NCBI RefSeq assembly: GCF_003259895.1 | Contig: NZ_QLME01000017.1 | Coordinates: 1 to 64,000, forward strand | Reading direction: 5' to 3' | Source: Halanaerobium saccharolyticum | GTDB lineage: Bacteria > Bacillota > Halanaerobiia > Halanaerobiales > Halanaerobiaceae | Length of the DNA: 64,000 nt | Shown here: positions 1-64,000 of the stretch, in pieces | How the letters are laid out: each line of letters opens with the position of its first letter | Position numbering within the stretch: position 1 is the first letter of the stretch | The notes under the pieces: model-generated | Seen by the model: only the letters and a program-made list of their open reading frames with translations | Told to the model about the DNA's origin: nothing | The model's database searches: none | Translations under genes and position numbers: made by a program

Positions 1-119
1 ATACCTTGAAAAGGGGAGGTTGGCAAGTTTTAAATATAGATTGTTGATATAACAAGGTTTAGACTGAAAAATGTTCAAAAATATTTTACAGTACGAGTAA
101 GCTGGAGGAGGACTTTTAG

Positions 120-923
120 ATGAAATTAGCAATTATTGGCCTGGGCAACATGGGCCAGGCTATTATAAGTGGCATTTTAAAACAGAATATAATTACGCCT
201 GAAAATATTATAGCAGCAGACAAAAAGTTTGCTGAACCAGATTTTAAACTTCAGGATGAGTTTTCAGGAATAGAAATTACAGCTGACAATCAGGAGGCAG
301 TTCAGAAAGCAGATTACATTATTCTGGCTGTTAAACCACAGATAATTAAATTTGTGCTGGAAGATATCAAAAAAGATGCTGCTGCGAAAGTTATTATTTC
401 AATAGCAGCAGGAATTAAGACGGATTTGCTTTCCCAGTATTTTGGCTCAAATGCCAAAATAATAAGAGTTATGCCTAACACTCCGGCTTTAGTGGCTCAG
501 GGGATGAGTGCACTTTATTATTCTCCACCTGTTGAGGCAGATGAGAAAGCCTTTGTAGAAAAAATATTCAGAGCTCTGGGGAAAACAGCAGAGGTTAAAG
601 AAGGCGAAATGGATGCAGTTACCGGTCTTAGCGGCAGTGGTCCTGCTTATGTTTACCTTTTTATAGAAGCTTTAGCTGATGCAGGAGTATTAAATGGACT
701 TGATCGTCAGACTGCTCTAAAACTGGCTGCGCAGACAGTTAAAGGGGGAGCTGAGATGGTTTTAAGTACAGGTAAACATCCCGCTGAATTAAAAGATATG
801 GTCTGTTCTCCGGCCGGAACTACAATTGCTGGTGTTTCTGAGCTGGAGAGTAATGCATTCCGTTCAGCTGTTATTAAGGCTGTTAAAACAGCAGTTGAGC
901 GATCTGAGGAGCTGGGGAAATAA
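120..923 (+). CDS. proC: Pyrroline-5-carboxylate reductase
   Basis: This enzyme makes the last step of proline synthesis, reducing 1-pyrroline-5-carboxylate to proline with NAD(P)H in the cytoplasm. The N-terminal Rossmann motif GLGNMGQAI (residues 7-15) binds the cofactor, and the C-terminal dimerisation domain carries the conserved TGLSGSGPAY stretch. The length of 267 aa is normal for the family. A strong site (GGAGGAGG) precedes the ATG. The stop codon touches the tsaE start, so it probably heads or belongs to the tsaE-tsaB-tsaD transcript. I saw no convincing promoter in the 119 bases before it, and the window edge may hide one. Confidence 0.96.
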   Translation: MKLAIIGLGNMGQAIISGILKQNIITPENIIAADKKFAEPDFKLQDEFSGIEITADNQEAVQKADYIILAVKPQIIKFVLEDIKKDAAAKVIISIAAGIKTDLLSQYFGSNAKIIRVMPNTPALVAQGMSALYYSPPVEADEKAFVEKIFRALGKTAEVKEGEMDAVTGLSGSGPAYVYLFIEALADAGVLNGLDRQTALKLAAQTVKGGAEMVLSTGKHPAELKDMVCSPAGTTIAGVSELESNAFRSAVIKAVKTAVERSEELGK

Positions 924-1394
924 ATGAAGAGCAGTTATTCAATTATCACTGAATCACCTGCTGAAACTAAAGACTTTGGGAGAGAACTGGCAGAATTAAT
1001 TGAAATTCCAACTTTAGTTTTACTTAAGGGTGAGCTGGGTACGGGAAAAACTTTAATTATTAAAGCCGCAGTTTCTGCTCTGGGTTATCAGGGAGATGTT
1101 ACAAGTCCTACTTTTAATCTGGTTCAGGAGTATCAGGCTGAAGTCGAAATTATTCATATGGATCTTTACCGACTTAACAGCAGTGATGAATTATTAGATA
1201 TTGGTTTTGAAGATTATTTAAATAGAAATGCAGTGATATTTATAGAATGGCCGGAACTTGCCCTACCTTTAATTCCGGCTGATTTTATTTTTATAAATCT
1301 GGAAAAGATTTCTGCTGAGCAGAGAAAAATTACTGTTCGGGGGGAAGGAGAACAGAGCAGATTGTTAATAGAAAGGTTGAATAAAGCATGTTAA
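924..1394 (+). CDS. tsaE: tRNA t6A biosynthesis ATPase TsaE
   Basis: TsaE is the ATPase partner of TsaB and TsaD in making N6-threonylcarbamoyl-adenosine at position 37 of ANN-decoding tRNAs. The Walker A motif GELGTGKT is near residue 37 and is followed by TSPTFNLVQEY, a family hallmark. The length of 156 aa is typical. Its ATG abuts the proC stop codon and its end overlaps tsaB by 7 nt, which implies translational coupling. In many bacteria tsaE is likewise next to tsaB and tsaD. Confidence 0.95.
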   Translation: MKSSYSIITESPAETKDFGRELAELIEIPTLVLLKGELGTGKTLIIKAAVSALGYQGDVTSPTFNLVQEYQAEVEIIHMDLYRLNSSDELLDIGFEDYLNRNAVIFIEWPELALPLIPADFIFINLEKISAEQRKITVRGEGEQSRLLIERLNKAC

Positions 1395-2101
1395 TTTTAG
1401 GAATTGATACTTCTACAGATATTTTAGGACTGGCTTTAATGGATTCCGGTCAGCTTAAGGGAGAATATAATTTGAGTTTAAAAAGGCAGCACAGCGAAAA
1501 ACTGCTGCCTTTAATAGAAGAAATTTTTGAGCTGCTTGGTGTTGAAGCTGGAGATCTTGACGGAATAGCTGTGGCTGTTGGTCCAGGTTCTTTTACCGGG
1601 CTGCGGATTGGAATTACTACAGCCAAAGTGCTGGGGAGAATATTTTCGATTCCAGTTAAAGGAATCTCTACTCTAGAGATTATGGCAGCCGGGGCTGAAG
1701 GAGAATATATCCTACCTCTGCTTGATGCCAGACGAAAAAGAGTTTATTATTCTTTTTATCAGAGAAATGGGAATAAAGATAATAATTTTTTGAAAGAAGT
1801 TAAAAAAGCAGCAAGTGCCGGCATTTCTGAGCTGCCTCAAATTTTGAATGAATATCAAAATCAAGAAATTTCAATTATTGGAGAAAAGACCGCTGAAGTT
1901 AGAGAGCTACTGGTAGAGAATAACTTTAAAACCAGGATTTTTGAGGCAGAAAAGAATCTTCCTCGAGCAGCAGTATTAGCAAGATTGGGAGGAGATTATA
2001 TATGTTCCGGTCAGGCTGATGATATTTATCAGCTCAAACCCGCCTATCTTAAAATACCTCAGGCAGAAATTAACTGGCAGCAGAAATATGGCAGCAAATA
2101 A
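1388..2101 (+). CDS. tsaB: tRNA t6A biosynthesis protein TsaB
   Basis: TsaB is the ASKHA-fold scaffold that dimerises with TsaD in the threonylcarbamoyl transferase complex. The N-terminus reads GIDTSTDILGLALM, and VGPGSFTGLRIGI around residues 65-77 is the diagnostic family motif. The length of 237 aa is normal. It overlaps tsaE by 7 nt. In Bacillus the ribosomal-protein acetyltransferase gene rimI sits between tsaB and tsaD. Here only 16 nt separate the two genes, so rimI is absent from this operon. Confidence 0.94.
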   Translation: MLILGIDTSTDILGLALMDSGQLKGEYNLSLKRQHSEKLLPLIEEIFELLGVEAGDLDGIAVAVGPGSFTGLRIGITTAKVLGRIFSIPVKGISTLEIMAAGAEGEYILPLLDARRKRVYYSFYQRNGNKDNNFLKEVKKAASAGISELPQILNEYQNQEISIIGEKTAEVRELLVENNFKTRIFEAEKNLPRAAVLARLGGDYICSGQADDIYQLKPAYLKIPQAEINWQQKYGSK

Positions 2102-2117
2102 TATGGGAGTGGAGAAA

Positions 2118-3155
2118 GTGAATTATAAGAATAAATTAAAAGATAAAGACGAAGATATTTATATACTGGCTCTGGAGAGTTCCTGTGATGAGACAGCAGC
2201 TTCAGTTAATAAAAATGGGTTGGAGATATTATCTAATGTTGTTTCTTCTCAGGTTGATTTACATAAAAAGTTTGGAGGAGTGGTGCCAGAGATTGCCTCC
2301 CGTAAGCATCTGGAACTGCTGCTGCCGGTAATTGATCAGGCTCTGGCTGAAGCCGGAATTGAATTTAAGGATTTAGATGCAGTTGCTTCCACTTATGGTC
2401 CGGGACTGGTTGGTGGACTTTTAGTGACTTTGACTGCAGCTAAAACTGTTTCTCTGGCTTTGAATATACCCTTGATTGGCGTTAACCATATTGCCGGACA
2501 TATATATGCCAATTTTATTGCCAATCCCGAGATAGAGAAACCTCTTATTTGTTTAACAATTTCTGGAGGTCATACAGATTTATTATATTTTGAAGATTTA
2601 AGGGGCTACCAGATTTTAGGACGCACTATAGATGATGCTGCAGGTGAAGCATTTGATAAGATTTCTCGTTTTCTGGGACTGGGTTATCCTGGTGGTCCGG
2701 CTATAGAAAAAGCGGCCCTTTCCGGAAACAAAACTGCTATTTATTTTCCCAGAGCTGATTTAGGTGACAGTTATGATTTTAGTTTCAGTGGTTTAAAAAC
2801 GGCTGTAATGAATTATGTAAACAATGAAGAACAGCGGGGAAATGAGATTGACCAAAATGATCTGGCAGCCAGTTTTCAGGAAGCTGTTGTTGACAGTTTG
2901 GCCTCTAATTTGATTAAAGCTGTTCAGGAATATAAGGTTGAGAGTGTTGTTATCTCCGGAGGGGTTGCAGCCAATCAGCGGCTTAGAGAAGTAATAGCCG
3001 AAAGACTAAAAGAACATAATTTAGAGTTATATTATCCTCCCTTAGAACTCTGTACTGACAATGCTGCTATGATTGGAGCAGTTGCATATTATCAGTATCT
3101 TGAGCGTGATTTTGCCCCTTTAAGCCTCAGTGCAGAACCATCTTTGAAATTGTAG
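2118..3155 (+). CDS. tsaD: tRNA N6-adenosine threonylcarbamoyltransferase TsaD
   Basis: TsaD transfers the threonylcarbamoyl group to A37 of tRNA. It has the start ILALESSCDETAAS, the metal-binding pair H-x3-H in NHIAGHIY, ISGGHTD, and a C-terminal SGGVAANQRLR nucleotide-binding loop. I place the start at GTG 2118 because GGGAG at 2105-2109 sits 8 nt upstream and the resulting 345 aa matches the family. ATG 2103 is an alternative. Longer in-frame starts would overlap tsaB and add residues not seen in the family. Its stop codon overlaps the ribosome-binding site of the next gene. Confidence 0.95.
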   Translation: MNYKNKLKDKDEDIYILALESSCDETAASVNKNGLEILSNVVSSQVDLHKKFGGVVPEIASRKHLELLLPVIDQALAEAGIEFKDLDAVASTYGPGLVGGLLVTLTAAKTVSLALNIPLIGVNHIAGHIYANFIANPEIEKPLICLTISGGHTDLLYFEDLRGYQILGRTIDDAAGEAFDKISRFLGLGYPGGPAIEKAALSGNKTAIYFPRADLGDSYDFSFSGLKTAVMNYVNNEEQRGNEIDQNDLAASFQEAVVDSLASNLIKAVQEYKVESVVISGGVAANQRLREVIAERLKEHNLELYYPPLELCTDNAAMIGAVAYYQYLERDFAPLSLSAEPSLKL

Positions 3156-3164
3156 GTGATTAAA

Positions 3165-4517
3165 TTGAAAAACAAACGAAGCAGAGAAGAAATACTTTTT
3201 AAAACAGTTAAAGAAGATAATATTCTACCCATAACTTCAATCTGTAAGTTAAACTGTATCTTTTGCAGTCATAAAAATAATCCGCCTCAGGTTGAAACTT
3301 ACAGTTTTGGCCATCTAGAGCTGGAATTAATTAAAACCATGATTGAATTTTTGGATCCAGAGCGGGCTGTTTTTATAGGAGAATCAGCCAGCAAGATTAT
3401 AGAGGGAGAGCCTTTTGTTCATCCTGAGATTTATCAAGTTCTCAAATATCTGCGTCAGCGCTGGCCAGAAATTGAAATCAAAATTACTACCAGCGGCTCA
3501 TTTTTGGATCTGAGTCAAATAGCAGCATTGAAAAATTTAGATCCCCTAGAATTAAATATTTCTTTAAATGCCCCCGCTCCTGAGGAACGGGTTTTTTTAA
3601 TGAATGATTCTCGTCCGGATAATGTTTTTAAAGTAATTCCGAAGTTGAGAGAATACAAGATTGATTTTGAAGCAAGTATTGTTTCGATGCATCAGCTGCA
3701 GGGATTTGAATATTTAAATAGAACATTTGATTTTTTAGAAAAATATCTTCCCCGGAGTCTGAGGGTATTCATCGCCGGTTTTAGCAGTTATGCAGCAGAA
3801 AATTTAATTATTGATCAAAATCAATATCATCAGCTGGCCCAATTCATTGCTAAAAAAAGAGATAAATATTCTTATCCGATTATTATTGAGCCCCAGCAGA
3901 TTTCTTCTCTGCAGGCAGAAGTTAATGCTGTAATGACTGATTCAGCTGCCGAAGCTGCCGGTTTAAAAGAGAAAGATATAATTACTAAAGTTAATCAGCG
4001 GCAAGTTGAAAGCAGAGTTGATGCTTTTTATAAAATTAAGTCTGCTTTAAATCCTGAGATAGAATTTCTAAGAGCAAATAAAAAGATGTCAGCAATTGTC
4101 AGTAAAGAAAAAAATCAAAGTTCTGGTCTAATAATGTCTTACGATTTAAGTCTGGAACAAAAAAGAAAATTGAAGGCTTATGCTGAAGAAAGTAAGAAAG
4201 AACAGAATAATTATTTAACTGTAATTCTTTGTTCCCGGCTGGCCTATGATTTTTTAAAAGAATTTTTACAGCCTTATTTAAATTCAAATCATAATTTAGA
4301 ACTGCTGCAGACAGAAAATAATTTTTTTGGAGGTTCAATTATTGCTGCCGGATTGTTAACTAATCAGGATTTAATTAAAGCTTTAAGTAGTCTTGAAAAT
4401 AAAATTGAACGTTTAATTTTACCAGAAATAATCTTTGATTACTATGGGAATGATCTACTGGGAAACCATTATAGTCAATTAGAAGATGAATTTGGAACAA
4501 AAGTTATATTGATTTAA
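3165..4517 (+). CDS. Radical SAM protein with PDZ-like and DUF512-like regions
   Basis: This looks like an iron-sulfur enzyme of unknown substrate. Near the N-terminus is the radical SAM cluster motif CKLNCIFC (C-x3-C-x2-C), followed by a TIM-barrel-like region with GES and ITTSGS stretches. Around residues 255-300 a PDZ-like segment appears (AAEAAGLKEKDIITKVNQR). The remaining C-terminal ~140 residues resemble the DUF512 tail, ending LPEIIFDYYGNDLLG. Known DUF512 proteins usually carry the PDZ domain first, so this order is unusual. I chose TTG 3165 because AGGTG, overlapping the tsaD stop codon, lies 6 nt upstream; GTG 3156 has no site. The gene is tightly linked to tsaD, but that does not establish a role in tRNA modification. 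Domain assignments are by eye. Confidence 0.7.
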   Translation: MKNKRSREEILFKTVKEDNILPITSICKLNCIFCSHKNNPPQVETYSFGHLELELIKTMIEFLDPERAVFIGESASKIIEGEPFVHPEIYQVLKYLRQRWPEIEIKITTSGSFLDLSQIAALKNLDPLELNISLNAPAPEERVFLMNDSRPDNVFKVIPKLREYKIDFEASIVSMHQLQGFEYLNRTFDFLEKYLPRSLRVFIAGFSSYAAENLIIDQNQYHQLAQFIAKKRDKYSYPIIIEPQQISSLQAEVNAVMTDSAAEAAGLKEKDIITKVNQRQVESRVDAFYKIKSALNPEIEFLRANKKMSAIVSKEKNQSSGLIMSYDLSLEQKRKLKAYAEESKKEQNNYLTVILCSRLAYDFLKEFLQPYLNSNHNLELLQTENNFFGGSIIAAGLLTNQDLIKALSSLENKIERLILPEIIFDYYGNDLLGNHYSQLEDEFGTKVILI

Positions 4518-4644
4518 TAATATTAAAAAAACATGATTGCAGTCCATTAGAAAAACATTTAATGCTTTTCAAAGATTTAGAGACTTAAACTAGTCTAAGA
4601 GTCTTTAATTGTTTTAGATAGTAATTAATAGTCTTTTAGAGAGT

Positions 4645-4673
4645 TTGATTTTCCTTTCTGACTTAGATATTAT
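4645..4673 (+). promoter_or_regulatory. groESL promoter (sigma-A type)
   Basis: TTGATT at 4645-4650 and TATTAT at 4668-4673 are separated by 17 nt, a good housekeeping promoter. The predicted transcript would begin near 4680, just before the CIRCE element, which suits repression by HrcA. Confidence 0.8.
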
Positions 4674-4687
4674 GTTTACAGTGCTTA

Positions 4688-4714
4688 TTAGCACTCGACT
4701 CAAATGAGTGCTAA
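4688..4714 (+). promoter_or_regulatory. CIRCE operator (HrcA binding site)
   Basis: The sequence is a perfect inverted repeat, TTAGCACTC-N9-GAGTGCTAA, identical to the CIRCE consensus. In Firmicutes HrcA binds it and represses groESL until heat shock. It lies just downstream of the promoter and 42 nt before the groES start codon. The hrcA gene is not in the window. Confidence 0.97.
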
Positions 4715-4756
4715 TTACTATAAAAGAATATCATATTAGAAGGGGGTTATTTTTAA

Positions 4757-5050
4757 ATGAGTATTAAACCGCTAAATGACAGAGTTGTAGTAAAACATGT
4801 AGAAAAAGATGAAGGTGAAGAAAAAACTAAGGGAGGAATTGTACTTCCTGATACAGCAAAAAAAGATGAAAAACCACAGCAGGCAAAAATCATTGCTGTA
4901 GGCAAAAATATTGCTCCGGAAGGCGAAGAAGCAGAAGTAGCTGTAGGAGATACAGTAGTCTTTGACAAATATGCTGGAACAAAGGTAGAAGTTGATTCTG
5001 AAGAATATATTATTCTTTCAATCGAAGATGTTTTAGCAGTTATTGACTAG
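4757..5050 (+). CDS. groES: Co-chaperonin GroES
   Basis: GroES is the 10-kDa lid of the GroEL folding chamber. The sequence begins SIKPLNDRVVVKHVE, carries a glycine-rich mobile loop with KGGIVLP, and ends YIILSIEDVLAVID, all typical. The length of 97 aa is standard. AGAAGGGGG precedes the ATG. It is the first gene of the CIRCE-controlled operon. The protein is rich in Glu and Asp, consistent with but not proof of a halophile. Confidence 0.97.
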   Translation: MSIKPLNDRVVVKHVEKDEGEEKTKGGIVLPDTAKKDEKPQQAKIIAVGKNIAPEGEEAEVAVGDTVVFDKYAGTKVEVDSEEYIILSIEDVLAVID

Positions 5051-5159
5051 CATCTGATAGATTTTGAATGCTAGTTTATTTTACTGTTAAATAAATCTGA
5101 ACATTAAATTTTAAATTTTTACTTAAAAAATCAGTTTTAACTATACAGGAGGGTTTTAG

Positions 5160-6827
<1,668 letters not shown>

Positions 6828-6863
6828 GCCCGAACCACTCAATAAGTTAATTGTAAAATTCAG

Positions 6864-6902
6864 GGGTGTATTCTCTTTGATTAGAGAATGCATCCTTTTT
6901 TC
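6864..6902 (+). terminator. groESL rho-independent terminator
   Basis: A stem of about 13 bp (GGGTGTATTCTCT paired with AGAGAATGCATCC, with wobble pairs) and a TTGATT loop is followed by a run of six T. Confidence 0.88.
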
Positions 6903-6930
6903 TATTTATCAAAATAAAAATAACCTTGTT

Positions 6931-7132
6931 CATCCGTAATAAAATGAAGAATTAGAGTGCCGGATTCGATATCCTAATACTGACTCGACCATGCGTAATA
7001 AAATGAAGAGTTAGAGTGACGGATTCGATATCCTAATGCTGACTCGACCATCCGTAATAAAATGAAGAGTTAGAGTGACGGATTCGATATCCTAATGCTG
7101 ACTCGACCATCCGTAATAAAATGAAGAGTCAG
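6931..7132. repeat. 59-bp direct tandem repeat, three full units plus a partial fourth
   Basis: Units begin at 6931, 6990, 7049 and 7108, an exact 59-nt period. The fourth is cut after about 25 nt. Units 2 and 3 differ at one base; unit 1 differs from unit 3 at three. Each unit contains a GGATTCGATATCC hairpin nested inside GAGTTAG...CTGACTC arms, and CTGACTC can also pair forward with the next unit's GAGTTAG (exactly GAGTCAG at the last junction). There are no spacers, so it is not a CRISPR array, and no reading frame runs through it. It lies in the gap between the groEL terminator and the PPDK regulator gene. Function unknown. Confidence 0.95.
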
Positions 7133-7447
7133 TGAAAATTTTTCTGCTTTTAAAAAAGGATTTTTTTAATGGACAGAGAATAAATATTAATAAGAGAAAA
7201 CTATTTAGCTGTGAAAGTTTAAATTAAAGTTTTTCATTATAATAATTCCTTTAAAATGTAGTTGTTTGAATAAAATAAGAGAGGCAATAAGTTATCTATT
7301 AAATACTTTGCTTTAAATTTTCACAATTTTTCGCGAAAAGAGAAGGTTTATTTTTCAAAAAATAGAGATAAAATACAGGTGGTGGTAGTAAAAAGATAAG
7401 GAGTAAAGACAATTCATAAAAAAAGCTCAGTAGGATAAGGTGATTAT
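7133..7447 (+). other. AT-rich intergenic stretch before the PPDK operon
   Basis: This stretch has no gene that I can support. It holds a perfect 12-nt palindrome, TTTTCGCGAAAA, at 7328-7339, and a -10-like TAAAAT at 7369-7374 with no good -35. The palindrome lies just upstream of where that promoter would sit and could be an operator. The rest shows nothing recognisable. Confidence 0.5.
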
Positions 7448-8257
7448 ATGAAAAAAAATTTCTTAGTCTATGTATTATCAGACTCTGTAGGAGAAACTGC
7501 AGAACAGGTGGCAAGAGCTGCAGCAGAACAGTATAAAGATACAGATTATGATATTAAGAAATATCCTTATGTTGAAAGCAAAGAAAAAGTTGATAATATT
7601 ATAGAAAACCTTAATTCAGAAAATTCAATTTTTGTCTATACCATTGTTAATAAAGAAATATCTGAATATCTGCGGCAAAAATGCGAAAAAAAAGGGGTCC
7701 CCTATATTGATGTTATGGATCCCTGTCTGGAGACTTTTACTAAATTTTTGGATAAGGAACCTGTAAGGGAATCTGGAGTTATTCGCAAACTTGATGAAGA
7801 TTATTTTAAAAGAGTAGAAGCTGTAGAATTTGCTGTAAAATATGATGATGGTAAAGATCCACGCGGAATTTTAAAAGCAGATATAGTTTTAATTGGAGTT
7901 TCACGGTCCTCAAAAACTCCTTTAAGTATGTATCTTGCTCATAAAAATTACAAAGTTGTTAATATTCCGCTGGTTAAAGGTTCTAAAGTTCCTGATCAAT
8001 TATTTGAAGTTCCCAGAAAGAAAATTATTGGGCTGATGATTGATCCGTCTGATTTAATAGAAATTCGCCGGGAAAGAATCAGGGTTTTAGGACTTGACAA
8101 TAGTGTAGATTATGTATCAGTAGAAAAAATTTATGAAGAACTGGATTATGCTGAGAGAATAATGAGAAAAATTGGCTGTCCGGTAATTGATATGACTAAA
8201 AAGGCTGTCGAAGAAGCAGCCAATCTAGTTATTGATATCATAAACGATCTTAACTAA
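7448..8257 (+). CDS. Pyruvate,phosphate dikinase regulatory kinase/phosphatase (DUF299/PDRP)
   Basis: This bifunctional protein phosphorylates the regulatory threonine of PPDK with ADP and removes that phosphate with inorganic phosphate. The N-terminus YVLSDSVGETAEQVARAA and the P-loop-like GVSRSSKTP at residues 150-158 identify the family. The length of 269 aa is normal. It ends 17 nt before ppdK, its expected target, which retains the threonine two residues before the catalytic histidine. Homologues include B. subtilis YqfL and E. coli PpsR. PPDK rather than PEP synthetase is its partner here, judged from the neighbour. Confidence 0.93.
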   Translation: MKKNFLVYVLSDSVGETAEQVARAAAEQYKDTDYDIKKYPYVESKEKVDNIIENLNSENSIFVYTIVNKEISEYLRQKCEKKGVPYIDVMDPCLETFTKFLDKEPVRESGVIRKLDEDYFKRVEAVEFAVKYDDGKDPRGILKADIVLIGVSRSSKTPLSMYLAHKNYKVVNIPLVKGSKVPDQLFEVPRKKIIGLMIDPSDLIEIRRERIRVLGLDNSVDYVSVEKIYEELDYAERIMRKIGCPVIDMTKKAVEEAANLVIDIINDLN

Positions 8258-8274
8258 TAAAAGGAGGGGTTTTG

Positions 8275-10896
8275 TTGAAGAAATATGTTTATGCCTTTGA
8301 AGAAGGTAAAAAGGAAATGAAGTCACTGTTGGGTGGTAAAGGTGCCAACCTTGCTGAAATGAGTAAAATTGGTTTGCCGGTACCTCCAGGATTCACACTA
8401 ACTACCGAAGCCTGTATTCACTATATTGAAATTGGTGAAAAGTTAGAAGATAGCCTAAAAGAAAGTATTTTTGAGCATTTGGAAGATTTAGAAGAAAAAA
8501 TAGGCAAAGAATTTGGTGATGTCAATGATCCTCTCTTAGTTTCTGTTAGATCTGGTGCAGTAATCTCTATGCCTGGTATGATGGATACAATTTTAAACTT
8601 AGGTTTAAATGATAAGAGTGTAGAAGGGCTTGCCAAGAAAACTTCAAACCCTCGTTTTGCCTATGATAGTTACAGACGTTTGATTCAGATGTTTGGTAAT
8701 GTTGTCCTTGGAATTCCAGGATATGAATTTGATAATTATCTTGAAGATAAAAAAGATGAAAAAGGTTATGATAATGATACTGATTTAACTGTTGAAGATT
8801 TAAAAGACATTATTAAAGATTTTAAAGCTTTAATTAAAAATAGAAAAGACATAGAATTTCCACAAAAACCAGAAGAACAGCTATTAATGGCTGTCAAAGC
8901 CGTATTTAGTTCCTGGGATAATAACCGTGCTATTTCTTACAGAAATCACAATGATATACCACATGATTTAGGTACTGCAGTAAATGTACAAACTATGGTT
9001 TTTGGTAACATAGGTGAAAAATCTGGTACAGGTGTTGCCTTTACCCGTAACCCTGCTACTGGAGAAAATAAAGTATTTGGAGAATTCCTGCTTAATGCTC
9101 AGGGAGAAGATGTTGTTGCTGGCATCAGAACTCCAAAAGATATTCAGGAATTACAAAATTTGATGCCTGATGTTTATGATGAATTTATAGAAGTAACTGA
9201 AACCCTAGAACAGCATTATAAAGATATGCAGGATATTGAGTTTACTATTCAGGAGGGTGATCTTTACTTACTGCAGACTAGAACCGGTAAGAGAACTGCT
9301 GATGCAGCTGTAAATATTGCTGTTGATATGGAAGAAGAAGGATTAATTGATAAAGAAACAGCAGTAATGAGGATAGATCCTGAAGATATCAGTCAATTAT
9401 TACATCCTAACTTTAAAGAAGACGAGTTAGAAAAAGCTGATCTGCTGGCTACAGGACTTGCAGCATCTCCTGGTGCAGCCACAGGTAAAATCTATTTCAA
9501 TTCAGAAGATGCAGCTGAAGCTGCTGCCGATGGTGAAGATGTAATTCTGGTTCGTAAAGAAACATCTCCAGAAGATATTGAAGGTATGGTTAAGTCCAAT
9601 GGTATCTTAACTTCTCGTGGTGGTATGACTTCTCATGCAGCTGTGGTTGCCCGTGGTATGGGGAAATGCTGTGTTGCAGGTGCCGGGGATATTCAGGTTG
9701 ATGAAAGTTCCCGCCAGTTTTTTGTAGATGACCGGGTATTTAATGAAGGAGATTTTATATCCTTAAATGGAAGTACAGGTGAAGTTTATGCTGGAGTAGT
9801 AGAAACTACAGATGCCCATTTAACAGAGAACTTTAAGATGCTGATGAAATGGTCAGATAAATATCGGACAATGGGTGTCTATACAAATGCGGATACTCCA
9901 CATGATGCCGAAGTAGCACTTGATTTTGGAGCAGAAGGAATTGGTCTCTGCCGGACTGAGCATATGTTCTTTGACAGTGAAAGAATAATTTCTGTTCGTG
10001 AAATGATAGTTGCTGACAGCAAGAAAAAACGGAAGAAAGCCTTAGATAAGCTATTCCCTTATCAGAAAGAAGATTTTAAAGGAATCTTTAAGGTAATGGA
10101 AGATAAGACTGTAACAGTAAGACTATTAGATCCACCCTTACATGAATTCCTGCCGCAAAATGATAGAGATATCAAAAATCTGGCAGACCAGCTGAGTGTT
10201 CCAGTAGATGACTTAAAACGGCTGATTGGGGAATTAGAAGAAATGAACCCAATGCTTGGACATCGCGGCTGTCGTCTGGGAATAACTTATCCAGAGATTT
10301 ATAAAATGCAGGTTAAAGCAATTATCTCTGCAGCCTTAGAAGTTAAAGAAGAAGAGGGCTATGATGTTAAAGCAGATATTATGATTCCTCTTGTTGGTAC
10401 AGCTAAGGAGCTTGAAATATTAAGAGAAGATGCTTTAGAAGTAGCAGAAGAACTTATTGAAAATTCAAGTGTAGATATTAACTATAGTATTGGAACTATG
10501 ATTGAGATTCCAAGAGCTGCTTTAACTGCAGATAAGGTTGCAGCTCATGCTGATTTCTTCTCCTTTGGTACTAATGATCTGACTCAAATGACTTATGGCT
10601 TCTCTCGTGATGATGCCGGTAAGTTTATCAGCAAATATTTAGATCAGGATATATTTGCAAAAGATCCTTTCCAGGTCTTAGATCAGGAAGGTGTGGGTCA
10701 GCTGGTTGAAACAGCAGTTAAACTTGGACGTCAAGAAAAACCAGATCTTAAATTAGGTATTTGCGGTGAACACGGTGGAGAACCTTCTTCAGTTGAGTTC
10801 TGCCACAGAAAAGGTTTAAATTATGTATCCTGCTCACCTTATAGAGTGCCGATTGCACGTCTGGCCGCAGCTCAGGCTGCATTAAAAAATGACTAG
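8275..10896 (+). CDS. ppdK: Pyruvate,phosphate dikinase
   Basis: PPDK interconverts ATP + Pi + pyruvate and AMP + PPi + PEP. In anaerobes it can run towards pyruvate to save ATP through pyrophosphate. The ATP-grasp domain begins GGKGANLAEM. The phosphohistidine domain has GGMTSHAAVVARG with catalytic His454 and regulatory Thr452. The C-terminal PEP/pyruvate barrel has CGEHGGEP with Cys830. Length is 873-874 aa, as in Clostridium symbiosum. I prefer TTG 8275 over TTG 8272, because AAGGAGGGG is then about 7 nt upstream. The regulatory enzyme precedes it and a strong terminator follows. Confidence 0.97.
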   Translation: MKKYVYAFEEGKKEMKSLLGGKGANLAEMSKIGLPVPPGFTLTTEACIHYIEIGEKLEDSLKESIFEHLEDLEEKIGKEFGDVNDPLLVSVRSGAVISMPGMMDTILNLGLNDKSVEGLAKKTSNPRFAYDSYRRLIQMFGNVVLGIPGYEFDNYLEDKKDEKGYDNDTDLTVEDLKDIIKDFKALIKNRKDIEFPQKPEEQLLMAVKAVFSSWDNNRAISYRNHNDIPHDLGTAVNVQTMVFGNIGEKSGTGVAFTRNPATGENKVFGEFLLNAQGEDVVAGIRTPKDIQELQNLMPDVYDEFIEVTETLEQHYKDMQDIEFTIQEGDLYLLQTRTGKRTADAAVNIAVDMEEEGLIDKETAVMRIDPEDISQLLHPNFKEDELEKADLLATGLAASPGAATGKIYFNSEDAAEAAADGEDVILVRKETSPEDIEGMVKSNGILTSRGGMTSHAAVVARGMGKCCVAGAGDIQVDESSRQFFVDDRVFNEGDFISLNGSTGEVYAGVVETTDAHLTENFKMLMKWSDKYRTMGVYTNADTPHDAEVALDFGAEGIGLCRTEHMFFDSERIISVREMIVADSKKKRKKALDKLFPYQKEDFKGIFKVMEDKTVTVRLLDPPLHEFLPQNDRDIKNLADQLSVPVDDLKRLIGELEEMNPMLGHRGCRLGITYPEIYKMQVKAIISAALEVKEEEGYDVKADIMIPLVGTAKELEILREDALEVAEELIENSSVDINYSIGTMIEIPRAALTADKVAAHADFFSFGTNDLTQMTYGFSRDDAGKFISKYLDQDIFAKDPFQVLDQEGVGQLVETAVKLGRQEKPDLKLGICGEHGGEPSSVEFCHRKGLNYVSCSPYRVPIARLAAAQAALKND

Positions 10897-10944
10897 CTGT
10901 TAAATAGATAGCTGTGTTTATGAGCTACTAGATGTTTATAAACC

Positions 10945-10984
10945 TAACTCCCTCCTATTTATCTATTAATTAGGAGGGAGTTTT
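10945..10984 (+). terminator. ppdK terminator
   Basis: AACTCCCTCCT and AGGAGGGAGTT form an 11-bp perfect stem around a 15-nt loop and are followed by four T. Confidence 0.9.
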
Positions 10985-11027
10985 AAATATCTAAATCAAA
11001 AAAATATTTTATCTAGCCGCAGAACCC

Positions 11028-11057
11028 TTGACAAAGACAGCAAATCCACTGTATACT
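11028..11057 (+). promoter_or_regulatory. guaA promoter
   Basis: A consensus TTGACA at 11028-11033 and TATACT at 11052-11057 are 18 nt apart. The leader is only about 23 nt, so there is no room for a purine riboswitch. Confidence 0.88.
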
Positions 11058-11086
11058 TTATTAAATAAAAGCGGAAGGGGAATTAG

Positions 11087-12625
11087 ATGGATTACGATAA
11101 GATATTGATTCTTGATTTTGGCGGTCAGTACAGCCAATTGATTGCAAGAAGAGTGAGAGAATTTAATGTTTATTCTGTTATTAGAGGCCATAATATTGAG
11201 CTGGAGGAAATTAAAAAAATAGATCCAGCTGCTATAATCTTTTCAGGTGGGCCGGATAGTGTAACATCTCCAGGGGCTCCTGGTGTTGATCAGGGTGTAT
11301 TTGAGCTTGGGATTCCAATTTTAGGGATTTGTTATGGGATGCAGTTAATGGCTCAGCTCTTAGAAGGCGGTCATGTAGAAAAAGCAGAACAGGGTGAATA
11401 TGGCAAAGCAGATTTAGAAATTTTTAGCCAGAAAAGACTATTTAAAGAGATAGAAAACCACTCCCAGGCCTGGATGAGTCATGGTGATCATGTAAAAGAG
11501 CTGCCCAGAGGCTTTGAAGTTATTGCTAAAACGGAGATAACTGCTGTGGCTGCAATGGCTGATTTTAAAAGAAATTTTTACGGAGTCCAGTTTCATCCCG
11601 AAGTTAATCATACCATTCAGGGGAAAACAATTCTGCATAATTTCTTATTCAGAATTGTAGATCTTAAAGCCAACTGGAATATGGCAGATTATATTAACGA
11701 AGAAGTGGAGAAAATCAGAAAACAGGTTGGTCAGGGTAAAGTAATTTGTGGTCTTTCTGGAGGTGTTGATTCTGCAGTTGCCTCAGCTATTGTCCACAAA
11801 GCAATTGGGGATCAGCTGACCTGTATCTTTGTTGATCACGGTCTGCTGCGCAAAGGTGAAGCAGAACAGGTTAAAAGAACCTTTGGTGAAGAATTTAATA
11901 TTCCTTTGATTTATGTAGATGCTAAAAAAAGATTTTTAGACAGATTAGCTGGAGTTAACGATCCAGAAGAAAAAAGAAAAATAATTGGGGATGAGTTTAT
12001 AAAGGTTTTTGACGAAGAAGCTGAAAAATTATCAGATGTTCGTTACTTAGTTCAGGGGACTATCTATTCTGATGTTATAGAAAGTGGTGGAACAGAAAAG
12101 GCAGCAACGATTAAAAGTCATCACAATGTAGGTGGGCTGCCGGAAGAAATGAATCTGGAACTTGTAGAACCACTGCATTTTCTATTTAAGGATGAGGTTA
12201 GAAAAATAGGAGAAGTTCTTGGTTTGCCGGATGAAATTGTCTGGAGGCAGCCTTTTCCCGGACCTGGACTTGCAATCAGAATTATCGGTGATGTGGACTG
12301 GGACAAATTAGAAATTTTAAGAAATGCTGATGCGATTGTGCAGGAAGAAATAAAAGAAGCTGGACTTTATCGTGATATCTGGCAGTCATTTGCAGTTCTT
12401 CCTGATCTCAGGAGTGTTGGGGTTATGGGTGATGAAAGAACCTATGGTTATCCTATTATTTTACGAGCTGTAAATAGTGATGATGCTATGACAGCAGATT
12501 GGGCCCGTCTACCCTATGAGGTAATGCAGTCAATTTCTAATAAAATAGTTAATCAGGTGGAAGAAGTAAATAGAGTTGTTTATGATATTACATCAAAACC
12601 ACCTGGAACAATAGAATGGGAGTAA
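11087..12625 (+). CDS. guaA: GMP synthase (glutamine-hydrolysing)
   Basis: GuaA aminates XMP to GMP using glutamine and ATP. The N-terminal class I amidotransferase domain has GICYGMQ with nucleophile Cys82 and a later QFHPEV. The ATP pyrophosphatase domain carries the P-loop LSGGVDSA, and the C-terminal dimerisation domain ends KPPGTIEWE, the invariant family end. The length of 512 aa is standard. A good site (GGAAGGGG) and its own promoter precede it. The next gene follows after 23 nt. Confidence 0.98.
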
Positions 12626-12648
12626 TATCCAGGAAAGAGGTGTAAACT

Positions 12649-12954
12649 TTGTCCCGAAATATAAAGGATAAATTTACGGAACAGCTATTTGAAGCAATAT
12701 TGATGCTGGAAAGCAAAGAAGAATGTTATAATTTTTTTCAGGATATAGCTACTATTGGTGAAATAAAAGCGCTGGGTCAGAGACTGGAAGTAGCCAGAAT
12801 GCTGAAAGAAGGCTATACATACGATCATATTGTTGCTGAAACTGGAGTCAGTACTGCAACCATCAGTCGGGTTAAGCGTTCGCTGGAATACGGAGAAGAC
12901 GGCTATAATTTAATTCTGGCTCGTCTGGAAGCAAGCAGTAATCCTGATAATTAA
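12649..12954 (+). CDS. TrpR-like YerC/YecD family regulator
   Basis: This 101-aa protein resembles the YerC/YecD family, whose C-terminal half is related to the TrpR helix-turn-helix. The pattern GEIKALGQRLEVARMLKEG then YDHIVAETGVSTATISRVKR gives a clear DNA-binding helix-turn-helix near residues 55-80. It starts at TTG with AGAGGTG upstream. It follows guaA closely and ends at a terminator, so the two share a transcript. The target is unknown, and a link to tryptophan is not implied by the fold alone. Confidence 0.88.
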   Translation: MSRNIKDKFTEQLFEAILMLESKEECYNFFQDIATIGEIKALGQRLEVARMLKEGYTYDHIVAETGVSTATISRVKRSLEYGEDGYNLILARLEASSNPDN

Positions 12955-12962
12955 AGATTATT

Positions 12963-12994
12963 AAGAAAAAAGCTCATTTTGGGCTTTTTTCTTT
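12963..12994 (+). terminator. guaA-yerC terminator
   Basis: The arms AAAAAAGCTC and GGGCTTTTTT pair around ATTTT, and the T-rich 3' arm acts as the termination tract. Confidence 0.82.
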
Positions 12995-13031
12995 GATAAT
13001 AATAAATATAAACAAATCAAGGGGGAAAAAA

Positions 13032-14306
13032 ATGAAGAGATCACTATTATTTTTACTAACTATTACAATCATTTTTTCAACAGCATTAACTGCCTCTGCA
13101 GCACTTGATGCTGAAGCAATCGGAATGGGAGATAACTTTTCTACTATGACAGGTGAGGCTGCTTACTATTCCAATCCAGCTGGAATGGCTTTAAGAGAAA
13201 ATAATTTTGCTTTAAAAGCAAACTTTGGTTTTTCTGTCTGGAATAATGTTTTTGAGAATAGTGAATTTACTGAAGATGAAATTGAAAGCAAACTAACTGG
13301 TGAAGATTTAATTTTAGCTGGAAGAAGTGCTTTTGGAACTCAGTTTTATTACAAAAACTTTGCTCTGGCTGTTAATGGAAGAGCAGAAGGAATGCTGGAA
13401 ACAGATAGTGATGCAGCTGAGATTTTGACAGGTGACACTCCAGAAATAAGTCTTGATGCGTTAAGAGACAAAGGGTTAATTAGGGTTAAATTTGAAGAAA
13501 GTGGAGGTGGAGCAGCAGCTACAGCTGATGTGTCTTTGAGTTATGCTCGTGAGATTTTTAATAACTGGTCAAATAATTCTAAAAATATTGATTCTGTATA
13601 TTTTGGAGCTACCTATCACTATTTAGAAGGAGAGATTTATAAATTTGCTGGTAATGGGGAAATTAATGCAGAAGCTATTATAGATAACTCTAATCCAAAT
13701 AATTCATATGTAAAGTATGATGGCAGTGCAGAATTTTTTGCTAATCGAACTGAAGACGGTGAAGCCAGTGGTAATGCTTTTGATTTTGGTTTATCAATGA
13801 AAACTGAAGACGATTACACTTTTGCTTTCAGTGCAATGAATATTGGGGAACTCTCAGCCGATCAATATTATAAAGATGGAGCTAAATATGAAGCTAAAGA
13901 TTCTGATAGTGATGGAAATAATGATTATTTAGAGGAAACAACTTACAAAGGCGCCTTGCAAAACAAAAAAATAACATATAAGCTTCCACGGGTTTACAGA
14001 TTGGGTATCAAAAAAGAATTTAGTCAAAACACTGTTCTTTATGCTGATTATTCACGTGTAAGTTATGATGGCGGCCAGGATGATAATATCTATGCCATAG
14101 GTAGTGAATTTAGAAAAACTAAATTTATCCCCTTGCGTCTGGGACTTAATTATTCTTCTTTAAGAGAAGATGTTGAGCTGGCAGCTGGAATGGGAATTAA
14201 TATCAGCGATAATTTTAAAATTAATGTAGGTATTTCTGATCTGATGGCTTTAAGTGATAGTGCTAAAGGTCTTAAGTTTGGAATCTCTACTTTTATTGGC
14301 TTTTAA
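13032..14306 (+). CDS. Putative outer-membrane beta-barrel protein (TraF/OmpP1-like)
   Basis: This 424-aa exported protein has a classical signal peptide (KRSLLFLLTITIIFSTALTASAA, cleavage likely after ASA near residue 24). The mature protein begins with GMGDNFSTMTGEAAYYSNPAG, a pattern typical of OmpP1/FadL- and TraF-type outer-membrane proteins that start with G-M-G and N-P-A-G. The rest alternates polar and aromatic residues as in beta-strands, and the final residue is phenylalanine after GISTFIGF, the usual BAM recognition signature. I chose ATG 13032 with GGGGG upstream; an earlier in-frame ATG would spoil the signal peptide. It lies alone between two terminators. Function is unknown. 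In a Firmicute it implies a diderm envelope. Confidence 0.78.
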   Translation: MKRSLLFLLTITIIFSTALTASAALDAEAIGMGDNFSTMTGEAAYYSNPAGMALRENNFALKANFGFSVWNNVFENSEFTEDEIESKLTGEDLILAGRSAFGTQFYYKNFALAVNGRAEGMLETDSDAAEILTGDTPEISLDALRDKGLIRVKFEESGGGAAATADVSLSYAREIFNNWSNNSKNIDSVYFGATYHYLEGEIYKFAGNGEINAEAIIDNSNPNNSYVKYDGSAEFFANRTEDGEASGNAFDFGLSMKTEDDYTFAFSAMNIGELSADQYYKDGAKYEAKDSDSDGNNDYLEETTYKGALQNKKITYKLPRVYRLGIKKEFSQNTVLYADYSRVSYDGGQDDNIYAIGSEFRKTKFIPLRLGLNYSSLREDVELAAGMGINISDNFKINVGISDLMALSDSAKGLKFGISTFIGF

Positions 14307-14353
14307 TCAATACTGATGAGAAATAAAATAAGATAAAATAAACAAATCAAGCT

Positions 14354-14396
14354 ACCGATCTTTAGTCATTTTTGATTAAGGATCGGTTTTTTATTT
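14354..14396 (+). terminator. Terminator after the outer-membrane-type gene
   Basis: ACCGATCTTTAGTC pairs with GATTAAGGATCGGT (14 bp with two wobble pairs), loop ATTTTT, followed by a T-rich tract. Confidence 0.88.
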
Positions 14397-14510
14397 AAAA
14401 AAATTAAATTAAAAGCAGGAATCTCACCTTTGGTCTAGAAACTATAGTATTGGTTTGTCTAAAAAATAATATTTAGACTTTATTTTAAAAACCTGGAGGT
14501 TTAAAAATTA

Positions 14511-15914
14511 ATGAGTAAAAAAGATTATGATGTGATTATCATTGGTGCTGGACCGACTGGAATATTTACTGCGATGGAATTTGTAAAAAAGGAAGCAGAC
14601 TTAGATATTCTAATTTTAGAAAAAGGAACTAATCTGGAAAAAAGGGTCTGTCCAATGAAGGAAAACCCTGGTATGGGCTGTGTTAACTGTCCCAGCTGTG
14701 CAATAGTATCAGGCTGGGGTGGAGCAGGTGCCTACAGTGATGGAAAACTTTCACTTTCTCCCGATATTGGAGGAAACCTGGAAAATTATATTGGGCGACA
14801 GCAGCTGATTGATAATATTTCTTATGCAGATGATATTTATATGGAATTTGGCGCCCCGGATAGAGTTTTTGGGGTTGCCGAAGATAAGCAGGATGAAATT
14901 CGAAAAAAGGCTGTTAAAGCTGAATTGAAATTTATCCCTGCCAGTTTAAGACATTTAGGAACCGGCTACAGTCAGGTAGTTTTACAGAATATGCAGGATT
15001 ACTTAGAAGAAAAAGGTGTTGAAGTTAGATTTGGAGTAAATGTAAAGAAATTTATTGTAGAAAATGATAAAATTGAAGCAGTAGAAACAGCTGAGGGTAA
15101 TACAATTACAGCTGATTTTGTAATGACTGCTGCAGGCAGAGAAAATGCAGAATGGCTGACCAATCAGGCAAAAAAATTAGAGATCGAGACAGCAATTAAT
15201 CCTGTTGATATAGGAGTTAGAGTAGAATGTCCTGCTGCAGTAACAGAATATATGACTGATAATTTATATGAATCCAAATTAATATATCATACCCCAACTT
15301 TTGAGGATAAGGTAAGAACTTTCTGTATGTCACCATATGGAGAAGTTGTTAGTGAAAATAATCAGGGTTTGATTACAGTTAATGGTCACAGTCACTCTGA
15401 TCTTAAAACTCACAATACAAATTTTGCCCTGCTGGTGAGCAAAACATTTACTGAGCCATTCCACGAACCAATTACTTATGGTAAAGATATAGCTAAACTT
15501 GCAAATATGCTGGCTGGAGGAGTTTTAGTTCAGAGACTGGGAGATTTGCTTGAAGGTAGAAGAACTACTGAAGAAAGATTAAAGCGTTCAGTTACTGAAC
15601 CGACTCTAAAAGATGCAACCCCGGGAGATTTATCTCTTGTCCTGCCGCACAGACATCTGACAGGAATTATTGAGATGTTAAAAGCTTTAGATAAAATTAC
15701 TCCGGGTATTTATGGAAGAGATACTCTTCTTTACGGAGTAGAAGTTAAGTTTTACTCTTCCCGACTTGCTGTTAAAGATAATCTGGAAAGTAAGGTGGAA
15801 AACTTATTTTTCGGAGGGGATGGAGCAGGTATAACCAGAGGTTTAATGCAGGCTTCAGTTTCCGGGATAGTAATTGCCCGCTCAATAATGGAAAAGTTAA
15901 AAGCAAATAACTAA
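14511..15914 (+). CDS. FAD-dependent dehydrogenase, COG2509-like
   Basis: The N-terminal dinucleotide-binding motif VIIIGAGPTGIFTA (residues 8-21) and the C-terminal FFGGDGAGITRGLMQA define a flavoprotein of the uncharacterised COG2509 dehydrogenase group. A cysteine-rich segment, CPMKENPGMGCVNCPSC, near residues 47-63 could bind a metal or act in redox chemistry and is typical of this group. The length of 467 aa is normal. ACCTGGAGG precedes the ATG. It is flanked by terminators, so it appears monocistronic. Substrate unknown. Confidence 0.85.
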   Translation: MSKKDYDVIIIGAGPTGIFTAMEFVKKEADLDILILEKGTNLEKRVCPMKENPGMGCVNCPSCAIVSGWGGAGAYSDGKLSLSPDIGGNLENYIGRQQLIDNISYADDIYMEFGAPDRVFGVAEDKQDEIRKKAVKAELKFIPASLRHLGTGYSQVVLQNMQDYLEEKGVEVRFGVNVKKFIVENDKIEAVETAEGNTITADFVMTAAGRENAEWLTNQAKKLEIETAINPVDIGVRVECPAAVTEYMTDNLYESKLIYHTPTFEDKVRTFCMSPYGEVVSENNQGLITVNGHSHSDLKTHNTNFALLVSKTFTEPFHEPITYGKDIAKLANMLAGGVLVQRLGDLLEGRRTTEERLKRSVTEPTLKDATPGDLSLVLPHRHLTGIIEMLKALDKITPGIYGRDTLLYGVEVKFYSSRLAVKDNLESKVENLFFGGDGAGITRGLMQASVSGIVIARSIMEKLKANN

Positions 15915-15986
15915 TTAGCTAAAAATATATATTTAAAATTAATGTTTAATTGTAAAATGAATACTTAAAAGTGTAAACTAAACAAT

Positions 15987-16041
15987 AAAAGCAATAAAGC
16001 TCAGTCTGTTTAAAGACAGCAAGTGAGTTTTATTGCTTTTC
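15987..16041. terminator. Long bidirectional terminator hairpin
   Basis: The arms AAAAGCAATAAAGCTCA (15987-16003) and TGAGTTTTATTGCTTTT (16024-16040) pair over 17 bp with one wobble. A-tract and T-tract flanks let it act for the + strand oxidoreductase and the - strand tRNA. Confidence 0.88.
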
Positions 16042-16074
16042 TATATTTTAAGATGAATTTATATTTAAAATAAA

Positions 16075-16151
<77 letters not shown>

Positions 16152-16228
16152 CTGTTAATATAGAATATTATATCATGATTTCAAAAAATACTAAAGCAAA
16201 ATTATCTCAGTAATTGTTAAATTTTCAC

Positions 16229-16257
16229 TTGATATTTATTCTCAATAACTATACAAT
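16229..16257 (+). promoter_or_regulatory. Peroxiredoxin promoter
   Basis: TTGATA at 16229-16234 and TACAAT at 16252-16257 are 17 nt apart. No PerR-type dyad was recognised around it. Confidence 0.8.
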
Positions 16258-16310
16258 TAAACTAGGTTAAGAGTTAAAGTTTTAATATTTTTTAACAGGA
16301 GGTATAAAAA

Positions 16311-16781
16311 ATGAAATTCTTGAAATTTGACAAAGGTGAAAAAATTCCGGAATTCAAATTAGTAGATCAGAATGAAGAAGAAGTTTCTCTGGACGATTTT
16401 GAGGGTAAAAATGTACTGCTGTCATTTCATCCTTTAGCCTGGACCAGTGTCTGCCGCAACCAGATGCAGGAATTAGAAGATAATTACGAAGAATTTGAAA
16501 AGAATAATACAGTTCCACTGGGAATTAGTGTTGATCCTGTACCTTCTAAGAGTGCCTGGGCGGATACTTTAGGTTTAGAAAACTTAAAACTTGTATCCGA
16601 TTTCTGGCCCCATGGAGAATTTGCCACAAAACTGGGTATTTTTATTAAGAAAAAAGGAATTTCAGGTAGAGTTAATATTCTAGTTAATGATCAGGGCGAA
16701 GTTCTCTGGGCAAAAGAATATGAAGTTCCAGAATTACCCGATATTGATGAAGTTTTAGAAGCTGTAGCTGATAATGCTTAA
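16311..16781 (+). CDS. 1-Cys peroxiredoxin (AhpC/TSA family)
   Basis: This thiol peroxidase reduces peroxides in the cytoplasm. The active site HPLAWTSVC contains the peroxidatic Cys48 with the conserved P-x3-T/S-x2-C spacing. Cys48 is the only cysteine in the 156-aa chain, so resolution must use an external thiol, as in 1-Cys types. AGGAGG precedes the ATG. It has its own promoter and terminator and is likely a single-gene unit. The physiological reductant is not evident from the neighbourhood. Confidence 0.92.
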   Translation: MKFLKFDKGEKIPEFKLVDQNEEEVSLDDFEGKNVLLSFHPLAWTSVCRNQMQELEDNYEEFEKNNTVPLGISVDPVPSKSAWADTLGLENLKLVSDFWPHGEFATKLGIFIKKKGISGRVNILVNDQGEVLWAKEYEVPELPDIDEVLEAVADNA

Positions 16782-16886
16782 AATTTGATTATATATAGTT
16801 GGCTGGAATAACCTGAATAGTTCTAAATGTTATTCAGCAGTAGAGTAAAAAGTTCACAACTAATTTATTCTAAATAATTATATTTA

Positions 16887-16934
16887 AGAGCAAGTAAATG
16901 CCCTGTTTTCAAAACAGGGTTTTTTGCTTGCTCT
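16887..16934 (+). terminator. Peroxiredoxin terminator with extended outer arms
   Basis: The inner hairpin CCCTGTTTT-C-AAAACAGGG (16901-16919) is followed by TTTTTT. Outer arms AGAGCAAG (16887-16894) and CTTGCTCT (16927-16934) add a second 8-bp pairing outside the T tract. Confidence 0.9.
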
Positions 16935-16953
16935 TTGTGATTTGTGTTATAAT
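16924..16953 (+). promoter_or_regulatory. Promoter for the DUF456 gene
   Basis: TTGCTT at 16924-16929 and a consensus TATAAT at 16948-16953 are 18 nt apart. The -35 lies within the distal arm of the preceding terminator. Confidence 0.65.
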
Positions 16954-17059
16954 TAAATTTAGTAGGTATTTTAAATAAAGCTTTCTGCAGATTAATTTTT
17001 ATTATTTTAAAAACTGATTTCAACAGCTTAAAGCTGACAATAATTTAGGAGTGGTCATT

Positions 17060-17539
17060 TTGGAGATTTTTTTAATTATTATGGTCTTGATCTTATTTGC
17101 AGTAGAAATTGCAGCAATATTTTTACCGGTACTGCCGGATTCAGTTTTTTTCTGGGCAGCAGTTATTTTATACAGATTAATAAAAACTGATATAAGTTAT
17201 TCCCCCTATTTTTGGACAGGGGCAATTCTGGTTACCTTAGTTATATTTATGGCAGATTATCTGGCTAATGCCTATTTTATTAAAAAACGTGGAGGCAGTA
17301 ATAGGACGATAATGGCTGCAGTTGTTGGAATGATTGTAGGGACAATTTTCCTGGGGCCTTTAGGATTTATAATTGGTCCTTTTGTTTTAATTTTTATTGC
17401 CGAATACTGGCAGAGCAGAAATAAAAGGAATTCTTTTAAATTAGCTGTAAGCAGCATTTTTGCTTTTGTAGCCAGTACGGCATCCAGACTGGGAATGCAG
17501 ATTTTTTTGATGATCTGGTTTTTTATTGAAATATATTAA
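17060..17539 (+). CDS. DUF456 family membrane protein
   Basis: This small integral membrane protein of unknown function has four or five hydrophobic segments, with glycine-rich stretches (VGMIVGTIFLGPLGFIIGP) like those of the DUF456 family. Start TTG 17060 has AGGAG 8 nt upstream; GTG 17051 lies within that site. Length 159 aa. It could belong to the transcript that runs into the helicase genes, since the 86-nt gap shows no terminator. Confidence 0.78.
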   Translation: MEIFLIIMVLILFAVEIAAIFLPVLPDSVFFWAAVILYRLIKTDISYSPYFWTGAILVTLVIFMADYLANAYFIKKRGGSNRTIMAAVVGMIVGTIFLGPLGFIIGPFVLIFIAEYWQSRNKRNSFKLAVSSIFAFVASTASRLGMQIFLMIWFFIEIY

Positions 17540-17625
17540 ATATAGATCAGCTTTAAACCGCTTATTAAAAGAAATTACGGAAAATTTATTAGATATTGAT
17601 ATTTTGAATGAGGGGAGGCTGGCAG

Positions 17626-19605
17626 ATGTATAAAATCTACAGCGGCAGTACTGGCAGTGGTAAAACTACAAAATTAAAAGCGGAATATCAAAGACTGGCT
17701 GCCGACTCAGGTAGTGAGAAAATATTGCTGTTTCTGAATTCAGCTCGTTCTGTCAGTCAGTTCCGGGAAGAAATTGACTTAAAGATGCTGGGTAATTTAA
17801 ATATTTATACATATTTTGGTTTTGTCAACCAGCAGTTAAATAAACACTGGCCGGCTGTAGAAAGAAATTACAGCGGTGTAAATCAGGTAATTGAACCAAC
17901 TTTTATGAATATCGAAACATCTCATTTTTTAATGAGTAATTATGTAGCTAAATATAGAAAAGATAAATCTTATTTTCGCAGTATTAAAGCCAGACCGGTG
18001 CAGATTGCAGTCCAGCTGATTGATAATTTAAATCTGGCGGCTTTTAATATGCTTGATTTTGAAGAACTTGAACAGAGGCTGCTCAGCTGGACTCAAAATG
18101 AGGAAGAACGTAAAGAATATGCAGAGCAGTCAATTGAAATTATGAAGACTTTTAGAAATTTTTCGTTAAACTACCGTTTGTTTGATTATTCTGCTGCAGT
18201 ATCATTATTTAACAGATATCTCCTTAAAAACGAGCAATATCTAAAAAATTTGAATAATAAATATAATTATCTGCTGGTAGATGATTTAGAGAAGATGATT
18301 CCTGCCGGTCAGGAATTGATAAAAACATTAACTGAAGCTCAGATCAAAGGAATTTTTACTTTTAATGAAAGCGGAGGCTTTAATCGTTTTTTTGGTGGAA
18401 ATCCGGCAGCAGCTAAAAAACGTTTTTTTGATTCAAATGCGGAAATAATAGAAATTAAGGAAAATTATACAGCAGCAGAAGCCAGCAGTCAGTTAGCTGC
18501 GGCAATAAAGTCTGTGGTTAAGGAAAGGAAATCAAATTTAGTTCAGTCACCGCTTTTATTAGAAGAGATAGACAGTGAGTTAAGAGGAGAAATGTTAATT
18601 AAAGTCGGAAAAAAAATTATTTCTCTCTTAAAAAAAGGGGTTGAAGCTGATCAGATAGCAGTTATTTCTCCTAAAATAGATAAGGTATTAAGTTTCAGTC
18701 TGGAGCAGATTTTAGAAAAAAATGGGTATCAATTAAGTAATTTTAACCGCTCAAAGCGTTTAATTGATATTCCCTTCGCCAGAGCCCTCTTAATATTATA
18801 TTTATTTCACTGTGAGCGGACCAACATAGTTGGAGTTTCTTCTCTGCAGCAGGCTCTTTCACTGCTCTTAGAACTTGACCCCCTGCGCTCATATATTCTG
18901 GCAGAAGAGATTGCAGCTTCAGGTATGGAGTTAATTGATCTTGACAAATCAGATTTAAGAGATAAGATTAATTTTCAGGCAGCAGAAAAATATGATTATT
19001 TAAAGGACTGGCTGCAGGATAAAAAGGAAGAACAATTAGAAATTGAGGTCTTCTTTCAGCTCGTTTTTAGTGAAGTTTTAGCACCTTTAGATCCTTCGCA
19101 GGAAGATATTTTTGCCTGTAGACAGATGATAGAATCAGTTGCTCGTTTTCATCAGGCGGTAGAAAACTTTCATCATCAAAAAGATGATTTAAGTGAGCGT
19201 TATATAAATATGATTTATGAGGGAACTCTGGCTGCCGAAACTCTATTTAAAGGACAGGAAAAAGAGGCGGGAGTTATCCTGGCTTCTCCTTATAAATTTT
19301 TGTTTTCACCTGAGCTGGCTGGAGTTGATTATTTATTCTTACTTGATATTTCAAGCAGTGACTGGCTGCAGAGTATTGCTAAGGAATTAGTTAATCCCTA
19401 TATTTATACCGAACAGTGGCAGCAGGTAAATAACTGGGATGATCAGCTTGACCAAAAGATTCGCTTAAATCAGCTTAGTGATTTTTTGATTAGTTTAATT
19501 TATAAAGTAAAAAAAGGAATTTATATAGCAGATAGTTTTCTAAACAGCAGTGGTAAAGAACAGGAAGGCCCACTTTACCGCTGGCTAGATGTGAGAGGAG
19601 AGTAA
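17626..19605 (+). CDS. AddB/RecC-like inactive-helicase partner (SF1 ATPase fold)
   Basis: The N-terminus carries an intact Walker A, GSTGSGKTT (residues 7-15), and a Walker B-like LLVDD at 216-220, so an SF1 ATP-binding fold is likely. The later helicase motifs are eroded: the motif III region (FNESGGFNRFFGGNP) keeps only the outline of the UvrD sequence, the motif V region lacks the T-x-H-K-x-KG-x-E pattern, and no motif VI arginine finger is visible. An intact P-loop with degenerate motor motifs is what AddB-type partner subunits show. Start ATG 17626 has GGGGAGG 7 nt upstream. It ends 2 nt before the UvrD-type helicase. I infer it is a subunit of a helicase-nuclease complex; the family assignment is tentative. 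Confidence 0.62.
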   Translation: MYKIYSGSTGSGKTTKLKAEYQRLAADSGSEKILLFLNSARSVSQFREEIDLKMLGNLNIYTYFGFVNQQLNKHWPAVERNYSGVNQVIEPTFMNIETSHFLMSNYVAKYRKDKSYFRSIKARPVQIAVQLIDNLNLAAFNMLDFEELEQRLLSWTQNEEERKEYAEQSIEIMKTFRNFSLNYRLFDYSAAVSLFNRYLLKNEQYLKNLNNKYNYLLVDDLEKMIPAGQELIKTLTEAQIKGIFTFNESGGFNRFFGGNPAAAKKRFFDSNAEIIEIKENYTAAEASSQLAAAIKSVVKERKSNLVQSPLLLEEIDSELRGEMLIKVGKKIISLLKKGVEADQIAVISPKIDKVLSFSLEQILEKNGYQLSNFNRSKRLIDIPFARALLILYLFHCERTNIVGVSSLQQALSLLLELDPLRSYILAEEIAASGMELIDLDKSDLRDKINFQAAEKYDYLKDWLQDKKEEQLEIEVFFQLVFSEVLAPLDPSQEDIFACRQMIESVARFHQAVENFHHQKDDLSERYINMIYEGTLAAETLFKGQEKEAGVILASPYKFLFSPELAGVDYLFLLDISSSDWLQSIAKELVNPYIYTEQWQQVNNWDDQLDQKIRLNQLSDFLISLIYKVKKGIYIADSFLNSSGKEQEGPLYRWLDVRGE

Positions 19606-19607
19606 GG

Positions 19608-21845
19608 ATGGATTTCAAACCGAGACCCGGACAGAAAGAAGTTTTAGAATATCGAGGTGGACAGCTTGCTGTTCCTGCAGTACCAGGTGCAGGTAAGACA
19701 ACAGTTCTTGCTCATCTGGCAGCAGAGTTGATTGCCTCTGAATTAGACAATGATCAAAAAATATTAATAGTGACCTATATGAACTCAGCAGTTGCCAACT
19801 TTCGCAAAAGAATTGGAGACTTTCTGGCTGAAAAGGGACTGCCCCGAAGCAGAGGTTATAGTGTTAAAACCCTTCATTCACTTGCCCTGGGTATTATTAA
19901 AGAAAAACCCGAAGCCAGATTGATTAATCAGGATTTCGAATTAATTGAATCAGGCAGACGCTACCGCTGGATTAAAGATTTATGCCGCAAATGGGCGGGA
20001 GAAAATAGTAATCTTTTACAGCAGTTTTTTAATCTGGAAAAAAACAGCTATCAATTTGATAAATACTTAAAAAAATGGAAAGAAGATGATTTCCCGGCCT
20101 ATGTAGCTTCCATGATTTCTTATTTTAAACTGAAGCTGCTCGAGGGAGAAGAGTTAAAAAATATGGTCAAGTATTCCAGTCTTAAGTCAGCTAATATTTT
20201 AACTCCGGCAGCAGAAATATTTGCAGAATATGAATTCAGGATGGCTCAGGCAGGTTTACTGGATTTTGATGATCTGGTTCAGCAGAGCTTAAAATTGCTT
20301 AAGGAAGACTCGAAATTTACCGAACGTATTGCCGCTCAATATGCCTTTGTGTTTGAAGATGAAGCTCAGGATTCCAATCAGGCCCAGGAAGAAATGCTTT
20401 ATCTGCTGGCAGGAAAAAATAATAACTTAGTTCGAGTTGGAGACAGCAACCAGGCAATCACAGGGACTTTTACCCTTTCAGATCCTGATATTTTCCGCAG
20501 CTACTGCAGAAGAGAAGATGTTGAAGTAGAAACTATGGCAGTTTCCAGCCGCAGTACCCGGGAGATTATTGACCTGGCAAATTATCTGGTTGACTGGAGC
20601 CAGGAAGAGTTTTCCGAAAGAGAGATTGACCCTCTAGAAGAAAAGTATATTGAACCTACTGCAGCAGACGATCCTTCACCAAATCCGGAAGTTGAAGGCT
20701 ATAGAATCGGCAGCCGGTCATTTAAGGACTGGAAAACGGAAAAGAAATTTATAGCCAGACAGGCTCTGCGCAAAGCCAGAGAAAATAATAAGCAGACTAC
20801 TGCAGTGCTGATGCCTACCGGCTGGCAGCTGGAAGAAATAGCAAGAGAAATTAATGCTCTGGGAGGCGAATTTCAGCTTGCCGGCAGCAGTTCCCGGGAT
20901 GCTTTCTTAACAGAACTGGAGGTAATTTTAAAATTTTTAACTTCCCCTGCTTCAGCTGATAATTTAAAACTGCTCTTTACCGAAGTTTTTGGCAGAGAAG
21001 AGGAAGAATTAAATCAGCTCTTGGAAGAAGCTCTGGCAGCAAAAGAAAATCAGGAACTTATTTTTCCGCTTTCAGGTTTAAATAGAGATAATTTTGAGCT
21101 TGAGTTTAGAAAAAAAGATGCTTTCGATCAGTTTTTTAAAAGCTTGACTCAAGTTCAGGGCTGGCTTGAAGCTTCAATGGAACTTCCTCCAGATGAACTG
21201 GTATTATTTCTGGCTGAAAGAATCGAATTGACTGGTAAGAAGCTGGCTCTGGCTCAAAATCTGGCTCTGGAATTTGGCAGGCTTTTAAAGGAAAATCCTG
21301 CCTGGCGGCTGGATCAGTTAACAGCAGAGCTGCCGGAAATTAGAGACCGAATCAGACAGTTTGCAGAAACTTTGACAGAAATGGAAGGATTTGAAGCTAA
21401 ACCGGATCAGGTAACACTTTCCACTCTGCATAAGGCCAAAGGTATGGAATGGGATACAGTATTTATTGGCAGCTTAACTTCAAGTCACTTTCAGCACGAT
21501 AGTGATGATTATTTTATGGGAGAAAAATTCTATTTAAACGAAGAAATTAAAAACCCTAAAGCTTCCGCCAGAGCGGAACTGGAGTTTATTTTAAATGAAA
21601 AAAAGGAACGCAATGCAGATCATAAAGCCAGACAGGAATTAATTGCCGAAAGAGTCCGCCTGCTTTATGTAGGAATTACCAGAGCCCGTATAAATTTATT
21701 TTTAAGCACTCATCAAAAACGGGGGAAATGGGATAAGGATCCGGCATTTATTTTTACTTCCCTGGAAAAATTCATTTCAGAAAAGAAAGAGGAATTTCAA
21801 AGCGGAAATTATAAGAGGGAGGAAAAAATAAATGGCAGTCAATAA
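19608..21845 (+). CDS. UvrD/REP-type SF1A DNA helicase (RecB/AddA-like motor)
   Basis: All SF1A motifs are visible: motif I PGAGKTT (residues 26-32), motif II DEAQD (251-255), motif III VGDSNQAITG, motif IV SSRSTREI, motif V TLHKAKGMEWD and motif VI LLYVGITRARI. At 745 aa it has no C-terminal nuclease domain, unlike AddA or RecB. The start ATG lies 2 nt after the preceding stop, and the 3' end overlaps the nuclease gene by 14 nt, so the three are translated together. I infer it is the active motor of a break-end-processing complex. Confidence 0.85.
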   Translation: MDFKPRPGQKEVLEYRGGQLAVPAVPGAGKTTVLAHLAAELIASELDNDQKILIVTYMNSAVANFRKRIGDFLAEKGLPRSRGYSVKTLHSLALGIIKEKPEARLINQDFELIESGRRYRWIKDLCRKWAGENSNLLQQFFNLEKNSYQFDKYLKKWKEDDFPAYVASMISYFKLKLLEGEELKNMVKYSSLKSANILTPAAEIFAEYEFRMAQAGLLDFDDLVQQSLKLLKEDSKFTERIAAQYAFVFEDEAQDSNQAQEEMLYLLAGKNNNLVRVGDSNQAITGTFTLSDPDIFRSYCRREDVEVETMAVSSRSTREIIDLANYLVDWSQEEFSEREIDPLEEKYIEPTAADDPSPNPEVEGYRIGSRSFKDWKTEKKFIARQALRKARENNKQTTAVLMPTGWQLEEIAREINALGGEFQLAGSSSRDAFLTELEVILKFLTSPASADNLKLLFTEVFGREEEELNQLLEEALAAKENQELIFPLSGLNRDNFELEFRKKDAFDQFFKSLTQVQGWLEASMELPPDELVLFLAERIELTGKKLALAQNLALEFGRLLKENPAWRLDQLTAELPEIRDRIRQFAETLTEMEGFEAKPDQVTLSTLHKAKGMEWDTVFIGSLTSSHFQHDSDDYFMGEKFYLNEEIKNPKASARAELEFILNEKKERNADHKARQELIAERVRLLYVGITRARINLFLSTHQKRGKWDKDPAFIFTSLEKFISEKKEEFQSGNYKREEKINGSQ

Positions 21846-22629
21846 CTTAAAAGATCTTTATTTTTCACAGTCTGCTCTCTCTATTTTTAAGGACTGCCGC
21901 CGAAGATTTCGCTATCGTTATCTGGATGGACTTTACTGGCCGGCAGAATGGGGAATGAATGAAGAAGTAAAAAAGGATTTAAAACAGGGAAGCCTGTTCC
22001 ACCTTCTGGCAGAAAGATATTACAGTCAGACTCTGGGAGAAACTGTTCTAAGTTCAAATCAGCTGCTGCAGTCCTGGTTAAATAGATTAAAAACTTTCTG
22101 TCCGGCAGAAAACATAGTTGCTGCAGAACAGGAACTGCGTTTTCAGAAAAAAAACTTAAAATTACTGGCCAAATATGATCTTTTAAAATATGATCAAGGA
22201 CAGAGTAAATTTATAATATATGACTGGAAAACAGACAAAAAAAGTCTGTACGAAAAGGATATTGAAAATTCTATGCAGAGCCGTTTTTATCTATATCTTT
22301 TATTTGAAGCAGGTTATGAATATTTTGCTGCTGATTATAAGCTGCAGGAAATGCCAGAACTTATTTACTGGAATCCTCGTTATCCGGACCAAAATATTCA
22401 AATTAATTATAGTAAAGCTGATTTCAAAAAGGATAGGGACTATTTTCAAAAATTAATCACAGAAATTTTAACTGAAGAAGTATTTCCGCTGACAGATGAT
22501 TTAAATAAATGTAGATTTTGTGAATATAGACCAATCTGCAGGGGAAAAACCCCTGAAAGCAAGGAAGTAATAGAAGAAGACCTGGATTTAAATCTAGACT
22601 GGGAAGCAGTAGAAGAAATAGAGTTTTAA
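21832..22629 (+). CDS. Free-standing RecB-family PD-(D/E)XK nuclease with Fe-S cysteines
   Basis: This 265-aa protein has the RecB/AddB nuclease pattern: a histidine in GSLFHLLAERY, Asp116, Asp131-Trp-Lys133 as the D-x-K catalytic pair, and a Q-x3-FYLY helix motif. Four cysteines, Cys22, Cys227, Cys230 and Cys236, give the C-n-C-x2-C-x5-C arrangement known to hold a 4Fe-4S cluster in AddB and Cas4 nucleases. In AddAB this domain is fused to the helicase subunits; here it is separate. It overlaps the helicase gene by 14 nt. There are no cas genes nearby, so Cas4 is unlikely. Confidence 0.85.
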   Translation: MAVNNLKDLYFSQSALSIFKDCRRRFRYRYLDGLYWPAEWGMNEEVKKDLKQGSLFHLLAERYYSQTLGETVLSSNQLLQSWLNRLKTFCPAENIVAAEQELRFQKKNLKLLAKYDLLKYDQGQSKFIIYDWKTDKKSLYEKDIENSMQSRFYLYLLFEAGYEYFAADYKLQEMPELIYWNPRYPDQNIQINYSKADFKKDRDYFQKLITEILTEEVFPLTDDLNKCRFCEYRPICRGKTPESKEVIEEDLDLNLDWEAVEEIEF

Positions 22630-22717
22630 ACAAAAAATAATGCTGAAAACTGGTGCTTTATAATTTTTAAGATGAGGTGATTTTTACAGAATAAATTTAA
22701 AAATTTATTCTTATGTT

Positions 22718-23299
22718 ATGTTTAGAAAAGATGAGGAAGATTATCAGCTGCGCTATATTTACCATACCAACCAGCACAATAAGGCCTATTTAATTGAGCT
22801 TAATTTAGATTGTTATGATGATTTATTTAACAGCTGGGATGGTTCGGCTCTTGACCGCAAAGAGCTTGATCCGGAACTGAGTCATTTTTTGGAAAGAGCA
22901 AGTTATGAACTGCCTTTAAAAGACAGGGTGGAGCTTTGTTTTTATCTACCTGAGAGCAAAAAGGACGAAAAAATGGAAGCTGATTCCAGGGCTACTATTA
23001 AAAATAATTTTAGAATGAAGCTCTTTTTTATTAATCAGGATTTAAAGCAAAATAGCAAAAAAATTGCCACCTATATTTTAATGGGGATTACATTTTTAAT
23101 TACAGCTTATTTAATTCCCGAGAGTAAAGATCTATCACTTTTAATTTCCCTGTTGATGGAAGGATTATTTGTTGGGGGTTGGGTTTTTCTCTGGGAGGCT
23201 TTTTCTATTTTCTTTTTTGGCAGCCGTGAACTTAAAGATAAGAAAAAAAGATATTTTCGTTATCTGGACTCAAATATACTGTTTAAATATAGAGAATGA
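22718..23299 (+). CDS. Uncharacterised membrane protein beside recJ
   Basis: I do not recognise this protein. It is about 193 aa. The N-terminal half is soluble and acidic, and two hydrophobic segments lie near residues 110-130 and 135-160, followed by a short basic tail (KDKKKRYFRY). ATG 22718 has no ribosome-binding site in front. A strong GAGGTG lies at 22674-22679, yet the only plausible in-frame codon near it is ATA 22691, which would add nine residues that look natural. The stop overlaps the region before recJ, so it is co-transcribed with recJ. Confidence 0.6.
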   Translation: MFRKDEEDYQLRYIYHTNQHNKAYLIELNLDCYDDLFNSWDGSALDRKELDPELSHFLERASYELPLKDRVELCFYLPESKKDEKMEADSRATIKNNFRMKLFFINQDLKQNSKKIATYILMGITFLITAYLIPESKDLSLLISLLMEGLFVGGWVFLWEAFSIFFFGSRELKDKKKRYFRYLDSNILFKYRE

Positions 23300-23310
23300 A
23301 AGGGGCAGAG

Positions 23311-25617
23311 ATGAGGATAAAAAAGGCAGAAAACTGCAGAGCAAAAAAAGAATTAGTCGAATATTTGGGCAGCCGGAAGCTGGCCTGTCTGGCCCAGAAG
23401 CGGGGACTGGACACTAAAGCTAAATTAATTGAGTTTATTGAACCAGAACGATATTCTCCACTTGAACTGGAAGACTTTCCCCAGATAATGGAGATTGGGG
23501 ACTTTATTTTAGAACATATTAAAAAAGGGAGCCGAATTTTAATTTATGGTGATTATGATGTTGATGGAATAACTTCCACTTCAATTCTAGTGGGGGCTTT
23601 GAGTCGTCTGAGCAATCAGATCAGCTATCATATTCCGGACCGTTTTAAAGAAGGTTATGGTCTTAATCAGGAGGTGCTGGCTTCTTATCAGGAAGAGATT
23701 GATCTGGTGATCAGCTGTGATTGTGGAATCAGCAATTATGAGGAAGTCAAATTTGCCAGAGAAGCCGGAATGGACTTTATTGTAACAGACCATCATGATT
23801 TACCGGAGGAACTGCCGCCTGCCAATTATGTAATTTCCCCCCGGCTGCTGCCTGAAGATCATCAGGGTTACTGGCTGCCAGGAGCAGGGATGGCCTATTT
23901 TTTAATTAAAGCAATTTTTATAAAGTCCGGGAATAAGGGGGAGGAAAAAGAATTTTTAGATCTTTTACTGCTGGCAATTATAGCAGATGTAGTACCTCTT
24001 AAAGGAGAAAACCGATACTTATTTAAAACAGGACTAAAAAAACTACAACACACAGACAGAATAGGACTTAAGGCACTTTATAATGAGCTTGAGATTAACC
24101 CGCTGGAGATCAACGAAAAGACCCTGGGGTTTCAAATTGGACCATTATTAAACTCTGCCGGTAGAATTGACAGTGCAGAAAAAGGTTTAAAATTATTACT
24201 GGCAGAAAATAAAGATCAAGCAGCTGGTCTGGCGGCGGAATTAAAACAGATCAATCAACACCGCAAGGAGATAAGCCAGAAAATTTATCAGGAACTGGAA
24301 AAAAAGCTCGATCCTCAGCAGAGACAGGCAGTGGTAAGCTATGATTCTGACTGGCATCAGGGAGTAATTGGGATTGCTGCCGGTAGAATTACAGAAAATT
24401 ATCAGGTGCCAGCTGTTTTGATGACTTCCAATCAGCAGAGTGGTCTGATTACAGGTTCAGCTCGTTCAATTGAAGGTATTAATATCAATAATTTAATTGC
24501 TGAATGTACTGATCTTCTGGAAAAACACGGTGGTCATGCTGCAGCGGCTGGATTTTCACTAAAAAAAGATAGGCTGGAGAAGTTCAAATTAAGACTGCAG
24601 CGCTTAATTGAACAGGAGTTAGAAAAACTCGATTCAGAGCTGGAAATTGAGACAGATATAAATTTAAAAATGTCGGAAATTACAGAGGAATTTTACCAGG
24701 GCTTACGCCTCTTTGCTCCGTTTGGTGAAGGAAATCCGGAACCACTCTTTTATCTGGAAAGTGATATTTTGAGCAGCCGTGAGATTTCGGCCGGCAGACA
24801 TAAACGTCTAATTTTAGGCTCAGCAGAGAAAAAAATTACTGCTCTCTGGTGGTGGGCCGGGGAAATAGAAAATAATTACCGACAGCAGAGTGCCTGCAGA
24901 CTTACAGAAAATATTTATAGGGGCAGCAGGAGCCTGCAGCTGGAAATTAAAGCTCTGGCCCCCCTGAAAGATAAAAGTAAAAAAACAGAAAGTAAAATTG
25001 AAGCGAAAAAGAAACTTAGCATATTAGACTGGCGGCAGAAAAAGGCATCTCAGTTGGAAGCAGGGGTGGAAAATACTGTTTATTTTGCTGAAGGTTTAGC
25101 AGAATATGATCTCTACCCTTTAATTAATCGCAACTACTATCGAGGGGCTGAAAATTTAGTCCTGCTTACTATTCCACCTTCTTTAGCTATCTTAAAAGAA
25201 ATTATACTGTTAACCACAGCTAAAAAATTGATTTTAGTTAATAATGAAAAGCAAGGGGTAAGTATAAATGATTTTATTAATAAGCTTCTATCTCTGATTA
25301 AATACAGTCTGCAGCAGGAAAATGGGGTTTTTAATATTGAACAGGCTGCACTAGCTCTGGGAGCTAAAGATATAACTATCAAAAGAAGCTTAGAATTTTT
25401 GCAGGCTCAGGCAGTGATTAATTTTGAATATATTTCTTATCAGGAACTTTTAATTACAAAAGGTGGAAATAAGGATCAGGGAAAAGCAAATTTAAGCAAA
25501 AAAAATTTGACCAAACTTTTAAAAGAAAGTTCTGCATTTAGAAGATTTATTAATAATAAGTCAGCAGCTAAAATAGAAAATCTAATAAATAAAACTCTAA
25601 TTTCAGGAAAATCTTGA
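23311..25617 (+). CDS. recJ: Single-strand-specific 5'-3' exonuclease RecJ
   Basis: RecJ degrades single-stranded DNA 5' to 3' in recombination and mismatch repair. The DHH domain shows YGDYDVDGITST, CDCGISN and the defining TDHHDLPE; the DHHA1 domain shows GGHAAAAGFSL near residue 410. The length is 768 aa because of a ~200-residue C-terminal extension of a kind seen in Firmicute RecJ proteins. ATG 23311 with AAAGGGG upstream is preferred over ATG 23296, which overlaps the previous stop codon. Its position downstream of the helicase-nuclease set suggests a shared DNA-repair role. Confidence 0.92.
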   Translation: MRIKKAENCRAKKELVEYLGSRKLACLAQKRGLDTKAKLIEFIEPERYSPLELEDFPQIMEIGDFILEHIKKGSRILIYGDYDVDGITSTSILVGALSRLSNQISYHIPDRFKEGYGLNQEVLASYQEEIDLVISCDCGISNYEEVKFAREAGMDFIVTDHHDLPEELPPANYVISPRLLPEDHQGYWLPGAGMAYFLIKAIFIKSGNKGEEKEFLDLLLLAIIADVVPLKGENRYLFKTGLKKLQHTDRIGLKALYNELEINPLEINEKTLGFQIGPLLNSAGRIDSAEKGLKLLLAENKDQAAGLAAELKQINQHRKEISQKIYQELEKKLDPQQRQAVVSYDSDWHQGVIGIAAGRITENYQVPAVLMTSNQQSGLITGSARSIEGININNLIAECTDLLEKHGGHAAAAGFSLKKDRLEKFKLRLQRLIEQELEKLDSELEIETDINLKMSEITEEFYQGLRLFAPFGEGNPEPLFYLESDILSSREISAGRHKRLILGSAEKKITALWWWAGEIENNYRQQSACRLTENIYRGSRSLQLEIKALAPLKDKSKKTESKIEAKKKLSILDWRQKKASQLEAGVENTVYFAEGLAEYDLYPLINRNYYRGAENLVLLTIPPSLAILKEIILLTTAKKLILVNNEKQGVSINDFINKLLSLIKYSLQQENGVFNIEQAALALGAKDITIKRSLEFLQAQAVINFEYISYQELLITKGGNKDQGKANLSKKNLTKLLKESSAFRRFINNKSAAKIENLINKTLISGKS

Positions 25618-25691
25618 TTTTGGTAAATTATCTAACATCGAAAAAACTTAAAGCTGTATTACAATTAAAGAAATAGTTGGGATGTGGGAAG

Positions 25692-26390
25692 ATGAAAATT
25701 AAAACTTTAAAGTTTTTAGAGGGTGCGGCTAAAGCAGAAGGATTAACAGTAATTATTGATGTTTTCAGGGCCTATACAACTGCTGCCTATCTTTTTGCAA
25801 ATCAGGCCGAAAAGATTTTTATTGTCAGTAAACTTGAAACTGCAAGAAAATTGAAAGCTAAATTAGATGATCCGATTTTGATTGGAGAAAGAAAAGGAAT
25901 CAAAATAGAAGATTTTGATTATAATAATTCGCCTTATTTTATTTCTCAGTCTAATTTTGCCGGAAAAGAAATCATTTTAAGTACCAGTGCAGGTACCAAA
26001 GGAATCATTGCAGCTGAGAATGCCGATCAAATTATCACCGGCAGTTTTGTTAACCTCAAGGCAGCTGCAGAATATATTAAAGCCAGGAACCCGGAGCTTG
26101 TTTCTCTGATAGCAATGGGGAATAATGGGGTTAGCAAAGCAGATGAGGATAATCTATACGCTCAGGAATTAAAGAAACTTTTAAATGGAAAAAGAACTTT
26201 GGCTGAAGCAGAGATTAAAAGGCGTCTGCGCAGTCCGGCTGGGGATAGATTTTTTAGAGAAGAGACTCAGTCAGAGATGCCGAAAGAGGATTTTGAGTAC
26301 TGTTTAAAAATTAATAAATTTGATTTTGTTATAAAGGCCTTAAAGATAGACACTGATATTTATCAATTAAAAAAAGAAGAGGTGAGATAA
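25692..26390 (+). CDS. ComB-like 2-phosphosulfolactate phosphatase family protein
   Basis: The protein has the ComB family pattern: IDVFRAYTTAAYLF near the N-terminus, GERKGIKI, STSAGTKGI and GNNGVSKADEDNLYA. ComB hydrolyses 2-phosphosulfolactate in coenzyme M synthesis in methanogens, but many bacteria without coenzyme M carry homologues, so the true substrate here is uncertain. Start ATG 25692 is preferred over TTG 25677, although the site GTGGGAAG is weak. The stop codon abuts the next gene. Confidence 0.8.
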   Translation: MKIKTLKFLEGAAKAEGLTVIIDVFRAYTTAAYLFANQAEKIFIVSKLETARKLKAKLDDPILIGERKGIKIEDFDYNNSPYFISQSNFAGKEIILSTSAGTKGIIAAENADQIITGSFVNLKAAAEYIKARNPELVSLIAMGNNGVSKADEDNLYAQELKKLLNGKRTLAEAEIKRRLRSPAGDRFFREETQSEMPKEDFEYCLKINKFDFVIKALKIDTDIYQLKKEEVR

Positions 26391-26681
26391 ATGAGAAAAC
26401 CAATAATAATTACTATTGTTGTTCTGGCTTTATTATTATTAGCAGCAGTTACCAATCCTTCGCGAGATGAATTTATCAATTGGGGTGTGGCAGAAATTAG
26501 GTCTGAGGCAGAAAGTGATCTAGAAAGAATTTTTGGAGGAGCAGTTGCGGCACCAATGCTGGAATTGCAGACAGAAGTTAATGATTATGTGTTTTTTAGT
26601 ATTTTCACTTTAGAGAAATCAGATAGTGAGGTTAAATACCTGGGAATATTTAATAGCTTCTTTACATTGAGTCAAGGCTAA
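26391..26681 (+). CDS. DUF4359 family small exported or anchored protein
   Basis: This 96-aa protein has an N-terminal hydrophobic segment (IIITIVVLALLLLAAV), then TNPSRDEFINWG and a C-terminal YLGIFNSFFTL, matching the DUF4359 pattern. It may be membrane-anchored with the rest outside the cytoplasm. GAGGTG lies just upstream of the ATG, which directly follows the previous stop codon. Function unknown. Confidence 0.75.
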   Translation: MRKPIIITIVVLALLLLAAVTNPSRDEFINWGVAEIRSEAESDLERIFGGAVAAPMLELQTEVNDYVFFSIFTLEKSDSEVKYLGIFNSFFTLSQG

Positions 26682-26702
26682 GAGACAGTTAGATAAAGTA
26701 AT

Positions 26703-26730
26703 TTGACTTTAAAACTCAGTTTAATAAAAT
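26703..26730 (+). promoter_or_regulatory. hslO promoter
   Basis: TTGACT at 26703-26708 and TAAAAT at 26725-26730 are 16 nt apart, giving a leader of about 57 nt. Confidence 0.65.
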
Positions 26731-26794
26731 AATGTATGGATAATTAAAGAAAACTATTTATTTTGAAGCTAATTAATCTGGAGGAGATTATATA

Positions 26795-27742
26795 ATGGAT
26801 GATTATTTAATAAGAGCAATAACTACAAATAAGGAAATTCGAGCTCTGGCAGTTAAGTCTACTGAAGTTGTCAGAGAAGCACAGGAGAGACATCAGACTA
26901 CTCCTGTAGCAACTGCAGCTTTAGGCAGAGTAATTACAGGCGCTTTGTTAACAGGATCTTTAGTTAAATCTGGGGATGAGATTGTCTTAAAGATCCAGGG
27001 TACAGGTCCAGCCGGTAAAATTGTTGCAGATGCAAATCAGGAGGGAGAAGTGCGGGGATATATCCAGAATCCAAATCTGGACTTATATCAGACTGATACT
27101 GGTAAACTTGATGTTGCAAAAGCTGTTGGAGCTGGAGAACTTTCTCTGACAAAAATTATGAGGATGAAGGAGCCCTATACAGGTAGTGTAGCTTTAGTTT
27201 CGGGAGAAATAGGTGAAGATCTAACCTATTATTTTACTGCTTCCGAACAGATTCCATCTGCAGTGGGACTGGGAGTTCTGGTAGATACAGATCTCAGTGT
27301 TAAAGCTGCCGGAGGTTTTATTATTCAGTTATTACCTGATGCTTCTGAGGAAACAATTGAAATGCTGGAAAACAATCTGGATAAAATTGGGTCTATCAGC
27401 AAGCTAATTGAAGAGGGGATGACTCCTGAAGAATTACTGGAAGAACTGCTGGGAGATCTGGATTATCGGATAATGGCCCGCAAAGATGTTAAATTTAAGT
27501 GCCGCTGCAGCAGAGAAAGGAGTTATGAATTGGTAGCAGGTCTCGGTAAGAATGAGATAGAGGAAACCCTGGCCCAGGAGGGAGAAATTGAAGTCCGCTG
27601 TCATTTCTGTAATAACACCTATACTTTTGAGAAAGAGGAAGTAGAAGAACTGCTGGCTGAACTGGAAGCAGGAGAAAAGGATATTCCAGAAGTTGATACT
27701 GAACAAATTGTAGTTGAAACTGAAAATAATAAAGAAAAATAG
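26795..27742 (+). CDS. hslO: Redox-regulated chaperone Hsp33
   Basis: Hsp33 is a holdase activated by oxidation of a zinc site. The N-terminal domain shows TPVATAALGRVITGALL and GYIQNP. The C-terminal redox switch has C-R-C at about residue 233 and C-H-F-C at about 267, so all four zinc cysteines are present. The length of 315 aa is slightly long because of an acidic tail. GGAGGAG precedes the ATG. The neighbouring hflX gene runs towards it on the other strand. Confidence 0.96.
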   Translation: MDDYLIRAITTNKEIRALAVKSTEVVREAQERHQTTPVATAALGRVITGALLTGSLVKSGDEIVLKIQGTGPAGKIVADANQEGEVRGYIQNPNLDLYQTDTGKLDVAKAVGAGELSLTKIMRMKEPYTGSVALVSGEIGEDLTYYFTASEQIPSAVGLGVLVDTDLSVKAAGGFIIQLLPDASEETIEMLENNLDKIGSISKLIEEGMTPEELLEELLGDLDYRIMARKDVKFKCRCSRERSYELVAGLGKNEIEETLAQEGEIEVRCHFCNNTYTFEKEEVEELLAELEAGEKDIPEVDTEQIVVETENNKEK

Positions 27743-27748
27743 TAGCTA

Positions 27749-27781
27749 ATAAAAATAAAGCAGAGAGTTAAACCTCTCTGC
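27749..27781 (-). terminator. hflX terminator overlapping the end of its coding region
   Basis: GCAGAGAG and CTCTCTGC form an 8-bp stem, and on the minus strand a T-rich tract follows. The hflX stop codon (27768-27770) lies in the hairpin loop. Confidence 0.8.
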
Positions 27782-29048
27782 GGTATTTATCTAACTTTGC
27801 TGCTGTAGTTTGAGGCAGCAGAGCTTTGATATAAATATTGTTTTTCTGATATTCTTCTTCATAGACCTTAGCTGTATTATGAATTTTTTCTACCCAGCCT
27901 GCTTCCGAATAAGGAAGGTCTAATTCTACTTCTACCATTTCTTCACTGATAATCCTGTTTAATTTTTCTATTACCGAGTCAGTATTGATTCCTTTTAAAG
28001 CTGAAATAAAGAGAGCCTCCGGATAAATGATTTTTAAATCATCAAGTCTGGATTCTTCAATTAAATCAATTTTATTAAAAACTTTGATAATTCTGCAGTC
28101 AGGATCTACCAGTTCTCTGATTTCATTATTTACAACCCGCATGTTTTTTTCCATTTCCGAATTTGAAGCATCAATTAAATGTAATATAATATCAGCATTT
28201 TCTACTTCTTCCAGGGTAGTTCTAAAGGAGGCTACCAGCTGATGAGGTAGTTTGCTGATAAAACCTACTGTATCACTTAAAATAACATTTTGTCCTACAG
28301 GAAGTTCCAGCTGCCTCATGGTGGAATCTAAAGTTGCAAATAATTTATCGGCAGTATAGCTGTCAGCTCCAGCAAGTCTGTTCATTAGTGTTGACTTACC
28401 AGCGTTTGTATAACCAACAAGTGCTACCAGAGGATCTTTGCGGCGGCTGCGCTGAAGTTCTCTGCTTGCCTTGATTTCTTTCAGTTTTTCCTGTAGTCGG
28501 TGTATCTTTTTTTCAATGCGGCGGCGGTCAACCTCGAGTTTTGTTTCACCAGGACCCCTGGTTCCAATTCCACCTGCCAGTCTGGACATCTCTACTCCCC
28601 GACCCTGAAGTCTGGGAAGCCGATATTCTAACTGAGCCAGTTCTACCTGGATTTTGCTTTCGCGGCTGTGAGCATGACGGGCAAAAATATCTAAGATTAC
28701 CTGAGAACGGTCAATTACCTTAACCTCAATTTTATCTTCCAGATTACGCTGCTGTACAGGAGAGAGTTCATTATCAAATACAATTAGATTAGCCCCAACA
28801 GTTTCGGCAGCTTCCTTAATTTCAGTAACCTTACCACTGCCGATATAGTAAGCAGGATCAATTTTGCGATCATGATAGGTCATTTTTAAAATACTTTCTG
28901 CACCTGCAGTTTCAACCAGCAGTTCCAGTTCCTTTAGTTCACCTTCAGTTAAACCAACCAGAACAGCTTTTTCTTCCATTTCTTCTATCTGATACATATC
29001 ATTATTTTCATTTATTTCAAATTTATTATTAATAATATCATCTCCCAA
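27768..29048 (-). CDS. hflX: Ribosome-associated GTPase HflX
   Basis: HflX splits stalled or stressed 70S ribosomes. The N-terminal domain ends with ETKLEVDRRRIEKKI, after GGIGTRGPGE. The G domain has G1 GYTNAGKST, G3 DTVGF and G4 NKID. Length is about 426 aa. The start is uncertain: TTG 29048 has no ribosome-binding site in front, and GGGAG lies just inside it, 5 to 8 nt before ATT codons at 29036 and 29033. The first in-frame ATG is at 28997. An extended -10 (TGTTATAAT) is at 29101-29109 on the minus strand. Confidence 0.93.
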   Translation of the reverse strand: MGDDIINNKFEINENNDMYQIEEMEEKAVLVGLTEGELKELELLVETAGAESILKMTYHDRKIDPAYYIGSGKVTEIKEAAETVGANLIVFDNELSPVQQRNLEDKIEVKVIDRSQVILDIFARHAHSRESKIQVELAQLEYRLPRLQGRGVEMSRLAGGIGTRGPGETKLEVDRRRIEKKIHRLQEKLKEIKASRELQRSRRKDPLVALVGYTNAGKSTLMNRLAGADSYTADKLFATLDSTMRQLELPVGQNVILSDTVGFISKLPHQLVASFRTTLEEVENADIILHLIDASNSEMEKNMRVVNNEIRELVDPDCRIIKVFNKIDLIEESRLDDLKIIYPEALFISALKGINTDSVIEKLNRIISEEMVEVELDLPYSEAGWVEKIHNTAKVYEEEYQKNNIYIKALLPQTTAAKLDKYRREV

Positions 29049-29100
29049 TTAAAGTTTTTAAAACAGTTAAAAATTTTTTAGTTGTTATTCTCTATAATTT

Positions 29101-29109
29101 ATTATAACA
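29101..29109 (-). promoter_or_regulatory. hflX extended -10 promoter
   Basis: On the minus strand TG-T-TATAAT forms an extended -10, with only a weak T-rich -35. It is about 55 nt upstream of the hflX start region. Confidence 0.6.
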
Positions 29110-29240
29110 TTTTTTAAAAATTTTAAAAACTTAAGTAGTGATTACTGATTAAATCTAAGAAATTATATGATCTAAAGCAGTATTTAAGAGTTAATCCGAT
29201 TTAAAGTCTATTTATAATGTGAAATTAAGCACTTGACTGT

Positions 29241-29269
29241 TTGAAAAAATCATTTTTGCATGTTATTCT
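29241..29269 (+). promoter_or_regulatory. Candidate distal adhE promoter
   Basis: TTGAAA at 29241-29246 and TATTCT at 29264-29269 are 17 nt apart, with a TG dinucleotide at 29261-29262 making it an extended -10. The leader to adhE would be about 135 nt. The rest of the 362-nt hflX-adhE gap holds the Rex-like site and nothing else I can name. Confidence 0.5.
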
Positions 29270-29361
29270 ATAAGTGTCAGTTAAGTTAATAAGCCAAAAA
29301 GACTGATGAAATAAGGAAGTAACTATTTATAATTTAAGTGAATATATTTTTTTATTAAGTC

Positions 29362-29379
29362 TTGTTATAATCTTCACAA
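29362..29379 (+). promoter_or_regulatory. Rex-like operator overlapping a proximal adhE -10
   Basis: TTGTTATAATCTTCACAA matches the Rex consensus TTGTGAA-N4-TTCACAA at 12 of 14 defined positions. It contains a consensus TATAAT at 29366-29371, so a bound repressor would block that promoter. Rex controls adhE by NADH/NAD+ ratio in other Firmicutes. Rex itself is not in the window. Confidence 0.65.
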
Positions 29380-29410
29380 TAACTTTATAAGTCCAGAAGG
29401 AGGATAATTA

Positions 29411-32005
29411 ATGAAGATTAGAAATGTTAGTAATGTGGAAGAATTTAATCAACTGATTGCAGAAGTGGAAGCAGCCCAGGAGAAATATGCTCAGTACAGT
29501 CAAAAAGAGGTTGATGAGATATTTAGACGAGCTTCAATAGCTGCCAATGATCAGCGAATTCAGCTGGCAAAAATGGCTGTTGAAGATACTGGAATGGGAA
29601 TTGTAGAGGACAAGGTGATCAAAAATCACTTTTCATCAGAATATATATATAATAAATATCGAAACGAAAAAACATGCGGTGTTTTAGAAGAGGATACTGC
29701 TCATGGTGTTAAGAAGATTGCAGAACCAATTGGAATTATCGCTGGTATTGTTCCGGTTACCAATCCAACTTCAACCACTATTTTTAAATCGCTCATCTCT
29801 TTAAAAACAAGAAATGCTATTATTTTTTCACCACATCCGGGTGCCAGAGAATGCACAATTGAGGCAGCTAAAACGATTCTGGAAGCAGCAGTAGAAGCAG
29901 GAGCTCCAGAAAATATTATTGGCTGGATTGATCAACCTTCAATTGAATTATCTCAGCATTTAATGCAGCACCCAAAGGTAAGCATGATTCTGGCTACAGG
30001 TGGACCAGGAATGGTTAAAGCAGCTTATTCTTCAGGTAAACCAGCGATTGGAGTTGGTGCAGGAAATACTCCGGCAGTAATTGATGAGACTGCTCACCTT
30101 AAGATGGCAGTAAGTTCAATCTTGATGAGTAAAACTTTTGACAATGGAGTTATCTGTGCTTCTGAGCAGTCGGTAACAGTAGTTGATGAGGTATACGATA
30201 AAGTAAAAAAAGAATTTGTTGATCGAGGAGCCTATATTTTAAATAAAGCAGAAAGAAAAAAAGTTTCTGAACTGCTTCTGGTTGATGGACATATAAATTC
30301 TAAGATTGTAGGTCAGAGTGCCCATGATATTGCAGCAATGGCAGGAGTAAATGTACCAGAGGATGCCAAAGTATTAATTGCAGAGGTAGAAGAGGTTGGT
30401 AGTCAGGAACCTTTTTCCTATGAAAAATTATCTCCAACTCTGGCTTTATATAAAGCACCTGATTTTAAGGATGCGGTAGCAAATGCAGTAGAATTAATTA
30501 AATTTGGTGGAATTGGACACACCTCCGTTTTATATACTGACAGAATAAATGATCAGCGAAAAGATTATTTTAGTCAGCAGATGAAAACAGGTAGAATTTT
30601 AGTTAATATGCCTTCATCTCAGGGTGCAATTGGTGATATTTACAACTTTAAGTTGGAACCATCATTGACTTTAGGTTGTGGATCCTGGGGTGGAAATTCA
30701 GTCAGTGAAAACGTGGGGGTTAAACATTTAATGAATATCAAAACAACTGCAGAAAGAAAAGAAAACATGCTCTGGTTTAAAGTACCTGAAAATATCTACT
30801 TTAAATATGGTGCTTTACCTTCTGCTCTGGCAGAATTAAAAGATAAAAAACGAGCTTTTATTATGACAGATAAACCGCTGGCTAAAATGGGTTATACTGA
30901 TCGAATAACTGATGAACTCGACAAATATGGAGTTGATTATAGAGTTTTTGCTGATGTTGAGCCAGATCCGGAAATATCAATGGTTAGAAAAGCTGTAAAA
31001 CAGATGCAGAGCTTTAAACCTGATTTAATTATTGCCCTTGGTGGAGGCTCACCAATGGATGCAGCAAAGATTGCCTGGTTATTATATGAACATCCAGAGG
31101 CAGAGTTTAAAGAACTTTCAATGACCTTTATGGACATCAGAAAGAGAATTTATAAATTTCCTGAACTCGGAAATAAAGCAGAATTAGTTGCTATTCCCAC
31201 TACTTCCGGTACAGGTTCAGAGGTTACGCCTTTTGCAGTAGTCACAGATGACAGTACAGGTATTAAATACCCGATTGCCGATTATGAATTAACTCCAAAT
31301 ATGGCAATTGTTGATCCAGATCTGGTGCTTTCAATGCCCAAAACTCTGACAGCACATTCTGGAATAGATGCTTTAGTTCATGCTATTGAGGCCTATGTTT
31401 CGGTTTTATCCAGTGAATATACTAGAGGTTTATCTTTAGAAGCAATTAGATTAATCTTTAAATATTTGCCGGAATCCTATCATGGAGGAGCAGATGCCCG
31501 CAAGGCAAAAGAAAAGATTCATTATGCAGCAACAACTGCCGGGATGGCTTTTGCCAATGCATTTTTAGGAGTCTGTCACTCAATGGCTCATAAATTAGGT
31601 TCTGCTTTCCATTTATCACATGGATTAGCAAATGCGCTTTTAATTAACAATGTTATTAAGTATAACTCCAGTGATAAACCGGTTAAACAGGCATCTTTCC
31701 CGCAGTATAAATATCCTAGAGCCAAGATCAGATATGCAAAAATTGCAGATCACCTTGGACTCGGGGGAAAGACTCCGGATGAGAAGGTTGATCTCTTAAT
31801 AGATGCTATTAATAAACTAAAAGCAGAATTGGATATTCCTGCAGCAATTAAAGATGCAGGAATAACTGAAGAACAGTTTAACTCAAAAGTTGATAAAATC
31901 TCCGAATTAGCCTTTGATGATCAGTGTACAGCAGCTAATCCCCGCTATCCACTTATTTCTGAAATCAAAGGTCTATATCAAAAATCATTTAAAGGAGATT
32001 TATAA
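29411..32005 (+). CDS. adhE: Bifunctional acetaldehyde/alcohol dehydrogenase
   Basis: AdhE reduces acetyl-CoA to acetaldehyde and then ethanol with two NADH, regenerating NAD+. The N-terminal aldehyde dehydrogenase half has catalytic Cys249 in GVICASEQS and VGAGNTP. The C-terminal iron-dependent alcohol dehydrogenase half has GGGSPMDAAK and metal-binding histidines in HSMAHKLGSAFHLSHG. The length of 864 aa is normal for the fusion. GAAGGAGG precedes the ATG. A Rex-like operator lies in front, and the hydrogenase cluster follows after a terminator. Confidence 0.98.
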   Translation: MKIRNVSNVEEFNQLIAEVEAAQEKYAQYSQKEVDEIFRRASIAANDQRIQLAKMAVEDTGMGIVEDKVIKNHFSSEYIYNKYRNEKTCGVLEEDTAHGVKKIAEPIGIIAGIVPVTNPTSTTIFKSLISLKTRNAIIFSPHPGARECTIEAAKTILEAAVEAGAPENIIGWIDQPSIELSQHLMQHPKVSMILATGGPGMVKAAYSSGKPAIGVGAGNTPAVIDETAHLKMAVSSILMSKTFDNGVICASEQSVTVVDEVYDKVKKEFVDRGAYILNKAERKKVSELLLVDGHINSKIVGQSAHDIAAMAGVNVPEDAKVLIAEVEEVGSQEPFSYEKLSPTLALYKAPDFKDAVANAVELIKFGGIGHTSVLYTDRINDQRKDYFSQQMKTGRILVNMPSSQGAIGDIYNFKLEPSLTLGCGSWGGNSVSENVGVKHLMNIKTTAERKENMLWFKVPENIYFKYGALPSALAELKDKKRAFIMTDKPLAKMGYTDRITDELDKYGVDYRVFADVEPDPEISMVRKAVKQMQSFKPDLIIALGGGSPMDAAKIAWLLYEHPEAEFKELSMTFMDIRKRIYKFPELGNKAELVAIPTTSGTGSEVTPFAVVTDDSTGIKYPIADYELTPNMAIVDPDLVLSMPKTLTAHSGIDALVHAIEAYVSVLSSEYTRGLSLEAIRLIFKYLPESYHGGADARKAKEKIHYAATTAGMAFANAFLGVCHSMAHKLGSAFHLSHGLANALLINNVIKYNSSDKPVKQASFPQYKYPRAKIRYAKIADHLGLGGKTPDEKVDLLIDAINKLKAELDIPAAIKDAGITEEQFNSKVDKISELAFDDQCTAANPRYPLISEIKGLYQKSFKGDL

Positions 32006-32044
32006 TAAATTTGCCCAAATGCTAAAATATACTCTATGCAGAAA

Positions 32045-32069
32045 GGTGCTCTCCCCAGAGCATCTTTTT
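32045..32069 (+). terminator. adhE terminator
   Basis: GGTGCTCT and AGAGCATC pair with one wobble around CCCC and are followed by TTTTT. Confidence 0.85.
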
Positions 32070-32089
32070 GTGATTGATAATATCGTATA

Positions 32090-32127
32090 AAGTGAATATT
32101 TTCAAATTTTCAAAAAACTAATATAAT
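32090..32127 (+). promoter_or_regulatory. Hydrogenase operon promoter with weak Rex-like site
   Basis: TTTTCA at 32099-32104 and TATAAT at 32122-32127 are 17 nt apart. AAGTGAATATTTTCAAAT at 32090-32107 overlaps the -35 and matches the Rex consensus at 10 of 14 defined positions, weaker than the adhE site. Confidence 0.5.
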
Positions 32128-32178
32128 ATAGTTTTTATCTTTAGCTTTCGATTTGATATTATAGGAGGATGAATTATA

Positions 32179-32427
32179 ATGAATGAGGTTATTATCTGTG
32201 TCGGCAGCAGCTGTCATCTTAAAGGTTCAGAAAGAGTAATAGAAATTTTTAAAGAAGAAATAAAGAAAAACAATTTAAACGATATCAAAATTTCCGGCAG
32301 TTTCTGTCAGGGGAACTGTACTGAAGGAGTTAATATAGAAATTAATAAGCAAAAAATAGCAGCAGTTAATAAAGAGAATGCAAGAGAAATTTTTAAAAAG
32401 CATTTAATGCATGATCAGAATGAATGA
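32179..32427 (+). CDS. Thioredoxin-like [2Fe-2S] ferredoxin
   Basis: This 82-aa protein resembles the NuoE/HydC-type thioredoxin-fold ferredoxin. The four cysteines occur as C-x4-C (CVGSSC) and C-x3-C (CQGNC), the usual spacing for a 2Fe-2S cluster. TAGGAGG precedes the ATG. It is the first gene of the hydrogenase cluster and overlaps the next by 17 nt. It probably passes electrons to or from one of the two hydrogenase-like proteins. Confidence 0.85.
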   Translation: MNEVIICVGSSCHLKGSERVIEIFKEEIKKNNLNDIKISGSFCQGNCTEGVNIEINKQKIAAVNKENAREIFKKHLMHDQNE

Positions 32428-34162
32428 TACTTTAATTGTAAAACCAGCTAGCTGTAAAGACTGTCACAAATGTTTGAGGGAATGTCCAGTTGCAGCGATT
32501 GGTTTTAAAGATAGTCAGGCGTTTATTATTGAAGAAAAGTGTATTTACTGTGGTAACTGTATTAAAACTTGTCCCCAGGGAGCAAAGAGCGCTCTGTTTG
32601 AAGAAAAAAAATTAGAAGCTTTTCTAGAATCAGACAGTTATCTAATAGCATCTATTGCCCCTTCTTTTGTAACTGCTTTTCCTGATCTTAAACCAGGACA
32701 GCTAATTCAAGCTTTAAAAATAATTGGTTTTGATTACATAGCAGAAACTGCAGAAGCAGCAACCAGAGTTGTTAAACAATTTAAAAAGGAAAGAGAAAAA
32801 ATGGACAGTACTCTTATAACCTCCTGCTGTCCGGCAGTTGTAAATTTAATTGAAAAACATTATCCGGAAGTACTGCCGCAGCTGGCACCAGTACTTTCGC
32901 CAATGATGCTGCAAACTGCTGAGTTAAAAAATAATTTTGATTGTGCCAGAGTTATTTTCATTGGCCCCTGTCTGGCCAAAATAGAAGAAAGCAAAAATGA
33001 AAAAAGAAGAGATTACAGACCGGATATTGTAATTACCTTTGAACATTTAAGAATTTTTTTAGAAGAACAAGGGATTAAAATCTCTGAGCTTGATTCAGCA
33101 GATGTTGATCTCCCGGCAACCCACTTAACTGCAGATTATGCTCTTTCCGGAGGAGCAGTTAAGGCAGCTGATCTGCTTAAAGCAGATCCAGGTTGTGGCA
33201 ATAAAGCCCTACACTTAAGTGGATTAGAAAACATAATAAATTTTTTAGAGGATTTTAAAAGGGATAAAGATAAGATAGATGTTGAAATGGTAGAACTTCT
33301 GGCCTGCTCAGGAGGCTGTATTAATGGGCCAGCAATAAATAATGACTTAAGTATTCCTTTAAAGGAGTTGGAAGTACATAATTATCTATCAACCAGTAAG
33401 AGAAATAACTACAAAAAAACTCCTTCATTGGAAAATGAAAGATCGATAAATGAAATATCAGTCAGGCGAAAACATAAGAATAAAAAGATATCTCTGCCAG
33501 AGGTACCGGAGTCTGAAATTAAAAAAATATTAACCTCGATTGCTAAAGAAAATAAAGAAGACGAAAAAGATTGTGGGGGCTGTGGTTATTCCAGCTGTCG
33601 AGAAAAGGCAGCAGCAGTTTTTTATGGGTTTGCAGAAAAGAAAATGTGTATTCCTTATATGAAATCAAGAGCAGAGTCACTTTCTCAAATTATAGTTGAG
33701 TCATCACATAATGCAATAATAGTAGTTAATGATCAGATGAAAATTCAGAAATTTAATCCTGTAGCTAAAGAATTGTTTACCCAGAAAAGTAGAGAGCTGC
33801 AGGGTATGAAACTTGATAAATTTATGGACAGCAGCAGCTTTCAGAAAGCATGGAATCTCAATCAACGGCTGATTCATCAAAAATGTTCTTATAAAAATGG
33901 AAGTATTACAGTTGACCAAACTATTTTTGCTCTCAGAGAGCATAAAGTTATAGTTGGAATCTTAACTGATATTAGTGAACAGGAAAAACAGAGGCGAAAA
34001 ATGCAGAAGATGAAAGAGGTTGCTGTAGAAAAAACAAATGATGTTGTTAATAAACAGGTGCAGACTGTACAGGAAATAGCGGGTCTTTTAGGAGAAACGA
34101 CTGTAGAAACAAAAGCAGCTCTGACAGAATTATCTGAGCTCCTGCAGGCAGGTGATGATTAG
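32411..34162 (+). CDS. Sensory-type [FeFe] hydrogenase with PAS domain (HydS-like)
   Basis: The N-terminus has two 4Fe-4S motifs (CKDCHKCLRECP and CIYCGNCIKTCP). The H-cluster domain follows with L1 TSCCP (Cys139-140), L2 GPCLAK and L3 LLACSGGC (Cys299, Cys303). The usual Met of the L2 MPC motif is Gly and the Met before the L3 Cys is Leu, as expected of non-catalytic or sensory subgroups. A further four-cysteine cluster motif begins at Cys388 (CGGCGYSSC), then a PAS domain (about 415-520) and a helical tail. It is probably a hydrogen or redox sensor. The following phosphatase is a likely output partner. The start could instead be ATG 32420. Confidence 0.85.
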   Translation: MIRMNDTLIVKPASCKDCHKCLRECPVAAIGFKDSQAFIIEEKCIYCGNCIKTCPQGAKSALFEEKKLEAFLESDSYLIASIAPSFVTAFPDLKPGQLIQALKIIGFDYIAETAEAATRVVKQFKKEREKMDSTLITSCCPAVVNLIEKHYPEVLPQLAPVLSPMMLQTAELKNNFDCARVIFIGPCLAKIEESKNEKRRDYRPDIVITFEHLRIFLEEQGIKISELDSADVDLPATHLTADYALSGGAVKAADLLKADPGCGNKALHLSGLENIINFLEDFKRDKDKIDVEMVELLACSGGCINGPAINNDLSIPLKELEVHNYLSTSKRNNYKKTPSLENERSINEISVRRKHKNKKISLPEVPESEIKKILTSIAKENKEDEKDCGGCGYSSCREKAAAVFYGFAEKKMCIPYMKSRAESLSQIIVESSHNAIIVVNDQMKIQKFNPVAKELFTQKSRELQGMKLDKFMDSSSFQKAWNLNQRLIHQKCSYKNGSITVDQTIFALREHKVIVGILTDISEQEKQRRKMQKMKEVAVEKTNDVVNKQVQTVQEIAGLLGETTVETKAALTELSELLQAGDD

Positions 34163-35316
34163 TGGGACTAGTTTTTGAAGAATTTTATAGATCGATACCT
34201 AAAGCTGGAGAAGAAGTCTGTGGAGATAATGTAGAAATTATAAAAAAAGAAAATAAAACAATTATTGTTTTATCTGATGGACTGGGGAGTGGGATTAAGG
34301 CTAATATTCTTTCTACTTTGACATCTAAAATTGCTTCTGGACTTCTGGATAAAGAACTACCTTTAAAGGAAATACTTTCAACTATTCTTGCGACACTACC
34401 TGTTTGTGAAGTTAGAGGTATTGCTTATGCAACCCTTGCTTTTTTAATAATAGACCAAAAACAACAGCTCCGACTGATAGAAATTGACACCCCTTCAGCT
34501 TTTTTATTTAGAAATAATCAGGTTAAAAAATTAGAATATCAGGAATTTGAGCTGGAAGGAAAAAAAATTAAGGAAGCTAACTTTAAATTTCGACGTCAGG
34601 ATCAGCTCTTTTTGGTAAGTGATGGGGTAACACATGCTGGAATAGGTGGATTATTAAATTTTGGCCTGGGATGGAATGGAGTTGCAGAAGAGATTGAGAG
34701 AACAGTTAATAAAAATCAGGAGGACTTAAAAGACAGTATCAATAATCTTGTTAAAATATTTAATACTTTTTATGGAGATCAGGCTGGTGATGATTTTACT
34801 ATAATTGGAATGAAATACAGAAAGAAAAGAAAATTAAATATCTGGAGTGGTCCACCTTTAAAAAAAGCAGATGATAAGCATCTGGCTCAGAAAATTCATA
34901 ATGCAGAAGGGAAAAAGGTGATCAGTGGAGGTACAACTGCACAGATAGCGTCCCGGGAGTTAGATGAAGAATTAGAACCTGGACTTGAATATTATGATAA
35001 AGATATTCCGCCTACCAGCAAAATGAAGGGATTTGATCTTTTAACAGAAGGATTATTAACTTTAAATAAAGTACTTTCCTTACTTAAAAAATATAAACCG
35101 GGGCAGATTCCGGTTGATGGTAAAGATGGGGCATCTCGTTTCACTAGATTATTACTTGAAAGTGATAGTGTTCAATTTTTTGTTGGCAGAGCTGTTAATG
35201 AATCTCATCAAAGTTTAAACCTTCCCATTAATTTAGGGATTAGAAGCCAGATAATAAGTCAGATTGCAGAACAGCTGCGAAGAATAAAAAAAGAAGTTAA
35301 AATTGAATGGTTTTAA
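34162..35316 (+). CDS. SpoIIE/PP2C-type protein phosphatase of the hydrogenase cluster
   Basis: The N-terminal ~220 residues form a SpoIIE-like PP2C domain: VCGDNVEI, VLSDGLGSG, LFLVSDGVTHAG and GDDFTII supply the metal-binding aspartates. A C-terminal region of about 160 residues (KKVISGGTTAQI onwards) is not a domain I recognise. GTG start with AGGTG 7 nt upstream; it overlaps the hydrogenase stop codon by one base. A PP2C gene beside PAS-hydrogenase genes is also known in Thermoanaerobacterium hfs clusters. Its substrate is unknown, and I see no anti-sigma factor here. Confidence 0.85.
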   Translation: MGLVFEEFYRSIPKAGEEVCGDNVEIIKKENKTIIVLSDGLGSGIKANILSTLTSKIASGLLDKELPLKEILSTILATLPVCEVRGIAYATLAFLIIDQKQQLRLIEIDTPSAFLFRNNQVKKLEYQEFELEGKKIKEANFKFRRQDQLFLVSDGVTHAGIGGLLNFGLGWNGVAEEIERTVNKNQEDLKDSINNLVKIFNTFYGDQAGDDFTIIGMKYRKKRKLNIWSGPPLKKADDKHLAQKIHNAEGKKVISGGTTAQIASRELDEELEPGLEYYDKDIPPTSKMKGFDLLTEGLLTLNKVLSLLKKYKPGQIPVDGKDGASRFTRLLLESDSVQFFVGRAVNESHQSLNLPINLGIRSQIISQIAEQLRRIKKEVKIEWF

Positions 35317-35335
35317 AATAGAGGAGGTGGATTAA

Positions 35336-35575
35336 ATGCCTAAAAATACTTTAAAAATATGTATAGGAACTCCCTGCCACTTGATGGGAGCCTCAGAGTT
35401 GCTGGAATCAATAGCTGAGCTTGATCAGAGTTTAAGAGATAAAATTGATCTAAAAACAAGTCACTGTATTGATGATTGTTGTGAGCAGGCCCCTGTTGTA
35501 GAATTTAATGGTAAAATCTATCAGGATTTAAATCCTGAAAAACTATATAAGATTATAAGAAATAATATAAGATAG
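35336..35575 (+). CDS. Second thioredoxin-like [2Fe-2S] ferredoxin
   Basis: This 79-aa protein has C-x4-C (CIGTPC) and C-x3-C (CIDDC) followed by another Cys. It is a paralogue in architecture of the gene at 32179 and precedes the second hydrogenase as that one precedes the first. GGAGGTGG lies upstream of the ATG. Confidence 0.83.
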   Translation: MPKNTLKICIGTPCHLMGASELLESIAELDQSLRDKIDLKTSHCIDDCCEQAPVVEFNGKIYQDLNPEKLYKIIRNNIR

Positions 35576-35586
35576 GAGATGTTAAA

Positions 35587-37008
35587 ATGAGTAGAAATAC
35601 TATTTCTGAGGTAATTAAGTTAAAAAGAAGGTTATATATTGAACTACTGAGACTTGTAAAAACAGGGAAGCTGGTCGAAGAAATCTCCAATCTGTCTCAA
35701 AAGATGATAACAAAAGAGTCCCCCCGTTATAGATGCTGCGAATTTAAAGAAAGAGCTATTTTTGATCAGAGAATTAAAGCGGTAATGGGATTTAATATTG
35801 CCAGTAATAAAGATAAAAGTTTAGAAGAGCTGGCAGAATCATTACCCAGACAGGAGAAAAAAAGAAATATTGTAGAAGTAATTGACACTGCTTGTGACAG
35901 CTGCCCAATTGATAAATATATAGTTACTGATGCCTGTAGAAACTGTGTTGCCCATAAATGTGTTAATGCCTGTCCGGTAAATGCAATTGTAATTATCCAG
36001 AATAAAGCCTATATTGATCAGGATAAATGTGTTGAATGTGGTAAGTGTGCAGGAGCCTGTTCTTATAATGCTATTTTAGAAAATCAGCGCCCCTGCAGTA
36101 GAGCCTGTGAACTTGATGCCATCAGTTCTGATTCAAATCGCCAGGCAAAAATAGATCGAGAAAAATGTGTTAGCTGCGGCAGCTGTATAACTGCCTGTCC
36201 ATTTGGAGCAATTACTGAGACTGGAGATTTAATTCAGGTTGCTCTGGAATTATTTTCTGAAAAGAATAGTTTAGCTGCAATGCTGGCCCCATCTTTTGTT
36301 GGCCAGTTTGGCTATCAACAGAGCCCAGCCAAAATTAAATATGCCTTAAAAAAATTGGGCTTTGAAGAAGTAAGAGAGGTAGCGGCGGGGGCAGAAATAA
36401 CGGCTGCTGCAGAAAGTAAAGAACTAAAAGAAAAAATAATGGAAGAGAAAACTCTGCTTTCTTCCTGCTGTCCAGCTTTTAAAAGAATGGTTTTAAATGA
36501 ATTTGAAAGTCTGTCGTGCTTGATTTCTAATACTGATTCTCCAATGGCAGTTACAGCCAAAAAAATAAAAAATGAAAATAATAAGCTAAAAACTATTTTT
36601 ATTGGGCCCTGCACAGCCAAGAAAGAAGAAGCTTTACAAAATGAGAATGTTGATTATGTAATAACCTTTGAAGAGTTACTTGCTTTATTTACTGCTCATA
36701 ATATCAATTTGGCTGCAATAGAGAAGGGTGAAAAATTAGAAGATGCAGGTGTTTTAGGTAGACAATTTGCTTATGCTGGTGGTTTGCAGAAAAGTCTGCA
36801 GGAATTGGTAACCGATAATTATAATAGCAAACAGATTGATGGACTGGGCCGCTTAAAAAAGGAACTGTATTTAATTAAAGCTAAAAAAAATAATTATAAT
36901 TTTCTGGAAGGAATGGCCTGTGTTGGTGGGTGTATTGGTGGTCCTTCGGCAATGATTTCTGAAAAAGCTGCCAAAAAATTAGTTCAGAATTTTGCAGACT
37001 CTAATTAA
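35587..37008 (+). CDS. [FeFe] hydrogenase, group B-like
   Basis: The 473-aa protein begins with a helical ~70-residue region, then a cysteine-rich part with several 4Fe-4S motifs (CVNACP, CVECGKCAGAC, CVSCGSCITACP). The H-cluster domain has L1 SSCCP (Cys294-295), L2 GPCTAK and L3 MACVGGC (Cys445, Cys449). L2 has Gly for the usual Met but L3 keeps the Met, unlike the sensory neighbour. Group B enzymes are often monomeric and ferredoxin-linked. I infer this is the catalytic hydrogenase of the cluster. TAGGAGATG lies just upstream. Confidence 0.85.
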   Translation: MSRNTISEVIKLKRRLYIELLRLVKTGKLVEEISNLSQKMITKESPRYRCCEFKERAIFDQRIKAVMGFNIASNKDKSLEELAESLPRQEKKRNIVEVIDTACDSCPIDKYIVTDACRNCVAHKCVNACPVNAIVIIQNKAYIDQDKCVECGKCAGACSYNAILENQRPCSRACELDAISSDSNRQAKIDREKCVSCGSCITACPFGAITETGDLIQVALELFSEKNSLAAMLAPSFVGQFGYQQSPAKIKYALKKLGFEEVREVAAGAEITAAAESKELKEKIMEEKTLLSSCCPAFKRMVLNEFESLSCLISNTDSPMAVTAKKIKNENNKLKTIFIGPCTAKKEEALQNENVDYVITFEELLALFTAHNINLAAIEKGEKLEDAGVLGRQFAYAGGLQKSLQELVTDNYNSKQIDGLGRLKKELYLIKAKKNNYNFLEGMACVGGCIGGPSAMISEKAAKKLVQNFADSN

Positions 37009-37071
37009 TAGCTGTTAAAGCTGATACCTTAAGTGTTTTAAATCAGATAATTTTTTAAATCTCTCTAAAAA

Positions 37072-37100
37072 TTGATAAAAACAAATAAATGTATTATAAT
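37072..37100 (+). promoter_or_regulatory. Strong promoter between hydrogenase cluster and GIY-YIG gene
   Basis: TTGATA at 37072-37077 and TATAAT at 37095-37100 are exactly 17 nt apart. A transcript would begin near 37107, right at the terminator-like hairpin. Confidence 0.75.
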
Positions 37101-37105
37101 TGAAG

Positions 37106-37127
37106 TGCCGGGATACCGGCATTTTTT
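37106..37127 (+). terminator. Hydrogenase cluster terminator
   Basis: TGCCGG-GATA-CCGGCA followed by TTTTTT is a compact, perfect rho-independent terminator. It sits at the predicted start site of the next transcript. Confidence 0.88.
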
Positions 37128-37191
37128 CTGTTCAATATGCAGGAAACTAATGGCTTAAACTAGAATTAAGATAGTTAGTGGAGTGATTTTT

Positions 37192-37635
37192 ATGCAGGAT
37201 TACCCTGATGGTGGGGTTTATATTTTGAAAGTTAAATTGGGAAAAGAAAAGAAAATTAAAATTGGAGCTCTGGGAATAAAAACTTTTACTCCCGGTTATT
37301 ATTTTTATACTGGTACAGCACAGACTAATCTTGCAGCAAGAATAAATCGCCATTACAGCAGTGATAAAAAATTTCACTGGCATATTGATTATCTTCTGGC
37401 TGAGGCAGATTTAGAAAATGATTTTGTTTTTGAGCTGCCGGGAGAGGGAGAATGTTTTCTGGCCCGAATATTGACAGAAAATGGAGGCAGGACTCCTGCT
37501 GCTGGATTTGGAGCCAGTGACTGCAGCTGTGAAAGTCATTTAATATATTTTTCTTTGACTGCAGGCAGGACTGTTTTGGAAGATTTAATTAAAAGCAAAA
37601 ATTTAACAGCAGAATTTAAAAAAATTAATTCTTAG
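37192..37635 (+). CDS. GIY-YIG nuclease superfamily protein (DUF123-like)
   Basis: This 147-aa protein begins with GGVYILKV and has GYYFYTGTAQTNLAARINRH and KFHWHIDYLL, the DUF123 variant of the GIY-YIG fold. Later residues GASDCSCESHLIYF complete the family signature. Whether it is an active nuclease is not known. ATG 37192 has GGAG 8 nt upstream; a GTG at 37183 lies in that site. It precedes pcrA by 48 nt. Confidence 0.8.
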   Translation: MQDYPDGGVYILKVKLGKEKKIKIGALGIKTFTPGYYFYTGTAQTNLAARINRHYSSDKKFHWHIDYLLAEADLENDFVFELPGEGECFLARILTENGGRTPAAGFGASDCSCESHLIYFSLTAGRTVLEDLIKSKNLTAEFKKINS

Positions 37636-37683
37636 TGTGATTATAATGAAATAATTTGTTACTTAAAATAAGGAAGTGATTTG

Positions 37684-39831
37684 GTGGAGGATATTGAAAT
37701 ACTTAAAAATCTTAATCAGGCTCAAAAACAGGCAGTTGAACACCACAAAGGTCCGGAGCTTGTGCTTGCAGGTGCCGGAAGTGGAAAAACAAGGGTTTTG
37801 ACCAGAAGAATTGGTTATTTGATCAATCATTATGGTGTTTCTCCCTATAATATTTTAGCTGTAACTTTTACCAATAAAGCAGCAAATGAGATGAAAGAAA
37901 GAGCTAAAGAAATGGTAGGGGGAATAAACAGCAGTCTCTGGGTTAGTACTTTCCATTCTTTTTGTGTGCGTATTCTGCGCCGGGAAGCAGAAAAACTGGG
38001 TTATAATAAAAACTTTGTTATTTTTGACAGCCTTGATCAGCGCAAACTGGTTAAAGAAGTTTTAAAATCAAAAAATCTGGATCCGAAAAAAACAAAGCCA
38101 AGATCAGTTTTAAATAAAATTTCTAATGCAAAAAATGAACTAAAAACTCCGGAGCAGATGAGTGCCATTTCAGGCAGCTTTTTTGATCAGACAGCTGCTG
38201 ATATTTACGAGGAATACCAAAAACGGCTCAAAAAAAATAATGCAATGGATTTTGATGATTTAATCCAGCAGACTGTGAGACTTTTTGAAGAATTCCCACT
38301 GGTTTTAGAGCATTATCAGGAGCGTTTTAAGTATATTCTGGTAGATGAGTATCAGGATGTAAACCATGCCCAGTATCAGCTGGTAAATTTGCTGGCTGAG
38401 CGCTACCGCAATGTATGTGTGGTTGGTGACCCTGATCAGGGTATTTATGGTTTTAGAGGAGCGGATATCCGGAATATTTTAAATTTCGAGGATGATTATC
38501 CTGATGTTAAAACCATTCGCCTGGAGCAGAATTACCGTTCAAAAGGTAATATTTTAAAAGCTGCCCAGGCAGTGATTAAAAATAATTCTTCCCGCAAAGA
38601 AAAAGAACTCTGGACAGATCAGGGAGAAGGCCCCAAACTTGAGTTATATGAGGCAAAAGATGAAAAAGAAGAAGCAGACTTTGTCTGTCGGACAGCTAAA
38701 GAGCTGACAGAAAAAGAGGATTTAACTTTTGATGATCTGGCTGTGCTTTATCGAACTAATTCTCAGTCCCGGGCTTTTGAAGATATGCTGATGAAATACG
38801 GCATCCCCTATCAAATTGTTGGAGGAGTTCGATTTTATGAGCGGATGGAAATCAAAGATATAATGGCTTATCTGCGTTTGATTTATAATCCGGCTGATGA
38901 TATTAGTTTTTTAAGAATCATTAACCGTCCCAAAAGGGGAATTGGTGCTGGAACTCTGGCCAAGGTTCAGGATTTTGCCGAGACAGAAGGACTAAATTTA
39001 TATGAGGCAGCTTTAAAATCTAAAGAAAATCCTGCTTTAAGTGGAACTTATGCAAAAAGAGTACTTCACTTTACAGAGATCATAGAAGAATTGAGAGCAG
39101 AGCAGGAAGAGATTGCTCTGGCCCGCTTGACCGAGAAGCTTCTGGATAAGAGTGGTTACCGACATAATTTAGAAGAAGAAAAAACAGCGGAGGCAGAAAG
39201 CAGACTGGAAAATATTGAAGAACTGTTTTCTGTAATTAACGAATATATGAAAAATAGTGATAATAATACCCTGGCTGGCTTTTTAGAAGAAGTTACTCTG
39301 ATGTCAGATATTGATTCAATGGATGAAGAACAGAGTTCTCTAACCTTGATGACTATTCATTCTGCTAAAGGTCTGGAATTTCCGGTGATCTTTTTGGTTG
39401 GAATGGAAGATGGTATTTTCCCTCATTCAAACTCAATGTTTGAGCAGCAGGGTATGGAAGAGGAGAGACGTCTCTGCTATGTTGGAATGACCAGAGCTGA
39501 AGAAAGGTTATATTTAAGCAGGGCTCAGGTCAGACTTCGTTTTGGGGAAAGAAAAATGAATCCTCCCTCTCAATTTATTGAAGAGATACCAGCTGAACTG
39601 TTATCTGGGGCAGCAGATACTCGTTCTGAGATGGCAAGAGAAGAAGAAATGATTCACAGTGATAATTCTGGAACAAATTATGCAATCGGTCAGAAAATTG
39701 TTCATCCTCGCTGGGGAATTGGAACAATTCTTTCAATCAGAGGCGATAAAAATCCAGAACTAAAGATTGCCTTTGAACAGGGAAAAACCAGGAATTTACT
39801 GGCAGAATATGCTCCAATTCAGAAAGTATAG
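37684..39831 (+). CDS. pcrA: ATP-dependent DNA helicase PcrA/UvrD
   Basis: PcrA is the essential SF1A 3'-5' helicase of Firmicutes, used in repair and plasmid replication. Motifs seen are AGAGSGKTRVL, DEYQDVN, VGDPDQGIYGFRGAD, NYRSKGNI, TIHSAKGLEF and LCYVGMTRAEERL. The C-terminal HPRWGIGTILSI segment is the PcrA RNA-polymerase-binding Tudor-like region. The start is GTG 37684, or TTG 37681 three bases earlier. It is followed 12 nt later by ligA, the classical pcrA-ligA pair. Confidence 0.96.
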   Translation: MEDIEILKNLNQAQKQAVEHHKGPELVLAGAGSGKTRVLTRRIGYLINHYGVSPYNILAVTFTNKAANEMKERAKEMVGGINSSLWVSTFHSFCVRILRREAEKLGYNKNFVIFDSLDQRKLVKEVLKSKNLDPKKTKPRSVLNKISNAKNELKTPEQMSAISGSFFDQTAADIYEEYQKRLKKNNAMDFDDLIQQTVRLFEEFPLVLEHYQERFKYILVDEYQDVNHAQYQLVNLLAERYRNVCVVGDPDQGIYGFRGADIRNILNFEDDYPDVKTIRLEQNYRSKGNILKAAQAVIKNNSSRKEKELWTDQGEGPKLELYEAKDEKEEADFVCRTAKELTEKEDLTFDDLAVLYRTNSQSRAFEDMLMKYGIPYQIVGGVRFYERMEIKDIMAYLRLIYNPADDISFLRIINRPKRGIGAGTLAKVQDFAETEGLNLYEAALKSKENPALSGTYAKRVLHFTEIIEELRAEQEEIALARLTEKLLDKSGYRHNLEEEKTAEAESRLENIEELFSVINEYMKNSDNNTLAGFLEEVTLMSDIDSMDEEQSSLTLMTIHSAKGLEFPVIFLVGMEDGIFPHSNSMFEQQGMEEERRLCYVGMTRAEERLYLSRAQVRLRFGERKMNPPSQFIEEIPAELLSGAADTRSEMAREEEMIHSDNSGTNYAIGQKIVHPRWGIGTILSIRGDKNPELKIAFEQGKTRNLLAEYAPIQKV

Positions 39832-41868
<2,037 letters not shown>

Positions 41869-41970
41869 ACTAGAAAAATCCGAGTATCTGAATAGTTTAA
41901 ATGAATAATTTATGATAACAGCTAGCTATTAATTTAACAGAAATTATCCTAAAGTGAGGAGGAAATTTAG

Positions 41971-42258
41971 ATGATTGATAAAAAAGATGTAGAATATGCA
42001 GCAGGACTGGCTCAGCTAAAACTTGACGAAGAAGAGAAAGAAAAGTATACAGAACAGATTGGTGAAATTTTAAATTACGTTGATAAGCTGAGTGAACTGG
42101 ATACAGATGATGTTGTACCAACAGCCTATACTGTACCGATGAAAAATGTTCTGCGTGAGGATCAAGTAAAAGAATCTCTACTACGCGAGAAATCACTGGC
42201 AAATGCGCCAGACGAAAAAGATGGGCACTTTAGAGCTCCAAAAATTATGTCAGATTAA
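41971..42258 (+). CDS. gatC: Asp/Glu-tRNA amidotransferase subunit C
   Basis: GatC is the small stabilising subunit of the amidotransferase that converts Glu-tRNA(Gln) and Asp-tRNA(Asn). The 95-aa chain shows VEYAAGLAQLKLDEEE at the N-terminus and HFRAPKIM at the end, both family marks. GAGGAGG precedes the ATG. The order gatC-gatA-gatB is the usual one in Firmicutes. Confidence 0.95.
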   Translation: MIDKKDVEYAAGLAQLKLDEEEKEKYTEQIGEILNYVDKLSELDTDDVVPTAYTVPMKNVLREDQVKESLLREKSLANAPDEKDGHFRAPKIMSD

Positions 42259-42283
42259 GCAGCTAAGGAGGTAAGATAATAAA

Positions 42284-43726
42284 ATGAATATTTATGACCT
42301 AACAATTCACGAATTAAAAGAAAAAATTGCTGCCGGAGAATTGACTCCAGCAGAGATAAAAAAGGCATATGCAGATAGAATTAATGAGGTAGAAGATAGA
42401 GTTAAGTCTTATGTTACAGTAACTGATGAGCTTGCAGAACAAGATCTTGCAGAATACGAAAACAAAAAAGAAGCTTTGCTGGCTGGAATTCCAATTGCGG
42501 TTAAAGATAATATGTCAACTGATGGAATTAAAACCAGCTGTGGTTCTAAGATGCTGGAAAACTATAATCCACCCTATAATGCAACAGTAGTTGAAAAACT
42601 AAATGCAGCCGGGGCGGTTATAATGGGGAAAACCAATATGGATGAGTTTGCTATGGGTTCTTCTACAGAAAACTCAGCTTTTTTTGATACCCATAACCCC
42701 TGGAACTTAAATCACGCTCCGGGTGGATCAAGTGGAGGTTCAGCAGCAGCAGTTGCTGCAGGAGAATGCGCAGCAGCTCTGGGTTCGGATACAGGCGGTT
42801 CAATCAGACAGCCTGCATCTTACTGTGGTGTAGTTGGTCTAAAACCCACCTATGGAATGGTTTCCCGTTATGGACTGGTAGCTTTTGCATCTTCTCTAGA
42901 TCAAATTGGACCAATTACCAAAGATGTTGAAGATAGTGCAATTTTAATGAATGTAATTGCAGGCCATGATCCAAAGGATTCGACTTCTATTGCAGGTCAA
43001 AAAGAGGACTATACTAAGTATCTAAAAGAAGATGTCAGCGGGATGAAAATTGGAATTCCTGAAGAATATTTTAATTTGGAATTTGATGAAGAAGTTAAAG
43101 CCAGTGTTCTGGCAGCAGTGGAAAAACTAAAAGAAGCAGGCGCTGAAGTAGAAACAGTACATATGACAGATGCCTCTTATGCACTGGCAGCTTATTATGT
43201 AATTGCACCTGCAGAAGCCAGCTCTAATCTGGCCCGTTATGATGGAGTACGTTATGGACTGCGCAGTGAGCAGGCAGCTGATGTAAGTGAGATGTTCACT
43301 AATACCAGACATGAGGGCTTTGGTGATGAGGTAAAAAGAAGAATTATGATCGGAACTTATGCTTTAAGTTCAGGTTATTATGATGCCTATTATCTTAAGG
43401 CGCAAAAGGTTAGAACCCTGATTAAAGATGATTTTGACCGTATCTTTAATGATTTTGATCTGATCATAACCCCAACCGCTCCCTCAACAGCGATTGAACT
43501 GGGATCAAAAAGTGATCCTTTAGAAATGTACCACACAGATATCTTTACTGTACCAATAAATATAGCTGGGGTACCTGCAATGTCTGTTCCCTGTGGATTT
43601 GACAGCAGTGAAATGCCAATTGGACTGCAGTTGATTGGACCTCATTTTGGCGAAGGGAAAATCATACAGGCAGCTTATACCTTAGAGAAATTATTAAATA
43701 TTAACGAAAAGAGAGCAGAACTATAA
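42284..43726 (+). CDS. gatA: Asp/Glu-tRNA amidotransferase subunit A
   Basis: GatA releases ammonia from glutamine with the amidase Ser-cisSer-Lys triad: Lys74 in AVKDN, the cis-serine in [16 protein letters not shown], and the nucleophile in [11 protein letters not shown]. The length of 480 aa is normal. TAAGGAGG lies upstream. It is 25 nt after gatC and 21 nt before gatB. Confidence 0.98.
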
Positions 43727-43747
43727 ATCATTGAGAGAGGTGAAAAA

Positions 43748-45193
43748 ATGACCACTAAATATGAAACAGTAATTGGACTTGAAGTCCATGTCCAGTTAAA
43801 CACAGAATCCAAAATTTTCTGCGGCTGCAGTACAGAATTTGGAAAAGAGCCAAATGAAAACACATGTCCGGTTTGTCTTGGTTTACCAGGGACTTTACCG
43901 GTTTTAAATAAAAAGGTAGTAGATTATGCGATTATGGCAGGACTTGCTTTAAATTGTGATATTGCAGAATACTCTAAGTTTGACCGCAAAAATTATTTCT
44001 ATCCAGACTTACCTAAAGCCTATCAGATTTCTCAGTTTGACCTGCCGGTTGCTGAGAATGGTGAGATTGAAATAGAAACTGAAGCAGGAATCTTCAATAT
44101 TGGAGTTACCAGGGTTCATCTGGAAGAAGATGCAGGTAAGCTGATTCATGAGGGAAGTATTGATAAATCTAAGGGTAGTTTAGTAGATTACAATAGAACT
44201 GGGGTACCTCTGATCGAGATTGTAAGTGAACCAGATATGAGGACTCCAGCTCAGGCAAAAGCCTATTTAACAGAGTTAAAAATGATTATGGAATATCTTG
44301 ATATTTCTGACTGCAATATGGAGGAAGGATCACTGCGCTGTGATGCCAATGTTTCACTGCGGCCTGTGGGGCAGGAGGAGTTTGGTATTAAAGCTGAACT
44401 GAAGAATATGAACTCCTTTAGTGCTGTAGAAAAAGGATTGGAATATGAAGTTAAAAGACAGCAGGGACTTCTTGATGAAGGTAAAAAAGTAGTTCAGGAA
44501 ACAAGAACCTGGGATGAGTCTTTAAATAAGACAATTTCTATGCGCGGCAAAGAAGAAGCACATGATTATCGCTATTTCCCGGAGCCTGATCTAGTTCCTT
44601 TAGAAATTGATGCAGCCTGGAAAGAAGAGATGAGAAAAGAAATTCCGGAGCTTCCCAGAGAAAAATATAAACGCTTTATTTTTGAGCTGGGACTGCCTGA
44701 GTATGATGCAGGAGTTTTAACTGGAGATAAGGATCTGTCAGTATTCTTTGAAGAAGTACTTTCTGACTATGATGATCCTAAAAACTTAAGCAACTGGATG
44801 ATGGGAGAATTTTTGAGGTTATTAAATGAAAATAGCCATTCTCCTTTTGAATCTGGAGTTAGTCCAATTAACCTGGCGAAAATGTTAAAAATGATCGATC
44901 AGGATATTATCAGTGGTAAAATTGCTAAAGAAGTCTTTGAGAAAATGTATAACAGCGGCAAAGATCCGGAAACTATTGTGGAAGAAGAGGGATTAAAACA
45001 GATTAGTGATCAGGATGAATTAGATAATATTGTAGATGCGATTATTGAAGATAATCCAGAGGCAGTAGAAGATGTAGAAAATGGTAAGGAGAGAGCAATT
45101 GGATTTTTAGTAGGACAGGTTATGAAAGAAACAAGAGGTAAAGCCAATCCTGGCCTGGTAAATCAGATGCTCAGAGATAAATTAATGAATTAG
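43748..45193 (+). CDS. gatB: Asp/Glu-tRNA amidotransferase subunit B
   Basis: GatB phosphorylates the tRNA-bound acid and adds the ammonia made by GatA. It begins [13 protein letters not shown], with CGCS and CPVCLG zinc cysteines, [10 protein letters not shown] and [11 protein letters not shown]. The C-terminal YqeY-like tail ends [16 protein letters not shown]. The length of 481 aa is standard. The presence of GatCAB suggests indirect Gln-tRNA formation. Confidence 0.98.
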
Positions 45194-45226
45194 TACTAAA
45201 TTCAATAATTATAGCCTAATTATCAG

Positions 45227-45260
45227 CTGGCTTCTGGAGCTGCAGAGTTCTGGAAGCCAG
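45227..45260 (+). other. Stem-loop after gatB
   Basis: CTGGCTTC and GAAGCCAG form an 8-bp stem with an 18-nt loop. There is no T run behind it (TTAAAATT), so it is a weak terminator or an mRNA 3'-end structure. Confidence 0.55.
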
Positions 45261-45303
45261 TTAAAATTAGAAGCACTGAATCTTATTTTTGAGGGTGATT
45301 TTT

Positions 45304-45918
45304 TTGAAAATTAAAACTATAAAAGAAAAAATTCAGAACAGAATACCCGGGCCAACTAGAATTCAGCATTATTACTCAGTTTTAGTGCCTTTAATAGAAA
45401 TAAATGGGGAAATTCATTTAATATATGAGCTGCGATCTCAAAATTTAAAAACCCAGCCGGGGGAAGTATCATTTCCGGGAGGTAGAATTGAACGGGGAGA
45501 AGAGTTTTCTCAGGCTGCAGTTAGGGAATGCAGTGAAGAACTTTTAATTCCTGAATCCAAAATTGAACTTTTAGGAGAGGCTGACTATTTAATAACTCCT
45601 TATAATTTTATAATTTACACTTTTGTCGGTAAAATTAATATTGATTCACTCGAGTCAATCAAGGTTAATAATTATGAAGTGGAAGAGATTTTTACAGTTC
45701 CTCTGAAATTTTTTCTTAACCATCAGGCTGAAAAATATGCAGCTGTTTTAAAAAGTGAATTCGATCAGGATTTTCCCTATCATCTTTTACCACAGGGAGA
45801 AAAGTTTAATCCCCGTCAGGGAGATTATCAAATCTATTTTTACCGCTATCAGGATAGGGTTATCTGGGGTATTACAGCAGAGATTACAAGGAGTTTTATT
45901 GAGATTATAAAGCACTAA
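45304..45918 (+). CDS. Nudix hydrolase, CoA pyrophosphatase-like
   Basis: The Nudix box is GGRIERGEEFSQAAVRECSEEL (about residues 54-75), with the R-E-x2-E-E metal-binding glutamates. The preceding SFPGG and the following YLITPYNF match the CoA-diphosphatase (NudL/YeaB) subgroup. Substrate CoA is therefore likely but not certain. Start TTG 45304 with GAGGGTG 6 nt upstream; 204 aa. A CoA-disulfide reductase homologue lies further downstream but in a separate transcript. Confidence 0.85.
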   Translation: MKIKTIKEKIQNRIPGPTRIQHYYSVLVPLIEINGEIHLIYELRSQNLKTQPGEVSFPGGRIERGEEFSQAAVRECSEELLIPESKIELLGEADYLITPYNFIIYTFVGKINIDSLESIKVNNYEVEEIFTVPLKFFLNHQAEKYAAVLKSEFDQDFPYHLLPQGEKFNPRQGDYQIYFYRYQDRVIWGITAEITRSFIEIIKH

Positions 45919-45998
45919 AAGCTTATTTTAATTTAATCGATTGTAATAAAACCGCATAATTTTTATAAATGACTTTGTTAAGAAAATCCTTAAATAGC

Positions 45999-46027
45999 TT
46001 GACATTTTATTCACTATATCGTATTAT
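45999..46027 (+). promoter_or_regulatory. Promoter of the arsR-persulfide reductase operon
   Basis: TTGACA at 45999-46004 and TATTAT at 46022-46027 are 17 nt apart. A short, weak dyad (TATC...GATA) surrounds the -10 and might be the regulator's own site. Confidence 0.85.
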
Positions 46028-46066
46028 TTAGATAAAGCAATACAAATTCAGAATGGAGGTAGAAAA

Positions 46067-46396
46067 ATGCCTTTTTTTACAAGTGAGAAGGGAAAAGAAG
46101 TTTTAGAAAAGAATGAAGATGTTCTGGAAGCAGAAGCAAAATTATTAAAAGCACTGGCTCATCCTGTTAGACTGGTGATTGTTAAAGGGTTAATGGCTGA
46201 AGAGGGTTGTAATGTTTCAGAAATGCAGGAATGTTTAAATATTCCTCAGTCAACCTTATCTCAGCATTTAGCGAAATTAAGGGAGGCCAATATTTTGAAT
46301 AGTAAAAGAAATGGACTGGAAAGAAATTATTATGTTGTTAATAAAACGATTAGGAAGATCGTAAATGTACTAAGTGATTTTGAAAAAAATAGATAA
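46067..46396 (+). CDS. ArsR/SmtB-family transcriptional regulator
   Basis: This 109-aa winged-helix repressor has KALAHPVRLVIVKGL and the recognition helix IPQSTLSQHLAKLREA. It has two cysteines, Cys48 and Cys56, with Cys48 at the position of the first ArsR cysteine, but lacks the ELCVCDLC metal site and has no C-terminal cysteine as in BigR or SqrR. It precedes a persulfide-handling enzyme by 43 nt in the same direction, so I infer it controls that gene in response to sulfane sulfur or thiol stress. GGAGG lies upstream. Confidence 0.85.
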   Translation: MPFFTSEKGKEVLEKNEDVLEAEAKLLKALAHPVRLVIVKGLMAEEGCNVSEMQECLNIPQSTLSQHLAKLREANILNSKRNGLERNYYVVNKTIRKIVNVLSDFEKNR

Positions 46397-46439
46397 GTGC
46401 TAATCTGTTTTGTGTTGAAAAATATCTAGGAGGTATAAA

Positions 46440-48947
46440 ATGTCGGATAAAGTAATAATAGTAGGTGGTGTTGCTGGAGGGGCAAGTACTGCAGCTCGCC
46501 TGCGAAGAATGGATGAAAATCTAGAAATTATTATGTTAGAAAAGGGAGAACATATTTCTTTTGCTAATTGTGGTTTACCATATCACATTGGTGAGGTAAT
46601 TGAGGAAAGAGAAAAACTATTAGTTCAAACTCCGCAGTCAATGGAGGAAAGATTTAAAATTGATGTTAGAATTCAACATCAAGCTGTAAGAATTAACCGG
46701 GAAGAAAAGTCAGTTGAGATAAAAGATTTAAAAAGTGGGGAAATATATAAAGAAAATTATGATAAACTAGTTTTATCTCCGGGGGCAGAACCTATCAAGC
46801 CACCACTTCCTGGTCTGGATTTTCCAGAGGTTTTTACGCTGAGAAATATTCCAGATACAGATAAAATAAAGAATTTTGTAGATAACAAAAAGCCGGCAAG
46901 AGCTGTAGTGGTTGGAGGTGGCTTTATTGGCCTGGAAATGGCTGAAAATCTTCATGAAAGAGGAATCGAAGTGTCGGTGGTTGAAATGATGGATCAACTA
47001 ATGGGTTCTCTAGATTATGAAATGGCTGCAATGCTGCATAACCATCTCAGAACTAAAGGTATTGATCTTCATTTAGGAGATGGCATTACTGCAGTAGAAG
47101 AAGCTGCTGGAAGAAAAATAGTAAAACTACAGAGCGGTAAAACTATAAAAACTGATATGATTATCTTATCAATAGGAGTTAGTCCCCGAACCGAGCTGGC
47201 AGAAGAAGCCGGACTGGAAATTGGAAGCAGTAAGGGGATCAAAGTAAACGAATATTTGCAGACATCAGATCCCAATATTTATGCGATTGGTGATGCAATT
47301 GAAGTGAAAGATTTAGTTACAGATCAGGCTGTTCGAATTCCTCTGGCTGGACCTGCAAATAAGCAGGGGAGAATAGCAGCAGATAATATCTGCGGCAGAA
47401 AAGAAAAATATAAAGCAACTCAGGGGACTTCCATTGCTAAAGCTTTTGATTTATCTATTGCTTCAACAGGGGTTTCCGAGAAAAAACTTCAGGATTTAAA
47501 ATGGGATTATAAAGTTATTCATACCAATTCCAATAATCATGCTGGTTATTATCCGGGGGCAGTTCCAATGATGATTAAATTAATTTTTGCTCCTGATGGT
47601 GGTAAAGTGCTTGGAGCTCAAATAGTAGGTTATGATGGAGTTGATAAGAGAATCGATGTTCTGGCTGTGGCGGTCAGGCAGGAAATGAATGTTTTTGATC
47701 TGCAGGAGCTGGAACTTGCTTATGCACCTCCCTTTGGTTCAGCCAAAGACCCTGTAAATATGGCAGGATTTGCTGCTGGTAACCTTTTAAAAGGAATAGT
47801 CGAAGCCGCTTACTGGCAGGAGTTGGAGAATATCAACCCAGAGGAGACTGTTATTTTAGATGTTCGAGAAGAAGTTGAAACTCAATTAGGTAGTATTGAA
47901 GATTCAATTAATATTCCCCTAAATGATTTACGTGACAATCTGGATCAACTAGATCCTACAAAAGAATATATAGTTTATTGTGCAGTGGGATTAAGAGGTT
48001 ATATAGGAGCCAGGATACTGCTGCAAAATGGTTTTGAAAAAGCCAGAAATTTAAGTGGAGGTTATAAACTATACAAGGCTGTTAAAGATGATCAGGAACA
48101 GGTTATTGAAGATCCAGCTGAAGCAAGTTATAACTCGGCTGAAAGTCCAGAAGAAGCTAAACTTGCTGGTAAAGATATGCTCAAGCACAGCAGGGGGAAA
48201 TTAGTGGAACTTGATGCCTGTGGTCTGCAGTGTCCAGGGCCGATTATGCAGGTTTATAAGAAAATGGAAACAATGGAAGACGGAGATCTTCTGGAGGTTA
48301 CAGCAACAGATCCTGGTTTTGTGCAGGACATCAAAGCCTGGGCTAAAAATACAGGCAATAAAGTTTTAAGCATTGATGAGGCTGCTGATAAAATTGAGGT
48401 TACACTAGCAAAAGGACAATTTGATAAACTCCAGCAGAAAAGTAATGAAATTAGTAATGAAAACTCTAAGCCAGTTCAAAAGGGTAAAACTATGGTGGTC
48501 TTTAGTGGTGAACTGGATAAGGCAATTGCATCATTTATTATCGCTAATGGAGCAGCCGCAATGGGTAATCAGGTAACTTTATTTTTCACCTTCTGGGGCT
48601 TAAATGTTTTAAGAAAAGATGGCCCGGTAAACGCAGATAAAAATATGATGGAAAAGATGTTTGCAAAAATGATGCCCCGGGGCAGTAAAAAACTCCCTCT
48701 TTCTAATATGAACATGATGGGAATTGGTCCCAAAATGATTAGAGGAATTATGGAGAAAAAAGGAGTTGATTCTCTGGAAGAATTGATTGAAAACGCTGTT
48801 GATAATGGAGTTAGACTTGTTGCCTGTCAGATGACAATGGATATGCTCGGCATTAAAAAAGAGGAATTAATTTCAGGCGTGGAAGTTGGAGGAGTTGCAA
48901 CTTTCTTAGGTTCAGCTGATGAATCAAATATGAGTCTCTTTATTTAA
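46440..48947 (+). CDS. CoA-disulfide/polysulfide reductase fused to rhodanese, TusA and DsrE-like modules
   Basis: Four modules are visible in 835 aa. Residues 1-450 are a flavin/NAD(P)H disulfide reductase (VGGVAGGAS, active Cys44 in FANCGLPYH, GVSPRTELAE). Residues ~460-550 are a rhodanese with Cys514 in YCAVGLRGY. Residues ~588-660 are TusA-like with Cys594 and Cys598 in CGLQCPGP. Residues ~685-835 are a DsrE-like domain with Cys796 in LVACQMTMD. Together these could take up, transfer and reduce sulfane sulfur via CoA or protein persulfides. AGGAGG precedes the ATG. The preceding ArsR protein is the likely regulator. Confidence 0.92.
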   Translation: MSDKVIIVGGVAGGASTAARLRRMDENLEIIMLEKGEHISFANCGLPYHIGEVIEEREKLLVQTPQSMEERFKIDVRIQHQAVRINREEKSVEIKDLKSGEIYKENYDKLVLSPGAEPIKPPLPGLDFPEVFTLRNIPDTDKIKNFVDNKKPARAVVVGGGFIGLEMAENLHERGIEVSVVEMMDQLMGSLDYEMAAMLHNHLRTKGIDLHLGDGITAVEEAAGRKIVKLQSGKTIKTDMIILSIGVSPRTELAEEAGLEIGSSKGIKVNEYLQTSDPNIYAIGDAIEVKDLVTDQAVRIPLAGPANKQGRIAADNICGRKEKYKATQGTSIAKAFDLSIASTGVSEKKLQDLKWDYKVIHTNSNNHAGYYPGAVPMMIKLIFAPDGGKVLGAQIVGYDGVDKRIDVLAVAVRQEMNVFDLQELELAYAPPFGSAKDPVNMAGFAAGNLLKGIVEAAYWQELENINPEETVILDVREEVETQLGSIEDSINIPLNDLRDNLDQLDPTKEYIVYCAVGLRGYIGARILLQNGFEKARNLSGGYKLYKAVKDDQEQVIEDPAEASYNSAESPEEAKLAGKDMLKHSRGKLVELDACGLQCPGPIMQVYKKMETMEDGDLLEVTATDPGFVQDIKAWAKNTGNKVLSIDEAADKIEVTLAKGQFDKLQQKSNEISNENSKPVQKGKTMVVFSGELDKAIASFIIANGAAAMGNQVTLFFTFWGLNVLRKDGPVNADKNMMEKMFAKMMPRGSKKLPLSNMNMMGIGPKMIRGIMEKKGVDSLEELIENAVDNGVRLVACQMTMDMLGIKKEELISGVEVGGVATFLGSADESNMSLFI

Positions 48948-49016
48948 ATAGTGAATTTAATACTTAATATAGATTTGGAGCTTATTCTTAACTAAAAAAG
49001 AAAACTATTAAATTAA

Positions 49017-49061
49017 GACCCTGAGAAGGCGAAGTTTTTTAAAGCTTTCTCAGGGGTTTTT
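49017..49061 (+). terminator. Terminator after the CoA-disulfide reductase fusion
   Basis: CCCTGAGAA and TTCTCAGGG form the core stem, with adjoining GGC/GCT pairs, then GTTTTT. It could also serve the convergent MATE gene. Confidence 0.88.
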
Positions 49062-49107
49062 AATGTCAAAAATTATTTTTTAATCATATTGAGGATAGAG
49101 AATTATT

Positions 49108-50478
49108 TTAAGTTTTTTGTTTTGCTTCCATATTTATAAAAATTCGATTAAATTTATATCTAAGCCAGATTGAAGCCGGAAAAATACTGACTGCTTCTGA
49201 GATTGGAAAAGCAAACCAGAGATACTCCAGACCAAACCAATGCCCTAAAAAATACATTACCGGCAGCAGTACAACAATTTGTCGTAAAAAGGAGAAAACT
49301 AGACTGGGAAATCCATTACCCAGAGCCTGAAAAGTAGTTGAGATAATTATTGCAGGGCCGATAACAGGGAAAGCAATACTTATTTTTTTCAGGGCGTCTG
49401 TACCAATCTTAAGCAGCTCTGGATCACTATTAAACATTTTAATTAATAATTCGGGAACCGTCTGAAAAATAATAAAACCTGTAGTTGTAAAGATTACAGC
49501 AACTAAAAGAGCAGATTTAAAAGTCTTTTTCATCCTCTCAGGATTATTATGACCAAAATTATACCCCATAATCGGCATATATCCTTGATTGAGTCCAAAA
49601 ACAGGCATAAAAATAAAAGACTGCAGCCGGAAATAAATACCGGCAGCTGCAATTGCTGTACTCCCAAAGCCGGCTAGAATTCTATTCATTCCTCCCAGCA
49701 TGAAACTGGCCAGAAACTGCATAACCATTGCTGGAAAACCAACCACATAAATGTCTCTTATTATTTGAAAATCAAAAGAAAAATCTTTTAAAGAAATCTG
49801 AAGTTCATTTTTTCTGCTAAAAAGTAAGATATAAACTAAAAAGCTGCCGCTAATTATACGTGCAGCTACTGTTGCAATAGCTGCTCCAGCCACTCCCATT
49901 TCCGGAAAAATCCAGAGTCCATAAATCAAAAAGGGATCAAGGATAATATTCAAAATAGAGCCGATCAACATGGCTATCATGGGCGTAAATGTATTTCCCT
50001 CTCCGCGTAGTATATTATTACTAATCATCGGGAAAAACATAGCTATAGAACCAATTAAAATAATTTTTATGTATTCACTTCCCATTCTAATCAAATTAGC
50101 TTCGTTTGTAAATAATTGAAGAATCTGATCAGAAAAGAAAAAACCAAAAATAGCAACTATTATTCCATAAAACACAGAAAGCATAATACTGTGTTCCGCT
50201 GCATTAACAGCAGCATGTTCATTGTTTTCTCCCAGTCGCCTGGAAATTAATGAACTGGCTCCAACACCGGTCCCTACTCCAATACCGATTAAAATAATTT
50301 GAATCGGAAAAGCTAGAGACAGAGCTGAAAGAGCATCAGTACTGATTCTTCCTACATAAATACTGTCAACTACGTTATATAAAGCTTGAATTGCCATAGC
50401 AATAATTGAGGGAATCGAAAGCCTTATCAGCAGCGGAATTATTGATTCTGTGCCAAGTTTTTGGGAATTATTTTGCAT
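49108..50478 (-). CDS. MATE-family efflux transporter
   Basis: This 456-aa membrane protein has the twelve hydrophobic segments of the MATE family, in two homologous halves. It begins LGTESIIPLLIRLSIPSIIA, with ALYNVVDSIYVGR, a strong family hallmark, and GVGASSLISRRLGE. It should export cationic compounds by sodium or proton antiport; the substrate cannot be read from sequence. It is the second gene of a minus-strand pair with the AEC transporter, 22 nt apart. Confidence 0.92.
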   Translation of the reverse strand: MQNNSQKLGTESIIPLLIRLSIPSIIAMAIQALYNVVDSIYVGRISTDALSALSLAFPIQIILIGIGVGTGVGASSLISRRLGENNEHAAVNAAEHSIMLSVFYGIIVAIFGFFFSDQILQLFTNEANLIRMGSEYIKIILIGSIAMFFPMISNNILRGEGNTFTPMIAMLIGSILNIILDPFLIYGLWIFPEMGVAGAAIATVAARIISGSFLVYILLFSRKNELQISLKDFSFDFQIIRDIYVVGFPAMVMQFLASFMLGGMNRILAGFGSTAIAAAGIYFRLQSFIFMPVFGLNQGYMPIMGYNFGHNNPERMKKTFKSALLVAVIFTTTGFIIFQTVPELLIKMFNSDPELLKIGTDALKKISIAFPVIGPAIIISTTFQALGNGFPSLVFSFLRQIVVLLPVMYFLGHWFGLEYLWFAFPISEAVSIFPASIWLRYKFNRIFINMEAKQKT

Positions 50479-50500
50479 TTTAACTGCCTCCAGTTATTTA

Positions 50501-51430
50501 TTATTTAAAATATGTTGTTAAATACGAAATCAAAGGAATGCTGAGTGCTGCCATCAAAGTAGATAAAAATAGACTTTCAGCTGCAAAAACATAATTTCCT
50601 TCATATCTTTCTGCAAAAATTACTCCATTGGCAGCAGCTGGCATCGCTATTTGTAAAACCAAAATACTCCTAATCGGATCAGCAACATTTAAGTAGCTTA
50701 AAATCAGCAGGGAAGCTGCAGGTATTACTAATAATTTTAAAGTTGAATAAGCAATAATATTTAAATCCTTAAAAATACCGGATATTTTAATCTGGGCCAG
50801 CCCACTACCAATAACCAGCATGGAAAGCGGAAAAGTAGCTTCTGCCAGCATATCAACAGCTGTCATAATTGATGTGGGGAGCTTGATGCCTGTTAACATT
50901 AAAAATAAGCCAATAATAATTGCAATTACTCCATTATTAAAAATATCCCTTAAATTAATTTTTTTTCCTTCATTTCCACGTAAAAAAAGATTGGCCCCAT
51001 AAGTCCATAAAAAGATATTAAAGACAACTACTCCAATTGAGCCAAAGAAAATTCCGTTTTCTGGAAATAAGACATCAATCACCGGCAGTCCCATATAACC
51101 AACATTACCAAAAATTAAGAAAAACTTCAGTACAATTTTTTTGTCTCTGGAAATTGGAAAAAGTTTAGAAATTAGAGAAGCAGCTGCTATTAAAATTAAA
51201 TAAAAAGCAATCCAGTATAAAAATAAGTTCTTAAAATCCCCCAGCATTTTAGCTGTGATCTCAATTTGTAGGGATGAAATTAACATAGCGGGCAGGATTA
51301 AGTCCAGAAGCAGTTTAGAGATCGCTCCGGTTTCTTTTTTGTCCAGGTGTTCGCTGTGTCTGAGAAAATATCCGACAGCAATTAGTAAAAATAATGATAT
51401 AATTTGGGTTATGACAATCTGAAAATTCAA
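50501..51430 (-). CDS. AEC-family transporter (auxin efflux carrier-like)
   Basis: This 309-aa protein has about ten hydrophobic segments with the AEC pattern: YFLRHSEHLDKKETGAISKLLLDLILPAM at the N-terminus and AMPAAANGVIFAERY near the C-terminus. Bacterial members export or import organic acids such as malate; the substrate is unknown here. Start TTG 51430 has AAGGAGG 7-8 nt upstream on the minus strand. It is the first gene of the pair with the MATE transporter. Confidence 0.9.
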   Translation of the reverse strand: MNFQIVITQIISLFLLIAVGYFLRHSEHLDKKETGAISKLLLDLILPAMLISSLQIEITAKMLGDFKNLFLYWIAFYLILIAAASLISKLFPISRDKKIVLKFFLIFGNVGYMGLPVIDVLFPENGIFFGSIGVVVFNIFLWTYGANLFLRGNEGKKINLRDIFNNGVIAIIIGLFLMLTGIKLPTSIMTAVDMLAEATFPLSMLVIGSGLAQIKISGIFKDLNIIAYSTLKLLVIPAASLLILSYLNVADPIRSILVLQIAMPAAANGVIFAERYEGNYVFAAESLFLSTLMAALSIPLISYLTTYFK

Positions 51431-51641
51431 AGCACTGCCTCCTTGTAAAATGTTTTAGTTGTCTCAAACATTATTGTTAATAAGTAAATTTAATTAAATT
51501 TGTTTCTAAATCATAAATATTCTATCAAATAATTCTACCATAGAAGCAATAGCCTGTAAAGTGTGTTTGCTATCCGGGAGTTTTTTGTGATAAACTTTTA
51601 GAAGGATAGATAGTAATTATAATTATTGAGGAGTGCACATT

Positions 51642-52994
51642 TTGAAAAAAAATGAAATTAAAACTTTTAAAATAGAAGATTTAGCCCACGGGGGAGATGG
51701 AGTGGCCAGAGCCGAAAATGGGAAGGCTGTTTTTATTGCTCTAACTTTACCTGGAGACCTTGTAAAGGCAAAAATTACTAAAATCAAAAAAGACTATGCT
51801 TTTGCTGAGTTGGTAGAAGTTATTGAATCCGGTGAAGGAAGGATCAAAGCTCCCTGCCCGGTTTATAATGAGTGTGGAGGCTGTCAACTTCAGCATATTA
51901 ATTACCAAAAAGAATTAGAATTTAAACAGAACAATATTAAACAGCTAATTAATCGGATTGCAAAAATTGAAGACTTTAAATTAAGAGATGTGCTGGCTGC
52001 AGATGATGATTTTCGCTACCGCAATAAGGCACAGTTCCCACTGGATGTAGATGAGAATGATCAGATAACTGCTGGTTTTTATAAAAGGGGAAGTCATGAC
52101 ATTGTTCCCAATCAGGACTGTCTGATTCAGCATCCCTTAATCAACAGAATTTTAAGAATCACTCTGGAAGAATTAAATAAATTTCAGTTGAGTGTCTACA
52201 ATGAGCATACACTACGGGGACTGCTGCGGCACCTGGTAATTAGAGTTGGAACCTGTACTAATCAGGCTTTACTGGTCATGGTTACAAATGGTGATGACTT
52301 TATTGATAAAAATTTAATTGCCAGAACTCTGATGCGTAAAATTCCGGAGTTAAAAGGAGTAGTCCAAAATATTAATACTAAGAATACAAATGTTATTTTT
52401 GGTAAAGAGGAGATTCTGCTGGCTGGTGAAAATAAAATAACTGAATATATTGGTAAGACAGCTTATTCAATTTCTGCCAGATCATTTTTTCAGGTTAATA
52501 CCATGCAGGCCAAAAAGTTGTATGATACAGCAGCAAAATATCTTGGTGATGATGGTAATGCGAGAGTGATTGATGCTTTCTCCGGTACGGGTAGTATTGC
52601 TCTTTATCTGGCAGATCAGGCGGAAAAAATTTACGCAGTTGAATCTTTAAAATCTGCTGTGGAAGATGCCAGAGCTAATGCTGAATTAAATAAGATTAAT
52701 AATGTAGAATTTGAGCAGGGACTGGTAGAAGATAAACTGCCGGAATTACTGAAAAATGATCAAATTGATACAATTATTTTTGATCCACCACGAAAAGGAC
52801 TGGATGAAAAAACAATTAATTTGCTGCTGGAAAATAAGATTGAGAAAATAATCTATATTTCCTGCAATCCAGCTACTCTGGCAAGAGATCTTGGAAATTT
52901 AAAGGAAGCATATCAGTTAGTAGAAATCCAGCCAGTCGATCTTTTTCCGCAGACTTATCATCTAGAATCTGTTGCTTTTTTGAATAAAACTTAA
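51642..52994 (+). CDS. rlmD: 23S rRNA m5U methyltransferase (RlmD/RumA family)
   Basis: The enzyme methylates uridine C5 in 23S rRNA using SAM. An N-terminal TRAM domain (LAHGGDGVARAENGKAVFI) is followed by Fe-S cysteines in CPVYNECGGCQLQH, then the SAM domain with DAFSGTGSI and FDPPRKGL, and ISCNPATLARDL with catalytic Cys408. I use TTG 51642 because GGAG is 8 nt upstream; GTG 51633 lies in that site. Distinguishing RlmD from RlmCD needs alignment, so the exact target base is uncertain. Confidence 0.9.
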   Translation: MKKNEIKTFKIEDLAHGGDGVARAENGKAVFIALTLPGDLVKAKITKIKKDYAFAELVEVIESGEGRIKAPCPVYNECGGCQLQHINYQKELEFKQNNIKQLINRIAKIEDFKLRDVLAADDDFRYRNKAQFPLDVDENDQITAGFYKRGSHDIVPNQDCLIQHPLINRILRITLEELNKFQLSVYNEHTLRGLLRHLVIRVGTCTNQALLVMVTNGDDFIDKNLIARTLMRKIPELKGVVQNINTKNTNVIFGKEEILLAGENKITEYIGKTAYSISARSFFQVNTMQAKKLYDTAAKYLGDDGNARVIDAFSGTGSIALYLADQAEKIYAVESLKSAVEDARANAELNKINNVEFEQGLVEDKLPELLKNDQIDTIIFDPPRKGLDEKTINLLLENKIEKIIYISCNPATLARDLGNLKEAYQLVEIQPVDLFPQTYHLESVAFLNKT

Positions 52995-53172
52995 AAATTG
53001 TGTTTGTTTTTACGGAATATATCAAATAAAAATGAAACAATATTAAATAGAAAATAAGTTTGGAATAAAATACGTTATTCAGTAAATTTTATTATTATCT
53101 TTAATTGATTTTGATTATTTATTTTTAAATTAATAAATAATAAATATTTCAACTACAATTAAGGAGGGTTAA

Positions 53173-53373
53173 ATGATGGATAAAAATGATCTTAAATTGC
53201 AGTGGAAAGAATTGAAGGATAAGGTACAGAATCAATGGGATAAAATATCAGAACAGGATTTTAGTGAAATTAAAGGTGATAAAGATAAACTGATTGAAAC
53301 AGTTCAGGAAAAGTACAATAAGACAAAAGAAAAGGCAAAAAAAGAAGTGGATAGCTGGCTGGATAACTTATAA
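53173..53373 (+). CDS. CsbD-like stress protein
   Basis: This 66-aa, highly charged helical protein (WKELKDKVQNQWDKI, KGDKDKLIETVQEKY) resembles CsbD, a general stress protein of unknown mechanism in Bacillus and enterics. AAGGAGGG precedes an ATGATG start, and either ATG is possible. It is 55 nt before the DUF1328 gene, a pairing typical of stress genes. Confidence 0.82.
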   Translation: MMDKNDLKLQWKELKDKVQNQWDKISEQDFSEIKGDKDKLIETVQEKYNKTKEKAKKEVDSWLDNL

Positions 53374-53428
53374 GCTTAAAAAAGATAATTTTTAAATTGT
53401 TGTCTCAAATTCAAGTGAGGTGAAAAAA

Positions 53429-53590
53429 ATGTTGCAATATGGCATAATCTTTCTGGTTATTGCTATTGTTGCGGGGCTATTTGGGTTTAGAGGGGTTGCT
53501 AATGCTTCGGCATCAATTGCTAAACTGATATTTGCTGTTTTTCTGATTTTGTTTATTCTGACCCTTATTTTTGGAAGGGGCTTTCTCTAG
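53429..53590 (+). CDS. DUF1328 (YtjA-like) small membrane protein
   Basis: This 53-aa protein has two hydrophobic segments. It begins [20 protein letters not shown] and continues with [15 protein letters not shown] and a G-R-G-F end, the DUF1328/YtjA pattern. GTGAGGTG lies upstream of the ATG. It is often found with stress proteins; here it follows a CsbD-like gene. Function unknown. Confidence 0.88.
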
Positions 53591-53660
53591 ATATTAGTTT
53601 AATAACTGACTGTAATTTATTTATGTTATTTGAAAGCTAAATATAAAATTTTTTATCATT

Positions 53661-53694
53661 TATAACAGCTGGCATTTAAAAACCAGCTGTTATA
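53661..53694. repeat. Perfect 12-bp inverted repeat
   Basis: TATAACAGCTGG at 53661-53672 and CCAGCTGTTATA at 53683-53694 flank a 10-nt loop. No T run follows on either strand, so it is not a classic terminator. It might still end the DUF1328 transcript or serve as a protein-binding site. Confidence 0.8.
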
Positions 53695-53724
53695 AGTAGT
53701 TTGCACCAATTTATGATAAAAAGC

Positions 53725-53754
53725 TTGCCAAGACTGGTATTCTTATGATATATT
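53725..53754 (+). promoter_or_regulatory. Promoter for the 53813 gene
   Basis: TTGCCA at 53725-53730 and TATATT at 53749-53754 are 18 nt apart. Confidence 0.6.
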
Positions 53755-53812
53755 ATTATAAAGTTGGTCATTATTTTAAGAATCAAGTTACTCCATAATT
53801 GGGGGTTGAATT

Positions 53813-54085
53813 ATGAATTTATTTCTATTAATTATATTTGTAATAGTTGGAATTGCAGGCTTAATTTATAATGTTGATTCGGGTGTTTTTATTGGCCTGG
53901 GTTTAATGCCCTGGCAGATTTTAAAAATTAAGATAAAGAGAAAATTTGTCTTAACCGCTATAATTATTTCTTCAGTAGCAGGATTAGGATATTTTATTTA
54001 TCATTCTAAGTGGTTAATTGCTGCTTTATTTGTTTTTATCCAGCTTTATAATTACTGGGGTTATTTAAATATTGTTAACGAATAA
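53813..54085 (+). CDS. Small integral membrane protein, uncharacterised
   Basis: I do not recognise this 90-aa protein. It has about three or four hydrophobic stretches (LFLLIIFVIVGIAGLIY, VFIGLGLMPW, AIIISSVAGLGYFIYH, LIAALFVFIQLYNYWGY) separated by a basic loop KIKIKRK, so a membrane location is likely. GGGGG upstream of the ATG gives a good start. It runs into the fmdB gene after 38 nt. Confidence 0.7.
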   Translation: MNLFLLIIFVIVGIAGLIYNVDSGVFIGLGLMPWQILKIKIKRKFVLTAIIISSVAGLGYFIYHSKWLIAALFVFIQLYNYWGYLNIVNE

Positions 54086-54123
54086 AATTGAATTTGAAAA
54101 CAGGATATGAAGGAGGAATAAAA

Positions 54124-54366
54124 ATGCCGACATATTTATATGAATGCGAAAAATGTGGTAGATTTGAAGAATTTCAAAATATTAGTGAGGATGCTTTAGA
54201 GGAATGTCCGGAATGCAGTGGTGAGGTTAAGCGAATTATTGGCTCACCTGGGATTATTTTTAAAGGATCTAATTTTTATGTGAATCAGGAGAAAAAAAGC
54301 TCAACCACAAGTTCATCCAAAAGCTCAACCAATGCTAAAGAAAAAAAGAGTGAAAAAGTTTCTTAA
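54124..54366 (+). CDS. FmdB-family zinc ribbon protein
   Basis: This 80-aa protein begins MPTYLYECEKCGRFEEF, with a second pair CPEC, giving the C-x2-C...C-x2-C zinc ribbon of FmdB-type proteins, and a low-complexity Ser/Lys tail. ATG 54124 follows GAAGGAGG; a longer in-frame version from ATG-less leader sequence is not supported. The regulatory role proposed for the original FmdB is not established for most members. Confidence 0.88.
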   Translation: MPTYLYECEKCGRFEEFQNISEDALEECPECSGEVKRIIGSPGIIFKGSNFYVNQEKKSSTTSSSKSSTNAKEKKSEKVS

Positions 54367-54423
54367 AGTATTTTTTTGCTGGTGCGAGGCCAGTTTATAT
54401 TTGAGCCATAAAATTACGCAAAT

Positions 54424-54453
54424 AAGCCGGCCTTAGTGCCGGTTTTAATTTTT
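54424..54453 (+). terminator. fmdB terminator
   Basis: AAGCCGGC and GCCGGTTT pair around CTTA-type loop bases and are followed by a T-rich tract (TTTTAATTTTTTT). Confidence 0.85.
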
Positions 54454-54494
54454 TTATCTATAATTTTGCTTTTGAAGACGAAAGAAGGTAAAAA

Positions 54495-55637
54495 ATGACT
54501 ATTGTAGCTGCTAAAAAATGTTATAGTTATCAGGCAGAAGAACTTTCTGAAAAGTTGGATTTTTTGCTGCAGGAGCTTGGGGGACTGAAAAAATTTATCA
54601 GGGCCGGTGATCAGGTAGTTTTTAAGACAAACCTTTTAATGGGGAAAGCACCAGAGGCAGCTGTAACCACCAATCCTGAATTTATAAGAGCTCTAGCCAG
54701 AAAGGTCAAAGAACTGGGGGCAGAGGTAATTATTGCTGATAGTCCGGGTGGACCGTTTAATAAAAAGCTGCTTAAAAGAGCCTATCAAAAATCAGGTCTT
54801 TATGAGATGGCTGCTGCAGAAGATCTAAAATTAAATTATAATACTGATTCTAAAAAACATGAATATCGAGCAGGGGAAATAAATAAATCTTTTCAGCTGG
54901 TCTCTTATTTAGAAGCTGCTGATTTAGTAATCAACTTACCAAAGTTAAAAACTCATGGTTTAACAATGTATACAGGTGCAGTTAAAAATCTTTTTGGCTG
55001 TATCCCGGGAGTTTTGAAAGCAGAATACCATCTGCGGATGCAGTCAGTTGATGATTTCTCGAGGATGTTAAATGATCTGGCTGGCCTGGTTGCTCCAGAA
55101 TTAACAATTATGGATGCAGTTGTGGGCATGGAAGGAGAAGGTCCTTCGAATGGACAGCCGCGGAAGTTTAATTATTTACTGGCTTCTACTTCTCCCTATT
55201 ATCTTGATTTAGCAGCTGTCAGACTAATGGGAATTACACCGGAGGAAAAAGTCCCTTCAATTAAGGCAGCACTGGCTGATCAGATTCTTAAAAAAGAAAA
55301 GTTAGAGCTCCGGGGAGATGAGATTAAGCCGTTAACTAATGTTGAGATTCCCAAAATAGAAAAGGAAAATAATCTGCTTGATGCAAAATTGCCTGATTTT
55401 TTATCAGATATTTTGGAAAAATTTTTGCGTCCCAAACCAGTTTTTAAAGAAGAAAATTGTGTGGGCTGTCGAACCTGTGCCGAAAACTGCCCGCCTGATG
55501 CAATTACAATGGTTGATGATTTTCCGGAAGTGGAGCTAGATGCATGTATTCGCTGTTTCTGCTGTCAGGAACTCTGTCCCTATGATGCAGTAGAAATAAA
55601 ATATCCACTGCTGGCGAAGCTGCTTTTTTCAAATTAA
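54495..55637 (+). CDS. DUF362 protein with C-terminal 2[4Fe-4S] ferredoxin domain
   Basis: The N-terminal ~290 residues have the DUF362 pattern (VFKTNLLMGKAPEAAVTTNPEF, INLPKLKTHGLTMYTGAVKNLFG, GMEGEGP). The C-terminus has CVGCRTCAENCP and CIRCFCCQELCP, two 4Fe-4S motifs. The length of 380 aa is typical. The role is unknown; related proteins are iron-sulfur electron carriers or assembly factors. It is followed 16 nt later by a phosphoesterase. Confidence 0.87.
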   Translation: MTIVAAKKCYSYQAEELSEKLDFLLQELGGLKKFIRAGDQVVFKTNLLMGKAPEAAVTTNPEFIRALARKVKELGAEVIIADSPGGPFNKKLLKRAYQKSGLYEMAAAEDLKLNYNTDSKKHEYRAGEINKSFQLVSYLEAADLVINLPKLKTHGLTMYTGAVKNLFGCIPGVLKAEYHLRMQSVDDFSRMLNDLAGLVAPELTIMDAVVGMEGEGPSNGQPRKFNYLLASTSPYYLDLAAVRLMGITPEEKVPSIKAALADQILKKEKLELRGDEIKPLTNVEIPKIEKENNLLDAKLPDFLSDILEKFLRPKPVFKEENCVGCRTCAENCPPDAITMVDDFPEVELDACIRCFCCQELCPYDAVEIKYPLLAKLLFSN

Positions 55638-55653
55638 TGGAGGTTTAACAAAA

Positions 55654-56148
55654 ATGAGAATAGGAGTTATTTCAGATACGCATTTGCCGAATGCTGGGCA
55701 GGACTTGCCTGAAGAACTGATTGCAGAATTAAGAAATGTTGATTTAATTATTCATGCTGGTGATCACTGTGAAGAAAGATATTTAAATAAATTAAAGTCG
55801 ATTACGGAAGTTAAAACTGTTGCCGGCAACCGTGATAGTTATCCTTTACAGAAGAAATTAAAAGATAAATTGACTTTTGAAGCTGCCGGACAGAAAATAT
55901 CGGTTATTCACGGCCATCAATTTAGGGGAAAAAACATTCTTCAGGGATTAAATTACACTTTTGTAGATAGTGATATTATTGTCTTTGGGCATACACATCG
56001 ACCTTTTAATGAGCGTTTGAGTGATAAATTATTTTTTAATCCAGGTTCACCAACGGATAAAAGACTGGAAAAAAACTATACATTTGGTATAATAGAAATT
56101 GAAGAAGAAATAAAAGCTGAAATTAAAATTTTGAAGGAGGAATCTTAA
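55654..56148 (+). CDS. YfcE/MJ0936-type metallophosphoesterase
   Basis: The small (164 aa) calcineurin-like fold shows the metal ligands ISDTHLP, HAGDHCE, GNRDS, IHGHQF and GHTHRPF in order. Such enzymes hydrolyse phosphodiesters in vitro; the natural substrate is uncertain. The stop overlaps the ylbF start by one base (TAATG). Confidence 0.92.
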   Translation: MRIGVISDTHLPNAGQDLPEELIAELRNVDLIIHAGDHCEERYLNKLKSITEVKTVAGNRDSYPLQKKLKDKLTFEAAGQKISVIHGHQFRGKNILQGLNYTFVDSDIIVFGHTHRPFNERLSDKLFFNPGSPTDKRLEKNYTFGIIEIEEEIKAEIKILKEES

Positions 56149-56582
56149 TGTCAGTACATGATACAGCAAGAAGACTGCAGAGAAAGTTAAAGAATTCTGA
56201 TGAGTATCAAAAATATCAGCAGCTGCGCGAAAAAGTGATGAAAAAGGAAGGTTCTAAAAAGATGCTCCTGGATTATCAGAATTTAATGATGGAGATGCAG
56301 AGTAAGAGAATGTCAGGAGAAGAATTAAGTGAAGAAGATAAAGAAAGACTGCAGAACCTGCAGAATTTTATTGAGATTAATAATAATGTAAAGAAATATT
56401 TAGAGGCAGAATATGCTTTAAGCCAGACAATACAGGATATTCAAAAAATAATATTTTCGGATATTGAAGTTGGAATTCCAGAAGAAGAATTACAGCCTGA
56501 GAGTGAGCCTTCCGAAAAGTCGGAAACAGCTGATTCAGAAGATAGTAAAACTGCAGCTGAAGCGGAAGACAGCAAAAAATAA
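56148..56582 (+). CDS. YlbF/YmcA family protein
   Basis: This 144-aa helical protein has the YlbF-family core (residues ~1-110: DEYQKYQQLREKVMKKEG, then FIEINNNVKKYLEAEYALSQ) and an acidic, low-complexity tail rich in Ser, Glu and Lys. In Bacillus YlbF, YmcA and YaaT form an RNase Y-associated complex. GAAGGAGG precedes the ATG. The tail may reflect halophilic bias. Confidence 0.87.
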   Translation: MSVHDTARRLQRKLKNSDEYQKYQQLREKVMKKEGSKKMLLDYQNLMMEMQSKRMSGEELSEEDKERLQNLQNFIEINNNVKKYLEAEYALSQTIQDIQKIIFSDIEVGIPEEELQPESEPSEKSETADSEDSKTAAEAEDSKK

Positions 56583-56588
56583 ATTTAA

Positions 56589-56616
56589 AAAAGCATCCCC
56601 ACCTGAGGATGCTTTT
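56589..56616. terminator. Bidirectional terminator between ylbF and nfu
   Basis: AAAAGCATCC and GGATGCTTTT form a 10-bp perfect stem with A and T runs on opposite sides, so both converging genes can use it. Confidence 0.9.
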
Positions 56617-56665
56617 AAAATCTTTTTCTATTTAAATGTTGAAAACTCTAATTTGTTTAACGAAA

Positions 56666-56887
56666 TTAAACAGATTGTACTTCCTGAATCCCGTCAACAT
56701 TTTGTTTTAAAGTTCTTTCAATACCATTTTTTATGGTTAAGGTTGACATTGGACAACCACTGCAGGCTCCTAAAAGTTTTACTTTAACGACTCCATCTTC
56801 AGTAACTTCTACTAATTCAACATCTCCACCATCAGCCTGAAGACTTGGTCTGATTTTATCAATATATTTTTCTACTTCTTCTTTCAT
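56666..56887 (-). CDS. NifU C-terminal domain (Nfu) Fe-S carrier
   Basis: This 73-aa protein is the Nfu domain: IRPSLQADGGDVELVEV and the CSGCPMSTLT motif, whose C-x2-C pair holds a transferable 4Fe-4S cluster in a dimer. It probably delivers clusters to the organism's many Fe-S proteins, several of which lie in this window. A promoter sits at 56919-56947. Confidence 0.95.
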   Translation of the reverse strand: MKEEVEKYIDKIRPSLQADGGDVELVEVTEDGVVKVKLLGACSGCPMSTLTIKNGIERTLKQNVDGIQEVQSV

Positions 56888-56918
56888 ACTTGCACCTCCT
56901 AAATTAGCATTTGATTAT

Positions 56919-56947
56919 ATTATACAAAAAAACTCAAGATTTTACAA
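56919..56947 (-). promoter_or_regulatory. nfu promoter
   Basis: On the minus strand TTGTAA (56947-56942) and a consensus TATAAT (56924-56919) are 17 nt apart, 32 nt before the start codon. Confidence 0.85.
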
Positions 56948-56973
56948 GCATAAATTTAAAAGGAATGATTTAA

Positions 56974-59900
56974 ATGTCCGATTTTGTCCATCTTCATAAT
57001 CATACTGCCTTTAGTCTCCTGGATGGGGCAATTAGAGTGGATTCCTTAATTAAAAAAACAAAAGAATATGAGATGCCGGCAGCTGCCATCACCGATCATG
57101 GAGTTCTCTATGGAATGATTGATTTTTATAGAAAAGCAAAAAAAGAAGGAATTAAACCGATTATCGGAGCCGAGCTTTATCTGTCGCCGGGCAGCCGTCT
57201 GGAAAAGAGCCGCAAGCGTTATCATTTAGTTCTGCTGGCCCAGAACAAGCAGGGATATCACAATTTGATTCAGCTGGTTTCTAAAGCCTGGCTGGAGGGT
57301 TTTTATTATAAACCCCGGGTTGATAAAGAACTGCTGGCCGAATACAGTCAGGGTCTAATTTGTTTATCTGCCTGTCTGCAGGGCGAAATTCCGCAGCTTT
57401 TAATTAATGGTAATTATGACCTGGCAAAAAAGGCTGCTTCTGATTACCAGGCTATTTTTGGTAAAGAGAATTTCTTTTTAGAACTGCAGGATCATAATCT
57501 GCAGCAGGAGAAAGAAGCAGCTCAGGGTTTACTCAGATTGAGTCGAGAAAATAATATTCCAGCTGTTGTTACAAATGACAGCCATTACCTGAACAAAGAA
57601 GATGCAGAACTGCAGGATATTTTACTGGCTCTGCAGACAGGAACCACTGTTGATGATGAAAATAGAATGACCTTTAGTGGAGAAGAATTTTATTATAAAT
57701 CACCGGCTGAAATGAGAAAACTTTTTCCTGAACTTGATTCTGCCTATCAAAATACTGTCAGGATTGCGGATCGAGTTGAGTTGGATCTGGATTTTAATCA
57801 TTTTTATCTGCCAGAATATCCTGATCTGGGAGAAGAGAAATCCCCGGAGGAACTACTTAAAAAGTTATGCTTTGAGGGTTTAAAGACAAAGGATATGGCT
57901 TTAAATCAGGAGGCTGTTGAGAGACTAAAATATGAGCTCAAGATTATTTTTGAGATGGGATATGCAGCCTATTTTTTAATTGTTTACGATTTCGTAAAAT
58001 ATGCGGAAGATAATGAAATTATGGTCGGCCCGGGCCGGGGTTCAGCTGCCGGGAGTTTAGTGGCTTATCTTTTAAATATTACTAAAGTTAATCCTTTAAA
58101 ATATGGTTTGATTTTTGAGCGTTTTTTAAATCCAGAACGGGTAACAATGCCCGATATTGACATTGATTTTGATGAAAATCGAGATCAAATCATTGAATAT
58201 GTAAAGCAGAGATATGGAACTGAACGGGTGGCTCAGATCGGAACTTTTGGAACCATGGCAGCTCGAGCAGCAGTTAGAGATGTCGGGAGGGTACTGGCTA
58301 TCCCCTATGGTAAAGTTGATCGGGTGGCAAAGTTGATTTCCTCCCGTAAAGGTATAGAACAGTCAATGAAAGATCAAAGTAAACTGCAGGAGCTTTACCA
58401 GACTGATGGAGAAGTTAAAGAACTGCTTGATTATGCCAGAGGAGTCGAAGGGCTGCCGCGCCATATTTCGACTCATGCTGCTGGAGTTATCATTGGAGCG
58501 GAGCCGCTGGCCCAGATTGTTCCTCTGCAGAAACAGGACGAGAGTGTAATTACCCAGCTGCCGATGGGAGATCTGGAGGCTCTGGGGCTTTTAAAGATGG
58601 ACTTTTTAGGTTTAAGAAATTTAACTGTAATTAAAAACACCCTAAAATTAATAGAAGAACATCGAGGTGAAGAGATTGATATTGATAATATTCCTCTTGC
58701 TGACCAGAAGGTATATCAATTTCTGGCTACAGGTAAGACAGCTGGTGTTTTTCAGATGGAGTCTTATTTATTTCAGTCTTTAAATAAAAAAATGAAACCG
58801 GAACGGTTTAATGATCTGATAGCAATGCTGGCTCTAGGGCGGCCGGGACCACTGGGCAGCAATATTGTAGATGATTTTATTGACATCAGACACGGTAAAA
58901 AGAAAGCAGAATATTTACATCCTAAATTAAAGCCCATTCTAGAAGAAACTTTTGGTATGATTTTATATCAGGAGCAGGTAATGGAGATTGCAAGTACTCT
59001 GGCCGGATACAGTATGGGCGAAGCTGACCTGCTGCGGCGGGGAATGGGTAAAAAGAAGTTAGAATTAGTAGCAGCTGAAAGAGAAAAATTTGTTGAGGGT
59101 GCAGTGGAGCGGGGAATTGAGGAAGAAACTGCTCAGGAAATTTTTGACCAGATGGAGTATTTTGCCGGTTATGGTTTTAATAAATCACATTCAACTGCTT
59201 ATGCCTTTTTAGCTTATCAGACTGCCTACCTCAAATATCATTATCCAGCTGAATTTATGGCTGCCTTATTTTCTTCAGTGATGGGTAATCAGGATAAAAT
59301 TGCAGATTATATTAAAGCCTCACGCGAAATTAATCTGGAGATTTTACCACCTGACATTAATCAAAGCTACCATGACTTTACTGCTGAGAATGAAAGACAG
59401 ATTCGTTATGGGCTTAAGGCAATTAAAAATGTGGGTTCTGGTTCAATTAAGGCCTTAGTTAAGGCAAGGAAAGAAAAAGAATTTACTTCGTTGATTGATT
59501 TTTTAAAACGAGTTGATATTTCTGCAATTAATGTGCAGAGTCTGGAAGCCTTCATTAAGGCCGGTGCCTTCGATCAGATTGCTGTCAGCAGAGCTTCACT
59601 GCTCCTGAATTTTGAGGACTTATATAATAAGTATAATAACTTATCAAAACATCGAGCCCAGGGACAGCAGTCTTTTGCAGAGTTATTTGAAGATCAGAAT
59701 GAGTTTTTAGAGGAGGATTTAAATTATACCGAGGTAGATGAATTAAAAACTGAAACGATACTGGAACAGGAAAAAGAATTTCTGGGGATTTATCTTTCGG
59801 CCCATCCTCTTGACCAATATCAGGCTAAGTTGGAGCACTTAAACACTTATTCTATTGGTAAAGTTCTCCAGCTTCCAGAAGGACAGAAGGTATTGACAGC

Positions 59901-60330
59901 AGCTTATCTGATAAATTATAAAGAACATATTACCAAACGCAATAATAAAATGGCTTTTTTAACAGTCAGTGACCGGGAAGAAAAAATTGAGGTAATAGTT
60001 TTTTCTGATCTATTTAAAAAAATAAACTTTGATTTGTTAGAAAATCGAGGTCTTTTAATTTACGGAGAAAAAAGTGATGAGCAGCTGATTGCAAAAAAAG
60101 TAATTTCTTTAAACGATAAATTATTGATAATTGATATTTCTGAGCTGCCTAAAAATAGAGTTGTTAAGTTAAAAAGATATCTGTTAAAAAAAGAAGGTAA
60201 TGTCTCGGTTCTGTTGAAAAGGAATAATAGGTTGATAATAACTGCTACCAAGTACAATGTTAATATGAACCAGCAGACACAAAATGAATTAGCAAGAGCT
60301 CTAAAAAAATCAGAGTATAAATTTCTCTAA
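56974..60330 (+). CDS. dnaE: DNA polymerase III subunit alpha DnaE
   Basis: DnaE is a C-family replicative polymerase. The PHP domain opens HLHNHTAFSLLDGAI. Catalytic aspartates lie in MPDIDIDFD (near residues 391-399), after GPGRGSAAGSLVAY; the helix-hairpin-helix and OB-fold regions follow to the C-terminus. The length of 1118 aa matches the DnaE1-type enzyme of Firmicutes, which normally works beside PolC. AAAGGAATG precedes the ATG. Confidence 0.97.
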   Translation: MSDFVHLHNHTAFSLLDGAIRVDSLIKKTKEYEMPAAAITDHGVLYGMIDFYRKAKKEGIKPIIGAELYLSPGSRLEKSRKRYHLVLLAQNKQGYHNLIQLVSKAWLEGFYYKPRVDKELLAEYSQGLICLSACLQGEIPQLLINGNYDLAKKAASDYQAIFGKENFFLELQDHNLQQEKEAAQGLLRLSRENNIPAVVTNDSHYLNKEDAELQDILLALQTGTTVDDENRMTFSGEEFYYKSPAEMRKLFPELDSAYQNTVRIADRVELDLDFNHFYLPEYPDLGEEKSPEELLKKLCFEGLKTKDMALNQEAVERLKYELKIIFEMGYAAYFLIVYDFVKYAEDNEIMVGPGRGSAAGSLVAYLLNITKVNPLKYGLIFERFLNPERVTMPDIDIDFDENRDQIIEYVKQRYGTERVAQIGTFGTMAARAAVRDVGRVLAIPYGKVDRVAKLISSRKGIEQSMKDQSKLQELYQTDGEVKELLDYARGVEGLPRHISTHAAGVIIGAEPLAQIVPLQKQDESVITQLPMGDLEALGLLKMDFLGLRNLTVIKNTLKLIEEHRGEEIDIDNIPLADQKVYQFLATGKTAGVFQMESYLFQSLNKKMKPERFNDLIAMLALGRPGPLGSNIVDDFIDIRHGKKKAEYLHPKLKPILEETFGMILYQEQVMEIASTLAGYSMGEADLLRRGMGKKKLELVAAEREKFVEGAVERGIEEETAQEIFDQMEYFAGYGFNKSHSTAYAFLAYQTAYLKYHYPAEFMAALFSSVMGNQDKIADYIKASREINLEILPPDINQSYHDFTAENERQIRYGLKAIKNVGSGSIKALVKARKEKEFTSLIDFLKRVDISAINVQSLEAFIKAGAFDQIAVSRASLLLNFEDLYNKYNNLSKHRAQGQQSFAELFEDQNEFLEEDLNYTEVDELKTETILEQEKEFLGIYLSAHPLDQYQAKLEHLNTYSIGKVLQLPEGQKVLTAAYLINYKEHITKRNNKMAFLTVSDREEKIEVIVFSDLFKKINFDLLENRGLLIYGEKSDEQLIAKKVISLNDKLLIIDISELPKNRVVKLKRYLLKKEGNVSVLLKRNNRLIITATKYNVNMNQQTQNELARALKKSEYKFL

Positions 60331-60341
60331 GCCTAAATATC

Positions 60342-60372
60342 CCATTTCTTTGACTAATGGTCGAAAAAATGG
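60342..60372 (+). other. Imperfect hairpin after dnaE
   Basis: CCATTTCTTTGAC and GTCGAAAAAATGG pair over 13 positions with two mismatches and a TAATG loop. No T run follows. It lies 12 nt after the dnaE stop and about 40 nt before the mtrB promoter. Confidence 0.5.
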
Positions 60373-60412
60373 CGAGAATCTGCAAACTTTGTCTTAAAAA
60401 TATCAAAAATTC

Positions 60413-60440
60413 TTGACAATGCTTTTTTGCTTATTATATT
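60413..60440 (+). promoter_or_regulatory. mtrB promoter
   Basis: A consensus TTGACA at 60413-60418 and TATATT at 60435-60440 are 16 nt apart. Confidence 0.78.
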
Positions 60441-60466
60441 ATTAAGTGGATAAAGGAGGAAAAACT

Positions 60467-60688
60467 ATGGATGTTAATGCTGATTATATTTTAATTAAGG
60501 CTCTGGAAGATGGAGTTACAATTATTGGTTTAACCAGAGGTAAGGATACTAAATTTAATCATACAGAAAAATTGGATAAGGGAGAAATCCTGGCTGCTCA
60601 GTTTACCGAAAATGTTTCTGCAATGAAAATTAGAGGTAAAGCAGAGATAATGAGTAAACATGGTAAAGTTAATTCTGAAGGTAAATAA
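60467..60688 (+). CDS. mtrB: trp RNA-binding attenuation protein (TRAP)
   Basis: TRAP is an 11-mer ring that, when loaded with tryptophan, wraps (G/U)AG-repeat RNA and blocks trp gene expression. The 73-aa chain aligns along its length with B. subtilis MtrB: IKALEDGVTIIGLTRG, DTKFNHTEKLDKGE, AQFTENVSAMKIRGKAEI. Tryptophan-contacting Thr23 and Thr28 and RNA-binding Lys35, Lys54 and Arg56 match the known residues. ATG 60467 has AAAGGAGG 7 nt upstream; GTG 60446 lies before the site. No trp gene or triplet-repeat target is in the window. Confidence 0.93.
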   Translation: MDVNADYILIKALEDGVTIIGLTRGKDTKFNHTEKLDKGEILAAQFTENVSAMKIRGKAEIMSKHGKVNSEGK

Positions 60689-60696
60689 TAGCTTTG

Positions 60697-60725
60697 TTTT
60701 CCGATATATTTAAAATATTGGAAAA
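60697..60725 (+). other. Stem-loop between mtrB and the small gene
   Basis: TTTTCCGATAT and ATATTGGAAAA pair over 11 bp (one wobble) around ATTTAAA. It ends just before the ribosome-binding site (AAAGGAG) of the next gene and might affect its translation or mRNA stability. Confidence 0.6.
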
Positions 60726-60742
60726 TTGAAAGGAGCTTATCA

Positions 60743-60919
60743 ATGTGGCAGGTTGTATATATAGCTTCTTCGCAAGAGGAAGCTGATAATATTTTAAAAA
60801 TTATGGAAAAAGAGGGCTTTATGGTTCAGATTGATGATGCTGGAGCTGGTAGTTATCAGATTAAGGTTCCGGCCATTGAAGCTGAAGAAGCCTATTCCTG
60901 TTTACATACAAATATTTAA
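60743..60919 (+). CDS. Small DUF2007-like protein upstream of pfkA
   Basis: This 58-aa protein starts MWQVVYIASSQEEADNIL and continues with a ferredoxin-fold-like pattern (LKIMEKEGFMVQI, QIKVPAIEAEEAYSCL). It resembles the short DUF2007-type proteins found in Firmicutes just ahead of pfkA. AAAGGAG lies upstream and the stop is 14 nt before the pfkA start. Function unknown. No membrane segment is seen. Confidence 0.75.
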   Translation: MWQVVYIASSQEEADNILKIMEKEGFMVQIDDAGAGSYQIKVPAIEAEEAYSCLHTNI

Positions 60920-60933
60920 TTGGAGGTATAGAA

Positions 60934-61932
60934 ATGAAAAAAATAGCAGTACTGACAAGTGGAGGAGATGCTCCAGGAATGAATCCTGCAATCAGATCTG
61001 TAGTTAGAACAGCAATTTATTATAATATGGAAGTAGTTGGAGTAAAACATGGATATAAAGGTTTAATTGAAAAAGATTTTTTCCCAATGCACAGGGGATC
61101 AGTTGCAGATATTGTGCAGCGTGGCGGAACAATTTTACTATCAGCCCGCTGTGAAGAATTTAAAACAAAAGAAGGCAGAAAAAAGGCTTATGCCAATATG
61201 AAAGAAGAAGGTATAGATGCGCTGGTTGTAATTGGTGGGGATGGATCCTTAAAAGGTGTACAGAAAATTAATGCTGAAAGTGATATTAAGGCAGTTGGGA
61301 TTCCAGGCACTATCGATAATGATCTTTCCTGTACTGATTATACAATCGGTGTTGATACAGCCATGAATACAATCTTAGACGCAATCAATAAGATTAGAGA
61401 TACTGCCACCTCTCATGAGAGAACCTTTGTAATTGAATGTATGGGGCGTGATTCTGGCTATTTAGCATTAATGACCGGTCTTGCTGGTGGAGCCGAATAT
61501 ATCTTAGTTCCAGAAATAGATTTTACACCACAGCAGGTGTGTGATAAAATTACACAAGGATTTAAGAGGGGTAAGCTACATAGCCTTATTTTGATTGCCG
61601 AGGGGGTAAAAGCTCCATTTGCTGATTTAAGTGAATATAATGGTAGTCCGGGAATGGCTATGGGAGATTTAATCAGAGAAAAAACCGGCATGGAAACCAG
61701 AGTGACTGTTTTGGGTCACCTGCAGCGTGGGGGAAGTCCTACAGCAACCGATAGAATAGTTGCCAGCCGCATGGGGGCCAAAGCTATTGACCTCTTATTA
61801 GAGGGTAAAAGAGATAAAATGGTTACTTATAAAGATAATTCAATTGGCTGCTGTGCAGTTGCAGATGCAATTGAAAAGACTGAAACAATTAATATGGACA
61901 TTTATAAATTAGCAAATATTTTATCAATGTAA
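60934..61932 (+). CDS. pfkA: ATP-dependent 6-phosphofructokinase
   Basis: PfkA makes fructose 1,6-bisphosphate, the committed glycolytic step. The sequence has SGGDAPGMNPAIR, GGDGSLKG (the glycine-glycine-aspartate signature of ATP-using forms), PGTIDNDL with the catalytic Asp, and MGRDSGYLA. The length of 332 aa is a little longer than the ~320 typical of Bacillus. TTGGAGG precedes the ATG. It is 21 nt before pyk, the common pfkA-pyk pair. Confidence 0.97.
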   Translation: MKKIAVLTSGGDAPGMNPAIRSVVRTAIYYNMEVVGVKHGYKGLIEKDFFPMHRGSVADIVQRGGTILLSARCEEFKTKEGRKKAYANMKEEGIDALVVIGGDGSLKGVQKINAESDIKAVGIPGTIDNDLSCTDYTIGVDTAMNTILDAINKIRDTATSHERTFVIECMGRDSGYLALMTGLAGGAEYILVPEIDFTPQQVCDKITQGFKRGKLHSLILIAEGVKAPFADLSEYNGSPGMAMGDLIREKTGMETRVTVLGHLQRGGSPTATDRIVASRMGAKAIDLLLEGKRDKMVTYKDNSIGCCAVADAIEKTETINMDIYKLANILSM

Positions 61933-61953
61933 GTTAATTATTGGGAGGTTAAT

Positions 61954-63708
61954 ATGAGAAAAACGAAGATAGTATGTACTTTAGGACCAGCTACAAATGA
62001 TAAAGAAATTATCAAAGAAGTTGTAGAGGCAGGGATGGATGTTGCCCGCATGAATTTCTCTCATGGAGATCATGCTGAACATAAACAGAGAATGGATATG
62101 GTTAAAGCAGCCGAGAAAGAAACAGGTAAAACTGTAGGTATAATGCTTGATACCAAAGGTCCGGAAATAAGAACTGGAGAAATGAAAGGTGACAAGATTC
62201 AGTTAGAAGCAGAGACTGAGCTTGTAATTACTAAAGAAGATGTGGAAGGAACAACAGAAATGATTTCTGTATCCTATAAAGATTTAGCTCAGGATATGGA
62301 AGCAGGAAATAAAATCTTAATTGATGATGGTTTAATTGAGCTTGAAGTTACAGCAATTGATGGTGAAGATGTAGTTACCAGAGTGGTCAATGGGGGAGAG
62401 CTTGGTTCTCGTAAGGGTGTTAACTTACCAGGTGTTAAGGTAAGCTTACCAGCTTTAACCGAAAAAGATATTTCTGATATCCGCTTTGGTGTAGAACAGG
62501 GAATTCACTTCATTGCAGCTTCTTTTGTTCGTAAAGCCAATGATGTTATTGAAATCCGCAAAATTTTAGAAGAAAGTGGAAATGAAGATATTTTTATTAT
62601 TGCTAAAATAGAAAACCAGGAAGGTGTAGAAAACCTGGATGCTATCCTAGAAGTAGCAGATGGAATCATGGTTGCCCGTGGTGACCTGGGAGTAGAAATT
62701 CCTGCAGAAAAGGTACCAATTGTCCAGAAAATAATGATTAGAAAATGTAATGAAGCTTCAAAACCAGTAATTACTGCAACTCAGATGCTTGATTCTATGA
62801 TCAGAAATCCTCGCCCAACTAGAGCTGAGGCTTCTGATGTTGCCAATGCGATTTATGATGGAACAGATGCCACAATGTTATCTGGAGAATCTGCAGCTGG
62901 TAAATATCCTGTTGAATCAGTAAAAACTATGGCTCAGATTGCTAAAGAGGTCGAGAATTCTGAAAGCTATAAAGAAAAGTTTGCCGGTAAATATGAATTT
63001 GCAGCTGATTCTGTTACTACTGCAATTTCACTTGCTACCTGTCAGACTGCTGAAGAACTTGGTGCAGAAGCAGTTATTACATCAACAGGTTCTGGTCTAA
63101 CAGCACGTACAGTTTCTAAATATAGACCACAGACACCGATTATTGCTGTTACTCCAAATAAGAGAGTCCTACATCAGCTGGCAATGACCTGGGGAGTTTC
63201 TCCATTACTTGCTGCCAGAAGTTCTACAACTGATGAAATGATGGATAATGCTATTTCTACAGCTCTAGAACACAAGTTGATTGATGAAGGAGATCTGGTA
63301 ACAATTACTGCTGGTACTCCGGTCGGTATTTCTGGTACAACTAACTTAATCAAGGTAGATGTTGTTGGTAAACCAGTTGCTGATGGTCAGGGAATTGGTA
63401 AGAGTATAGCAGTTGGTAAAGCTAAGCTTGTTAAAACTGCAGAAGAAGCAATGGCCAAGATTGAAGAAGGAGACATTATGATTGCTCCGATGACTGATCG
63501 TGACTTTGTACCTGCAATGAAAAAAGCAGCTGCAGTTGTTACCTTCAGTGGTGGTCTAACTTCACATCCAGCAATTGTTGGCCTTAACATCGGTATTCCT
63601 GTGGTAGTTAATACAGGTGATATCAGTGATGACTTTAAAGATGGAGAAGTAATCACTGTCGATGGTGTTAGAGGTTTAGTTTATAGAGGTAAGGCACATC
63701 TTAAATAA
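61954..63708 (+). CDS. pyk: Pyruvate kinase with C-terminal PEP-utilising-type domain
   Basis: Pyruvate kinase makes ATP from PEP and ADP. The N-terminus reads TKIVCTLGPAT, with ARMNFSHG, and the active-site region has AKIENQEG and MVARGDLGVEIP. After the usual ~475 residues there is a ~105-residue extension resembling the phosphohistidine-type mobile domain (GGLTSHPAIVGLNIGIP), as in several Firmicute enzymes. The extension keeps the T-S-H motif. TTGGGAGG lies upstream. It is the last gene of the pfkA-pyk unit. Confidence 0.97.
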   Translation: MRKTKIVCTLGPATNDKEIIKEVVEAGMDVARMNFSHGDHAEHKQRMDMVKAAEKETGKTVGIMLDTKGPEIRTGEMKGDKIQLEAETELVITKEDVEGTTEMISVSYKDLAQDMEAGNKILIDDGLIELEVTAIDGEDVVTRVVNGGELGSRKGVNLPGVKVSLPALTEKDISDIRFGVEQGIHFIAASFVRKANDVIEIRKILEESGNEDIFIIAKIENQEGVENLDAILEVADGIMVARGDLGVEIPAEKVPIVQKIMIRKCNEASKPVITATQMLDSMIRNPRPTRAEASDVANAIYDGTDATMLSGESAAGKYPVESVKTMAQIAKEVENSESYKEKFAGKYEFAADSVTTAISLATCQTAEELGAEAVITSTGSGLTARTVSKYRPQTPIIAVTPNKRVLHQLAMTWGVSPLLAARSSTTDEMMDNAISTALEHKLIDEGDLVTITAGTPVGISGTTNLIKVDVVGKPVADGQGIGKSIAVGKAKLVKTAEEAMAKIEEGDIMIAPMTDRDFVPAMKKAAAVVTFSGGLTSHPAIVGLNIGIPVVVNTGDISDDFKDGEVITVDGVRGLVYRGKAHLK

Positions 63709-63734
63709 ATCAAAGTAAAATTATATAAAATCAA

Positions 63735-63768
63735 GGGAGGGCGAATTTTAATTCGTCCTCTTATTTTT
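63735..63768 (+). terminator. pfkA-pyk terminator
   Basis: GAGGGCGAATT (63737-63747) and AATTCGTCCTC (63750-63760) pair with one wobble and are followed by TTATTTTT. Confidence 0.85.
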
Positions 63769-63820
63769 GTAATCTTTCTATAGTTAAAAATAAATTCTAG
63801 TTTATTTATATTTTTTCACC

Positions 63821-63856
63821 TTATCACTTTACAACGATAAAGTAATAAAGTATAAT
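63821..63856 (+). promoter_or_regulatory. Promoter with overlapping inverted repeat
   Basis: TTTACA at 63828-63833 and TATAAT at 63851-63856 are 17 nt apart. TTATCACTTTA (63821-63831) and TAAAGTAATAA (63838-63848) form an 11-bp inverted repeat with one mismatch over the -35 and spacer, an operator-like layout. Confidence 0.75.
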
Positions 63857-63885
63857 AGTATAAAAGAAATCGAGGGGGAAAAATA

Positions 63886-64000
63886 GTGAAAAAAAATTTA
63901 TTAAATATTTTTGTAGTAGTGGTTTTAGCAGTAGTATTAATTGGTGGTAATGTAATGGCTCAGGATTCACTGGCTCAAATCAAGGAAAAAGGTACAATGG
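63886..64000 (+). CDS. Secreted solute-binding protein, 5' fragment
   Basis: Only 38 residues lie inside the window. A GTG start with GAGGGGG upstream begins a signal peptide (basic KKN, hydrophobic core IFVVVVLAVVLIGG, then VMAQ). The mature start, DSLAQIKEKGTM, resembles family 3 (amino-acid type) periplasmic binding proteins of ABC transporters. The substrate cannot be judged. It is truncated by the window edge, not by mutation as far as can be seen. Confidence 0.7.
   Translation, partial: MKKNLLNIFVVVVLAVVLIGGNVMAQDSLAQIKEKGTM

Follow-up and report, generated by a model that had tools for sequence, protein, structure and literature searches.

A split AddAB-like gene set with a dedicated RecJ as a candidate DNA end-processing machine in Halanaerobium saccharolyticum

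The window analysed here is the whole 64,000-nucleotide stretch of Halanaerobium saccharolyticum DNA (contig NZ_QLME01000017.1, positions 1 to 64,000). Its plus strand carries three closely packed genes, A (17626–19605, 659 aa), B (19608–21845, 745 aa) and C (21832–22629, 265 aa), with a gap of 2 nt between A and B and an overlap of 14 nt between B and C, exactly as a preliminary description of this DNA had placed them. Gene A opens with an ATG at 17626, a start that is backed by an upstream GGGGAGG ribosome site. Promoter scans scored the real sequence no better than shuffles. A recJ gene follows on the same strand (23296–25617) and is discussed below as RecJ2. Current annotation names A, B and C hypothetical protein, ATP-dependent helicase and PD-(D/E)XK nuclease, and the present analysis offers a family name for proteins that have so far carried such generic annotations only.

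Protein A is an inactivated subunit of the SF1A/UvrD fold, with an AddB/AdnB-like helicase region and no nuclease. It matches Pfam UvrD-helicase with an E-value of 5e-10. The Walker A motif GSTGSGKT (residues 7–14; 17644–17667, plus strand) is intact, and its residues G7, G12 and K13, together with the Walker B residue D219, are unchanged in 33/33 relatives. In motif II (18280–18285, plus strand) the invariant D219 is followed by D220 at the position of the catalytic Glu, which is held by Asp in 21 relatives, Asn in 11 and Glu in 1, thus by D/N in 32/33. Lost across the same 33 relatives are the motif III Gln, the motif IV Arg, the motif V KG-E and the motif VI Arg. The erosion of motifs III, V and VI beside an intact Walker A had been read from the single sequence and holds throughout the family; the losses of the catalytic Glu and of motif IV are additional to that list. 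Since Walker A is kept while these motifs are gone, A probably binds ATP but hardly hydrolyses it.

The AlphaFold model of A (pLDDT 80) contains the whole SF1A core, and all four SF1A domains are covered by Rep/UvrD, AdnB and AddB structures. Rep/UvrD/PcrA structures give the top Z (27), yet with an rmsd of 8–11. The overall arrangement is fitted better by AdnB (589 aligned residues, rmsd 5.4 Å, Z 23.8) and by AddB (about 595 aligned, 6.5 Å, Z 20, over AddB residues 2–696 only). An AddB-like fold, which the preliminary description had expected in the first protein, is therefore present in the model, as a resemblance to the helicase-like region of AddB/AdnB. Sequence comparison places A less firmly. 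A search of the PDB with A as a single protein returned no relative, the curated addB model gave no match at E ≤ 1, and a profile search matched PcrA/UvrD/AdnA. Profile comparison put A slightly nearer PcrA (2e-13) than AddB, with 2.6e-12 for divergent AddB and 1.6e-6 for canonical AddB. A full-length homologue of A (WP_013389168.1) is encoded on pILYOP01 of Ilyobacter polytropus (L155, 8001–9974), with neither B nor C adjoining.

Protein B is an intact UvrD/PcrA-type SF1A 3′–5′ helicase motor. It matches Pfam UvrD-helicase (2.7e-45) and UvrD_C (3.1e-22), and the Pfam search revealed no nuclease domain. All catalytic motifs are invariant in 32–33 relatives, including DEAQD, GDxNQ, K611/G612/E614 and R692. 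These results bear out the earlier reading of B as a complete helicase lacking a nuclease. B is nearest to PcrA, then to AddA (profile comparison, 3.7e-62 and 2e-52, respectively), and its score of 100 bits against the curated AddA model is below the cut-off of 707.65.

Protein C is a free-standing PD-(D/E)XK nuclease of the AdnA/AddB/Cas4 Fe-S type, matching Pfam PDDEXK_1 with an E-value of 1.3e-29. Cys22 (21895–21897, plus strand) and the Cys227-x2-Cys230-x5-Cys236 segment (22510–22539, plus strand) are invariant in 32/32 relatives, and an Fe-S cluster is predicted from this Cys pattern. The four cysteines and the free nuclease were already recognised in the preliminary description. The active-site residues H57, D116, K133, Q149 and Y153 are likewise kept in 32/32 relatives, and D131 in 31/32. 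The exception is a Halanaerobium relative (L053, 8394–9191) with Tyr in place of Asp131 (IFYWKT); this nuclease may be inactive, or the change may be a sequence error. The closest structure to the model of C (pLDDT 85) is that of the AdnA nuclease (Z 16.7, 216 aligned residues, rmsd 3.5 Å), followed by the Argonaute-associated ACE1 (Z 14.6) and AddB (Z 13.3). With C as a single protein, a PDB sequence search found no relative; a profile search matched ACE1, and profile comparison with a divergent AddB nuclease gave 2.7e-11.

The last 23 residues of C (243–265; 22558–22626, plus strand) form an acidic tail ending DLDLNLDWEAVEEIEF that is predicted to be disordered (pLDDT 33–44). Within it W257 is invariant in 32/32 relatives, and the sequences repeatedly end in (D)W..(V/I)EEI.F; the Salinibacter tail reads DLDDVEEIEF. 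Conservation in a segment predicted to be disordered suggests that the tail is a docking peptide. Its resemblance to the C-terminal tip of SSB is only an idea.

RecJ2 scores 488 bits against TIGR00644, above the cut-off of 396.9, and is assigned to the RecJ family of 5′–3′ ssDNA exonucleases. All operon copies carry GDYDxDG (Phe in the copy on plasmid pSR56) and DHH. Two recJ genes occur in 15/19 genomes with A-B-C and in 1/20 without (Fisher p 2e-6, with genomes counted as independent and shared descent ignored), and the operon copies group in a clade of their own, separate from the housekeeping ones. Because of these counts and the separate clade, we take the recJ next to A-B-C to be a dedicated second RecJ and the fourth gene of the cassette, a part that the preliminary description overlooked. 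The possibility that the operon gene is itself the housekeeping copy was rejected, as a second recJ of this genome (G000:C5) falls outside the operon clade. The lone recJ of one genome, G082, falls inside that clade and is located away from A-B-C. A tree constrained to keep the operon copies as one clade without this gene was not favoured, nor was it rejected (p-AU 0.08). Another genome, G379, has one recJ, not adjoining A-B-C.

Homologues of A occur in 25/38 genomes of the order and in 28/398 drawn from the phylum, with no matches in the interval from E 1e-86 to 1e-15. In a sample of 199 phylum genomes, the profiles of A and C pick out the identical 14 and no others, in counts that take genomes singly and ignore shared descent. 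The A-B-C order holds in every locus uncut by a contig end, with the genes in most cases overlapping or separated by a few bases, and B and C are on separate chains in all loci read. Since the order recurs in each A-bearing genome whose contig permits, the set is not a chance arrangement. The most divergent A-B-C set was seen in G379 (L192, 6655–11599; GC 0.70), where the frame of C is longer, at 411 aa. Over 25 loci, the pairwise distances calculated for A, B, C and RecJ2 are correlated (r 0.72–0.90), as expected for co-inherited genes; shared species descent alone gives the same. That the four proteins are co-expressed yet act separately, without a complex, would be compatible with each having its own fold unit and with the complete catalytic sites of B, C and RecJ2. 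We regard this as quite improbable, given that A lacks a complete catalytic site and is nevertheless always accompanied by C in the sampled genomes, and that the C tail is conserved despite being disordered alone.

Outside the phylum, the cassette was found on the 56-kb plasmid pSR56 of Salinibacter ruber M8 as A-B-C-recJ in the same order (L156, 9938–17821). This plasmid-borne copy, the scores of B with GajB models (E 1.7e-45) and the occurrence of UvrD–Cas4 fusions in defence contexts (PMC5704561) are what would be expected if the set degraded foreign DNA as a defence or mobile-element system, similar to such fusions or to Gabija. The cassette, however, is surrounded by housekeeping genes that are conserved throughout the genus, the set includes neither GajA nor any other PADLOC partner, pSR56 is the only plasmid with A-B-C, and homologues of A or C are absent from 50,697 phage records. 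A defence island was rejected on this gene context, the phage search and the missing PADLOC partners, and a defensive role in general appears very improbable. The organisation also differs from the systems compared. In Gabija a GajA TOPRIM partner stands beside GajB, whereas B is flanked by A and C; UvrD–Cas4 fusions are single chains, while B and C are separate genes.

The preliminary description read the three genes as a split end-resection machine and implied that AddAB would be lacking. The division into a motor, an inactive SF1 partner and an Fe-S nuclease on separate chains stands, but the implied absence does not. The same genome encodes a fused pair of AddA-like (1079 aa) and AddB-like (866 aa) proteins (G000:C4:41619-47355), so the candidate explanation that AddAB is absent from it was rejected. 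A complete AddAB elsewhere and the want of an AddB-like fold in the first protein had been named as findings that would tell against the split machine; of these an AddAB-like pair has been found, while the AddB-like fold is present in the model of A. The AddB-like protein of the pair has an Fe-S nuclease, the best match of the AddA-like protein is PRK13909, and an AddB-like protein of this type is present in 32/38 genomes of the order. The pair (L038, 2620–8356, minus strand) is divergent and scores under the NCBIfam AddA/AddB cut-offs. Because it is present, A-B-C is no replacement for AddAB in this genome, nor is end resection reserved for A-B-C there.

Other genomes have less. No AddB above the addB_Gpos cut-off was found in any of the 14 A-B-C genomes, against 85/185 without the set, in the sample of 199 genomes. 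Two genomes, G041 and G088 (99% complete), contain no AddB over the cut-off and no AddA-length frame, and C is their sole PDDEXK_1 nuclease above the cut-off. The PDDEXK_1 search was positive in E. coli and Corynebacterium controls, and nucleases of the RecB or AdnA type would therefore have shown. In at least one lineage, A-B-C-RecJ2 is thus the only set of the AddAB/RecBCD/AdnAB type found.

These findings bear on whether the set serves other lesions, such as gaps, stalled forks or crosslinks, with B and RecJ2 widening ssDNA gaps and C nicking flaps. RecJ is chiefly a gap and fork exonuclease (PMC9836290), and an AddAB-like pair is already available in the genome of the window. On the other side, end-resection complexes are characterised by the combination of a dead SF1 partner and an Fe-S nuclease, and G041 and G088 have nothing else of that class. 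We consider a role confined to such lesions doubtful.

The origin of the set was addressed with a tree of SF1 proteins comprising A, B, AddA, AddB, PcrA and UvrD-like sequences. In this tree, A and all AddB fall to one side of a split (SH-aLRT 97) that separates them from B, AddA, PcrA and UvrD-like proteins. This split, and the Fe-S type of C, which is found on AddB and AdnA, would fit an ordinary AddAB broken by fission, in which A and C are the parts of AddB and B is AddA minus its nuclease, all with the same Chi-regulated function. The grouping of A with AddB could, however, stem from long-branch attraction among degenerate proteins, A itself having a long, degenerate branch. A and B each form a family of their own (support 100) that lies outside the AddB and AddA clades, C comes after B rather than after A, the AdnA nuclease fits C better than the AddB nuclease does, and the genome retains a fused AddAB-like pair too. 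Simple fission is accordingly an unlikely account.

Comparison with the known complexes shows a mixture of shared and distinct features. RecBCD, AddAB and AdnAB have their nucleases fused to motors. As in AddAB, one active SF1A motor is combined with an inactivated SF1 partner retaining Walker A, as judged here from motif conservation, and with a PD-(D/E)XK nuclease with a four-Cys Fe-S set, which is C on the basis of its Cys pattern. AddAB, in contrast, has two nuclease domains fused to the C-termini of its subunits, rather than one on its own chain; its subunits are of about 1150 + 1230 aa rather than 659 + 745 + 265 aa; and the present set has a dedicated RecJ and does not reach the NCBIfam AddA/AddB cut-offs. 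The overall arrangement of A fits AdnB best and C fits the AdnA nuclease, while in AdnAB each subunit has a nuclease fused to it, which is true of no subunit here. RecBCD likewise consists of three polypeptides with an SF1A motor and a dead helicase-like subunit, the latter suggesting a RecC-like role for A; a second motor of the SF1B RecD type and the fused RecB nuclease are missing here, and a separate nuclease is present instead. RecQ and RecJ also resect 5′ ends jointly as a separate helicase and exonuclease; the RecJ of the present cassette differs in being a dedicated paralog and in its linkage to a PD-(D/E)XK nuclease and an AddAB-like set.

An unfused UvrD and Cas4-like operon, mostly of Clostridiales and with a suggested role in repair, is reported by Hudaiberdiev et al. 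2017 (PMC5704561). There, too, a UvrD helicase adjoins a pfam12705 Cas4-like nuclease. The text on that operon mentions neither a third helicase-like protein nor RecJ. The preliminary description did not recognise the architecture as a described complex, and the literature searched likewise contained no description of the A-B-C-RecJ set.

We therefore favour, as the probable reading, that A, B, C and RecJ2 constitute a machine of four polypeptides that processes double-strand DNA ends, similar to AddAB/AdnAB in function and different in build. This reading draws on gene content, motif states, predicted folds, strict linkage and the dedicated recJ clade; complex formation, strand assignment and the RecA substrate we infer. 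Beyond motif and fold, the mechanism is modelled by analogy with AddAB, in which a single SF1A motor runs on the 3′ strand, the helicase-like region of AddB reads Chi, and after Chi the 5′ strand alone is degraded (PMC4027173; PMC4824097). B would be the sole active motor, pulling the 3′-ended strand by 3′–5′ SF1A translocation. A, as a dead helicase still binding ATP, would be positioned beside B or behind it, acting as a structural partner and ssDNA scanner or strand-guide, a role modelled on the helicase-like part of AddB. C would place a single Fe-S nuclease at the 5′-strand exit on its own chain, with the conserved C-terminal tail as the tether to A or B, and RecJ2 would clear the displaced 5′ strand by digestion. 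The product would be a 3′ tail for RecA, made without the destructive pre-Chi phase of AddAB, because the nucleases of the set are limited to one of AddB/AdnA type and a 5′–3′ exonuclease, and an AddA-type nuclease for the 3′ strand is lacking. It would behave like an AddAB already switched by Chi. Against this explanation stand the position of RecJ2 apart from A-B-C in G082 and the single, non-adjoining recJ of G379, the Ilyobacter homologue of A without B or C beside it, and the marginally closer match of A to PcrA than to AddB by profile comparison.

More tentatively, the set may represent a further class of bacterial end-resection enzyme beside RecBCD, AddAB and AdnAB, consisting of scanner, motor, tethered nuclease and RecJ, acting on the 5′ strand only and serving as the sole such machine in some lineages. 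If so, the 3′ strand would be spared, and 3′ tails made, with no requirement for Chi. The separate chains let each role be tested by omitting one protein, whereas the nucleases of RecBCD, AddAB and AdnAB are not removable or exchangeable without cutting the protein. Whether break repair can be sustained by the set alone could be examined genetically in the lineage of G041 and G088.

One further frame lies between C and recJ in the window, a membrane-like ORF of 193 aa and unknown family (22718–23299, plus strand). It is missing from most loci, was seen in some close relatives only and is probably not a core part of the cassette.
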